Positions 1-44,068 of a DNA stretch of 44,068 bases are shown here, piece by piece (the stretch's first letter is position 1; each line of letters begins with the position of its first letter). The translations under genes and the position numbers were made by a program. The stretch covers positions 1 through 44,068 of the forward strand of contig CANGYA010000011.1 in the NCBI GenBank assembly GCA_947457925.1, read 5' to 3'. The notes beneath the pieces were generated by a model. The model was not told where the DNA came from and ran no database searches. It saw only the letters and a program-made list of their open reading frames with translations. The stretch is from Cytophagales bacterium. Lineage in GTDB: Bacteria > Bacteroidota > Bacteroidia > Cytophagales > Thermoflexibacteraceae.

Positions 1-42
1 CTTATAGTGAAACTAATTTTTTTCAAAGAAATAAGTTTGATT

Positions 43-111
43 GTCTTCAAGAAGCTCTATAAAGATGACATCTTTTAGAAAGATGTCATCTTTATAGAGC
101 TTCTTGAAGAC
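43..111. terminator. Perfect 33-bp inverted repeat with TAG loop
   Basis: Positions 43-75 are exactly reverse-complementary to 79-111, leaving a three-base loop TAG. It lies 76 bases beyond the stop codon of the minus-strand carbamoyltransferase gene, so it could form a very stable RNA hairpin and end that transcript. There is no long U tract directly after it, and 33 perfect base pairs is far longer than a normal intrinsic terminator, so a mobile palindromic element is an alternative. Confidence 0.6.
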
Positions 112-140
112 TACGTATAACAATTCATAGCACGACACTA

Positions 141-159
141 TAATCTTTTAGAAAGATTA
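141..159. terminator. Second short hairpin with the same TAG loop
   Basis: Eight-base arms (141-148 and 152-159) flank the loop TAG. The core ATCTTT-TAG-AAAGAT is shared with the much larger hairpin at 43-111. On the minus strand it follows the carbamoyltransferase stop by about 28 bases, and an A-rich stretch (165-171 on that strand) precedes it. It is a plausible first terminator of the minus-strand operon, with the large hairpin as a second one. Confidence 0.45.
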
Positions 160-187
160 CATCTTTTTTTATGAATAAACAACCTTG

Positions 188-1915
188 CTACCTCTCTATC
201 ACAATATCTTCCATGACCAACATATCCATTTTCGTTCTTAGGAAACAATCTAAGGCTTCGGAAGGTAAATTGACAATCGGCTCATTTTCATTGAAAGAAG
301 TATTTAGCAAAATAGGCACACCTGTTTTTTTGTAAAAAGCCTCTATCAAACCATAATATTTCGGTTCAACGACTTTATCTACAGTTTGCAGTCTGCCTGT
401 GCCGTCTGCATGAGTAACGGCAGGAATATCTGCCCGTTTTTCGGGACGAATCACAAAAACTTTTTCCATAAAAGGCACATCATCTACTTTTTCAAAATAA
501 ATTGCCGTAAAGTCTTTAAGAATAGACGGTGCAAATGGGCGGAAACTTTCTCTGCGTTTAATCTTTGCATTCAGTATTTCTTTGGCATCTGCCCTACGAG
601 GGTCTGCCAAAATAGAACGGTGTCCTAAGGCTCTGGGACCAAACTCTGCACGTCCTTGATACCAACCCACTACACCACTGTCTATGAGGCAGTTAGTTAC
701 TTTTTCAAACAATTCTTCTTGGTTTTTATACCGAGTATATTGAATGTTTTGGCTCAACAAATAGCTTTCAATTTCTTCGTTAGAAGATTTGTAGCCCCAA
801 TAACCATGTTGTACGGCTTGGCGGTCTGTTTTGCCCAAAATTTGGTGGTACACATACAAAGCAGCTCCCATACAAGTTCCTGCATCATGGGCAGCAGGGG
901 GAATGTATAAGTTTTTGAACGGAGTACGGCTGGTTATTTTGCCATTGGCTACGGAGTTTTGCCCTACACCACCCGCCAAACAAAGGTTTTCGCATTTCGT
1001 TTTTTCGTACAAAGCATTGAGCATAAAGAAAATAGTTTCTTCACACATTTTTTGTACCGAAGTAGCCAAATTTTTATGCTCTTGTGTCAATGGTTCATCT
1101 TTTTGGCGTGGTGTACCAAATTTTTCTACCAAATAGTCTGAATAAATAGCTCCTATTTCTGGAATACCGCCTTCCCAACTCATTTTTACGCCATTTTTAG
1201 TATGCGTAAAATATTTTTCATTCAATTCAAACAAACCGTTTTTCGTCCACTTTACTACATCTTTTAATTGCTCAAAGTAGGTAGCTTGCCCGTAAGGAGC
1301 TAAACCCATTACTTTGTATTCATCGCCATAGTGCGGAAAGCCTAAATATTGTGTAAAAGCTGTGTAAAAAATGCCTAATGAATGTGGATAGATAACAGAT
1401 TCTTCGATATGTAGCTTATTATTTTCTGCATAACCGACCATTGTAGAGGTAAAATCGCCAAAACCATCTACCGAAAATAAGGCAGCTTGCTCAAAAGGCG
1501 AAGGATAAAATGTGCTAGCTAAATGGCTACGGTGGTGTTCTACATTGTGAATCTGTGCGGTGATATCGTCAGCACTCATGCCAAAAGCCTGTGCCAATTC
1601 ATCTTGGAGAGAAGCAATTTTATTTCTGTTCTTGAATCTATCGACGATAGCCCCAAAACTTACGCCTTGTGTAGCCACATGAATAAATTTTTGGTACAAG
1701 TTTGCCTTTGGGTCTCTGGAAATTGCAATGTGAGCCACATCTTGCAAAGTAATACCAGCTTCTTTCAAACAAAATTTGATGGCTTCGGTAGGAAAACCCG
1801 CCCAATGTTTGATACGTCTGAATCTCTCCTCTTCGGTAGCTACTAATAATTCACCATTTTTATAGATACATGCAGAAGAATCTCCATGATACGCATTGAT
1901 GCCTAAAATATACAT
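188..1915 (-). CDS. Carbamoyltransferase, NodU/CmcH family
   Basis: Predicted 575-aa cytosolic enzyme that transfers a carbamoyl group from carbamoyl phosphate to a hydroxyl of a sugar or secondary metabolite. The N-terminus (MYILGINAYHGDSSA) and the HHRSHLAS and SVDGFGD motifs belong to the Kae1/TsaD-like half. The C-terminal YrdC-like half carries GRAEFGPRALGHRS and PILLNTSFNENEP, typical of this family. I chose the ATG at 1915 because the family begins MxILGI(N/S). An upstream in-frame ATG at 1993 would add 26 hydrophobic, non-homologous residues. It is the last gene of a minus-strand cluster, 90 bases after the methyltransferase gene. The neighbours suggest decoration of a cell-surface polysaccharide or exported glycan. 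The actual substrate cannot be read from sequence. Confidence 0.93.
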   Translation of the reverse strand: MYILGINAYHGDSSACIYKNGELLVATEEERFRRIKHWAGFPTEAIKFCLKEAGITLQDVAHIAISRDPKANLYQKFIHVATQGVSFGAIVDRFKNRNKIASLQDELAQAFGMSADDITAQIHNVEHHRSHLASTFYPSPFEQAALFSVDGFGDFTSTMVGYAENNKLHIEESVIYPHSLGIFYTAFTQYLGFPHYGDEYKVMGLAPYGQATYFEQLKDVVKWTKNGLFELNEKYFTHTKNGVKMSWEGGIPEIGAIYSDYLVEKFGTPRQKDEPLTQEHKNLATSVQKMCEETIFFMLNALYEKTKCENLCLAGGVGQNSVANGKITSRTPFKNLYIPPAAHDAGTCMGAALYVYHQILGKTDRQAVQHGYWGYKSSNEEIESYLLSQNIQYTRYKNQEELFEKVTNCLIDSGVVGWYQGRAEFGPRALGHRSILADPRRADAKEILNAKIKRRESFRPFAPSILKDFTAIYFEKVDDVPFMEKVFVIRPEKRADIPAVTHADGTGRLQTVDKVVEPKYYGLIEAFYKKTGVPILLNTSFNENEPIVNLPSEALDCFLRTKMDMLVMEDIVIER

Positions 1916-2005
1916 AATTTTAATAAAATAGACTACAAATGTAGAAAAGTAAAAGAACAAAGCTATAAAACTTTTGTCTTTTATAGCTACCAAAGTTGTT
2001 TTAGC

Positions 2006-3403
2006 CTACAGTCGTTTCATCAAAAAAATCCTTCGGTCATTATTTTCCATACCTACTTCCTCTACTACATTAAAAAAAGCACCAAATATTTTTTTGAAAT
2101 TTTCTAATGAATAGTCATGATATACATCTATTTTATTTTGTAACAATAGTTGTACTTTTTCATCATTTTTAGGAATAAACTCTATAATTAGAAAATTGGT
2201 ATAGGTAGCAAAAAAATGGGCTATTTGTTGCAGAGGAATGTTGTAGGTCATGCGTAAATGATGCACCAATGCTAAGGCAAGTATTGTATCTGGTTTTGGA
2301 CAACGGTCTAACCAACTACGGTACTGTTGCAAGGCAAAGCCACGCATAGGTGTAGGATTATTGAGGTCTATCACACCAACTCCTCCCTTTATGTTTTTGC
2401 CTTGCAAGCCCAAAAATAACTGTTCTATGCTGTCTTGGTCGGCATCAAAGGCGTACACAGTAGCCCCTGTGTCCCATGCTAAGCCTGAAAATACGCCTGT
2501 ATTTGCCCCCAAATCCCAGATAATTTGCGAGGAGGTCATTTGTAAAAATTGCTTGACTATTTTTTGTTTAGCCTCTCTATAATCACCAGCTACATCTTGG
2601 GCATAGTAACTCGACCACCTTGTCTGCGTTTGATAGCGAAGTCCTTGTATAGTGCTTTGCAAACTATTCGTTAAGTTTTGGATAAAATGAATAGTAAAAT
2701 TTTTATGTGTGGTAGGTGCTTTTTTTATCTTTTTTTCAGTCGATGGTTTACTCAACCAACTATGCAAAGTAAGATGTTGGAAAATACCGCCAAAAAATAG
2801 GGTTTTCCATGACAAAAACTTTGTAGCCAATTCCAAAGGAATACCGTCTGTATAAATTTGCTGTATTTTGTGAAATTCTATCGTACCGTAAGCCATTAGT
2901 GCCAATGGTGTCAAAAAATGTTGGCAATATTGGCGGTATGCCTGCCAAGCTGTGCCTTCTTGGTAGGGTTCAAAGGATAAAATATCTATGAAAACGGGTT
3001 GTAAATTATTAAACTGCACGTTGTCTGCCTTTGCGTCTTTCAGCACAAAACCTTGCGAAAGAGCCAAATTTTGTACCTCCAACGTCAGCAAGGCTGCTTT
3101 TTTGAGCATACTAAACGACCATTCAGAAGGATAACTAATGAAAGGCAAGTAGGAGGGGGCTAAAAACAGAGCAAATTGGTGTTGGGTAGCCTCTTGTAAT
3201 TCTCCAAACAAATTTTCTGTGGGCAAAACTATGCTGTGTGGCACTAAAAGCCCTTGCGAAACTAATTGCTCATAGAGTTGGCTGGCTATAAAACCTTGTA
3301 TTTTAGGCACATAGCTTGTGAATATACCTCGATACAAATGCCCTTTATAGCTAAAAACTTGCCCAGCCTCATCATTATAGGAAAGTGGCGTAATCCTTTG
3401 CAT
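2006..3403 (-). CDS. SAM-dependent methyltransferase with kinase-like N-terminal half (NoeA-like)
   Basis: The protein has 465 residues. The C-terminal part holds a class I SAM-binding motif (IIWDLGANTGVFSGLA, about residues 293-308), followed by an acidic strand end (VYAFDAD). The N-terminal half contains GFVLKDAKADNVQF and PVFIDILSFEP, which look like the catalytic-loop and metal-binding region of a kinase-like fold. The same layout is known in nodulation-type NoeA-like methyltransferases and polysaccharide-cluster methyltransferases. It starts 3 bases after the stop of the small membrane protein gene, so the two are probably translationally coupled, and it precedes the carbamoyltransferase gene. 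Methylation of a glycan or polyketide-like acceptor is inferred from context only. Whether the kinase-like half is active is unknown. Confidence 0.8.
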   Translation of the reverse strand: MQRITPLSYNDEAGQVFSYKGHLYRGIFTSYVPKIQGFIASQLYEQLVSQGLLVPHSIVLPTENLFGELQEATQHQFALFLAPSYLPFISYPSEWSFSMLKKAALLTLEVQNLALSQGFVLKDAKADNVQFNNLQPVFIDILSFEPYQEGTAWQAYRQYCQHFLTPLALMAYGTIEFHKIQQIYTDGIPLELATKFLSWKTLFFGGIFQHLTLHSWLSKPSTEKKIKKAPTTHKNFTIHFIQNLTNSLQSTIQGLRYQTQTRWSSYYAQDVAGDYREAKQKIVKQFLQMTSSQIIWDLGANTGVFSGLAWDTGATVYAFDADQDSIEQLFLGLQGKNIKGGVGVIDLNNPTPMRGFALQQYRSWLDRCPKPDTILALALVHHLRMTYNIPLQQIAHFFATYTNFLIIEFIPKNDEKVQLLLQNKIDVYHDYSLENFKKIFGAFFNVVEEVGMENNDRRIFLMKRL

Positions 3404-3406
3404 ACA

Positions 3407-3601
3407 CTATGAATTAGAATTATTGTCCTTTTTTCGAAAGAACTGCTGCAACCATAAACGAATATTTTTAAAAAATACGCCTATGCCCACAATGCCCGCC
3501 AAGATAAATTGAAGTAATAAACTGCCACTTCCGGGATCTACATACGCCCATAATTGTTGGGAGGTGAGTAGGTATAAAAACAATACTAACAATAGTTTCA
3601 T
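3407..3601 (-). CDS. Small membrane protein with VDPGSGS motif
   Basis: A 64-residue protein with an N-terminal hydrophobic segment ending LWA, which could be a signal peptide. It is followed by the sequence YVDPGSGSLLLQ, a second hydrophobic segment (about residues 30-45) and a basic tail. Short proteins with this (Y/I)DPGSGS motif recur in exopolysaccharide and carbamoyltransferase clusters, but no function is established to my knowledge. The gene sits between the sulfatase-like gene (19-base gap) and the methyltransferase gene (3-base gap), so it is a genuine member of the operon. A role as an accessory subunit of a membrane-bound modification complex is inference. Confidence 0.75.
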   Translation of the reverse strand: MKLLLVLFLYLLTSQQLWAYVDPGSGSLLLQFILAGIVGIGVFFKNIRLWLQQFFRKKDNNSNS

Positions 3602-3620
3602 AAGTACAATAGTTTGATTA

Positions 3621-5081
3621 TTAATGATTTACAATAGTATCTGGAAGATAATCTAAGGGTTGTTGTAAGGCTTTATGCAAAATTGGTCGAAATAAATTAA
3701 CGGTACTCATAGAGTCATACAATATTTCATAATTGTTGTCTGGAAATTTGAATAAAGTGGTGGTGGTGTGGCTTTCTTGCTGTTTTTTTGCTGCATCATC
3801 AAAAATTCTTGCTCCATGGTCACCTGTTATCAAAGTAATATAGGGTCTGCGTGCCGTTTTTTCTATATGTTTCGCCATGTCAAACAGTAACGTATTCACA
3901 TATTGTAACTGCTCCAAATATAATTGTTCTGTGGTGTGTTGTGCAGCCATATTGTCTTGCCACAAATTACCATTTTTGTCAAACTCAAATGGTGAATGTG
4001 GGCATAACAAATGTAAGTACACAAAACGAGGTTTAGGGCTTGGTGTAGCCACAAACTGCTTGAATGTGTCGATAGGTTTGCTAATTCTTTGTGCTTTACC
4101 TGTATTTTTGCCTTTTGTCCATATAATATTTAGTATTTTGGAAATATGACTAAATATCGTTTTATCTAACAAAAATATATTGAAATGAGAAATGATATAA
4201 TTAGATTTAAAGGGTAAAAATGGCGGATTATCTTGTATTTTAAAGAAGGATAAATTAATTGTTTCATAACCAGCCTGCCTAAGCCAAGTCATTGCTTTGT
4301 TGTATTTGATTTGGAAATAGCTGATGACCTCATCACTACGACTCTTATTGATACTTGATAAATCTGTAAGGATATATTGGCTATTTAAGAGTGTTGCAAT
4401 AGAATAAATTGTTTTGTTGTAATTGGTTTTAGCATATTTAATTTCATAATAGTTAATTTTTTTCATACTATCCAAAAACAAACTATTATCATACTGCCAA
4501 TATTTTTCTAAACTTTGCGTGCCTGTATAGGCATCTACTAGTATCAAATAAATATCTGGTGTTTGTGAGTTTATTGTTGGTAAGGAAGTTGTGGCTTGAG
4601 AAGTTATTTGGTAAGGATTATTCAAAAAATGATAAATAGCCTTAGCACTTTCTATGCCTACATACAAGATTGTTAAGAGATTAAGATAAAAATTAATAGC
4701 TAACAGTTTTTTGTTTTTACTTAGATAAAAAGCAATTACAACTAAGATTATTACAATCAATAACCAATATTTACGCCTTATTTGTAGATATGCAGGTGCA
4801 AATTCGTTGATAGCAAAGATAAGATGGGCTTCAAAAAAAGTTACGAATAAGCATAAAGTCAAGATAACAGCATAACGAATAGGTGTCAATGTATATTTTT
4901 TCAACCCTATAACAAGTACAGTTGGCAACAAAACAAAAATAGTCATGGCTACCAACAACTCCTCTGTGTCCACAGATTCGTACATTTCGTTATACCCATA
5001 TAAGACAAAAAACATACCTATTAAGGAGGTATGTAAAATAGTTTTATCTTTAAAAAATACAATAAAATTTTTTATCCACAT
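3621..5081 (-). CDS. Membrane protein of the sulfatase/phosphotransferase (alkaline phosphatase) superfamily
   Basis: The protein has 486 residues. About five hydrophobic segments fill residues 10-150. An extracytoplasmic domain follows that opens with PDIYLILVDAYTGTQSL, contains LHLLCPHSPFEF and ends with LITGDHGAR. These are the metal-binding landmarks of the alkaline phosphatase superfamily. The usual sulfatase formylglycine motif CxPSR is absent, so a phosphotransferase (LtaS- or EptA-like) or lyase-like role on surface glycans is more likely than sulfate-ester hydrolysis. It is the first gene of the decoration cluster and starts 24 bases after the signal peptidase gene ends. The domain assignment is good, but the substrate is unknown. 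Confidence 0.8.
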   Translation of the reverse strand: MWIKNFIVFFKDKTILHTSLIGMFFVLYGYNEMYESVDTEELLVAMTIFVLLPTVLVIGLKKYTLTPIRYAVILTLCLFVTFFEAHLIFAINEFAPAYLQIRRKYWLLIVIILVVIAFYLSKNKKLLAINFYLNLLTILYVGIESAKAIYHFLNNPYQITSQATTSLPTINSQTPDIYLILVDAYTGTQSLEKYWQYDNSLFLDSMKKINYYEIKYAKTNYNKTIYSIATLLNSQYILTDLSSINKSRSDEVISYFQIKYNKAMTWLRQAGYETINLSFFKIQDNPPFLPFKSNYIISHFNIFLLDKTIFSHISKILNIIWTKGKNTGKAQRISKPIDTFKQFVATPSPKPRFVYLHLLCPHSPFEFDKNGNLWQDNMAAQHTTEQLYLEQLQYVNTLLFDMAKHIEKTARRPYITLITGDHGARIFDDAAKKQQESHTTTTLFKFPDNNYEILYDSMSTVNLFRPILHKALQQPLDYLPDTIVNH

Positions 5082-5105
5082 AAAAAAACATTTATAATTT
5101 TTATT

Positions 5106-6218
5106 TTATTCTATACTTTTTCCTATTCTATCCCAACGGATACGGTCAAATAAATCTGCATTCGTATCAGGACGCAAAGACCACCATACAGAAAGAGCCT
5201 TGCCTAAAATATGATTTTCGGGTACAAATCCCCAAACTCTCGAATCGTCTGAATTGTGGCGGTTGTCGCCCAACATAAAGTAGTAATTTTGCTTAAAAGT
5301 ATATGATTGTACTAATTGATTGTTGATATAAAATTGTCCGTTTTTTACCTCTGCATTTTCATTGCCTTCGTGTCTTAACAAAACAGATTCATACAAGAGT
5401 ACATTTTTTTTGTCTAATGGAATGGTCATATTTTTGGCAGGCACTACCAAGTCGCCAAAGTTATCCATGTTCCACGCAAATTCTTTGGCATAGGGAAACA
5501 CATTATCAGAGGGATTATTTTTGGCATCTTTCATCATAATCACTTCTTTGACATTGGGCAGTTGGTTGATTTTTTTAGCAGTAGAGGCATCAGTATTCAC
5601 CACATAACCGTTGGGAGCAGAACGAATGTCTGTGATATTCAACAAGGCAAAGGCACTTTCAGCAACGGGCATATCCGATAAAATGTAGTAGCTACTTTGC
5701 AGTTTGGCGGGTTGCACCGCCAACTCGTCATTGACATACAACCTCATTTCTTTCAAAGCTATTTTATCGTTGGGTAAACCTACACACCTTTTCACAAAGG
5801 GAGTGCGTTGGTCTATAGGAAAACGGGCTTCGTCTTTGCCCGAATAATTAAATACGACTACATCATTGCGTTGCACAGAGCTAATAGCAGGGAAACGGAA
5901 GTAGGGCAATTGAATCCAATCTAAGTACGAAGGAATACCTGTTTTCCAAATAGTTTGGTGTGTTAGTGGCATTTGCAAGGGCGTAATAGGCAATCTTGCC
6001 CCATAATGTATCTTGCTGACGAGCAGAAAATCACCTGTCAATAATGTCCCTTCCATAGAAGGCGTAGGAATTGCCGAAAAAGACGCAATGCCCCACTGTA
6101 CCATAATAACAGTAACCGTAGCCAACAAAATAGCATCTATCCATTCTCTTGTGCTACTTTTTTGTGGGCGACTTGCTTGTTGTTTGGTTGTTTGATTTAC
6201 TGTTTGTCCTTCTGCCAT
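5106..6218 (-). CDS. lepB: Signal peptidase I
   Basis: Membrane-anchored serine protease (370 aa) that removes signal peptides from exported proteins. After a hydrophobic anchor (about residues 27-48) it has the catalytic serine motif PTPSMEGTL (Ser54). The catalytic lysine is in TPFVKRCVGLPND (Lys143), and the conserved C-terminal box reads YFMLGDNRHNSDDSRVWGFV. The long insertion between the lysine and the GDNR box is normal for Bacteroidota enzymes. I chose the ATG at 6218 (MAEGQT). The upstream in-frame ATG at 6305 would place the likely -7 promoter box (6247-6254) inside the coding region and add a non-conserved extension. It lies directly upstream of the glycan-decoration cluster and may be cotranscribed with it. 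Confidence 0.95.
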   Translation of the reverse strand: MAEGQTVNQTTKQQASRPQKSSTREWIDAILLATVTVIMVQWGIASFSAIPTPSMEGTLLTGDFLLVSKIHYGARLPITPLQMPLTHQTIWKTGIPSYLDWIQLPYFRFPAISSVQRNDVVVFNYSGKDEARFPIDQRTPFVKRCVGLPNDKIALKEMRLYVNDELAVQPAKLQSSYYILSDMPVAESAFALLNITDIRSAPNGYVVNTDASTAKKINQLPNVKEVIMMKDAKNNPSDNVFPYAKEFAWNMDNFGDLVVPAKNMTIPLDKKNVLLYESVLLRHEGNENAEVKNGQFYINNQLVQSYTFKQNYYFMLGDNRHNSDDSRVWGFVPENHILGKALSVWWSLRPDTNADLFDRIRWDRIGKSIE

Positions 6219-6246
6219 ATCAATACTACTTGTGCGAACTATCTGA

Positions 6247-6254
6247 CAAAAGTA
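6247..6254 (-). promoter_or_regulatory. Candidate -7 promoter box for lepB
   Basis: The minus strand reads TACTTTTG, matching the Bacteroidota -7 consensus TAnnTTTG. It ends 28 bases before the ATG at 6218, giving a short leader. No -33 TTTG lies at the usual 19-21 base spacing, so the call rests on the -7 box and its position. It supports the ATG at 6218 over that at 6305. Confidence 0.45.
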
Positions 6255-6359
6255 CAAATTTTTATGCAAAAATGTAGTTTTTGCGAAGTTTATACAGTTT
6301 TTCATTTTTAATTACCCCTGTCCTACTTGAACTCGATAGCGTAAAATTTTGTATCATTA

Positions 6360-6526
6360 GCATAATTAATGTAAGTTACTTAGTGCCTACTGTGGAACGG
6401 ACTTTAGTCCGTTTTTGAGTGTTTTCTATAAAAATTTGTTTTTATAGAAAACAAATTCCCATTTTCATTGCTAAAAACGGACTAAAGTCCGTTCTACAGG
6501 TACTATGCAACTTATGTTAATTATGC
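6360..6526. repeat. Nested palindromic repeat, copy A
   Basis: A 167-bp palindrome with three levels. The outer arms are 6360-6377 and 6509-6526 (GCATAATTAAyrTAAGTT). The middle arms each carry ACGGACTTTAGTCCGT or its complement ACGGACTAAAGTCCGT (about 6397-6412 and 6477-6492). The inner hairpin is perfect, with 14-bp arms (6421-6434 and 6439-6452) and loop TTTG. Copy B at 25095-25260 has the same organisation and nearly the same length. No ORF is inside, so it would be a non-autonomous or REP/MITE-like element. Confidence 0.8.
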
Positions 6527-6533
6527 AAAGACA

Positions 6534-6583
6534 CTAGCTTAAAATTTTCTAATTTACTCATTAATAATTGTGCCTCCGCACTT
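6534..6583 (+). repeat. Dispersed AT-rich repeat, uninterrupted copy
   Basis: This stretch, directly in front of the EamA start codon, contains TAATTTACTCATTAATAATT followed by the mini-hairpin GTGCCTCCGCAC. A close copy (first 33 bases) lies immediately upstream of the RND pump gene at 21829-21860. A third copy is split by repeat C at 11504-11662. The position before start codons suggests leader or regulatory sequence, but the function is unknown. Confidence 0.55.
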
Positions 6584-7486
6584 ATGAACCAGCGTTATTA
6601 TTTATCCGTATTTACTGCCTTTCTGATATGGGGTTTCATGCCTTTGGCGGTGCGGGCTTTGCAAGGTTACTCCGTCTATCTTATTTTGTATTTCAGGGTC
6701 ATTGTTTCTTTGTTGTTGTTGGTGGGGGCGGGGTTTACGCTACTTTCTGCCCAATGGAAAGAGGCTTTTCAGGTTTTTGCCCAACAGACTCTCCAAGAAA
6801 GACGTAGGGTCATTGGGCTGACTATTTTCAGTGGTATTTTGTTAGTGGCAAATTGGGGCATTTTTATTTATGTAGTCAATTACATAGACACCCAATCAGG
6901 GGCTTTTGCCTATACCATTTGCCCCATTATTACGGCAATATTGGGCTATGTTATCTTAGACGAAAAGTTAGCACGCCACCAATGGTTAGCTATTGGGCTG
7001 TGTGCAGTAAGCTGTAGTTTGATGGCGGGGGCTGTATTTACCAACTTCTTGTTTAGTGTCTTAATTGGCTTTTTGTATGCCTTGTATTTGGTTTTGCAAA
7101 GATTTTTGAAAGACTATGATAAAATTGTGTTGCTTACCCTGCAACTCTCCATTGCTGCCTTGTTAATCGTACCTATGTATAGTTACCTCGCACAATTTCC
7201 TACACAGCCTTTGGATAGTCGTTTCTTTTGGTTGGTGCTAATGGTAAGTTTGTTTTTTACGGTACTTCCTCTGTTCCTCAATTTGTATGCCCTCAAAGGC
7301 TTAAAATCGGCAACGGTAGGGGTTTTTATGTACCTCAATCCCCTTACAGGCTTTACATTAGCCTTTTTGTACTTCAATGAAACGGTAACAGCTAACCAAC
7401 TCATTGCTTATTTGTTAATTACGGGGGCTGTTCTGTTGTATAATGGCAGCCCTATTTACAAAATAGTAAAAAGGTCTTTTAGTTAA
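6584..7486 (+). CDS. EamA/RarD-type drug/metabolite permease
   Basis: A 300-residue inner-membrane protein with about ten hydrophobic segments arranged as two EamA (DMT superfamily) halves. The N-terminus (FTAFLIWGFMPLAVRAL, FRVIVSLLLL) resembles the RarD branch. The second half has the usual YLNPLTGFTLAFLYFNE region, in which P and E residues of the last helices are conserved. DMT transporters export metabolites or amino acids. The substrate cannot be deduced here. The gene stands alone, between palindromic repeat A and a strong hairpin terminator. Confidence 0.88.
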   Translation: MNQRYYLSVFTAFLIWGFMPLAVRALQGYSVYLILYFRVIVSLLLLVGAGFTLLSAQWKEAFQVFAQQTLQERRRVIGLTIFSGILLVANWGIFIYVVNYIDTQSGAFAYTICPIITAILGYVILDEKLARHQWLAIGLCAVSCSLMAGAVFTNFLFSVLIGFLYALYLVLQRFLKDYDKIVLLTLQLSIAALLIVPMYSYLAQFPTQPLDSRFFWLVLMVSLFFTVLPLFLNLYALKGLKSATVGVFMYLNPLTGFTLAFLYFNETVTANQLIAYLLITGAVLLYNGSPIYKIVKRSFS

Positions 7487-7505
7487 AACTTAATGTATTT
7501 TGTAC

Positions 7506-7540
7506 AACAAGGTGTCATTGAGAAAAAATGACACCTTGTT
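7506..7540 (+). terminator. Hairpin terminator after the EamA gene
   Basis: Fourteen-base perfect arms (7506-7519 and 7527-7540, AACAAGGTGTCATT) surround a seven-base loop, 20 bases downstream of the EamA stop codon. There is only a short T run after the stem, but the stem strength and location favour a terminator. Confidence 0.65.
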
Positions 7541-7701
7541 TAGCAGCTAAAGGTAGGAAATCAGAAAAAACAGTTCTAATAGTATGATTATTGTAAGTTA
7601 TTTCTAAATTTATGTTAAATTATTCTTTCATCTTACTATAAAGTCATTCAAATAGTTTTACTACCTTGTTGGCGAGCCAATATTTAACTTATTTCAACCC
7701 T

Positions 7702-9024
7702 ATGCACTCTCTTCCTTCTGTTACCAATTATACTCTTGCAAGTAATGACAAAGACCATTGGATTCTGACGCAATTAGATTTATTTGCGAAGTTGATGCTT
7801 TTTAATGAATCGCAAACTATTGCTACTTGGGGAGAACATCTATTAGAACACCTTGTTCCGTTATTACATGGGGTTCGGGCAGCTTTGTATTGCAAAACAG
7901 CTACTACATTGACTTTGGTGGCGGGGTATGCCTTAGAAGGAGAAGTACAAACAGTGATTAATATAGGCGAAGGCATAGCAGGCGAAGTAGCCAAAACGAA
8001 AGCCAAAGTATTGCTCAATTATAATGATATGGAGGTGCATTTGTCTGTAGGTGTCGGTACTACTACCTTGCAAATCAATAGTTTATTAGCTATTCCTTTG
8101 GTTTTTAATGAGCAGTTGCAAGGCGTTTTGGAACTTATGTGGCTACAAAGCATTACGCCTAAAGAAATAGAGTTTTTGGAAAGATTGTCTGAAAGAATAG
8201 CAGCTACCCTGAATATTATTGCAGCGAAAGAACAATTAATCGAAAAAAACAGAGATATAGAGGAAAAAAACACCAATATCATTGCAAGTATTAATTATGC
8301 CCAACGTATTCAAAGTGCCTTTTTACCCAAATTAGACTATTTACAAAAGATATTTCCAGATAGTTTTTTAATTTATATTCCCAAAGACATTGTTTCTGGC
8401 GATTTTTATTGGGTGTCTGGACATGACAACAAAAGATTAGTTGGGGTCATAGATTGTACGGGGCATGGTGTACCCGGTGCTTTCATGTCTTTGATTGGGC
8501 ATGGTTTATTATCAGAGGCTATTTTTCAACAAAGGATTTTAGACCCCGGTGAAATTGTTACTTATATCAATAATGGTATTCGTGAAAAATTGTTGAACAG
8601 TGATAAGAGTTTCCAAGACGGTATGGATTTGGGCTTGTGTTTGATAGAAGAATTAAGTGAAAACCATTATTCTATTTTATACGCAGGGGCAAAGCACGTA
8701 TTGTTTGGGGTTACAGGCAGCAAGTATTTTAGCTTAAAAAGTGACCGTACCGCCATCAATAGCATTAAACAAAACCACCGTTATACAAGTACGCAACTAT
8801 TGATGTATAAAGGAGATACGTTGTATTTTAGCACAGATGGTTTTTTAGACCAATCCAACCCACAAAGAAAGAGAATAGGTACGGCGGGTTTCCAACAGTT
8901 GATAGAAGAATATTGGAAAGTATCGGCAGTGTTACAGCACAAACTTTTCTTAAAGTATCTACAAGAACATCAACAACACGCAGACCAACGAGATGATATT
9001 ACATTGCTGATGTTGCAGTTGTAA
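7702..9024 (+). CDS. GAF domain plus SpoIIE-type PP2C phosphatase
   Basis: A 440-residue soluble signalling protein. Residues about 35-185 look like a GAF sensor domain, with blocks such as LVAGYALEGEV and GEGIAGEVAKTK. A short helical linker (KEQLIEKNRDIEEKNTNII) leads into a SpoIIE phosphatase domain with KDIVSGDFYWV and DCTGHGVPGAFMS, the metal-binding blocks of PPM/PP2C serine phosphatases. A late DDITLL motif closes the domain. It probably dephosphorylates an anti-sigma-factor antagonist or similar partner in response to a small ligand. No such partner is encoded nearby. I chose the ATG at 7702; a TTG at 7666 in the same frame is a weaker start. Confidence 0.88.
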   Translation: MHSLPSVTNYTLASNDKDHWILTQLDLFAKLMLFNESQTIATWGEHLLEHLVPLLHGVRAALYCKTATTLTLVAGYALEGEVQTVINIGEGIAGEVAKTKAKVLLNYNDMEVHLSVGVGTTTLQINSLLAIPLVFNEQLQGVLELMWLQSITPKEIEFLERLSERIAATLNIIAAKEQLIEKNRDIEEKNTNIIASINYAQRIQSAFLPKLDYLQKIFPDSFLIYIPKDIVSGDFYWVSGHDNKRLVGVIDCTGHGVPGAFMSLIGHGLLSEAIFQQRILDPGEIVTYINNGIREKLLNSDKSFQDGMDLGLCLIEELSENHYSILYAGAKHVLFGVTGSKYFSLKSDRTAINSIKQNHRYTSTQLLMYKGDTLYFSTDGFLDQSNPQRKRIGTAGFQQLIEEYWKVSAVLQHKLFLKYLQEHQQHADQRDDITLLMLQL

Positions 9025-9115
9025 TGACAATGTTTTGTCATCAAGCTCAAAAGAAAAAAGGTGAAAAATAACTTAAAACTTGTAACTTTACATAAGAACA
9101 AAACTTGATTTCACA

Positions 9116-9946
9116 GTGGCAAAGTACATCAATCCATATACAGATTTTGGTTTTAAAAAACTTTTTGGAGAAGAAGGTAATAAAGACTTGCTTATTGACT
9201 TTTTGAACCAACTTCTACCTGAACATCACCAAATTGCAGACCTCAATTTTCGGAATGTTGAAAGTTTAGCAGATTCATTAGTGGAACGAAAAGCTATTTT
9301 TGATATTCATTGTAAAGCACTTTCAGGCGAAAGGTTTATTGTAGAAATGCAGAAAGCAAAAGTAAAATACTTTAAAGACCGTAGTTTATTTTATGTTACA
9401 TTCCCAATTAGAGACCAAGCCCAGCAAGGAGATTGGAATTTCAGATTAGAGCCTATTTATTTTGTAGCAATCCTTGATTTTGAATATGACGAAACAGAGG
9501 AAAGGCGTAAATTTAGACGTGATGTAGCATTAAAAGACCAAGATGGTGATGTTTTTTTTGACAAACTGCATTTCAAATTTTTGCAAATGCCTCTGTTTAG
9601 GTTGAAAGAAAACGAATTAAAAACGAAGTTTGATAAGTGGTGCTATTTTCTAAAAAACTTAGAAAGTTTTAACCACATTCCTAATATTCTCAACGAACCA
9701 ATTTTTCAAAAGGCTTTTGGTACAGCCGAATTAGCCAGTTTTACTGCACAACAACGTGATAGTTACGAACAGAGTCTTATTCAATACAGAGATTTGAAAA
9801 GTGCTTTGGAAACGGCAGTAGAAGACAGACTTATAGAAAATGCAACAAATGGCATTTTAAAAGGCTATACCAACAATATTATAGCAGACTTAACAGGTTT
9901 ACCTATTGAACAGATAGAAAAATTGCGTACTGAACTCAAAAAGTAA
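9116..9946 (+). CDS. Rpn/PDDEXK-type nuclease (recombination-promoting nuclease or putative transposase)
   Basis: A 276-residue protein with the characteristic start (M)AKYINPYTDFGFKKLFGEE of the PD-(D/E)XK nuclease family transposase group. The catalytic blocks FDIHCKA (Asp) and FIVEMQKAK (ExQ) are present, followed by YFKDRSLFY. The start is GTG at 9116, which fits the conserved family N-terminus exactly. Members promote recombination or act as DNases, and they are abundant and patchily distributed in Bacteroidota. No terminal inverted repeats or second transposase gene were found, so I call it a single gene rather than an IS. A TAACTTTA near 9083 resembles a -7 box with one mismatch. Confidence 0.88.
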   Translation: MAKYINPYTDFGFKKLFGEEGNKDLLIDFLNQLLPEHHQIADLNFRNVESLADSLVERKAIFDIHCKALSGERFIVEMQKAKVKYFKDRSLFYVTFPIRDQAQQGDWNFRLEPIYFVAILDFEYDETEERRKFRRDVALKDQDGDVFFDKLHFKFLQMPLFRLKENELKTKFDKWCYFLKNLESFNHIPNILNEPIFQKAFGTAELASFTAQQRDSYEQSLIQYRDLKSALETAVEDRLIENATNGILKGYTNNIIADLTGLPIEQIEKLRTELKK

Positions 9947-9994
9947 AACTAATGGGACTTACTCAATAATTCATTCAATAAATAAACCAAAAAC

Positions 9995-10028
9995 AGCAAT
10001 AACATTCCACCCAAAAAATGTTATTGCT
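9995..10028. terminator. Bidirectional hairpin between convergent genes
   Basis: Twelve-base perfect arms (9995-10006 and 10017-10028) with loop CCACCCAAAA lie between the plus-strand nuclease gene and the minus-strand murC gene. The position between two converging stop codons favours a shared terminator. Confidence 0.6.
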
Positions 10029-10066
10029 CAACTACTTTGCTACTTTCACTTAGTTGGGTGTAGTTG

Positions 10067-11488
10067 CTATCTTTTTTCCAACAACTGTTTGATAGGTGCT
10101 ATCAACTTATCAATATTGCCTGCTCCCATTGTTACAACTACATCTAAGTCTGTGCGTTGCGACAAATCTTCTAGCACTTTTTCATAAGCAACCAACTGTT
10201 TATCAGGAATTTGCACCCTATCCAAAATAATTTGTGAGGTAGTCGTTGGGAAATCTGTTTGCTGTTCTCTGGCAGGGTAAATCGGCAATAAAATCAGGGC
10301 ATCGGACAAAGATAAACTTTGAGCAAATAACTCATAAAAATCTTTGGTACGGCTAAACAAATGTGGCTGGAAAATCACTGTAATATGTCTTTGTGGGTAT
10401 AATGCCCTTGCAGCACGCAAAAAAGCCTCTACTTCGGTAGGGTGGTGTGCGTAGTCGTCTATCTGTATGACCTTCGGAGTACGCAAGATGTACTCAAAAC
10501 GGCGTTTCACTCCCCTAAAAGAACTTAAAGCCTCCCGAATCACATCGCCATGCAAGCCAATAGACACACAAGCAGCAATTACGGCTGTAGCATTTTCTAT
10601 ATTGTGCATACCCGGCACACTCAAGCAAATATCATTGATACTGTGTTGATTATTAGCTGTATCTATAAAATCAAAAATAAATAATCCGTCTTCTATCCGC
10701 ACATTTTCTGCAAAATAGTTAGCCTGCAACGCCATAGTCGCACTTTTGGCATAAATGCTGCGTTTGTGGGCAGGTATTTTATCTATTAAAGTTGTATCTA
10801 CATTATTACTCACAAAAATTTTACGTTGCACCTGTAAGGCAAATTGTGTGTAAGTATCCACTACTTCCTGAGCCGAACCGTAAATGTCCAAATGGTCGGC
10901 ATCTGTGGAGGTCAAAATGGCAATTTCGGGGTGTAGGTGCAAAAATGACCTATCGTATTCGTCTGCCTCTACGACCACAAAAGTTTCGGGCTGTGTGCTA
11001 TCGTTTAGCAATAAATTGGTTTGGTAATTTTGCGTAATTCCTCCCACAAAAGCCGTACAATTTACCCCTGCTTGGCGGAGGACATGGGCTAACATAGACG
11101 AGGTAGTGGTTTTGCCATGCGTACCTGCTACCGCAATGCCCCGTAAACCTTTTACGATAATTCCCAATACCTCTGCACGTTTTTTGACCTGAAAACCAGC
11201 ATATTGAAAAAATAATAGTTCACTGTGATTGGCAGGAACGGCAGGCGTATAAACGACCAATGTACTTTGTTTATCTTGCCGAAAGACCGCAGGAATGGCA
11301 TTTACATCATCTTCATAATGAACTGCAATGCCTTCTTTTTCAAGGCTTTGCGTAAGAGTGGTAGCTTGTAAATCATACCCCGCCACATTGCGTCCATTTG
11401 CCTTGAACCACCGAGCCAATGCACTCATACCAATACCGCCAATGCCAATAAAATAGACATTCCGAATACTTGCTAAATCTGATGTCAT
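10067..11488 (-). CDS. murC: UDP-N-acetylmuramate--L-alanine ligase
   Basis: Cytosolic ATP-dependent ligase (473 aa) that adds L-alanine to UDP-N-acetylmuramate, the first amino-acid step of peptidoglycan synthesis. The N-terminal Rossmann block YFIGIGGIGMSALA, the ATP-binding loop AVAGTHGKTTTSSM, VEADEYDRSFLHL and the C-terminal IDDYAHHPTEVEAFL are all typical of MurC, and the length is normal. Unusually, murC stands outside a division/cell-wall cluster in this window: its flanks are the Rpn-like nuclease and ccmB. The start at 11488 (MTSDLASIRNVYFIGIGG) fits the family. Confidence 0.97.
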   Translation of the reverse strand: MTSDLASIRNVYFIGIGGIGMSALARWFKANGRNVAGYDLQATTLTQSLEKEGIAVHYEDDVNAIPAVFRQDKQSTLVVYTPAVPANHSELLFFQYAGFQVKKRAEVLGIIVKGLRGIAVAGTHGKTTTSSMLAHVLRQAGVNCTAFVGGITQNYQTNLLLNDSTQPETFVVVEADEYDRSFLHLHPEIAILTSTDADHLDIYGSAQEVVDTYTQFALQVQRKIFVSNNVDTTLIDKIPAHKRSIYAKSATMALQANYFAENVRIEDGLFIFDFIDTANNQHSINDICLSVPGMHNIENATAVIAACVSIGLHGDVIREALSSFRGVKRRFEYILRTPKVIQIDDYAHHPTEVEAFLRAARALYPQRHITVIFQPHLFSRTKDFYELFAQSLSLSDALILLPIYPAREQQTDFPTTTSQIILDRVQIPDKQLVAYEKVLEDLSQRTDLDVVVTMGAGNIDKLIAPIKQLLEKR

Positions 11489-11503
11489 GGAATTTCAATA
11501 AAT

Positions 11504-11527
11504 TTTAATTTAATAATTTACTCATTA
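11504..11527 (+). repeat. Left half of split dispersed repeat
   Basis: The sequence ending TAATTTACTCATTA matches the uninterrupted dispersed repeat at 6534-6583 up to its ATTA. The continuation is found again only after the 110-bp palindrome, at 11638. Confidence 0.55.
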
Positions 11528-11637
11528 GAGATTATTAAGGTCTGTCGCATAGACTTTAGTCTGTGCCTGTAATAATTTGATAACCAAGCAATTACTACAC
11601 AGACTAAAGTCTATGTTACAAAACCTTAATAACGTCT
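11528..11637. repeat. Palindromic repeat C, MITE-like, inserted at ATTA
   Basis: A 110-bp imperfect palindrome with arms ending in CATAGACTTTAGTCTGTG and its complement. It is flanked on both sides by ATTA (11524-11527 and 11638-11641). Joining the flanks across one ATTA gives TACTCATTAATCATTGTGCC, which matches the uninterrupted repeat at 6556-6575 except for one base. The CTTTAGTC core is related to repeats A and B. There is no coding capacity, so any transposition would need a transposase supplied elsewhere. Confidence 0.65.
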
Positions 11638-11662
11638 ATTAATCATTGTGCCTTAGCACTTA
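11638..11662 (+). repeat. Right half of split dispersed repeat
   Basis: ATTAATCATTGTGCCTTAGC followed by ACTTA continues the dispersed repeat interrupted at 11527. It includes the mini-hairpin counterpart of GTGCCTCCGCAC (here GTGCCTTAGCAC). It overlaps the last codons of ccmB. Confidence 0.5.
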
Positions 11663-12331
11663 ACTTCTCCAAATATAACCAAACAGTAAATACGCCACCG
11701 CCACCACAATCGTATTGATAGCCCCAACGGTAATTAGCGAAGATTCACTAACAGACCAAGAAAGGTCGTCTATGGCGTTTTTTGTGAGCTTAATCAACAA
11801 CAACAACAAAGGCAAAATCACAGGAAAACTCAAAACTGCCATCAACGTAGTACGGTTGTCGGCTTTGGCTGCTATGGCTGCTATCATGGTCAATGAACAC
11901 GCCAAACCCACACTGCCCAACGCCACCGTACTCAAAAACAACCAATGATTGACCACAGGGTTGCCCATCACAAAAATATAACACAAATAACTAATGCCTG
12001 CTACAAACAACATCAACAAGCTGTTATACAACATCTTAGCCGTAATAATGGCTTCTGGACTAACCAAAGTGTAATAATAGTGTTGCCGTTCTTCGGGTTC
12101 TTGCACAAAACTTTTGGCAATGGCATTAACGGAAGTGAATAACAAAATAATCCAAAAAAGTGCTGTCCACGTCAAAGGTGAAAGTTGGTTATTTTTTAGC
12201 CTAAAACTTAGGTAACAAATAAAAACAGTGCTAATGGTATAAAGTAAAATGCCGTTAAAAGTATTTTTTTGTCGCCATTCCAAAAGTATTTCTTTTTGGA
12301 ATAAAGCCCAGAGATGTTTAAGAGGAAACAC
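11660..12331 (-). CDS. ccmB: Heme exporter permease CcmB (cytochrome c maturation)
   Basis: A 223-residue membrane protein with six predicted transmembrane segments. The N-terminal block FQKEILLEWRQKNTFNGILLY and the following FWIILLFTSVNAIAKSF are typical of CcmB. CcmB forms the CcmABCD complex with the ATPase CcmA and releases holo-CcmE during cytochrome c maturation. Neither ccmA nor ccmC is adjacent here: downstream is murC and upstream is the restriction endonuclease gene. The stop codon overlaps the right flank of the interrupted dispersed repeat. Confidence 0.92.
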   Translation of the reverse strand: MFPLKHLWALFQKEILLEWRQKNTFNGILLYTISTVFICYLSFRLKNNQLSPLTWTALFWIILLFTSVNAIAKSFVQEPEERQHYYYTLVSPEAIITAKMLYNSLLMLFVAGISYLCYIFVMGNPVVNHWLFLSTVALGSVGLACSLTMIAAIAAKADNRTTLMAVLSFPVILPLLLLLIKLTKNAIDDLSWSVSESSLITVGAINTIVVAVAYLLFGYIWRS

Positions 12332-12424
12332 GAAATAGCAAAGAGTTAAGTTTATATGTTGTATCTACTATTTTTCTCTACAAGACCATTTAAAACTTAT
12401 AGAGTTTTAAGTTAAAAAGTACGC

Positions 12425-12445
12425 AGTGATAGGGAAAATATCACT
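12425..12445 (-). terminator. Weak hairpin overlapping the end of the endonuclease gene
   Basis: Seven-base arms (AGTGATA and TATCACT, 12425-12431 and 12439-12445) include the TGA stop of the endonuclease gene. On the minus strand the stem is followed by a run of T. It would be a modest terminator for the RM operon. Confidence 0.35.
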
Positions 12446-13229
12446 TGAATTTTTTGAAATATGTATCTATTTCTTGTTGCATAGCTGCACCTGCTAATTC
12501 AAAGCAAGCTAATAAATCTCCGAAAGCACCATTTCCGCCTAAGTAATTCCAAAATTCTTCGGCTACTTTGAGTTCGTTAGGTAAATCTAACATTCCTTTC
12601 AACGTCCAACGCTGATAAGGCTCTGGGTGGTAAGGGTTATATGGAATAGCAATATAAGAATGAACTTGTGCGGTAGGGTTTTGTGCCAAAATAATAGCTA
12701 CCCATTCTAATAAAGTTCTTTTGAAATCTTTAAAATTACTGATATTAGGCTTGGCTGTTTTCAGGTCAAAAAGGTGTATTTCATTGTTTAGTGTGGTTAA
12801 ATACAAATCTACTTTGACGGTTTTGAGTTTTTGCATTTTACCCTTTTGACAGACTTGTCGTATTCTTTCAATTTCTTCGGGCTTATTTGGCAAACTACCC
12901 ATAGACAATTCGTTAATAATTTTTTGAATTTCTCTTTGTGCAAATTCACTGATTGCATCACCAACGGCAAACTGTACTTTGGCTGTTTGGAAATTATTTT
13001 GTGATAAGGCTATAGCTACAGGCTCAAAAATAGAACTCCCAAAAGTTGTATTCAAAGATTGAATAAAAGAAAACAAAGCCATTCTATCCTTGCCCAATAA
13101 AGCATGGTGAAAAGGCATATAGTTACTTTCTGGCTTGTAGTTTTTAAATTTGCTACGTAAGCAATTTTGTATAACTTCTTGAATTTGAAGTTTTTGGGTA
13201 TGGGATAAAGCCATTTGATTATCGAACAT
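12441..13229 (-). CDS. TdeIII-type type II restriction endonuclease
   Basis: A 262-residue protein recognised as a TdeIII-family (RE_TdeIII) endonuclease from its blocks MPFHHALLGKDRMALFSFIQ, FGSSIFEPVA, EIERIRQVCQKGKMQKLKT and KDFKRTLLEWVAI. The PD-(D/E)XK core is VKVDLYL followed by IHLFDLKTAKPN (Asp plus DxK). It would cleave unmethylated DNA at the site protected by the methyltransferase encoded two genes upstream. The recognition sequence cannot be inferred from this sequence. The ATG at 13229 overlaps the upstream small ORF by 11 bases. An in-frame ATG at 13214 (MALSHTQ) lies 4 bases past that stop and is an equally good start. The length is normal and nothing looks broken. Confidence 0.9.
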   Translation of the reverse strand: MFDNQMALSHTQKLQIQEVIQNCLRSKFKNYKPESNYMPFHHALLGKDRMALFSFIQSLNTTFGSSIFEPVAIALSQNNFQTAKVQFAVGDAISEFAQREIQKIINELSMGSLPNKPEEIERIRQVCQKGKMQKLKTVKVDLYLTTLNNEIHLFDLKTAKPNISNFKDFKRTLLEWVAIILAQNPTAQVHSYIAIPYNPYHPEPYQRWTLKGMLDLPNELKVAEEFWNYLGGNGAFGDLLACFELAGAAMQQEIDTYFKKFK

Positions 13230-13404
13230 TATTTGATATTGCCAAGCTAATTATTTCATACCAATTAATGTAATCCCCAACTTTTTCTTCCAACAACTTG
13301 AGTTCTTCTGCTGTCAGATTTCGGTTTAGTTCATCTTGGGCTACACTTTGTAAATCTTCTACTGTAAGTTGGTAAATAACTTTGTCAAGTTTTTTTGCTT
13401 CCAT
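13219..13404 (-). CDS. 61-aa protein within the RM operon, function unknown
   Basis: A small, acidic, mostly helical protein with the pattern LTVEDLQSVAQDELNRNLTA, EELKLLEEKVGDYINWYEII. It has no cysteines, signal peptide or membrane segment. It starts 3 bases after the methyltransferase stop and overlaps the start of the endonuclease gene, so it is translated as part of the RM operon. I do not recognise an established function. Short proteins with this L-x-x-ED...W(Y/D)-x-x-I pattern occur widely. A controller or specificity role, as for C proteins, is possible, but no helix-turn-helix is obvious. Confidence 0.75.
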   Translation of the reverse strand: MEAKKLDKVIYQLTVEDLQSVAQDELNRNLTAEELKLLEEKVGDYINWYEIISLAISNNVR

Positions 13405-13407
13405 TTT

Positions 13408-14994
13408 TTATTTTGTTTTCAAATGAAAAATAATCTCCGAATACGCCTGCTTATCCTTCTCCATACGGTTTAGCACAGGTCTTTTGTACTGATTGACAAT
13501 TTGCATACCTGCTATTGCTGCTATTTGTGGGTACAAATTGTTTTTGTCATTCGCCACTAAGAAAATATCATAATCTTCTGCCAAATACTTTTTACAGTTA
13601 TTCAGCACATTCGCAATCCCTACTACATAATCTTTTTGGGCTTGTTTGGTTTGTTTCTTAAACATTGCCCCTATTTCTTGGGCATCTTTCCGTTCAAAAC
13701 CAAACAAATCGTAGGCGTAGGCGTGCTGTTCGTGGTAGTCTATCAAGCCCACATAAGGCGGACTCGAAAAAATGCCTTTGATTTTTTGCTGCTTTGCCAA
13801 TTCATACAACGTAGGTTGCTCTTTTGCCAATACCTCAAAAATATCAATAGTTTCTGAATTTCCATTCATACAATACTGAAAAGTTGGCGTGCTAATTTGC
13901 TCAAATTCTCCTAATCTCTTAATCGTATCTTTGCAGTATCTTTCCCACCACGACACCATAGAAAACAAGGGTTTACAGATTTTTCCATGTTTTGCACAAT
14001 AATATGTAGTCGTTACAGGCTCTACCAACGTAGCCAAGTCCGCGTGAGTAGTAGCTCTGCAACTCCGAATAGTACGACTTAGAATAACCGTCAGCACTTG
14101 TTTAATTGCAAGGTTTTCTATCTTGTTGATTTGCTCAAAAACAAAATCAATCTCTTGGCGAATAGGCTGCAAATACCATTTGCCTAAAAACGTATCTTTT
14201 TGATTTTGAGTAATTTGCAAATTATATTTTTTAACTAATTCATTAAATTTAGCTAATACAACTTCTTCGTGTGTTTTGGTGTATTCAACTTCGTTAATTT
14301 CTTTTTTGCGTACCTTTATCTTAAATTCAGGGGAGGGAAAATAGGTTTTGTCATAGTCCGTTAAGAACTCTGCTAATTCTTTCTCAAAAGCTATGTAGGT
14401 AGCCGAAGCTACAAATTGTTTCAATGCTTTGGTAATTTGTTGGGTAACAGCCTCTAATGCTTTGGTGTCCACTGCCGAAACTTTGACATTGCCAATCAGG
14501 GCATTAAAAGCCGAAACGTCTATGCCTATGGCGTGTATGCCTAATTCATTGGCTTGTACTAAGGTCGTACCACTGCCACAAAAAGGGTCTAATACAATAT
14601 CTCCTTTCTTAAAAAAAGTTTGTGTTTTAAACTCGTCTGTATGTTCGTCTAAAAAATAGGCTACTAACTGCGGAATGTATTTGCCTTTGTAGGGGTGCAA
14701 ACGGTGTACGTGCTTGGTAGTTTCTGCCTCTTTCAGATTTTCAAAACTCAAAGCCCAATTCAAATCATTACCTAATTTGTCTTTCCAATCCAACTCACGA
14801 CTGCCGTAATAATTTTCATAGTATTTCACCAATTCTTGCTTATCAATCAAAACAGTTCCATTATTTCCTACTTTGGGGATTCTACCATAATTTATTAAAT
14901 AGGAAATATTAGAAGTAGTTACATTTTTTTTGATATGCTTACTTGCAAACTCGGCTGCTTCTTTGAGGGTAAGTAAGTCTATTTGTGTGGTCAT
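13408..14994 (-). CDS. Type II DNA methyltransferase (SPPY, probable N4-cytosine) with N-terminal HTH-like region
   Basis: A 528-residue enzyme. The SAM-binding motif I is DPFCGSGTT (residues 136-144) and the catalytic motif IV is SPPY (411-414). The tetrapeptide SPPY points to N4-cytosine methylation more than N6-adenine. About 270 residues separate the motifs, leaving room for a target-recognition domain. Residues 8-62 (TLKEAAEFASKH, TSNISYLINYGRIPKVG, VLIDKQELVKYYE) resemble an excisionase/MerR-type helix-turn-helix, which could bind the gene's own promoter. I chose the ATG at 14994: AGGAG at 15002-15006 gives ideal spacing, and the in-frame GTG at 15018 overlaps the -7 box. It is cotranscribed with the small protein and the endonuclease. 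Confidence 0.9.
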   Translation of the reverse strand: MTTQIDLLTLKEAAEFASKHIKKNVTTSNISYLINYGRIPKVGNNGTVLIDKQELVKYYENYYGSRELDWKDKLGNDLNWALSFENLKEAETTKHVHRLHPYKGKYIPQLVAYFLDEHTDEFKTQTFFKKGDIVLDPFCGSGTTLVQANELGIHAIGIDVSAFNALIGNVKVSAVDTKALEAVTQQITKALKQFVASATYIAFEKELAEFLTDYDKTYFPSPEFKIKVRKKEINEVEYTKTHEEVVLAKFNELVKKYNLQITQNQKDTFLGKWYLQPIRQEIDFVFEQINKIENLAIKQVLTVILSRTIRSCRATTHADLATLVEPVTTTYYCAKHGKICKPLFSMVSWWERYCKDTIKRLGEFEQISTPTFQYCMNGNSETIDIFEVLAKEQPTLYELAKQQKIKGIFSSPPYVGLIDYHEQHAYAYDLFGFERKDAQEIGAMFKKQTKQAQKDYVVGIANVLNNCKKYLAEDYDIFLVANDKNNLYPQIAAIAGMQIVNQYKRPVLNRMEKDKQAYSEIIFHLKTK

Positions 14995-15001
14995 TTCATT
15001 A

Positions 15002-15006
15002 CTCCT
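15002..15006 (-). promoter_or_regulatory. Shine-Dalgarno AGGAG of the DNA methyltransferase
   Basis: The minus strand reads AGGAG seven bases before ATG 14994. Clear Shine-Dalgarno sites are rare in Bacteroidota and rare in this window, so this one helps fix the start codon and hints at a horizontally acquired RM locus. Confidence 0.55.
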
Positions 15007-15017
15007 TTTATTTTTCA

Positions 15018-15025
15018 CAAAGTTA
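15018..15025 (-). promoter_or_regulatory. -7 promoter box of the RM operon
   Basis: The minus strand reads TAACTTTG, a full match to TAnnTTTG, with transcription expected to start around 15010. This leaves a very short leader before the ATG at 14994 and rules out the GTG at 15018 as start. No -33 TTTG is evident. Confidence 0.55.
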
Positions 15026-15154
15026 GTATTTTTTCGTGATATAGCCCTTAGCTTGTAGAGAGTTCATCTGCTAAAGACTATATTATATATAAAATCAATT
15101 TTTTTTTAGTAGCATTCAAATATTTTTCTTATTTATGTAGAAGTTATTGCCATG

Positions 15155-15162
15155 TAATTTTG
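15155..15162 (+). promoter_or_regulatory. -7 promoter box of the PBP1A gene
   Basis: TAATTTTG matches TAnnTTTG and lies 45 bases upstream of the ATG at 15208. The -33 TTTG is not obvious. It forms a divergent pair with the RM operon promoter about 130 bases away. Confidence 0.5.
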
Positions 15163-15207
15163 CATTTTTGTAGCCACTATTTTTAGAAAACCTCCAGCCT
15201 TTTGTGT

Positions 15208-17628
15208 ATGTCATCAGCAAAACAACCTAATGAAACACCTCAATCTACTTTTGAGAAAGATTTGCAGCAAAATCTAATGGTGTTTGCTACAACAGTGCTT
15301 ACTACACTTAAAAACTTTATTCAGTTCATCAAACCTAAACCCAACGAACCTTTTTATATCAAAAGTATTCGGTATGCGTGGCTAAGCTTTTTTGCTTTGG
15401 TGTTTGGTGTTTTTGTCTTGTTCAAAATGGTAGAATACAATTTCCTCTATCTTTTTGGCACACTTCCGCCCATTTCTAAGTTAGAAAATCCAAAAATCCC
15501 TTTGGCTTCCGAAGTTTATACTTCAGACGGTAAGTTGATTGGTAAATATTTTAGAGAAAACCGCAGCATGGTGCATTACAGAGATTTGCCCTTGCACATG
15601 GTTCATGCCTTAGTAGCTACGGAAGATGTACGTTTTTATGACCATTCAGGTATAGATTTGAATGCAATTTTTGGCGTGGTACTTTACACTTTGCGTGGCG
15701 ACAGACGTGGAGGCAGCACCTTGACCCAACAATTAGCCAAAAATATGTTTAAAACTCGTATGGGTGGTACACATGGCCATTTGGGTAGAATTTCGCTGTT
15801 AAGAACTCCTATTATCAAGATTAAAGAGTGGATAACGGCTATTAATTTGGAGGAAAACTATACGAAAGAAGAAATTATTGAAATGTACCTCAATACAGTG
15901 GATTTTGGTAATGAATCTTTTGGGGTAAAAATTGCCTCAAAAACTTTTTTCAATAAACACCCCAGAGATTTAAGTGTGCAGGAGGCTGCCGTTTTGGTAG
16001 GTGTATTAAAGGCTACTACGTCTTACAACCCCCTTCGCAACCCCGAAAAGTCTTTGCAACGTAGAAATATCGTTTTGCAACAAATGTTGAAGTACAATTA
16101 TTTAGCACAAAAAGATTATGACAGAGTAATTAACACCAAAATAGAAACTCGTTATACGCCTGAAAGATATGAAAAAGGTGTAAGTATGCACTTTCACGAC
16201 TTCTTGACCTTGCAATTAGAAAAATGGTGTGAGGCAAATGACAGAGATTTGTATGCAGACGGTTTGAAAATTTATACGACCATAGACTCTCGCCTCCAAA
16301 AGTTTGCCGAAGAAGCCGTAGCCCAACACATGAGTACCTTACAAGGTAGATTTTTTGACCATTGGCGGGGCATGAATCCTTGGACAGATAGACGTGGCAA
16401 AGAAGTGCCTAATTACATAGAAACGGAAATTAAGAAAACAAAAATTTATCAGCAATACCTCAAATTACACCCTAATAATCTTGACTCTGTAATGTTGTTG
16501 TTGAAAAGCCCCAAAGAAATGAAAATTTTTACATGGAAAGGCGAAAGAGATACCTTACTAAGTTCTTGGGATTCAATGCGTTATTACAAACACATCTTGC
16601 ATACAGGCATGATGTCTATGGAGCCTTACACAGGGCAAATAAAGGCTTGGGTTGGAGATATTAACTACCAGTTTTTCAAATATGACAATGTACGCCAAGC
16701 CCGCAGGCAACCCGGTTCTACATTCAAGCCCTTTGTGTATGCTACAGCCTTTGAAGCAGGTGGTATGTCGCCTTGTAGCCGAAAAGTGGACAGACCTGTG
16801 AGTATTTTATACATGGAAGACGGAAAATCCAAAACATGGTCGCCGCATAATGCTGATTGGCAATGCTCTTATGATACCATTACGCTAAAACACGCCATGG
16901 GCAGGTCGTTAAACACCATTACCGCACAACTCACCCAAGAATTAGGTTGGGACAAAGTAATAGAATATGCCCATAAAATAGGTATCAAAAGCCCTATGGC
17001 TTCGTTTCCTTCGGTGTGTTTGGGGGCAAATGACGTTACGGTCTATGAAATGACGGCTGCCTACAGTACCTTTATGAATGACGGTGTGTGGACACAACCG
17101 CAATTTATTTTGAAAATAGAAGACAAAAACGGTAAGACCATTTACCGACCACAACCAGAAAGAAAGAGGGCTATTAGTCCAGAAACAGCCTTTTTGATGC
17201 GTCAAATGTTACGAGGTAGTTTGACAGAACCAATGGGAACATCAGGCGGTTTGTGGCGGTATCAAATTCATGACAAGGGCATGGAAGTTGGCGGAAAAAC
17301 AGGGACTTCTTCTAACCACGCAGACGGCTGGTACATGGGCGTAACCAAAGACCTTGTAACAGGTGTGTGGGTTGGTGGCGATGATTTGCGTATTCACTTC
17401 CGCACAGGCGAATTGGGCGAAGGTGCTAAAATGGCTATGCCAATCTTTGGGCTTTACACCGAAAAAGTTTACAATGCAGGGCTATCTAACTACCCCAAAG
17501 GCGGATTTACCAAACAAAAAACCGGTATTCGGATTACTAAAAACTACCAATGCCGAACTATTGTAGTAAAAGACTCTACCAAAACCGATAAGGATTCTGT
17601 GAGGTTGGTGTTTGAGGGGGGGGAGTAA
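15208..17628 (+). CDS. Penicillin-binding protein 1A (bifunctional GT51 transglycosylase/transpeptidase)
   Basis: An 806-residue inner-membrane protein that polymerises and crosslinks peptidoglycan. After a cytoplasmic N-terminus there is one membrane helix (about residues 55-80). The GT51 domain follows, with ATEDVRFYDHSGID, RGGSTLTQQLAKNMF and EEIIEMYLNTVDFG. The transpeptidase domain has the SxxK motif in QPGSTFKPF, SLN in GRSLNT and KTG in GGKTGTSSNHADGWY. The ATG at 15208 is preferred over the TTG two codons earlier. The stop is only 42 bases before the A+T-rich ATPase/DUF4435 module, with no clear terminator between, so read-through into the module is possible. Confidence 0.96.
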   Translation: MSSAKQPNETPQSTFEKDLQQNLMVFATTVLTTLKNFIQFIKPKPNEPFYIKSIRYAWLSFFALVFGVFVLFKMVEYNFLYLFGTLPPISKLENPKIPLASEVYTSDGKLIGKYFRENRSMVHYRDLPLHMVHALVATEDVRFYDHSGIDLNAIFGVVLYTLRGDRRGGSTLTQQLAKNMFKTRMGGTHGHLGRISLLRTPIIKIKEWITAINLEENYTKEEIIEMYLNTVDFGNESFGVKIASKTFFNKHPRDLSVQEAAVLVGVLKATTSYNPLRNPEKSLQRRNIVLQQMLKYNYLAQKDYDRVINTKIETRYTPERYEKGVSMHFHDFLTLQLEKWCEANDRDLYADGLKIYTTIDSRLQKFAEEAVAQHMSTLQGRFFDHWRGMNPWTDRRGKEVPNYIETEIKKTKIYQQYLKLHPNNLDSVMLLLKSPKEMKIFTWKGERDTLLSSWDSMRYYKHILHTGMMSMEPYTGQIKAWVGDINYQFFKYDNVRQARRQPGSTFKPFVYATAFEAGGMSPCSRKVDRPVSILYMEDGKSKTWSPHNADWQCSYDTITLKHAMGRSLNTITAQLTQELGWDKVIEYAHKIGIKSPMASFPSVCLGANDVTVYEMTAAYSTFMNDGVWTQPQFILKIEDKNGKTIYRPQPERKRAISPETAFLMRQMLRGSLTEPMGTSGGLWRYQIHDKGMEVGGKTGTSSNHADGWYMGVTKDLVTGVWVGGDDLRIHFRTGELGEGAKMAMPIFGLYTEKVYNAGLSNYPKGGFTKQKTGIRITKNYQCRTIVVKDSTKTDKDSVRLVFEGGE

Positions 17629-17670
17629 CTTTCAATCTAAAATATTTTTTATTACTTAATTTATTCTATT

Positions 17671-18594
17671 ATGAAAAAATCTCTTATTAACGAAATTAAA
17701 AGCATAAAGATAGAAAAAATATGGGGTTATTATGACTTCTATTGGGAGTTAGATAACCATATTAATATTTTAATTGGCGAAAATGGTAGTGGTAAAAGCA
17801 CTATAATAAATTTGCTATATGCTTTGTTAAGTTTTAATACAACTTTACTGAATAAATATGAATATCAGAATATTTTAGTTACAACTAATCTTGGAAATTT
17901 GAGTTTTAATAAAAAGGAAAAGCAAATTAAATTGAATGGAAGTAAAATAGAAGACACTGTTATCAATGAAGATATATCTTGTCAAATGGCATTTGTATCA
18001 ACCTTTGATAAACCTATTGAACCTAAAAGAAAACCCTCATCACCTATCAAAATTTTAGCAAAAAAAGTAACGCATTTAGATACAGAGCTATTAGACTTAA
18101 TTCAGCTTTTTGTAGAGTATCAATTAGATATTTATATTAATAATCCTTCTAATATTTACTACAAAATAGAACAACTATCAGAGGAGGAAAAGCTACAGAG
18201 GAAAAAGACTCTTGATTTATTTTTTGAACAAATTAATATTGTTTTTAAAAATAAGTATGATGTTTTTATTGCTCAAAATTATACATTATCTTTTATACAT
18301 AAATATACACAACAAAAAATAGATTTTACAAACCTTTCATCAGGCGAAAAACAATTATTAATCTTATTTTTAAAGGCGTTACTAACTAAAAATACCCCTC
18401 ATATTTTGTTATTAGACGAACCTGAAATTTCTTTACATATTAACGTGCAAGTCAATTTGATTAATTATTTATTGGCTTTAAATAATCAATCTCAATTAAT
18501 TATAGTAACTCATTCACCATCAATCGTACAAAAAGGCTACATGGATGCCTACAAAGAAATTGAAACCTTAAAGACATATTCGTATGCAAAATAG
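17671..18594 (+). CDS. AAA/ABC-type ATPase of a PARIS-like two-gene defence module (AriA-like)
   Basis: A 307-residue soluble ATPase. Walker A is GENGSGKST (36-44), the ABC signature is LSSGEKQ (222-228), Walker B is LLLDEPE (Asp249, Glu250) and the H-loop is VTHSPS (His281). The order and short helical insert fit the AAA_15/AAA_21 (OLD/SMC-like) group. It overlaps by 11 bases with a DUF4435 gene, the arrangement seen in PARIS (AriA ATPase with AriB DUF4435 effector). At 307 residues it is shorter than I would expect for AriA, so it may be a distinct, minimal variant. The region is far more A+T-rich than its neighbours: 18241-18300 has 10 G/C of 60, while 24301-24360 in the RND gene has 30 of 60. 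This suggests horizontal transfer. Confidence 0.85.
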   Translation: MKKSLINEIKSIKIEKIWGYYDFYWELDNHINILIGENGSGKSTIINLLYALLSFNTTLLNKYEYQNILVTTNLGNLSFNKKEKQIKLNGSKIEDTVINEDISCQMAFVSTFDKPIEPKRKPSSPIKILAKKVTHLDTELLDLIQLFVEYQLDIYINNPSNIYYKIEQLSEEEKLQRKKTLDLFFEQINIVFKNKYDVFIAQNYTLSFIHKYTQQKIDFTNLSSGEKQLLILFLKALLTKNTPHILLLDEPEISLHINVQVNLINYLLALNNQSQLIIVTHSPSIVQKGYMDAYKEIETLKTYSYAK

Positions 18595-19594
18595 CTGGTC
18601 AGATAATTTAAGTGGTTATTTTCATTCATTTGAAAAAGAAAAAACTACAATTACTTTAATTTGCGAAAATGAAATGGACTTTAGGTTTTGGCATAAACTA
18701 TTTACCCAAAATTTACCTGAAAATATAATCATTAATGCAAGCTATGGAGGTAATCATAGAGGTAAAAATGCCCTTATAAAAAATCATGAGGAGGCTTTAA
18801 CAGACAAACTATTATTATGTATCGATAGTGATTTTGACTATTTAATGGCACTTCCGCTATTATCTAATCCATTTGTTTTTCATACATACACTTATGCAGT
18901 TGAAAATCATAAATTATGTCCTAACCATTTACAAAGTTGGCTGCGAGAATTTACAGCTAGTACCTTTACTATTCAATTTAACTTTGTAGTATTTTTTAAT
19001 ACTTTATCTTCTATTATTTTTGATTTATTAAAATTTAATTTGTATTATTTAAAAACTAAAAACCATTTTTTTCAAATTACAGAAAAGCAATTATACGATT
19101 ATCTTAATATTCCTGATACAGAAAAAGAAGGTGTAAATAATGGTGAAGAATATTTGAATGCGATTAGGAAAAAAGTTGAGAAAAGAGTTGCTCAATTAAC
19201 TAACAAGGCTATTGAAGAAAGTTTAGATTGGACAGAAGTAGAAAACTTGCTAACCATCTATAACATAACTGCCGAGAACAGTTATTTATATATCAATGCT
19301 CACCCTCTATTTGACAATATATTAAAATTAGTAAAAGGTTTGGCAAAACACCATGCAAGGCAATATCATAAAGGCATAGTAGGAGTAGAGCAACAAAATA
19401 ACTATAAAAATATTATGGGGATATATCTCAAAATAGGCGATAAAGAGCTAATAGATGTAAAAATAGAAACAGAGTTACAAAACAACTACATAGGTTGTTG
19501 CATAAAACCTAATTCTTGTCCATTATTTGATAAAATTATAGAAGATATAAAAACTTACCATGTAACTTACCATGCTCTAAACAAGCAAAACTAA
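18584..19594 (+). CDS. DUF4435/TOPRIM effector partner (AriB-like)
   Basis: A 336-residue protein whose first 90 residues carry the DUF4435 pattern: TLICENEMDFRFW (acidic residues 28, 30 and 32), then GKNALI, then LLLCIDSDFDYL (Asp81, Asp83, Asp85). These make a TOPRIM-like metal centre, as in OLD-family and AriB nucleases. A conserved TYAVENHKLCP segment follows. In PARIS, AriB is held by AriA and released to cleave tRNA or arrest growth; a similar toxic role here is inference. The start codon overlaps the end of the ATPase gene, indicating coupled translation. The C-terminal 200 residues are less recognisable and include a hydrophobic, helix-rich stretch around 125-160. A strong terminator follows. 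Confidence 0.82.
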   Translation: MQNSWSDNLSGYFHSFEKEKTTITLICENEMDFRFWHKLFTQNLPENIIINASYGGNHRGKNALIKNHEEALTDKLLLCIDSDFDYLMALPLLSNPFVFHTYTYAVENHKLCPNHLQSWLREFTASTFTIQFNFVVFFNTLSSIIFDLLKFNLYYLKTKNHFFQITEKQLYDYLNIPDTEKEGVNNGEEYLNAIRKKVEKRVAQLTNKAIEESLDWTEVENLLTIYNITAENSYLYINAHPLFDNILKLVKGLAKHHARQYHKGIVGVEQQNNYKNIMGIYLKIGDKELIDVKIETELQNNYIGCCIKPNSCPLFDKIIEDIKTYHVTYHALNKQN

Positions 19595-19595
19595 G

Positions 19596-19637
19596 TTATG
19601 CTATTCTATAAACTTTACAATTTATAGAATAGCATAA
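19596..19637. terminator. Perfect 17-bp-arm hairpin between convergent genes
   Basis: Arms 19596-19612 and 19621-19637 are exactly complementary (TTATGCTATTCTATAAA) with loop CTTTACAA. It sits between the DUF4435 gene stop and the leucyl aminopeptidase stop, so it can end transcription from both sides. Confidence 0.7.
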
Positions 19638-19642
19638 GCATT

Positions 19643-21121
19643 TTATCCCACAAAACTCTCCGCCAACTCCGCCAACAACCTCACCCCAAAAGCCGTAGCC
19701 ACTCTATTTTTGGCAAATTCGGTATCCCCATAAACCATACCCGCCACGTCCAAATGCACAAAGGCAGCATGATTGTCTGTAAATCTTTCTAAAAATTTAC
19801 CTGCTGTAATACAACCTGCCCCAGGTCCTCCATAGTTTTTAATATCTGCCAAATCTGTTTTGATTTGTTCGGCGTACTCGTCCCACAAAGGCATTCTCCA
19901 TACTTTTTCTTCTATTTCCAATCCAATTTCGTAGAGTTTTTGGGCTAATTCATCATTTTTGGTCATCATTGCTCCTGCCTTTGTGCCTAATGCCACGATA
20001 CTTGCCCCTGTTAGTGTAGCTACATCTACCAAAACATCAGGCTGAAAATTACGCACAGCATACGCCAAACCATCAGCCAAAATCAACCTGCCTTCTGCGT
20101 CTGTATCTTCTACTTCTATGCTAATACCTGCGTAAGACTGAATAATATCACTAGCTTTGTAAGAATTTCCGCTAATCATGTTCTCGCAAGTAGGTACAAT
20201 GGCAATGACATGAATAGGCAGTTGCAACTGTGCTATCAACTGAATAGCCCCTAAAACCGTAGCTCCTCCGCCCATGTCCGACTTCATGTATAACATTCCT
20301 TGCGTTTTGATGTTCAAACCACCAGAGTCGTAAGTGATGCCTTTGCCCACCAAAGCAATTTTCTTTTGGGCATTTTCGGGCTTGTACTCTACAATACAAA
20401 AATGAGGTTCTTCGGTACTTGCCCTGCCTACTGCCCATAAAGCCTCTAAACCAGCCTCTTTTACCTCTTTGCCCTTCAAAATTTTCACAGTTGTATTCGG
20501 TGAATTTTGGGCAATTTCGGTAGCTTCTTTGGCAAAATCTGCGGGTTTGAAATGATTGGGCGGAAGATTTATCATGTGCATAGTACGAGCCTGTGCTTGC
20601 CAAGTCGTGAAGGCACGATAAATTGTTTCATCACTTTTTTCGGGTGCTTCTGCAATAAATTGCACGATTTGGAACGGAGATTTTTTGTCATCTGCGGGCT
20701 TTTTCAGTGGGCTAACGTCATAGTGAGTTCCCCAATAACAACCCAACGCAATAGCCTCGACCAAGGCAGAAGTATCAGTAGGCAGTTGTGTATAAATGCT
20801 TATGTCTATACAAATGCTTTTTCCTACTTGTGTTTTGTGTTTATACGACCAAGTGCGGACACATTGTGCTACAATTTCAGTAAAGTTATTCACAACTTTG
20901 CCCAAGCCCAATAAAAATAGCTTGCGAGCCAAACGAGGCGTATAAGTAACCAAAATTTCTTTTTTATCAGCTTTAAAATCTGCTTTTAGGGCTTCGGCAG
21001 GAACACCAAAGTCCGCAGCTATTTTGTCTAATTGCGTAGCCAAAGCCTCTGTTTGTACCAATGGAATCAGCACAACGTCATCTGTGGGCGTGAGGGTTGG
21101 CGTAAAAAGGAATTGTAACAT
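19643..21121 (-). CDS. pepA: Leucyl aminopeptidase, M17 family
   Basis: A 492-residue cytosolic metallopeptidase that removes N-terminal residues from peptides. The C-terminal catalytic domain shows GKGITYDSGGLNIK, YMKSDMGGGATVLG and EDTDAEGRLILADGLAYA. These supply the two-metal ligands (Lys, Asp, Asp, Glu) and the active-site Arg. The signature is normally NTDAEGRL; here the Asn is Asp, which does not remove a known metal ligand. I chose the ATG at 21121 over a GTG at 21145. It is convergent with the defence module and separated from it by a strong hairpin. Confidence 0.94.
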   Translation of the reverse strand: MLQFLFTPTLTPTDDVVLIPLVQTEALATQLDKIAADFGVPAEALKADFKADKKEILVTYTPRLARKLFLLGLGKVVNNFTEIVAQCVRTWSYKHKTQVGKSICIDISIYTQLPTDTSALVEAIALGCYWGTHYDVSPLKKPADDKKSPFQIVQFIAEAPEKSDETIYRAFTTWQAQARTMHMINLPPNHFKPADFAKEATEIAQNSPNTTVKILKGKEVKEAGLEALWAVGRASTEEPHFCIVEYKPENAQKKIALVGKGITYDSGGLNIKTQGMLYMKSDMGGGATVLGAIQLIAQLQLPIHVIAIVPTCENMISGNSYKASDIIQSYAGISIEVEDTDAEGRLILADGLAYAVRNFQPDVLVDVATLTGASIVALGTKAGAMMTKNDELAQKLYEIGLEIEEKVWRMPLWDEYAEQIKTDLADIKNYGGPGAGCITAGKFLERFTDNHAAFVHLDVAGMVYGDTEFAKNRVATAFGVRLLAELAESFVG

Positions 21122-21360
21122 AGATTTTGTAAGGGTTAATGGCACGTTTAGTAGAGATAATTGTAATGCAGTTATTTTGTTGCCTTAACAGCTATCTTTT
21201 TTGCATTGCCTAAATTTTGCCCAAATTACCAAAAAAGAAGTAAAGATGTTTGAAAATATAGCTTATTCATCAAAAAATAAAAACGGTTTCTTGTGGCTGC
21301 TACGCAAAACTATTTTCCCAAATTTCTTTGTAAAACTGTAACCTTTCTATTTCCTTTGCG

Positions 21361-21394
21361 TTAGGAAACTCAAAAAACTTTTTTAGTTTCCTAA
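21361..21394. terminator. Hairpin upstream of the HicB-like gene
   Basis: Ten-base perfect arms TTAGGAAACT and AGTTTCCTAA (21361-21370 and 21385-21394) extend through an A6/T6 pairing to a one-base loop with a single bulge. It lies about 70 bases upstream of the small HicB-like gene. It may be a regulatory hairpin or a stray terminator; no gene obviously ends here. Confidence 0.35.
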
Positions 21395-21463
21395 ATATCT
21401 GAGTGCCTTTTGTATGTATAATTGAGAGTAAGCCATTTTACAGAGAGAAACCTACTAATAACT

Positions 21464-21667
21464 ATGAAAAATACACAAAAAAATTCTTCTGAACTAATTT
21501 TTTTGGTAGAAGAAGCAGACGAAGGAGGTTATACAGCAAAAGCTTTGGGCGAAAATATTTTTACTCAAGCAAATGACATGAAAACATTAAAAGAAACGAT
21601 TAAAGATGCTATACTATGTCATTTTGAAGAAGAACAATTACCCAAAATCATTATGACTTCTAAATAG
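21464..21667 (+). CDS. Orphan HicB-like small protein
   Basis: A 67-residue protein with the partial HicB fold pattern FLVEEADEGGYTAKALGENI, FTQANDMKTLKETIKDAILC and HFEEEQLPKII. HicB antitoxins neutralise HicA mRNA nucleases. No HicA-like gene (about 60-80 aa with a dsRBD-like fold) is adjacent on either strand. The C-terminal DNA-binding domain of full HicB is also missing, so this is the short, stand-alone form common in Bacteroidota. I chose the ATG at 21464; the TTG at 21422 in frame is unlikely. Confidence 0.7.
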   Translation: MKNTQKNSSELIFLVEEADEGGYTAKALGENIFTQANDMKTLKETIKDAILCHFEEEQLPKIIMTSK

Positions 21668-21828
21668 TTATTACTTAATTATACTAAATAGTCAAATAAA
21701 ATATATATCAATTCTACTTTTTTCTTAGTGAACTTGTGTCCTTGTGGTTCATTAACAAGTATTTAGATAAAATAAAAAATGTATTTCAAAGTTGAAGCTG
21801 CGAATTACAAAACACCCAGTTTTCATTA

Positions 21829-21860
21829 CTAACTTAAAATTACTAATTTACTAATTAATA
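21829..21860 (+). repeat. Dispersed AT-rich repeat, copy before the RND gene
   Basis: CTAACTTAAAATTACTAATT followed by TACTAATTAATAA matches 6534-6567 with a one-base gap and a few substitutions. It ends 3 bases before the ATG of the RND pump gene. Like the copy before the EamA gene, it lies directly ahead of a start codon. Confidence 0.5.
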
Positions 21861-21863
21861 AAA

Positions 21864-24800
21864 ATGAGTATAACCGAACTTTCTATCAAAAGACCGTCAT
21901 TTATCATTGTTATTTTCTTGGCATTGACGGTTATCGGCGTATTCTCGTACAAGCAAATGCAGTACGAACTATTGCCCAAATTTAGCCCCCCCGTTTTGAC
22001 TGTAACAACTATCTACCCCGGTGCTTCGCCATTGGAGGTAGAAACGAATGTTACCAAACCTATCGAAGATGCTTTGGCTACTTTGGAGGGTATTACGGTG
22101 ATTCGTTCTACTTCACAAGAAAACACTTCTTTTGTGGTCGTAGAACTCAAACAAAGTGTGAAAATAGACTTGGCACTACAAGACGCACAACGTAGGGTAG
22201 GACAAATCACAGGTACACTACCCCAAGGCGTAAAAACACCAAGTTTGGGCAAAATTGCATTGGACGAGTTTCCTATTTTGCGTATGTCTGTGGAGGGCAA
22301 AATGGAGCCTAAAAAATTTACACAGTTCTTGAAAGACAACGTAATCCAACGCCTTTCTAACGTAACAGGTGTAGGACAAATCATTGTGTTGGGTGGCGAA
22401 GAAAGAGAGATTAAAGTCAATATGGACATGGAGAAAGTACGTGCCAACAACCTTTCTATTGCCAATATTGCTGCGACAATTCGTGCCTCTAACGTAGAAT
22501 TTCCTACGGGTAACGTAAAAGATACAGATGCTCAATTTTCTGTTCGTTTAGCAGGTAAAGTGGCAAGTGTAGAAGAATTAAAAGAAGTAATTGTAGGCGT
22601 ATCTAAAACAGGTGGCGATATTAAGTTAAAAGACGTAGCCGAAATACAAGACGGTATCAAAGAAATTAAGCAAATGAACCGTCTGAACGGTGTGCCTTCT
22701 GTGGGTTTACAAGTATTGAAACAAAGTGATGCCAATGCAGTGGATATGAGTAAGGCGGTACGTGCAGAATTGGCAAAATTAGAAACAGAATATAATGCAA
22801 TAGGTTTGAAGTTTTTAGTGGCACAAGACTCGTCTGAATACACGATTGAAGCTGCCGAAGCCGTAAACCACGATTTAGAATTGGCGATTTTCTTGGTGGG
22901 TATCGTGATGTTGTTGTTCCTACACAGTTTCCGCAATGCCTTGATTGTCATGGTGGCTATTCCTTGTTCTTTGGTGGGTACGTTTATAGCTATGTACCTG
23001 TTCGGCTTTTCCTTGAACTTGATGACCATGTTGGGCTTGTCTTTGGTAATTGGTATCTTGGTCGATGATAGTATTGTGGTATTGGAAAACATCTACCGCC
23101 ACTTAGAAATGGGCAAGTCGCCACGTATTGCAGCCTTAGAAGGTCGTAACGAAATTGGTTTTACTGCCTTGTCTATTACCTTGGTGGACGTGGTGGTGTT
23201 TTTCCCTCTTTCTGTTTTGCAAGGGATTGTTGGTAATATCATGCGTCAATTCTCTATCGTAGTGTTAGTAGCTACGCTAATGAGTTTGTTCGTTTCGTTT
23301 ACCGTTACGCCTATGTTGGCTTCTCGTTTCTCAAAATTTGAGCCTTTGACCAAAGATACTTTAATGGGAGCTATTGGTTATTATTTTGAAGAAGGTTTTA
23401 ACTGGTTAGTTCGCCAATACGAAAGCATTTTGGTTTGGGCATTAAGACACCCTTGGATTACTTCTGTAGTCGTTATTGCAAGTTTCGTGGGTTCTGTGAT
23501 GTTGGTAGGCAAAGGTTTTATTGGTGGTGAGTTCATTTCTAAGGCAGATAAAGGCGAATTTTCGGTGTTCTTAGAATTACCTTCTGGTGCAAGTTTTGAA
23601 CAAACAAATAAAATGTCTAAGCAAGTAGAAAACGTATTATCGGAGATGCCCGAAGTACAAAGAACTTTCTCTAACGTAGGGGTAAGTGCAGATGGTTTCA
23701 TTGCCCAAACGTCTAATAACATTGCCGAAGTGGTTGTTACCTTAGTGCCACCTACCCAAAGGGGCATAAGTACCAACGACATGATTGCAGCCGTAAAAGA
23801 CAGATTGACCAATATTCCTAATGTAAAAGTGCGTGTTTCGCCTGTGGGTATCTTTGGTGGAGCAGACCAAACGCCTATTCAAATGGTGGTAAGTGGTACA
23901 GATGCCGACAGTGTGCGTAAATCAGCCAAAATTATAGAAGCCATTACTCGTAGAGTAGCAGGTACAACAGACGTAAGGCTTTCTGCCGAAGATGGTAAGC
24001 CCGAAATGCAAGTAGATATTGACAGAGAAAAATTAGCAAGTTTTGGCTTAAACATTGCCGAAATAGGGCAAACTTTACAAGTGGCTTTGCGTGGAGATGA
24101 CAATTCTAAATTTAGAGATACAGACAATACTGAATACGATATTCGTATCCAATTAGACGAGTTTGACCGTAACAGAACCGAAGACCTCAAACGTATTCCG
24201 TTTGTAAACCGTCAAGGGCAACAAATTGAATTACAACAGTTTGCAGAAGTACGTCAATCTTTGGGAGCTACCAAGTTACAACGTGAAAACCGTAACCGTG
24301 CCATTACCGTTTTGTCGCAGGTGCAAGGCAGACCTTCTGGCGATATTGCTACGGATATAGACAAAGAAATAGCTAAAATCAAATTACCTGCGGGTACAAA
24401 AATGACACATGGAGGCGACATCAAAAACCAACGTGAGGCAGATGGTAGTATGGGAATTGCCATGTTAGCCGCCTTAGTGTTCATTTACCTTATCATGGTA
24501 GCACTTTACGACAGTTTTGTGTATCCGTTTGTGGTCTTGTTCTCTATTCCTTTGGCAATTATCGGGGCATTTTTAGCCTTAGCCCTTACCATGAAAACCC
24601 TTAATATTTTCTCTGGTTTAGGCTTAATTATGATGATGGGTTTGGTGGCGAAAAACGCCATTCTATTAGTAGATTTTGCCACTGAAGGCAAAGCCAACGG
24701 ATTAAGCACTTTCCACGCCTTGGTAGAAGCTGGTAAAGAAAGGTTACGCCCTATCTTGATGACTACGATTGCTATGGTGTTCGGTATGTTGCCGATTGCC

Positions 24801-25007
24801 TTAGCCAAAGGTGCAGGTGCAGAATGGAAAACTGGTTTGGCGTGGGCATTGGTCGGTGGTCTTACAAGTTCTATGTTTATGACCTTAGTCTTTGTGCCTG
24901 TGGTGTTCCAAGCCGTAGATACTACATTAAGTTTCTTCCGCAAGCTATTTAAAATGAATCAGCCTGACTTGAAAAAAGAGGAATTGGCACATTCAGAAAT
25001 TGCATAA
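21864..25007 (+). CDS. RND efflux pump permease (AcrB/HAE1 type)
   Basis: A 1047-residue inner-membrane transporter with the typical RND layout: a first membrane helix (SIKRPSFIIVIFLALTVIGV), two large periplasmic loops and two groups of transmembrane helices. The proton-relay pair is in GILVDDSIVVLENIYRHLE in the middle helix. The substrate is probably a hydrophobic compound exported with proton influx. The membrane-fusion and TolC-like partner genes usually next to it are not in the window, so it must use partners encoded elsewhere. It is followed by a strong intrinsic terminator. Confidence 0.95.
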   Translation: MSITELSIKRPSFIIVIFLALTVIGVFSYKQMQYELLPKFSPPVLTVTTIYPGASPLEVETNVTKPIEDALATLEGITVIRSTSQENTSFVVVELKQSVKIDLALQDAQRRVGQITGTLPQGVKTPSLGKIALDEFPILRMSVEGKMEPKKFTQFLKDNVIQRLSNVTGVGQIIVLGGEEREIKVNMDMEKVRANNLSIANIAATIRASNVEFPTGNVKDTDAQFSVRLAGKVASVEELKEVIVGVSKTGGDIKLKDVAEIQDGIKEIKQMNRLNGVPSVGLQVLKQSDANAVDMSKAVRAELAKLETEYNAIGLKFLVAQDSSEYTIEAAEAVNHDLELAIFLVGIVMLLFLHSFRNALIVMVAIPCSLVGTFIAMYLFGFSLNLMTMLGLSLVIGILVDDSIVVLENIYRHLEMGKSPRIAALEGRNEIGFTALSITLVDVVVFFPLSVLQGIVGNIMRQFSIVVLVATLMSLFVSFTVTPMLASRFSKFEPLTKDTLMGAIGYYFEEGFNWLVRQYESILVWALRHPWITSVVVIASFVGSVMLVGKGFIGGEFISKADKGEFSVFLELPSGASFEQTNKMSKQVENVLSEMPEVQRTFSNVGVSADGFIAQTSNNIAEVVVTLVPPTQRGISTNDMIAAVKDRLTNIPNVKVRVSPVGIFGGADQTPIQMVVSGTDADSVRKSAKIIEAITRRVAGTTDVRLSAEDGKPEMQVDIDREKLASFGLNIAEIGQTLQVALRGDDNSKFRDTDNTEYDIRIQLDEFDRNRTEDLKRIPFVNRQGQQIELQQFAEVRQSLGATKLQRENRNRAITVLSQVQGRPSGDIATDIDKEIAKIKLPAGTKMTHGGDIKNQREADGSMGIAMLAALVFIYLIMVALYDSFVYPFVVLFSIPLAIIGAFLALALTMKTLNIFSGLGLIMMMGLVAKNAILLVDFATEGKANGLSTFHALVEAGKERLRPILMTTIAMVFGMLPIALAKGAGAEWKTGLAWALVGGLTSSMFMTLVFVPVVFQAVDTTLSFFRKLFKMNQPDLKKEELAHSEIA

Positions 25008-25026
25008 TCAACTTCTTTAAAAAAGT

Positions 25027-25063
25027 AAAACTAACAGTCCTCAAAGAACTGTTAGTTTTTTTA
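25027..25063 (+). terminator. Rho-independent terminator of the RND gene
   Basis: Twelve-base perfect arms AAAACTAACAGT and ACTGTTAGTTTT (25027-25038 and 25048-25059), ending in a T run, lie 19 bases after the stop codon of the RND pump gene. This is the clearest intrinsic terminator in the window. Confidence 0.85.
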
Positions 25064-25094
25064 TTAAAAGTACATTTGCCTTCAGACACATACA

Positions 25095-25260
25095 TTGACT
25101 AACGCAAGTTGCGTAGTGCCTGTAGAACGGACTTTAGTCCGTTTTTAGCAATAAAAACGAGGATTTTCCTATAAAAATAAATTTTTTCATAGGAAGCACC
25201 CTAAAACGGACTAAAGTCCGTTCTACAGTTAGGCACTACGCAACTTACGTTAACTAGCAA
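25095..25260. repeat. Nested palindromic repeat, copy B
   Basis: A 166-bp palindrome. Outer arms contain AAGTTGCGTAGTGCCTGTAG and the near-complement, middle arms contain AACGGACTTTAGTCCGTT or its complement, and an inner hairpin is built from TTCCTATAAAA and a TCATAGGA-type arm. It shares the order, lengths and core of copy A at 6360-6526. It lies between the RND terminator and the end of the tex gene, and no ORF is inside. Confidence 0.8.
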
Positions 25261-25304
25261 ACTATTCGCCTAAAGGTAACTATACTTTGAGGACTTCCAC
25301 TTAA

Positions 25305-27557
25305 TTACTTCTTCCACATTCCCTTCAACTTCGCCAATTTGTCCTCCATACTCTCCTCTTTTTCTTTTTGGGCTTGTGGTTTTGGCGACTGCATTTTGTT
25401 ATTGTTGCCTTCGGGCTTTTTTACATCAAACGGATTTTCTCGCATACTTAGGGCTATGCGTTTGCGTGGAATGTCCACTTCTGTAACCGTAACCATTACT
25501 TTTTGCGATACTTTCAGGGCTTCAGATGGGTGTTTGATGCGTTTTTCTGAAATTTGGCTGATATGCACCAAACCGTCTTGGTGTACGCCTATGTCCACAA
25601 ATGCCCCAAAATCCGTAACATTCGTAACAATGCCGGGTAGTTTCATGCCCACTTTCAAATCTTCCATTGTGTGTACGGAATCATCAAAAGCAAACACCTC
25701 AAACTGCTCACGAGGGTCTCTGCCCGGTTTCGCCAATTCTTTTAAAATATCTTGTAGCGTAGGCAAACCTACTTTGTCGGTTACATATTTATTCAAATTG
25801 ATTTGGCTGCGTAGAGTGTCGTTTTTCATCAAATCTTCTACCGTACATTTCAAATCTTTCGCCATTTGTTCTACAATGTGGTAACTTTCGGGGTGTACCG
25901 CACTTGCATCTAAAGGGTTTACAGCATTGCGAATACGCAAGAAACCTGCTGCTTGTTCAAAGGCTTTTTCTCCCAAACGGCTTACTTTTTTCAATTCATT
26001 TCTACTCTTAAAAGCACCATTGCTATTGCGGTATTCCACAATATTTTTTGCCAAACTTTCGCCCAAACCTGATACATACATCAACAATTCTTTGCTGGCA
26101 GTGTTCAATTCTACGCCTACCGCATTCACACAACTCATTACGACATCATCTAAGCCGTTTTTCAACAAACTCTGGTCGACATCATGTTGGTATTGCCCTA
26201 CACCTATAGCTTTGGGGTCTATTTTCACCAACTCCGCCAAAGGGTCGACCAACCGCCTGCCAATAGATACTGCTCCACGCACCGTAACGTCATAGTCGGC
26301 AAATTCATTGCGGGCTACTTCCGATGCCGAATACACCGAAGCCCCACTTTCATTGACCATCACGACCAATACACCCTTGATATTCAAGGACTTCACAAAA
26401 TTTTCTGTTTCTCTACTTGCCGTACCATTGCCTATTGCAATAGCCTCAATTTGGTATTGTTCACACAACTTTTTGATTAAAGCACCAGCCTTAGCTACTT
26501 CTCTTTGCGGTTCGTGTGGATAGATTACGTCATTGTGCAATAATTTGCCTTGTTTGTCCAAACAAACCACCTTGCAACCTGTACGGAAGGCAGGGTCAAG
26601 AGCCAAGACATTTTTTTGTCCTAATGGTGCAGCCATTAATAATTGGCGAAGGTTATCGGCAAAAACCCTGATAGCCTCCTCGTCTGCTTTGCGTTTAGAG
26701 GTCATGCGGATTTCTGTTTCCATAGACGGGGCTAACAGTCGTTTGTAGCCGTCTTTTACCGCCAATTTTACTTGTTCGGCAGCTTTGTTAGTGCCTTTTA
26801 CAAACAAACTTTCCAACAATTCTACGGCTGCGTCTTCTTCTGGCGTACTTTCTAAGGAAATAATCATTTCTTTTTCTGCTCTCCGCAAAGCCAAAATACG
26901 GTGCGAAGGTGCTTTGGCAATGTCTTCTGTCCAATCGAAATAGTCTTTGTATTTAATGCCTTCGTTTTCTTTGCCCGCAATTACTTTGGCTACAAACTTG
27001 CCTTGTTTCTCAAACAAATCTCTCATTCTTGCTCTTGCGGTTTGGTCTTCATTGATTTTCTCCGCAATAATGTCCCTTGCTCCTGCTAAGGCTTCTTCTA
27101 AGGTTTTCACGCCTTTTTCTTCGCTAATAAAGCTGGCTGCAAAGGCTTCTATATCAAATTTTTCTTGTGCAAATAACTTATCTGCCAAAGGTTCTAAGCC
27201 TTTTTCTTTGGCAATGGTGGCACGAGTACGGCGTTTTGGTCTGTACGGCAAATAAATGTCTTCTAACACCGCCATTGTTTCGGCAGCGTTGATTTGTGCA
27301 GACAATTCGGGGGTCAGTTTGCTCATTTCTTTCAATGAAGCCAAAATGCTTTCTCTGCGTTTGTCCAACTCCCGCAGTTGCTCTATTCTATCACGTACCG
27401 CAGCAATCTGCACCTCGTCCAAACTTCCTGTTACTTCTTTCCGATACCTCGAAATAAACGGCACTGTAGCTCCGCCGTCCAATAATTCTACCGTTGCAGC
27501 CACTTGTGTAGGCTTTACGTTGAGTTCGGCAGCAATTTTTAAGAAATTGTTTTCCAC
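25305..27557 (-). CDS. tex: Tex family transcription accessory / RNA-binding protein
   Basis: A 750-residue cytosolic protein of the Tex (YhgF) family, associated with transcription and nucleic acid binding. The N-terminal helical region has VPFISRYRKEVTGSLDE. A YqgF-like domain shows ALDPAFRTGCKVVCLD and AIAIGNGTASRETE, and a helix-hairpin-helix region lies around NPLDASAVHPE. The C-terminal S1 domain has GMKLPGIVTNVTDFGAFVDI and GLVHISQIS. The tail is Lys/Gln-rich (KKPEGNNNKMQSPKPQAQK) and probably disordered. Length and domain order are normal for Tex. Confidence 0.97.
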   Translation of the reverse strand: MENNFLKIAAELNVKPTQVAATVELLDGGATVPFISRYRKEVTGSLDEVQIAAVRDRIEQLRELDKRRESILASLKEMSKLTPELSAQINAAETMAVLEDIYLPYRPKRRTRATIAKEKGLEPLADKLFAQEKFDIEAFAASFISEEKGVKTLEEALAGARDIIAEKINEDQTARARMRDLFEKQGKFVAKVIAGKENEGIKYKDYFDWTEDIAKAPSHRILALRRAEKEMIISLESTPEEDAAVELLESLFVKGTNKAAEQVKLAVKDGYKRLLAPSMETEIRMTSKRKADEEAIRVFADNLRQLLMAAPLGQKNVLALDPAFRTGCKVVCLDKQGKLLHNDVIYPHEPQREVAKAGALIKKLCEQYQIEAIAIGNGTASRETENFVKSLNIKGVLVVMVNESGASVYSASEVARNEFADYDVTVRGAVSIGRRLVDPLAELVKIDPKAIGVGQYQHDVDQSLLKNGLDDVVMSCVNAVGVELNTASKELLMYVSGLGESLAKNIVEYRNSNGAFKSRNELKKVSRLGEKAFEQAAGFLRIRNAVNPLDASAVHPESYHIVEQMAKDLKCTVEDLMKNDTLRSQINLNKYVTDKVGLPTLQDILKELAKPGRDPREQFEVFAFDDSVHTMEDLKVGMKLPGIVTNVTDFGAFVDIGVHQDGLVHISQISEKRIKHPSEALKVSQKVMVTVTEVDIPRKRIALSMRENPFDVKKPEGNNNKMQSPKPQAQKEKEESMEDKLAKLKGMWKK

Positions 27558-28019
27558 AATAATAAATTGTTTGATAAAAGATAAATGACCTTACTCCCTA
27601 TGCCCGCAACCAACAAAAGTTTTAGGGAAGGGAAATTATAGCATTACTGTTTCTATTTTAGGCATAAAAATACATCAAAAGTAAGAATATTCAATGGAGT
27701 TGTATTGATTGATTATTCAATAAGGATTTCCTATTCACCCCAAAAACTTTATACGAAGTTACAAAATAAACAACAACCTCAACAAATACCTCCACAAGCA
27801 AAAATTTAAAATTTAGTAGCTCTTAACCCTAAGTTGTTTGCTTGCAAGTTGCTGTCGTTTCGCAATATTTTTTGAAAAGATTAAAGGTTTTTTCACAAAT
27901 GACAACAAATCGGTGTAAATTCGTATAAATACTTTGTATTGCGTATAAAATACACTATCAAATTACGATTTTATAGTTAGTGTTCAAACCTTACTTATTT
28001 CAAAAAACTTTCTTACCGT
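27558..28019. other. Intergenic region without recognised gene
   Basis: This 462-bp stretch between the divergent tex and Sel1-like genes is A+T-rich. It should carry both promoters, but I could not place a full TAnnTTTG box with confidence. I see no RNA gene, repeat or open frame of note. Confidence 0.4.
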
Positions 28020-30062
28020 ATGAACAAACAACATTTCGCCTGCCTTGTATGGCTTTTTTCTTTTACCGCATTTTTGACTACCTACGCCCAATCCGAAAAG
28101 GCTGGCAAACCCAATTTGAAACCTTACAAAGAAGTATTGAAACAAGCCAAAGACGGCAGCAGTAGTGCAGCCTTAGTCATTGCGAAAGTTTGTAAAGGAC
28201 ACCCCTTAGACGATGCCCTTGTAAAAGACTTTAAACAAGCCGAAAAGTGGTATCAAAAAGCCTTAGCCAATCCACAAGATTCATTGGCAGAAGCCCCAAA
28301 AGGTTTGTTAGAAATGTATTTGACTGGCGGTTATGGCATTTTGAAAAACATAGATTTAGCCCGAAAATACCATGCTTTGTACGTACAAAAGGCAAAATAT
28401 GGCACAAGCCTAAAAATTTATATGGACAAGCCCAACATAGACCTCAAAGATTTCTTTGTAGTCTATGATTCTGCACAAGTTGGCAATAAAAAGGCTCAAT
28501 TTACATTGGCTCGTATGTTATGGGAGTTTAACTTACACCCACAAGCTGCTTTGGCTACTTTACAAACGGTGCTTGACCAACCAGATGCCTTGTACTTAGA
28601 TGAAAAATGGCGGTTAGAGGCAGATACTTATGCTAAAACGGGCATGAGTAAATTATCAGACATGACGTATTACAATTTGATAGAAAAGCACGTTTTGATG
28701 GGCAGTAATTTGGCAAGGTCTGAGTGGGCAAATTTGGCGGTAGATGCTCCACAAGGTAGCCGTTTTGTCTTAAAAGCAGACGAAATGCAAAAAATGTTGG
28801 CAACTTATACAGAACCTTCGCCAGAAATGCAGTTCAAAATCAACGTCATCTTGCAAAAATACCAACAAGGTGTACCGCATTTTGCCACATTGCGAAAAAT
28901 CTACGGACTTTCTACCCAAATAGACTCTGTTACACTGACTTTGGGGCAAAAAGAGGTAGAAAAGTACGTAAAATTTGACAACAGTATCCCCACTTTAAAG
29001 TCTTTAGTGGCATTTATGGGTAAAAATCCTGCTGCCAAACTATTTGACTTAGATACGTTGGCGTATAACAATAACTTTGAAGGAAGCATCAAACCTTTGT
29101 TGAAACTCTACAAAGATTTGGAAAACCCACAAGTAGAAATTTTGGCGGGAGAAACTCACCGTTTAAGTTATGTAAAAGAAATTAATGGACAAATCAGAGG
29201 GATTTTTGACAAAATAGACAAAGCAAAAAAACTATTGGAGTTTAAAAAAGCTATTGAAAATGATGTTTGGTTGTCATATTTCAAACCCGAATTTGATACC
29301 TTATTACAATGCCGTTTGCAAGATTTTGAAATAAATAATACCAATATTCAAGCCTATTCGGAACTGTTGGCAATGGACGAAGTGAAATTTAGGAACATTA
29401 CCGAAGGCAAAAACTATTTATATGCCCTGCAAAGTCGTGTAACCGACCCTCTGCAACGGTCAAGGGTGGCGAGTGCATTGAAAGAAAAAATCATTGATGA
29501 TGTGTATGGCGAAGCACCCACCAAAGAAAAAATAGATGAGCTGCAAGAGGTGGTGAATCGTGAGTTTTGGCTGCAACCCGAAGGACGAGAAAGGTGGTTT
29601 AAATATACGTTGGATAGCAAAAACTACTTTTCGGGCAAATTACAACGAGGCAATATTTATTATGCCTATACGGTTACACGAGTAACGGGGACAGACAAAT
29701 ATACATTGGTCGTTAAAGCTGTAGTAAACGAAAAGTCAAGTTTGGCGTACCAAACCAATGTCAAAGTAGTAGAAAGCAATGCCAATCAGATAGTTTTGCA
29801 ACTGTTTTATTCTAAATATATTCATTATGGTTGGTCTATTTCAGATAAAGAATATTTGCGAGTTACTTACAAAAAAGATGAACCCGAAGTACACGCAGCA
29901 GCCACAGGAGCAGTAAGCAGCCACTACAACAGCAACCACAAACAAGCCAGAGATATAGTGTGGGGCAAGGCAGCACCCAAAGATTTTTCGGAGAAAACCG
30001 CCATTCGCACAGCCGTACAACACTTGATTTGGGAGTATGATAGGTTATTTAGTGTTAAATAA
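28020..30062 (+). CDS. Secreted Sel1/TPR-like repeat protein
   Basis: A 680-residue protein with a signal peptide ending TYAQ (about residue 24). The first 220 residues show Sel1/TPR-like helical repeats (DDALVKDFKQAEKWYQKALA, KNIDLARKYHALYVQKA, GNKKAQFTLARMLWEFNLHP). The middle is helical and charged. The C-terminal 150 residues look like a beta-rich or mixed domain (YFSGKLQRGNIYYAYTV, VTGTDKYTLVVKAVV). I do not recognise a named family. It is probably a periplasmic or surface protein-interaction scaffold. No obvious operon partners are present. Confidence 0.6.
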   Translation: MNKQHFACLVWLFSFTAFLTTYAQSEKAGKPNLKPYKEVLKQAKDGSSSAALVIAKVCKGHPLDDALVKDFKQAEKWYQKALANPQDSLAEAPKGLLEMYLTGGYGILKNIDLARKYHALYVQKAKYGTSLKIYMDKPNIDLKDFFVVYDSAQVGNKKAQFTLARMLWEFNLHPQAALATLQTVLDQPDALYLDEKWRLEADTYAKTGMSKLSDMTYYNLIEKHVLMGSNLARSEWANLAVDAPQGSRFVLKADEMQKMLATYTEPSPEMQFKINVILQKYQQGVPHFATLRKIYGLSTQIDSVTLTLGQKEVEKYVKFDNSIPTLKSLVAFMGKNPAAKLFDLDTLAYNNNFEGSIKPLLKLYKDLENPQVEILAGETHRLSYVKEINGQIRGIFDKIDKAKKLLEFKKAIENDVWLSYFKPEFDTLLQCRLQDFEINNTNIQAYSELLAMDEVKFRNITEGKNYLYALQSRVTDPLQRSRVASALKEKIIDDVYGEAPTKEKIDELQEVVNREFWLQPEGRERWFKYTLDSKNYFSGKLQRGNIYYAYTVTRVTGTDKYTLVVKAVVNEKSSLAYQTNVKVVESNANQIVLQLFYSKYIHYGWSISDKEYLRVTYKKDEPEVHAAATGAVSSHYNSNHKQARDIVWGKAAPKDFSEKTAIRTAVQHLIWEYDRLFSVK

Positions 30063-30149
30063 TCGGCTTGGAGAAACAGATAGGGGTGAAAAAGTATTAT
30101 TTTGTAACTAGTACACGATAATTTTTATTAGCCTTTACTAAATACATGG

Positions 30150-30266
30150 GAACACAGATTTGACAGATAAAACGGATTTTTATAGTATTATTAAGAGTAA
30201 AATTTTGTACTTGATAGCGTCTAAAAAATCTGTGTCTGTCTGTAAAATCCGTAAAAATCTGTGTTC
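30150..30266. repeat. Imperfect inverted repeat with ACACAGATT arms
   Basis: GAACACAGATTT at 30150-30161 pairs with AAATCTGTGTTC at 30255-30266. ACGGATTTT at 30172-30180 pairs with AAAATCCGT at 30244-30252, and unpaired bases lie between. A further AATCTGTGTCTGTC lies at 30227-30240. Sequences of this type (runs of ACAGATTT/ACGGATTT) are common between genes in Bacteroidota and may be remnants of a mobile palindrome. Confidence 0.5.
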
Positions 30267-30390
30267 TAAAAGGCAAATCTAAATGTTTTCACAGTGATTA
30301 ATCAGTTACTTTGCGTTGTATAATATTACAATAGTATTCAACTTTTGAAAGGTGAAAGATTTATTATAGAAAATAGTTACTAATAAAAAT

Positions 30391-30588
30391 ATGAATACAC
30401 CGAGAATAGCTTGTAAAGTGTGTGGTTGCGAAGAGTTTATCAGTCGCCTTAACCGTTATGATGTTTATGAACATCAAGAAGGTAAATTAGTTTTTGTGCA
30501 ATCGGAGTTAGTTAATGAACCATTAGAACTTTTCTGTCGTGCTTGTTCAAATCCATTAGAATTTAATACAGATGCTATGCAATTTTAG
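30391..30588 (+). CDS. Mini zinc-ribbon protein
   Basis: A 65-residue protein with CKVCGC near the N-terminus (Cys8, Cys11, Cys13) and CRAC near the C-terminus (Cys49, Cys52). Together these form a likely four-cysteine zinc ribbon. Between them lies a charged, possibly beta-rich stretch with no known domain. It has no signal peptide. Similar mini zinc ribbons act as nucleic-acid or protein-binding modules, but no role can be stated here. It stands alone between repeat-rich intergenic regions. Confidence 0.6.
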   Translation: MNTPRIACKVCGCEEFISRLNRYDVYEHQEGKLVFVQSELVNEPLELFCRACSNPLEFNTDAMQF

Positions 30589-30716
30589 CTTACAAAGTAA
30601 TACATACCTTTTATTAGTCATCTAATAGATTTTATTATGTAATAAGTATTTGATTATCAGTACATTAAATACAAAGACTAAACTCCAATGTTATTAAGCC
30701 AAGAAAATATTTTTTA

Positions 30717-30840
30717 GTGCCATAGGCACGAAATATTTATAGTAACGCCATTTTCTCCTCCCTCTAAGTGCCATAGGCACAATATATTTCGTGCCTACGG
30801 CACTTAGAAGGAGCAGGAACTTACTTTTACTATAAATATT
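30717..30840. repeat. Nested palindrome with GTGCCATAGGCAC motifs
   Basis: Outer arms AATATTTATAGTAA (30732-30745) and TTACTATAAATATT (30827-30840) are exact complements. Inner arms 30758-30780 and 30791-30813 pair at 21 of 23 positions (CTAAGTGCCATAGGCAC type) with a ten-base loop. A further GTGCCATAGGCACGAAATAT lies at 30717-30736. No ORF is present. It resembles a MITE-like palindrome of a family different from repeats A-C. Confidence 0.7.
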
Positions 30841-30935
30841 GTAGCCGCAATGGAATTGTCCTACAGATTTAAAATAAAAAACAATATATTGATTATCAAA
30901 TAATTACAAATATTACAGTTTAGCTGAATAGCATT

Positions 30936-30976
30936 GAACTAAAGTCTATGTTACAAACCTTGATAATAACCTCTAA
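30936..30976 (+). repeat. Solo right arm related to repeat C
   Basis: ACTAAAGTCTATGTTACAAA followed by CCTTGATAATAACCTCTAAG matches the right arm of repeat C (around 11603-11635) with few differences. The matching left arm is not present, so this looks like a truncated copy. It lies 20 bases before the DUF4159 start codon. Confidence 0.5.
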
Positions 30977-30995
30977 GTTACATCATCTAAAACCC

Positions 30996-31670
30996 ATGAA
31001 AAAACTAATTGTACCCTACTTATTCCTAAGCATTTTGTTGTGTTGCCAAAATGGTTTTGCCCAAGACCAACACAAAATTAAAATTGCTAAACTGAAATAC
31101 AACGGTGGCGGAGATTGGTACGCCAATAAAACGGCACTGCCCAACCTTATTGCCTTCTGTAACAAGCAGTTGCAAACTAATATAGCTACCGAAGAAGATG
31201 TAGTAGAAGTAGGTAGCCCCGAACTGTTCAGCTACCCGTTTGTGTACTTGACAGGGCATGGCAACGTGGTTTTTTCTGATGCAGAAGCCCAAAACCTACG
31301 GAATTATCTGTTGGCTGGAGGTTTTTTACACATAGACGACAACTATGGTTTGGATAAATTCATTCGGTTAGAAATGAAAAAGGTATTTCCAGAATTAGAT
31401 TTTGTGGAACTACCGTACAACCACCCCATTTACCAACAAAAATTCAAGTTCTCTAACGGACTGCCCAAAATCCACGAACATGACGGCAAACCCGCACAAG
31501 GTTTCGGGCTGTTTTACAAAGGTCGTTTGGTGTGTTTTTATTCCTATGAATGTGATTTGGGCAATGGTTGGGAAGACCAAATTATTTACAACGACCCCGA
31601 AGAAGTCCGCCAAAAAGCCCTACAAATGGGAGCAAATTTGTTGATGTATGCGTTTACGGCAGTGAAATAA
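30996..31670 (+). CDS. DUF4159 domain protein, exported
   Basis: A 224-residue protein with a signal peptide (KKLIVPYLFLSILLCCQNGFAQ). The mature part matches DUF4159: KIAKLKYNGGGDWYANKTAL, VYLTGHGNVVFSDAEAQNLR, GGFLHIDDNYGLD. DUF4159 proteins have a glutamine-amidotransferase-like fold and often occur with outer-membrane or MoxR/BatA gene sets. The exact role is unknown. I chose the ATG at 30996 because it begins the signal peptide; the in-frame ATG at 30948 would prefix 16 residues derived from the repeat. The gene for an outer-membrane barrel protein follows after 34 bases and is probably cotranscribed. Confidence 0.85.
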   Translation: MKKLIVPYLFLSILLCCQNGFAQDQHKIKIAKLKYNGGGDWYANKTALPNLIAFCNKQLQTNIATEEDVVEVGSPELFSYPFVYLTGHGNVVFSDAEAQNLRNYLLAGGFLHIDDNYGLDKFIRLEMKKVFPELDFVELPYNHPIYQQKFKFSNGLPKIHEHDGKPAQGFGLFYKGRLVCFYSYECDLGNGWEDQIIYNDPEEVRQKALQMGANLLMYAFTAVK

Positions 31671-31704
31671 GCAAGTTTTTATCATTTAATATTTTGTAAA
31701 AATT

Positions 31705-32970
31705 ATGTATGCTAAATTATTTTTTGTAATTATCTTATTCATCTGTACCAAAAACTTCTCTTGTATAGGACAAAATGTTGTAACAGATAGTATTGCTCCA
31801 CCCAAATTATTTATTAACTGTACAAGTGCTAAATGTTATGAAGATTATCTTAAAACGGAACTTTCATTCTTCGACTTTGTACGAGATAGGTTTGAGGCAG
31901 ATGTGCAGTTATTGTTGATTGACCAAGAAAATGGGGCTGGTGGTCGGCTTTATACAATTACGTTTTTAGGACAAAACCAATTTAAAAATCAAAACGACAC
32001 CTTACAATTTGCTACAAAACAAGCAGATACAGAAGATATGATACGGACTTTACTTTTAGAACGTATCAAACAAGGTTTAGTACAATATGTGATACAAACC
32101 GCACTCAAAACAAAAATTAGTGTAGATTTCCCGCAACGCAGTGCCACCGCAGCTATGGTGCAACACGACAAGTGGAATTATTGGGTTTTTAACACAAGCC
32201 TCGATACATGGTTAAATGGTGAAACGAATAGGCAATTTATTTGGCTTGCTGGTACTTTTTCTGCCAACAGAGTTACACCCAAATCAAAGTTAATGACTAA
32301 TTTTAGTCATGGCAAAAACTTTAGTAGTTACACCATAGATGACAAAAATTTTGAGGCTACGACTTCTTATACCAATATCAATGTGCTATATGTAAAGACT
32401 ATTACTGAAAAATGGTCTGTAGGAGGTTTTTATAGAGGTTTTCACTCCGTTTTTAGGAATATAGACTGGGCAAATCAGTTAGCCCCTGCCATAGAGTATA
32501 ATGTGTTTCCGACCTCACAAAATACCCGTAGGCAGTTTCGGTGGATTTATCAAATTGGGGGCTTACAACAGCTATATTTAGAAGAAACTGTTTTTGATAA
32601 AAAACAAGAAATTTTGCCCTATCATCAACTCACAAGTGTATTGGCATTTACACAACCTTGGGGTACATTACAAACTACACTCAACGCCTCACAATTCTTA
32701 CATGATGCCTCAAAATATCGTGTGGGTTTAAATGTAAACCTGTCTTGGCGAGTAATAGAAGGTTTGCAGGTAAGTGTAGATGGTAATTTTACGTTTATTA
32801 AAGACCAAATTTCTTTGGCAAAATCTGCCATAGACCCTAACTCTGTTTTATTAGATGCCCGACAACTGCCTACTAACATGAGTTATTACTCTGGTCTGAA
32901 TATTTCTTATACTTTTGGTTCTATCAATAATTCTGTTGTTAATCCTCGTTTCAATGGAACAGATTTTTAG
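31705..32970 (+). CDS. Outer-membrane beta-barrel protein with soluble N-terminal domain
   Basis: A 421-residue exported protein with a signal peptide ending CIGQ. Residues 35-150 form a soluble domain with CYEDYLKTELSFFDFVRDRF, LLLIDQENGAGGRLYTITFL and ERIKQGLVQYVIQT, a pattern I recall from Bacteroidota barrel proteins. From about 170 onward, alternating aromatic/polar strands end with a C-terminal Phe (GTDF), typical of a beta barrel of roughly ten or more strands. Ligand or transported material is unknown. It probably belongs with the upstream DUF4159 gene. Confidence 0.75.
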   Translation: MYAKLFFVIILFICTKNFSCIGQNVVTDSIAPPKLFINCTSAKCYEDYLKTELSFFDFVRDRFEADVQLLLIDQENGAGGRLYTITFLGQNQFKNQNDTLQFATKQADTEDMIRTLLLERIKQGLVQYVIQTALKTKISVDFPQRSATAAMVQHDKWNYWVFNTSLDTWLNGETNRQFIWLAGTFSANRVTPKSKLMTNFSHGKNFSSYTIDDKNFEATTSYTNINVLYVKTITEKWSVGGFYRGFHSVFRNIDWANQLAPAIEYNVFPTSQNTRRQFRWIYQIGGLQQLYLEETVFDKKQEILPYHQLTSVLAFTQPWGTLQTTLNASQFLHDASKYRVGLNVNLSWRVIEGLQVSVDGNFTFIKDQISLAKSAIDPNSVLLDARQLPTNMSYYSGLNISYTFGSINNSVVNPRFNGTDF

Positions 32971-33139
32971 GTAGTGGAAAAATGTATGATACTTAAATAA
33001 TTGATTAAGAATAACTTATAGTACACAGATAATGCCCACAATGGAATTGATATTTGGCGGATAATCACGGATAAACTAAAAAATTAGTGAATATTTGTAT
33101 AATCTTAATTCCATTGTAAGTGTTATCTATTTTTAATTA

Positions 33140-33180
33140 AATATATGATTATCAATAAATTAGATAATCATATATTTTTA
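33140..33180 (+). terminator. Hairpin terminator before the ggt gene
   Basis: Arms 33140-33153 and 33163-33176 are exact complements (AATATATGATTATC) with loop AATAAATTA and a following TTTTA. It lies 26 bases before the gamma-glutamyltransferase start and about 170 bases after the barrel gene. It may end the barrel transcript or regulate the next gene. Confidence 0.5.
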
Positions 33181-33205
33181 CCACTACCCAAAAACCTTAA
33201 CTTTT

Positions 33206-34918
33206 ATGTTTCATTTGCTTCTTTCTCGTAACTTTTCATTTTATTTATTATTCTTTGTCATGTCTTGCCAAACCCTCCCCAAACAACCTACAGACTCACA
33301 ACGTGGTACTTTAGCTGATAACGGTATGGTATCTTCTGCACACCCTCTTGCCTCCAACGTGGGCGTACAAATTTTACAAGCAGGAGGCAATGCCACAGAT
33401 GCTGCCGTTGCTACCTTCTTTGCTTTGGCGGTGGTGTACCCACGTGCAGGCAACATAGGCGGAGGCGGTTTTGCGGTGTGTCGTTGGGCAGATGGTAGCA
33501 CGAATACCTTAGATTTCAGAGAAACAGCCCCCAATGCAGCCCACAGAGATATGTATTTGGACGAAAACGGCGAGGTCATTCCACGAGCAAGTCTTGATGG
33601 TTACTTGGCGGTGGGTGTGCCTGCGGCGGTAGAGGGTATGTGGGAACTGCACAAAAAAAACGGAAAACTGTCTTGGCAAGCCGTCTTAGCTCCTGCCATA
33701 GAGTTAGCCCAAAATGGTTTTGAACTTACGGCTGCCGAAGCAGAGTATTTGAACAAATACAGAGAAGATTTTATTAAACAAAACAAAACTTTGCCTGCAC
33801 ATATCGTTAAGGCAACGATATGGCAGACAGGCGAAAAAATTTACCATAAAGATTTAGCCAAAACTCTCCAACGTATCAGCGAAAAAGGACGTGATGAGTT
33901 CTATAAAGGCGAAACAGCACAACTTTTATTAGCAGAAATAAAAGCTGGTGGTGGTATTATTACGGCAGAAGATTTGGCAAAGTATCATGCTATTTGGCGA
34001 AAACCCGTTATTGGCAACTACAAGAACTACAAAGTAATCACAATGCCACCGCCTTCGAGTGGCGGAATTGCTCTGTTGCAGCTCTTACACGCCACCGAAA
34101 AGTACCCTATTCGGAAGTGGGGACACAATACGGCACGTACCATGCACGCCATGATTGAGATAGAAAGACGAGTGTATGCAGACAGAGCTACGCATTTGGG
34201 CGACCCAGATTTTTACAATGTGCCACAAGAAATGTTGTTGAACAAAAATTATCTGAAAAAACGCATGGCAGATATTTTGCCCCATGAAAAAACACCTTCG
34301 GAAAAAATAAAAGAGGGCAAAGTAGAGAGGATAGAAAGTGTAGAAACTACGCACCTGTCTGTAGTGGACAAAGACCGAAACGCCATTGCCATTACTACCA
34401 CGCTTAACGGCAATTATGGCAGTAAAGTCATGGTAAACGGGGCTGGTTTTTTCTTGAACAACGAAATGGACGACTTCAGTATCAAAGTAGGACACCCTAA
34501 TCAGTTTGGTTTGGTGGGTGGAGAAGCCAACGCCATTATGCCCAACAAACGTATGCTAAGTTCTATGACCCCTACGATTTTGGAGCAAAACGGCAAATTA
34601 TTAATGGTGGTAGGTACTCCCGGAGGTTCTACGATTATCACGTCTAACTACCAAACTATTTTGAATGTGCTGGAACACCAAATGACCATGCAAGAGGCGG
34701 TAGATGCGAAGAAGTTTCACCACCAATGGCTACCCGACGAGGTGCTGTTAGAAGAAAATGGGTTTGATGACAAAGTAAAAGCCGAATTACAGCAATTAGG
34801 GCATCGATTAGAGCCTATCCCTGCACTGGGGCGTATGGACTGTATTTTGGTGCTACCCAACGGTAAATTAGAGGGTGGAGCAGATAAACGTGGGGACAAT
34901 ATGGCGGTGGGGTATTAA
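33206..34918 (+). CDS. ggt: Gamma-glutamyltransferase
   Basis: A 570-residue Ntn-hydrolase that cleaves the gamma-glutamyl bond of glutathione and related peptides in the periplasm. The N-terminus is a lipoprotein-like signal (LLFFVMSCQT, lipobox Cys). The large-subunit blocks GMVSSAHPLASNVGVQILQA and GGGGFAV and the small-subunit start TTHLSVVDKDRNAIAITTTL are typical. Thr381, first residue of TTHLSVVD, should be the autocatalytic cleavage site and nucleophile. MLSSMTPTI and VVGTPGGSTIITSNYQTI complete the active site. The C-terminal GGADKRGDNMAVGY is family-like. The length is normal and the gene is intact. Confidence 0.96.
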   Translation: MFHLLLSRNFSFYLLFFVMSCQTLPKQPTDSQRGTLADNGMVSSAHPLASNVGVQILQAGGNATDAAVATFFALAVVYPRAGNIGGGGFAVCRWADGSTNTLDFRETAPNAAHRDMYLDENGEVIPRASLDGYLAVGVPAAVEGMWELHKKNGKLSWQAVLAPAIELAQNGFELTAAEAEYLNKYREDFIKQNKTLPAHIVKATIWQTGEKIYHKDLAKTLQRISEKGRDEFYKGETAQLLLAEIKAGGGIITAEDLAKYHAIWRKPVIGNYKNYKVITMPPPSSGGIALLQLLHATEKYPIRKWGHNTARTMHAMIEIERRVYADRATHLGDPDFYNVPQEMLLNKNYLKKRMADILPHEKTPSEKIKEGKVERIESVETTHLSVVDKDRNAIAITTTLNGNYGSKVMVNGAGFFLNNEMDDFSIKVGHPNQFGLVGGEANAIMPNKRMLSSMTPTILEQNGKLLMVVGTPGGSTIITSNYQTILNVLEHQMTMQEAVDAKKFHHQWLPDEVLLEENGFDDKVKAELQQLGHRLEPIPALGRMDCILVLPNGKLEGGADKRGDNMAVGY

Positions 34919-35200
34919 AGTTTTTTGGATACACCCCTTTGTGTGGAGAGTTAGCCTTCTGCCGTCCTCTCCGCACAATGCAGACTAAGAACAACAATGT
35001 ACCAATAAAGCCAACAACAACCAATTACTATATTTTTTCATGGGCTAAAACCTAAAAATGAATGACAAAGCTATGAATGAAAATCAAAAAGAAAAGTTAG
35101 TCAGCTTACTGTTTTTGCCACAGAGGATTTACAAGTAAATTATTGTAAATCACACTTAAAAAAGCTAAATTGAATAGAGTACATCAAACCATGATTTTTT
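34919..35200. other. Intergenic region without recognised gene
   Basis: This 282-bp region separates ggt and the TPR-CHAT gene. I found no convincing promoter box, hairpin or reading frame. It should contain the promoter of the TPR-CHAT gene. Confidence 0.35.
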
Positions 35201-36970
35201 ATGCAACGCATGATTCATTTTTGTATATTTTTTTTCTTGGCAATTCCTCTTTTTGCTCAAAAAAATAAAAGCCACGCACTACACTTTTTCATTACTAAAA
35301 TAGAAGGACAACGCAATGATTCGGTGTACCTCAATATTCCCTACGGTTGGTATGCAGGCATCAATATTGGGCAGCAAGGCACTATTTTGGCGAGGTATAA
35401 CAGCGAAAAACCCGACAGAAACAGCACTTTAGCCCACTGCCGAGTAGAAAGTAGGAATGATGTTTCTACTTGGTTATATGCCAAAGAAAAAGATGCGAAT
35501 ACACCTGTGGAAATTGGAGATTTAGTAGCTTTATCCGTAGAATTGCCTGATAAACAACGCAGTATATTTTTTGAGTTGGCTGCACTTAGTATTTTTTTAA
35601 AGGATAACTATGAGTTTAAAGATTTCTATGACATAGAAACGACCCTTGATTTAAACAATAATTTTACGAACAAACCAACGGCAGAGTACAAAAGTCATGA
35701 GGATTATCAAAACAAATTATTGGCTAAACTACTGAAAGACATTCATCAAGTTTCGGCAGATATGCGAAGCCAAATGGAAACCCCAATAGTGGACAAAGGG
35801 AAATTTAAGGGGCAAAATCTTTTTGATTTGATGGACAAAGCTACTACCACCGATTTGATGAGTTTTTTGCGGTTTGTGCGTGCTTATCCGTACAAATACA
35901 TGGGCAATAGTTGGCGAATTTCAGAAACTTTTGCGACTTGGTTGTTCAATAGTTCGCCATTGGCTACGGAAGAAGTGCTGGAGGCTTTTTTGAAGGCGAA
36001 AGGTACGCAGGCTTTTGAGGCTACGCTCAAAAAGTATGAAACGGATTTGGACGATGATTTTTTTGATAAATTGATTAGTTTAACAGAAACGGCTATTAAA
36101 AATGAAAATTGGGCAAATGCTCAACAAACTCTTAATTTGGGGTTAAATATAGCCACTGCCTTGAAAATCAATGATGTAGTAGGGCAGTTTTATGCCAAAA
36201 ATGCCGAACTCAAAGCAGCACAAGGACAACGCACCGAAGAATTAGCCTTGTACCAAAAAGCCAAAACTGCCTACCAACAAAGTGGTTCGGAGGGTGCGTA
36301 TTTGGTATTTTTGAATGACTTTGCGGATAAGCTCAATGACTATGACCTCTACGCAGAAACGCAAGTTGTAGCCGAAGAAGGGCTGCAATTAGTAGAAAAA
36401 TTATTGTTGAATGTTACAGAAAAAACCAAAACACAACAAGTTTTAAAAGGCGTTAAAGGCTTGTTATTCAGGCATTTAGGACTTTCGTACCTGTACCGCA
36501 GCAACTACGAAACCGCCAAAACACAACTACACCAATCTCTACAAGTTTTTGAGGGCTTGGACAGCACCAATACCAGCAACGCCTCACGCAAAGCCACAAC
36601 ATTGTATTATTTGGGCTATACGTATTACCGTAATGCTTTGTATCAACAATCTGCGGAATACTACCACAAAGCAGCAAATGTGTATCATAGTTTAGAATAT
36701 ACGGCAAATGTAGCTCAGTGTTCAACTCTTGAAGGGCAGTCGTTAGGAGAGTTGGGTAAATTTGCAGAGGCAGAAGAACTTATTAAATTAGCTATATTAT
36801 TAGCAGATAGAGAGGCAAAAAGCCCTTCACAAGTTGCCTTTGGGTTTAACAAATTAGCAACTTTATACAAAAAAAATGGTTTCCCAGCAAAAGCAATCAA
36901 AGCCTACGAATTTGCAGCAAAAACTTATACCACTGAAAATAAAATTGGCAGAGTTGGCAACGACCTATAA
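35201..36970 (+). CDS. N-terminal part of a secreted TPR-CHAT protein (frame-shifted)
   Basis: A reading frame of 589 residues that opens with a signal peptide (MIHFCIFFFLAIPLFAQ). An N-terminal beta-rich or mixed domain follows, then, from about residue 290, TPR-like helical repeats (TKTQQVLKGVKGLLFRHLGL, YLYRSNYETAKTQLHQSLQV, YLGYTYYRNALYQQSAEYYH). The last complete repeat, KKNGFPAKAIKAYEFAAKTY, runs into the frame break near 36941-36944. The remaining eight codons (IGRVGNDL) and stop are out-of-frame. Skipping one A in that AAAA run joins it to the downstream frame to give a continuous protein of about 1569 residues. It is presumably periplasmic or secreted. Confidence 0.85.
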   Translation: MQRMIHFCIFFFLAIPLFAQKNKSHALHFFITKIEGQRNDSVYLNIPYGWYAGINIGQQGTILARYNSEKPDRNSTLAHCRVESRNDVSTWLYAKEKDANTPVEIGDLVALSVELPDKQRSIFFELAALSIFLKDNYEFKDFYDIETTLDLNNNFTNKPTAEYKSHEDYQNKLLAKLLKDIHQVSADMRSQMETPIVDKGKFKGQNLFDLMDKATTTDLMSFLRFVRAYPYKYMGNSWRISETFATWLFNSSPLATEEVLEAFLKAKGTQAFEATLKKYETDLDDDFFDKLISLTETAIKNENWANAQQTLNLGLNIATALKINDVVGQFYAKNAELKAAQGQRTEELALYQKAKTAYQQSGSEGAYLVFLNDFADKLNDYDLYAETQVVAEEGLQLVEKLLLNVTEKTKTQQVLKGVKGLLFRHLGLSYLYRSNYETAKTQLHQSLQVFEGLDSTNTSNASRKATTLYYLGYTYYRNALYQQSAEYYHKAANVYHSLEYTANVAQCSTLEGQSLGELGKFAEAEELIKLAILLADREAKSPSQVAFGFNKLATLYKKNGFPAKAIKAYEFAAKTYTTENKIGRVGNDL

Positions 36971-39911
36971 CGATATTGCGAAGTTGTACCAAGACTTGAA
37001 AGACTATCAAAAAGCCATTGAATTTTTGGAGAAAACCCTGCAAATTCGTTTGCAGTTGAACAAGCAAACGGACATTGCAGAAAGTTACAAGAACTTGGCA
37101 AGCATTTATTATGACCTCAAAAACTACGCACAAGCCAAGATTTATTACCAAAAAAACTATGATTTGTGCCATAAAATAGGCGATAAATCTGAACAAGTGT
37201 ATGCTTTAGCCAATTTGGGCAATATTGCGTATTTCAATGATAATGATTTTGTGAAGGCAGAAAATTCATTTCTGCAAGCCATTACCTTAGCTCAACAAAT
37301 CAATGACAATAGTATTTTGGCGTGGTGTTACCGCCGAATTTCGGAGTTATACTTACAAACGGGCAGAGCCGAAAAAGCCAATTTGTACGGCACAAAGGCA
37401 ATAGAAACCGCCAACAAATTAGAGGACAAAACAGAACAAATGAGTGCCTTGCTGCATTTGGCGTATTTGAGTACGTCTAAGGGCAATTTTACAGCTACCC
37501 AAAACTATTACAAAGAGGTGCTAACAATAGCAGAACAACAACAAAACACTATTTTTCAGGCTTCGGCACATGGTGGTTTGGCTTGGTTAAATTTGGTAAG
37601 AGGCGAATTTGAAAATGCACAAAAAGAATTTGATGTTACAGTTGATTTGTATAAAGCCAATAAAAATGACTGGGGCATTGCGAATACGTATTTAGATTTG
37701 GCAAACCTCAAAACAAGTCAAGGCGACTATGAACAGTCTAAGGCGTACATTCACAAAGCCGATAGTTTATACACTACCCTTAACTCTACCTACCAGTTGG
37801 CAAATGTGGCATTGGTCTTGGGAAGGTTACAATATTTTGAGGGAAAAGACTCAATGGCGTTGGTAGCTTTTGAGAAAAGTACAAAAATATTGAAACAGCT
37901 AAAAATAGAAGATGAAAATTTGTGCGTGGCTATTTTGAATGCTGCCGAATGTCAGTTGAACCTAAAAAAATATGCCTTAGCCGATAAAAATATGCAAGAA
38001 GGCTTGGCAATAGCCCAAAAAATGGGCATTGTGCGTATGCAAGCAAGTGCGAATACGTTAAAAGGTAAAATTTTATTGGCACAAAAAAAATACGAAGAAG
38101 CTAAAAAGTATTTTCAGTTGTCCTTAGCTGTGTGCAAAAAATTGAACATGAAAGCCAGCATAGCCCAACAAACGGCGTATTTAGGAGAGGCTTTTATGCA
38201 AAACAAAGAACCCGAAAAAGCTGCGGAGTTTTTGGCACAAGCTATTGAGCAACAAAAGCAGTTAGGCGTGTTCTATGACCTTTGGGAAAGTCTGTATTGG
38301 CAGGGAGTTTATTATAGACAAAAAGGAGATACTGAAAAAACTAAAATTGTACTGAAAGAAGCCGTAGAGATTATAGAAAAGTTGCGAAACAAAGTTACAG
38401 GTGGCGAAGAAGCCCGAAAACTGTTTGGCAATTCGGAAAAGAAAAGTCGTGTATATGAGGCATTGGTGGCGGTGCTATTGGAAAGGGGCGAAGTAGAAGA
38501 AGCCTTTGACTATGTGCAGCGAAATAATGCAGATGATTTGAAGAAAAAATATAAAGATTTGAATGTACGTTTCAGGGGAGAAAAGAAAGAGGCAATAGAA
38601 AAGGAACGGAGTTTGAAGGCAAAAATTGAAAATATAGAGGAGCAAATAGCCAAAGAACAGCAAAGTAGCACGACACAAAACCAAGAAAAAATAGCAGCTT
38701 TTCAGCAGATTAAGACCATTGCAGAAACGGAGTATAACAACTTTGTGAACTTTAAAATCAACAAAATGAAGGACTTACAACAGTATTTTACGACTACGGT
38801 AAGACCTATTGAGTTGAGAAAAAGTAAGGAGTTGATACCCGATGACATGGCGTTGGTGTCGTATTTGACAGGTACAGAAAAATTGTATATTTTCGTTACG
38901 ACCAAAGAATTTGCTATAGGCAAAGAGGTGAATGTAAGTGCAGAAGAATTGAAGAAATTGGTGAATACACTGAACAACCAGATTATTTACAAGGCGGGCA
39001 AAGTGAAACCTTTGAGTTTAGAAAACAGTGATGCCAAAAGAGTAGCACCGCCCACAACTGCCCCCAAACAAACAGATGCCTTTCTGAAAACCTGCGAACA
39101 GTTGTATTTGCACCTGATAGCCCCTATTCATGCGGAGATTAGCAGCAAAAAGAAATTGGCGATAATGCCTGCGGGAAGGCTGTATTATTTGCCGTTTCAG
39201 GTTATTGGCAAGACGTTGGGTAATGGAGAATTTAGTCCTTTGATAGAACAACATACGATTTTTTATGCCAATTCTTTGGAAATGCTACACCGCCCAGACA
39301 GAACAGACGTGAAAAATATGCACATTTTGGCGTTTGGCAACCCAGACGGTTCTTTGCCTGCGGCGGAAAACGAAGTGCAGCAGATTAAGGGCATTTTCCC
39401 GAACACAACCACGTATTTCCGCAAAGAGGCTACGGAAGATAAAGCCAAAGACGACCACGAAAATTTTAATGTCATGCACTTTGCTACACATGGCAACCTT
39501 GATTATCAGGATTTTAGCCAGTCGTATTTGACAATGGCAGAAAACCCCAGCAAAAACGAAGACGGACAACTGACCTTAGAGGAATTGCTGTCGTTGGATT
39601 TGATGAAACATTTTAATTTGGTGGTGCTGTCTGCGTGCAAAACGGCTGTAGCCGACAAAGATACGGAAAGTAGCCCTGTAAGCCCTGCGAGTAGCTTTTT
39701 GCAACAAGGTGTACGGGCTGTAGTGGCGAGTTTGTGGGCGGTAAATGACGTTTCTACGTCTTATTTCAGCACTACGTTTTATGAAAACCTGAAAAACAAC
39801 ATGGAATTAGCCGAAGCCCTGCGACAAGCCCAAGTGCGGACTTCGCAACAAAAGGGTTATGCTCACCCGTTTTTTTGGAGTCCGTTTATTTTGTTGGGGG
39901 ATTGGAAGTAA
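36876..39911 (+). CDS. C-terminal part of the TPR-CHAT protein (caspase-like protease)
   Basis: The frame holds 1011 codons from the ATG at 36876, but the first 23 or so are out-of-frame with the upstream TPR array. True homology starts around 36945 (LAELATTYNDIAKLYQDLKD). At least eight TPR units follow, then a coiled-coil stretch (EKKEAIEKERSLKAKIENIE) and a C-terminal CHAT domain. The CHAT catalytic pair is His872 in MHFATHG and Cys921 in LSACKTA, near ASLWAVNDVSTSYF and FFWSPFILLGDWK. CHAT domains are caspase-like cysteine proteases. The signal peptide on the upstream frame indicates an exported protease rather than an intracellular CRISPR-associated one. Residue numbers here refer to this frame. 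Confidence 0.85.
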   Translation: MVSQQKQSKPTNLQQKLIPLKIKLAELATTYNDIAKLYQDLKDYQKAIEFLEKTLQIRLQLNKQTDIAESYKNLASIYYDLKNYAQAKIYYQKNYDLCHKIGDKSEQVYALANLGNIAYFNDNDFVKAENSFLQAITLAQQINDNSILAWCYRRISELYLQTGRAEKANLYGTKAIETANKLEDKTEQMSALLHLAYLSTSKGNFTATQNYYKEVLTIAEQQQNTIFQASAHGGLAWLNLVRGEFENAQKEFDVTVDLYKANKNDWGIANTYLDLANLKTSQGDYEQSKAYIHKADSLYTTLNSTYQLANVALVLGRLQYFEGKDSMALVAFEKSTKILKQLKIEDENLCVAILNAAECQLNLKKYALADKNMQEGLAIAQKMGIVRMQASANTLKGKILLAQKKYEEAKKYFQLSLAVCKKLNMKASIAQQTAYLGEAFMQNKEPEKAAEFLAQAIEQQKQLGVFYDLWESLYWQGVYYRQKGDTEKTKIVLKEAVEIIEKLRNKVTGGEEARKLFGNSEKKSRVYEALVAVLLERGEVEEAFDYVQRNNADDLKKKYKDLNVRFRGEKKEAIEKERSLKAKIENIEEQIAKEQQSSTTQNQEKIAAFQQIKTIAETEYNNFVNFKINKMKDLQQYFTTTVRPIELRKSKELIPDDMALVSYLTGTEKLYIFVTTKEFAIGKEVNVSAEELKKLVNTLNNQIIYKAGKVKPLSLENSDAKRVAPPTTAPKQTDAFLKTCEQLYLHLIAPIHAEISSKKKLAIMPAGRLYYLPFQVIGKTLGNGEFSPLIEQHTIFYANSLEMLHRPDRTDVKNMHILAFGNPDGSLPAAENEVQQIKGIFPNTTTYFRKEATEDKAKDDHENFNVMHFATHGNLDYQDFSQSYLTMAENPSKNEDGQLTLEELLSLDLMKHFNLVVLSACKTAVADKDTESSPVSPASSFLQQGVRAVVASLWAVNDVSTSYFSTTFYENLKNNMELAEALRQAQVRTSQQKGYAHPFFWSPFILLGDWK

Positions 39912-39971
39912 AAAACAATGTTTTTTTTCTTTTGAAAGGTTTTGTTTGTACTGTTAATAACTATCAAATAA

Positions 39972-40002
39972 TTTGCTTTTTTAAAAGTAGCATTTATATT
40001 TG
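39972..40002 (+). promoter_or_regulatory. Consensus Bacteroidota promoter of the RloA-like gene
   Basis: TTTG (39972-39975), a 19-base spacer and TATATTTG (39995-40002) match the -33/-7 consensus TTTG-N19-TAnnTTTG. This is the best promoter seen in the window. Transcription should start around 40008, about 25 bases before the ATG at 40034, at the centre of the palindrome described separately. Confidence 0.8.
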
Positions 40003-40033
40003 TGAATATTTCACAAATATAAATGCTACTTTT
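39983..40033. promoter_or_regulatory. Perfect 51-bp palindrome abutting the RloA-like start codon
   Basis: Arms 39983-40006 and 40010-40033 (24 bases each, AAAAGTAGCATTTATATTTG followed by TGAA and its complement) are perfect, with spacer TAT. The right arm ends exactly one base before ATG 40034. Each arm carries TATATTTG, so the -7 box exists symmetrically on both strands. A repressor binding the dyad could shut off the promoter. If transcribed through from the CHAT gene it would also fold as a hairpin and could terminate that transcript. Confidence 0.75.
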
Positions 40034-41356
40034 ATGTTTATTCAGTTTAGCGTTGCTAATTTCCGTTCCTTCAAAACTATGCAAACTTTAAGTATGCAAG
40101 CTGCTACTATTCGTTCAAAACAGCCTCAACTTGATGAAAACAGTGTTTTTGAAGTATCGCCTAAACTTCAACTTTTAACTACGAAAGCTATTTATGGAGC
40201 TAATGCAAGTGGAAAAAGCAATATCATAAAGGCATTGTTAGCTTTTATGTGGTCTATTAAACAGTCTGTAAGTATGCAAGATATTTTAAATCAATTAATT
40301 AAAAAATATGAATTAAGTACAGAAAATGATAATGAACCTACTTTTTTTCAATTAATTTTTACAGTAAAAAATAAAGAAAATAAGGATATTGTATATCGTT
40401 ATGGTTTTGAAGTCAAAGACAATGAAATCTTTACTGAATGGTTATTTGGCACACCCAAAAGGGTAGAAGTACCTTATTTTGTGCGTGAAGGCATGACAGT
40501 AACAGTGAATGAAAGGGTTTTTAAAGGGGCTAAAAAATTTGAAAATCTTAGTAAAAAAGGAGATAATGAAATTTTCAGAAATAACTCTTTATTTTTAAGT
40601 GCTACTGCTGCTATGGGAGTAACTGAAGCAAAAAATATTATAGATGTCATTGATAATCTTAGTATTCTTTCTGGTTTAGAAGACCACCAATTAAGACAAT
40701 TTATTAGTCAAAAATTTAAGGAAAGCAATGTGAGTACACAAAAAGAGATTTTACAATTTTTAAAATCTGCGGATTTGTGCATGGAAGCTATTTTTGTAAA
40801 AGACAATAACCAAGATGATTTTTTCAAAAACTTACCTAATGAGTTGAAAGAATTAGCCAAAAAAGGAGAAATTAAACCAACTCCTTTTTTTTATTCTACA
40901 CGCAGTAAGTATAATAGTGAAAATGAAAAAGTTGGAGAAGTTACCCAAAATATTGATGAGTGGGAGTCTGAAGGTACAAAAAAAATGCTTGATTTAAGTC
41001 TTTTATTACTTAGGACATTGGAGGAAGGACGAACTTTATTTATCGATGAGTTTGATGCACGTCTGCATCCTTTATTGACTAAAAAAATTGTGAGTTTGTT
41101 CAATTCAAAACTTACTAATCCTCATCATGCCCAACTTATTTTTGTAACGCATGATACAAGTCTGATGAAACCAAGTTTTTTAAGGCGTGACCAAATCTGT
41201 TTTGTAGAAAAAGATAAATTTGGTAGTTCTACACTCAAAACTTTAGTTGAATTTAAAGGCACTCGCAATGATGATTCTTATGAAAAAGAATATTTGAGAG
41301 GGGCTTATGGTGCTGTACCTTTTTTGAATAATTTTGAGAATGGATTTTTAAAATAG
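40034..41356 (+). CDS. RloA-like AAA ATPase of a two-gene ATPase-TOPRIM module
   Basis: A 440-residue ATPase starting MFIQFSVANFRSFKTMQ, the typical N-terminus of the AAA_15/RloA group. Walker A is GANASGKSN (55-63), Walker B is LFIDEFDARLHP and the H-loop is IFVTHDTSLM. The central part is a helical insert that looks like an OLD-type coiled-coil arm. It is followed 6 bases later by an RloB-like gene. RloAB pairs occur in restriction-linked and defence islands; a defence role is inference from the family. I chose the ATG at 40034. The in-frame ATG at 39875 would translate 53 residues of non-homologous sequence across the promoter palindrome. Confidence 0.87.
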   Translation: MFIQFSVANFRSFKTMQTLSMQAATIRSKQPQLDENSVFEVSPKLQLLTTKAIYGANASGKSNIIKALLAFMWSIKQSVSMQDILNQLIKKYELSTENDNEPTFFQLIFTVKNKENKDIVYRYGFEVKDNEIFTEWLFGTPKRVEVPYFVREGMTVTVNERVFKGAKKFENLSKKGDNEIFRNNSLFLSATAAMGVTEAKNIIDVIDNLSILSGLEDHQLRQFISQKFKESNVSTQKEILQFLKSADLCMEAIFVKDNNQDDFFKNLPNELKELAKKGEIKPTPFFYSTRSKYNSENEKVGEVTQNIDEWESEGTKKMLDLSLLLLRTLEEGRTLFIDEFDARLHPLLTKKIVSLFNSKLTNPHHAQLIFVTHDTSLMKPSFLRRDQICFVEKDKFGSSTLKTLVEFKGTRNDDSYEKEYLRGAYGAVPFLNNFENGFLK

Positions 41357-41362
41357 CCTTGC

Positions 41363-42043
41363 ATGACCTACATCAAACCAACAGATAAAAATAAAGCATG
41401 GGCAAAAGTAATTCTTAAAAAGAAGCCCTATAAAAATAATACTATTGAGAAGGCTAAATCTTTTTTAATTGTTTGCGAAGGAGAAACGGAAGAGTATTAT
41501 TTTAAATCTTTCCCTATTGTAACAGCAACAATAAAGGCGGTGGGGATAGGTATGTCTAATTTAGAATTAGTTGAATATGCAGAAAATTTAAGTAACTTAG
41601 ACGAGTACAAAGATTATGAAATTTGGTGTGTATTTGATTTTGATACAAACCCCAACATAGAAAACCAAAAACAAGATTACAATTTTGCTATTGAATATGC
41701 TGTAAAACAAGGTTTTAAAGTGGCTTATTCAAATGATGCTTTTGAACTTTGGTATGTTTTACACTACAAAGACATTGTAAGTGGTGAACTGCATCGTGAT
41801 GTTTATTTTGATTTTTTGGGCGAAAAATGGGATATAAATTACCGTAAAAATGGAAAAACTATTGAGTTTGCAAAGAAAGTATATGAAAAATTAGAAAATG
41901 ATACAGAAGCAAGTCAATCAGAAGCTATAAAAAGGGCTAAAAGATTATTTGAAAGTCAAAAAAATAAGCCTTATTCAGAACAAAACCCTTGTACTACGAT
42001 TTTTGAGTTGATAGAAGAATTAAATAAATACCTTAAAAAATAA
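41363..42043 (+). CDS. RloB-like TOPRIM protein
   Basis: A 226-residue protein with the RloB pattern: SFLIVCEGETEEYYFKSF (Glu39 and neighbours), EIWCVFDFDTN (Asp92, Asp94) and AYSNDAFELWYVLHY. The first two blocks form a TOPRIM-like acidic centre and the third is diagnostic of RloB. The basic N-terminus (KNKAWAKVILKKKPYKNN) may contact nucleic acid. It is encoded 6 bases after the RloA-like ATPase gene, so the two act together. The family is thought to be a nuclease or effector released or controlled by its ATPase. The target is not known. Confidence 0.87.
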   Translation: MTYIKPTDKNKAWAKVILKKKPYKNNTIEKAKSFLIVCEGETEEYYFKSFPIVTATIKAVGIGMSNLELVEYAENLSNLDEYKDYEIWCVFDFDTNPNIENQKQDYNFAIEYAVKQGFKVAYSNDAFELWYVLHYKDIVSGELHRDVYFDFLGEKWDINYRKNGKTIEFAKKVYEKLENDTEASQSEAIKRAKRLFESQKNKPYSEQNPCTTIFELIEELNKYLKK

Positions 42044-42095
42044 TTTTAAAAATTTTCAAAAAATTATTTAGCTATTAGCTTGTAAGCCTTTTCAG

Positions 42096-42818
42096 ATGAA
42101 AAAAATATATGAAAGCCACTACATCAAACAACTGTTTGATGACATGAGTAGTACCTACGAGCTAATGAACTACATTACCTCCTTCGGTTTTTCGGAGTTG
42201 TGGCGGTGGCAGTGTATCCAAAGGCTGCGTTTGTCCACGCCGTCTGTAGTAGCAGACTTAATGACAGGCATGGGCGAAAGTTGGCATCATTTATTGCCCA
42301 AAATAGGCAAAAATGGACATCTTATTGCCTTAGATTTTTCGGAAGGAATGTTGCGGTATGCCCATAAAAGAAAGCAAAAAAAGCCGTATGCTGCCCACCA
42401 AATTACGATAAAAAACGAAGATTTATTTGCCAATTCTATTCCAGATAGCAGTCTTGATGCAGTTGTTTCTACTTATGGGCTGAAAACTTTTAATGAAGAA
42501 CAAATCAAAAAATTAGCTGTGGAACTGAAAAGAATTTTGAAAAATGGTGGTCAGTTTTCGTTGGTAGAGGTATCTACTCCGCCTTTTTTCTTGTTGCGGG
42601 TTGTGTATCTCTTTTATTTACGGTACATTATACCACTATTAGGCAAATTATTTTTGGGTAATCCCTCTACTTACCGTATGCTGGGGCTTTACACCATAGC
42701 TTTTGGTAATTGCAATGCAGTGCATCAATATTTCGAGGCAATGGGCTTGCCTTGCCAAACGTATAGTTTGTTTTTTGGCTGTGCTACGGGTGTTTATGGA
42801 GTGGTAGAAAAGGAATAG
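42096..42818 (+). CDS. UbiE/MenG-like SAM-dependent methyltransferase
   Basis: A 240-residue cytosolic methyltransferase. The N-terminus YIKQLFDDMSSTYELMNYIT is characteristic of the UbiE/COQ5 branch. Motif I reads VADLMTGMGESWHHL, a variant of the usual DxGxGTG, and motif II is LIALDFSEGML. The motif 'LKRILKNGGQFSLVEVSTPP' corresponds to the post-core strand region. The YGLKTFNEEQ segment replaces the common (F)GLRNxxD block. Whether it acts in menaquinone synthesis or another pathway cannot be judged, because no men genes are next to it. A housekeeping MenG with a closer match may exist elsewhere. Confidence 0.8.
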   Translation: MKKIYESHYIKQLFDDMSSTYELMNYITSFGFSELWRWQCIQRLRLSTPSVVADLMTGMGESWHHLLPKIGKNGHLIALDFSEGMLRYAHKRKQKKPYAAHQITIKNEDLFANSIPDSSLDAVVSTYGLKTFNEEQIKKLAVELKRILKNGGQFSLVEVSTPPFFLLRVVYLFYLRYIIPLLGKLFLGNPSTYRMLGLYTIAFGNCNAVHQYFEAMGLPCQTYSLFFGCATGVYGVVEKE

Positions 42819-42856
42819 TTTGTTTTATAGAAGACTCAATAGTTTTTACCTATTTG

Positions 42857-42864
42857 TATATTTG
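42857..42864 (+). promoter_or_regulatory. -7 promoter box of the hydrolase gene
   Basis: TATATTTG matches TAnnTTTG and lies 38 bases before the ATG at 42903. No -33 TTTG lies at the usual distance, so the assignment is moderate. Confidence 0.45.
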
Positions 42865-42902
42865 TATCGTATTTCTATACAATATTTTCAACTAATTATA
42901 TC

Positions 42903-43862
42903 ATGCTCCAACTACGTTGTTACCTATTCATTAGCGTATTTTTTTTCGCTATCTCCAGTATTTTTGCCCAAACCTCAAACAATTTTACTGAAGAAAACCT
43001 TAAAATTCCGCAAGCAGTTGGCGAATTAGCAGGTACTTTGGTACTCCCTAACAACGTACAAAAACCTAGTGTTGTGTTATTAATTGCAGGTTCGGGGGCT
43101 ACAGACCGCAACGGCAACAACACTTTTGCAAAAAATAACAGTCTAAAAATGTTGGCAGAAGCATTAGCCCAACAAGGCTTTGCGTCTTTGCGGTACGATA
43201 AAAGAGGCGTTGGCGAAAGTGCCAAAGCTATGACACAAGAGGAAGATTTGCGTTTTGATGACTATGTAAATGATGCCGAACAATGGATTTTACTATTACA
43301 AAAAGACAAAAGAATAGGCAAAATAGTAGTTTTGGGGCATTCAGAAGGGGCATTGATAGGCACGTTGGCAGCACAAAAAGCCAAAATTAACGGCTACATT
43401 TCTTTGGCAGGGGCAGGCAGACCTATTACCGAAGTAATTACGGAACAGTTGGCTAAACAACCCGAACAAATACGGAAAGAAAGTAAACAAATCATGGATA
43501 GTTTGTTGATGGGACACACTGTAAAAAACATACCTTTGTACCTCGTAGCTTTGTACCGTCCTTCGGTGCAGCCCTATCTAATTTCGTGGTTTCGGTACAG
43601 CCCAGCCACAGAAATAGCCAAATTGCAATGTCCTCTCTTGATTATACAAGGCACAAAAGACCTACAAGTTATGCTGCAAGATGCCGAAAACTTACACAAA
43701 GCTGCCCCCAAAGCTACCTACACCACCATAGACAACATGAACCACGTATTAAAGGACATTGGCGAAGATGCTAACGAAAATATGGCGAGTTATGCCCAAC
43801 CAGATAGGGCTTTGCACGTTAATTTAGTACCGATTATCGTACAATTTTTGAAGAAATTATGA
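42903..43862 (+). CDS. Exported alpha/beta hydrolase
   Basis: A 319-residue protein with a signal peptide ending SIFAQ. The alpha/beta-hydrolase fold is visible in VVLLIAGSGATDRNGNN (oxyanion region) and FASLRYDKRGVGES. The nucleophile elbow is GHSEG (Ser147), the acid is in LLIIQGTKDLQV (Asp) and the base is in DNMNHVLKDIG (His). This composition fits the serine aminopeptidase S33/dienelactone-hydrolase-like group in Bacteroidota. The substrate is probably a peptide or ester in the periplasm. It ends in ATGA overlap with the next gene, so the two are cotranscribed. Confidence 0.88.
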   Translation: MLQLRCYLFISVFFFAISSIFAQTSNNFTEENLKIPQAVGELAGTLVLPNNVQKPSVVLLIAGSGATDRNGNNTFAKNNSLKMLAEALAQQGFASLRYDKRGVGESAKAMTQEEDLRFDDYVNDAEQWILLLQKDKRIGKIVVLGHSEGALIGTLAAQKAKINGYISLAGAGRPITEVITEQLAKQPEQIRKESKQIMDSLLMGHTVKNIPLYLVALYRPSVQPYLISWFRYSPATEIAKLQCPLLIIQGTKDLQVMLQDAENLHKAAPKATYTTIDNMNHVLKDIGEDANENMASYAQPDRALHVNLVPIIVQFLKKL

Positions 43863-44068
43863 CATCAGCCAATAACATTTTGCTCTTTGACGGTGTTTGT
43901 AACTTGTGTAATGGAGCTATTAATTTTATCATAGACATAGACAAAAAAGGGGTAATTCAATTTGCGTCTTTGCAGTCGGCTTTTGGGCAAGAACTCCTAC
44001 AAACACACGAACTACCTACACAAACTTTTAATTCATTGGTTTTTGTGCATAAAGGCAAAGCCTACCAA
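43859..44068 (+). CDS. DCC/DUF393 family thiol-disulfide oxidoreductase, 3' truncated by window
   Basis: The first 70 residues of a protein beginning MTSANNILLFDGVCNLCNGA, with the DGVCNLC motif that gives the DCC (DUF393) family its name. This CxxC-containing group is a thioredoxin-like thiol-disulfide oxidoreductase. The start ATG at 43859 overlaps the stop of the hydrolase gene (ATGA), which indicates translational coupling. The rest of the gene lies beyond the right end of the window, so length and C-terminus are not known. Confidence 0.88.
   Translation, partial: MTSANNILLFDGVCNLCNGAINFIIDIDKKGVIQFASLQSAFGQELLQTHELPTQTFNSLVFVHKGKAYQ

Follow-up and report, generated by a model that had tools for sequence, protein, structure and literature searches.

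A covarying dyad over the predicted transcription start of AbiL (rloA-rloB) operons as a putative operator

In AbiE, a type IV toxin-antitoxin system, the antitoxin AbiEi represses its own promoter by way of inverted repeats (PMC7319586, PMC3985639). AbiL consists of AbiLi, an AAA ATPase, and AbiLii/RloB, a TOPRIM protein (Deng et al., 1999, as relayed in PMC10440598), and has been described as an AAA antitoxin paired with a TOPRIM toxin (PMC10440598). In PARIS, AriB is a tRNA nuclease (PMC12409363). Within the openly accessible literature that we searched, no report was found of an operator, dyad or palindrome for AbiL or for RloA/RloB.

The locus examined here lies in a window of 44,068 nucleotides, the whole stretch of Cytophagales DNA that was analysed. 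RloA/AbiLi (440 aa; 40034–41356, plus strand) is an AAA_21 ATPase by Pfam PF13304 (E 1e-29) and PADLOC AbiLi (E 1.4e-89), and RloB/AbiLii (226 aa; 41363–42043, plus strand) matches Pfam PF13707 (E 6e-42) and PADLOC AbiLii (E 3.5e-29). The rloB gene begins 6 nt past rloA, presumably in one operon, and alignments of RloA orthologs begin at residue 1. PADLOC, Pfam and the 6-nt gap agree on an AbiLi-type AAA ATPase gene followed by an AbiLii/RloB gene; RloA and RloB thus match both AbiL families, adjoin, and stand in the same gene order, and it is on these family matches and this order that the assignment to AbiL is based. The RloA model resembles SMC/Rad50/PtuA-like ATPases (pLDDT 88; Foldseek E 5e-11 to PtuA), while RloB was modeled as a small alpha/beta protein for which a Foldseek search of the PDB gave no significant match; sequence searches of the PDB returned no relevant match, and no recognised DNA-binding domain was found in either protein. 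Three defence systems share the window: AbiL, an AriA/AriB-like (PARIS) pair at 17671–19594 (PADLOC AriA E 2e-45, AriB E 4e-33) with a 17-nt inverted repeat just 3' of its genes (19596–19637), and Type II methyltransferase and restriction enzyme genes on the minus strand at 12441–15018 (PADLOC E 3e-232 and 3e-17).

Immediately ahead of rloA is an inverted repeat without mismatch, with 25-nt arms at 39982–40006 and 40010–40034 around the centre TAT (40007–40009). The right arm runs into the RloA start codon, its last paired base being the A of that ATG (40034). An earlier reading of the same DNA (hereafter the sequence-only reading) had reported a perfect repeat with 24-nt arms at 39983–40033, which is borne out with one additional pair, T39982–A40034. 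The chance of such a repeat in 44 kb of random sequence is negligible; its arm length is nevertheless ordinary for the source genome, since a census covering 0.80 of 4.86 Mb returned 119 perfect palindromes with arms of at least 14 nt, 38 with arms of at least 20 and 22 with arms of at least 25, mostly intergenic and frequently right behind stop codons. The comparison set, 0.33 Mb from relatives, held 16 palindromes with arms of 14–19 nt and 2 with arms of at least 20. Contact with a start codon was seen for the rloA palindrome alone among the 119. The sequence-only reading had raised the prospect of the same palindrome at many unrelated intergenic sites; a genome search placed it at a single site with no second copy, which rules out a dispersed palindromic repeat family.

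The heavy load of long perfect palindromes is evident throughout the source genome (L033–L074 and the window). Many have a common core (AAAGATGACATCTTT, TAGAACGGACTTTAGTCCGTT) with palindromic flanks that vary between copies, as if perfected by template switching. Additionally, a second long palindrome in the window (43–111), GTCTTCAAGAAGCTCTATAAAGATGACATCTTT with 33-nt arms, also stands at the start of other contigs (L036 52–120; L037 15–83; L045 15–83; L047 1–47; L050 48–116) and is probably a repeat family that breaks the assembly.

A complete promoter reads into rloA across the left arm. The -33 element TTTG (39972–39975, plus strand) is followed after 19 nt by the -7 box TATATTTG (39995–40002, plus strand), which carries the sigma-A consensus TAnnTTTG, so that both boxes and their spacing agree with the Bacteroidota sigma-A promoter (TTTG/TAnnTTTG; PMC9723704), taken here as TTG or TTTG ~19–23 nt upstream of the box. 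Orthologs keep the -7 box ~25–32 nt ahead of the ATG, with TTG enriched 19–22 nt upstream of it. In Flavobacterium, the sigma-A box TAnnTTTG occupies -12 to -5 (PMC9723704), and this position predicts a +1 at 40007 (plus strand), the first base of the dyad centre. Both the TTTG 19 bases upstream of the box and a start near the dyad centre had been put forward in the sequence-only reading, and both hold up, the second as a prediction from the consensus. A dyad centred on +1 is a feature of the rloA promoter that falls outside the Bacteroidota sigma-A consensus. The same reading had proposed an identical -7 box facing both ways, and a mirror copy of TATATTTG does exist (40014–40021, minus strand); however, where the mirror image of the -33 TTTG would stand, the minus strand reads TGAA, which leaves the forward promoter as the sole complete one, and the mirror box is missing in the closest relatives. 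A bidirectional promoter as a conserved function was rejected on these grounds.

The upstream regions of orthologs mostly lack the long palindrome but have a shorter dyad at the equivalent position, with the common 19-bp pattern TTTG-N11-CAAA. In the window this core dyad, the proposed operator, is TTTGTGA-ATATT-TCACAAA (39999–40017); it reads TTTGTGA-AATAA-TCACAAA in the closest ortholog (L087, 58% identical), TTTGTGA-ACTTT-TCACGAA in L053 (53%, GTDB locus) and TATTTGTGAA-AAA-TTCACAAATA in L088 (48%). When 37 Bacteroidota representatives were picked by a perfect TAnnTTTG, ignoring the dyad, CAAA occurred at N=11 in 17 of them, against 0–2 for other spacings from 3 to 21. Exact TTTG-N11-CAAA was present before 48 of 136 non-redundant RloA representatives (<70% identity, several phyla) and absent from the remaining two thirds or so, compared with 27 of 1,339 control genes drawn from loci of the same types. 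Requiring two or more of the three inner pairs as well gave counts of 28 for RloA and 11 for controls (Fisher p = 5e-22), a conservative contrast because the 11 include alternative-start RloA genes or neighbours that share the site.

AbiL operons on plasmids and phages share this geometry: TTTTGTCA-N5-TGACAAAA in Klebsiella, TTTTGGT-N7-ACCAAAA in Psychrobacter, TTGAGA-N5-TCTCAA in Enterococcus and TTGCA-N7-TGCAA in Rhodococcus. Loci on viral contigs have TTTTTTGACA-N5-TGTCAAAAAA, TTTTTGGTAA-N3-TTACCAAAAA and TTTTTGCGGA-N3-TCCGCAAAAA, and in the version on an E. coli plasmid, TTTTTTCGC-N7-GCGAAAAAA, the centre is the same but the ends are TTTC/GAAA. Several other plasmid or phage AbiL operons, e.g., those of Shinella, Agrobacterium, Selenomonas and a Lactococcus prophage, showed no clear N11 dyad. 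The dyad is retained on small plasmids with few genes besides AbiL, and it precedes AbiL operons whose upstream genes differ. Searching before rloA orthologs, a check suggested in the sequence-only reading, therefore recovered the core dyad and not the full long palindrome, and the idea of a dedicated control element of the defence pair stands for the core, which recurs across phyla and covaries. No close relatives of P0001 were found among the viral contigs, and a neighbour search with a UbiE-like protein in a same-genus genome did not yield a same-locus comparison.

Among generic promoters, TTTG-N11-CAAA was found in 6 of 86 in the source genome, rloA's included, and in 0 of 23 in relatives. 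Those in the source genome include the promoter of a putative lipoprotein gene (L052 4719–4766), inside a palindrome with 20-nt arms, as well as promoters upstream of a SpoIIE-type phosphatase gene (L048, 17547, minus strand) and a GyrA/ParC-like gene (L063, 10884, plus strand). The short gap ahead of the AriAB-like pair contains no TTTG-N11-CAAA.

Covariation was scored at sites chosen solely by their TTTG and CAAA anchors. Of the 147 cells that make up the three inner pairs, 88 were Watson-Crick, compared with 48±5.6 for shuffled halves, and background sites gave 0.25–0.32 Watson-Crick per inner pair. An independent pair counter found 47 double-changed cells vs. 19.9±5.0, and the covariation score was 0.253 vs. 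0.102±0.018, neither reached in any of 500 shuffles; these shuffle figures are not probabilities because shuffles ignore relatedness, whereas controls with the partner slid by 1–3 columns preserve it, and there the signal was gone.

The functional element is, in our judgment at somewhat better than even confidence, the 19-bp core dyad, acting as an operator where transcription of the AbiL operon would begin and bound by a putative dimeric repressor that is likely a product of the operon. This reading draws on anatomy, conservation, spacing, covariation and the overlap with a consensus promoter, and from these we infer protein binding, repression, the identity of the regulator and the origin of the long arms. 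In the core dyad TTTGTGA-N5-TCACAAA the left half and the -7 box have TTTG in common, and with transcription starting from the dyad centre a bound dimer would block RNA polymerase. Relief of binding would then allow an mRNA from 40007 whose leader is the right arm alone, with no hairpin, while the outer-arm pairs may supply an extra hairpin to dampen read-through. As in toxin-antitoxin operators, a dyad lies over the promoter and start and is kept with its operon, and the earlier suggestion that the geometry fits a repressor dimer agrees with a core that is suited to one, recurs across phyla and covaries. The regulator would most likely be RloA, RloB or an RloA-RloB complex, giving toxin-antitoxin-like autoregulation; the retention of the dyad on small plasmids with little besides AbiL favors an AbiL product as the binder. 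Naming the regulator through operator-protein covariation gave no signal, as operator similarity did not correlate with RloA or RloB similarity, either globally or in windows. A cognate-regulator model would predict such a correlation at least locally, so its absence is a real weakness, and it keeps in play a host regulator, or a binder that recognises structure and not sequence. Far more tentatively, one type of operator with variable specificity might run through the whole AbiL family and be recognised by the systems' own SMC/Rad50-like ATPase, TOPRIM protein or both, without a classical DNA-binding domain, such that operator binding and phage sensing would be coupled in one complex.

The lack of a link between dyad sequence and RloA/RloB sequence would also suit a dyad that serves a host chromosomal repressor and no AbiL protein, and the motif's presence at a few other promoters of the source genome (5 of 85) points in the same direction. 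We nonetheless regard a host repressor as unlikely, given that hosts from different phyla, and small plasmids too, have this layout, and that TGA/TCA is common to the closest AbiL relatives from different host families.

Covariation with free choice of the inner bases would also be expected of a dyad that acts in RNA, either as a 5' stem-loop, possibly mimicking a tRNA anticodon stem-loop for an RloB nuclease, or as a read-through hairpin hiding the RloA start codon. The related TOPRIM enzyme AriB cleaves the anticodon stem (PMC12409363); read-through RNA containing the full palindrome would fold into a hairpin of -30 kcal/mol over the leader; and in several Gammaproteobacteria the dyad lies 11–16 nt past a -10-like hexamer and would be transcribed. 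In Bacteroidota, however, the -7 box closes with the TTTG of the dyad: 16 of 27 Bacteroidota sites carry TA where the box requires it, vs. 3 of 13 in other hosts. The start would then fall inside the dyad, leaving the primary mRNA unable to pair into the hairpin, and RNA taken from the predicted start showed no better folding than its shuffles. Mismatches show no G.T excess (10 G.T and 10 A.C), and loop bases outside Bacteroidota are A/T without strand preference. With no G.T excess and a Bacteroidota start expected inside the dyad, pairing at the DNA level is the better explanation. We regard an RNA role as rather improbable overall, although one is possible in some Gammaproteobacteria. A DNA operator fits the Bacteroidota and Gammaproteobacteria arrangements alike. 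The alternative offered in the sequence-only reading, a read-through hairpin masking the ATG, would form, but relatives do not conserve it, and a transcript begun at the conserved promoter has no left arm.

What lies outside the core is of restricted distribution. Beyond TTTG/CAAA, orthologs have a median of 1 extra contiguous pair, with more than 3 found solely in the window (17), L140 (16), L223 (12) and L148 (11), and in L140 and L148 the long-arm site is farther upstream. A conserved long palindrome was rejected, as it is missing from most orthologs and most relatives keep an arm of ~7–10 bp; the earlier supposition that the full 24/25-bp arms are the functional element is likewise not supported. 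At -55 to -13 of rloA, L223 (IMGVR_UViG_2786546143_000001) has a perfect palindrome with 20-nt arms, which is an independent long version on the same core. The right-arm GCTACTT ahead of the ATG is also present in L087 (58% identical), whereas its left-arm complement AAGTAGC is not, so, going by this one relative, the right arm was probably the template from which the left one was copied. The outer pairs are private to the source genome, probably through later template-switch-like copying around a pre-existing dyad. A pattern scan scored the outer arms as similar to a weak terminator of the upstream CHAT gene; this likeness, like the read-through hairpin, may be a side effect.

That the palindrome is in fact the terminator of the CHAT gene, touching the AbiL promoter by chance, would accord with the terminator-like score of its outer arms (AAAAGTAGC...GCTACTTTT) and with the many palindromes of the source genome that sit directly behind stop codons. 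Against this, the stem is AT-rich with the tail TTTTATGTTTAT, the conserved core runs from T on its left side to A on its right, opposite to the order in an intrinsic terminator, the hairpin starts 70 nt past the CHAT stop with no proper U-run, and the core also precedes AbiL operons with other upstream genes; we consider this reading very improbable. Least probable of all is a functionless mutational product, a random quasi-palindrome perfected by template switching, which matches the excess of arms of at least 20 nt (38 in 0.80 Mb vs. 2 in 0.33 Mb of relatives) and the presence in L087 of right-arm GCTACTT without left-arm AAGTAGC, but accounts for the outer arms alone and not for a core whose conservation and covariation extend to relatives that have no long arms.

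The finding to keep is the family-wide covarying dyad, not the length of the palindrome. A cis-element conserved from Bacteroidota to Proteobacteria and Bacillota is a concrete, mutable target that suggests toxin-antitoxin-like autoregulation of AbiL operons and bears on how AbiL and related ATPase-TOPRIM defence pairs stay off. It also provides a sequence signature with which AbiL operons can be found or checked, and the identity of the protein that reads the DNA is directly testable with short oligonucleotides.

With respect to known systems, the ABC ATPase and TOPRIM architecture of PARIS (AriA-AriB) is like that of RloA/RloB, although RloA and RloB score best as AbiL. AbiE and the AbiL operon described here are both bicistronic abortive-infection operons with inverted repeats over promoter and start, with autoregulation proposed for AbiL. 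AbiE has two 23-bp repeats and a proven repressor antitoxin, whereas AbiL has one 19-bp dyad of different geometry, unrelated proteins and a putative operator; an AbiE-type operator was accordingly rejected, the dyad being single and an AbiEi homolog being absent from the RloA/RloB pair. AbiE is the closest known arrangement, and by analogy the AbiL dyad may work likewise without being a member of that system.
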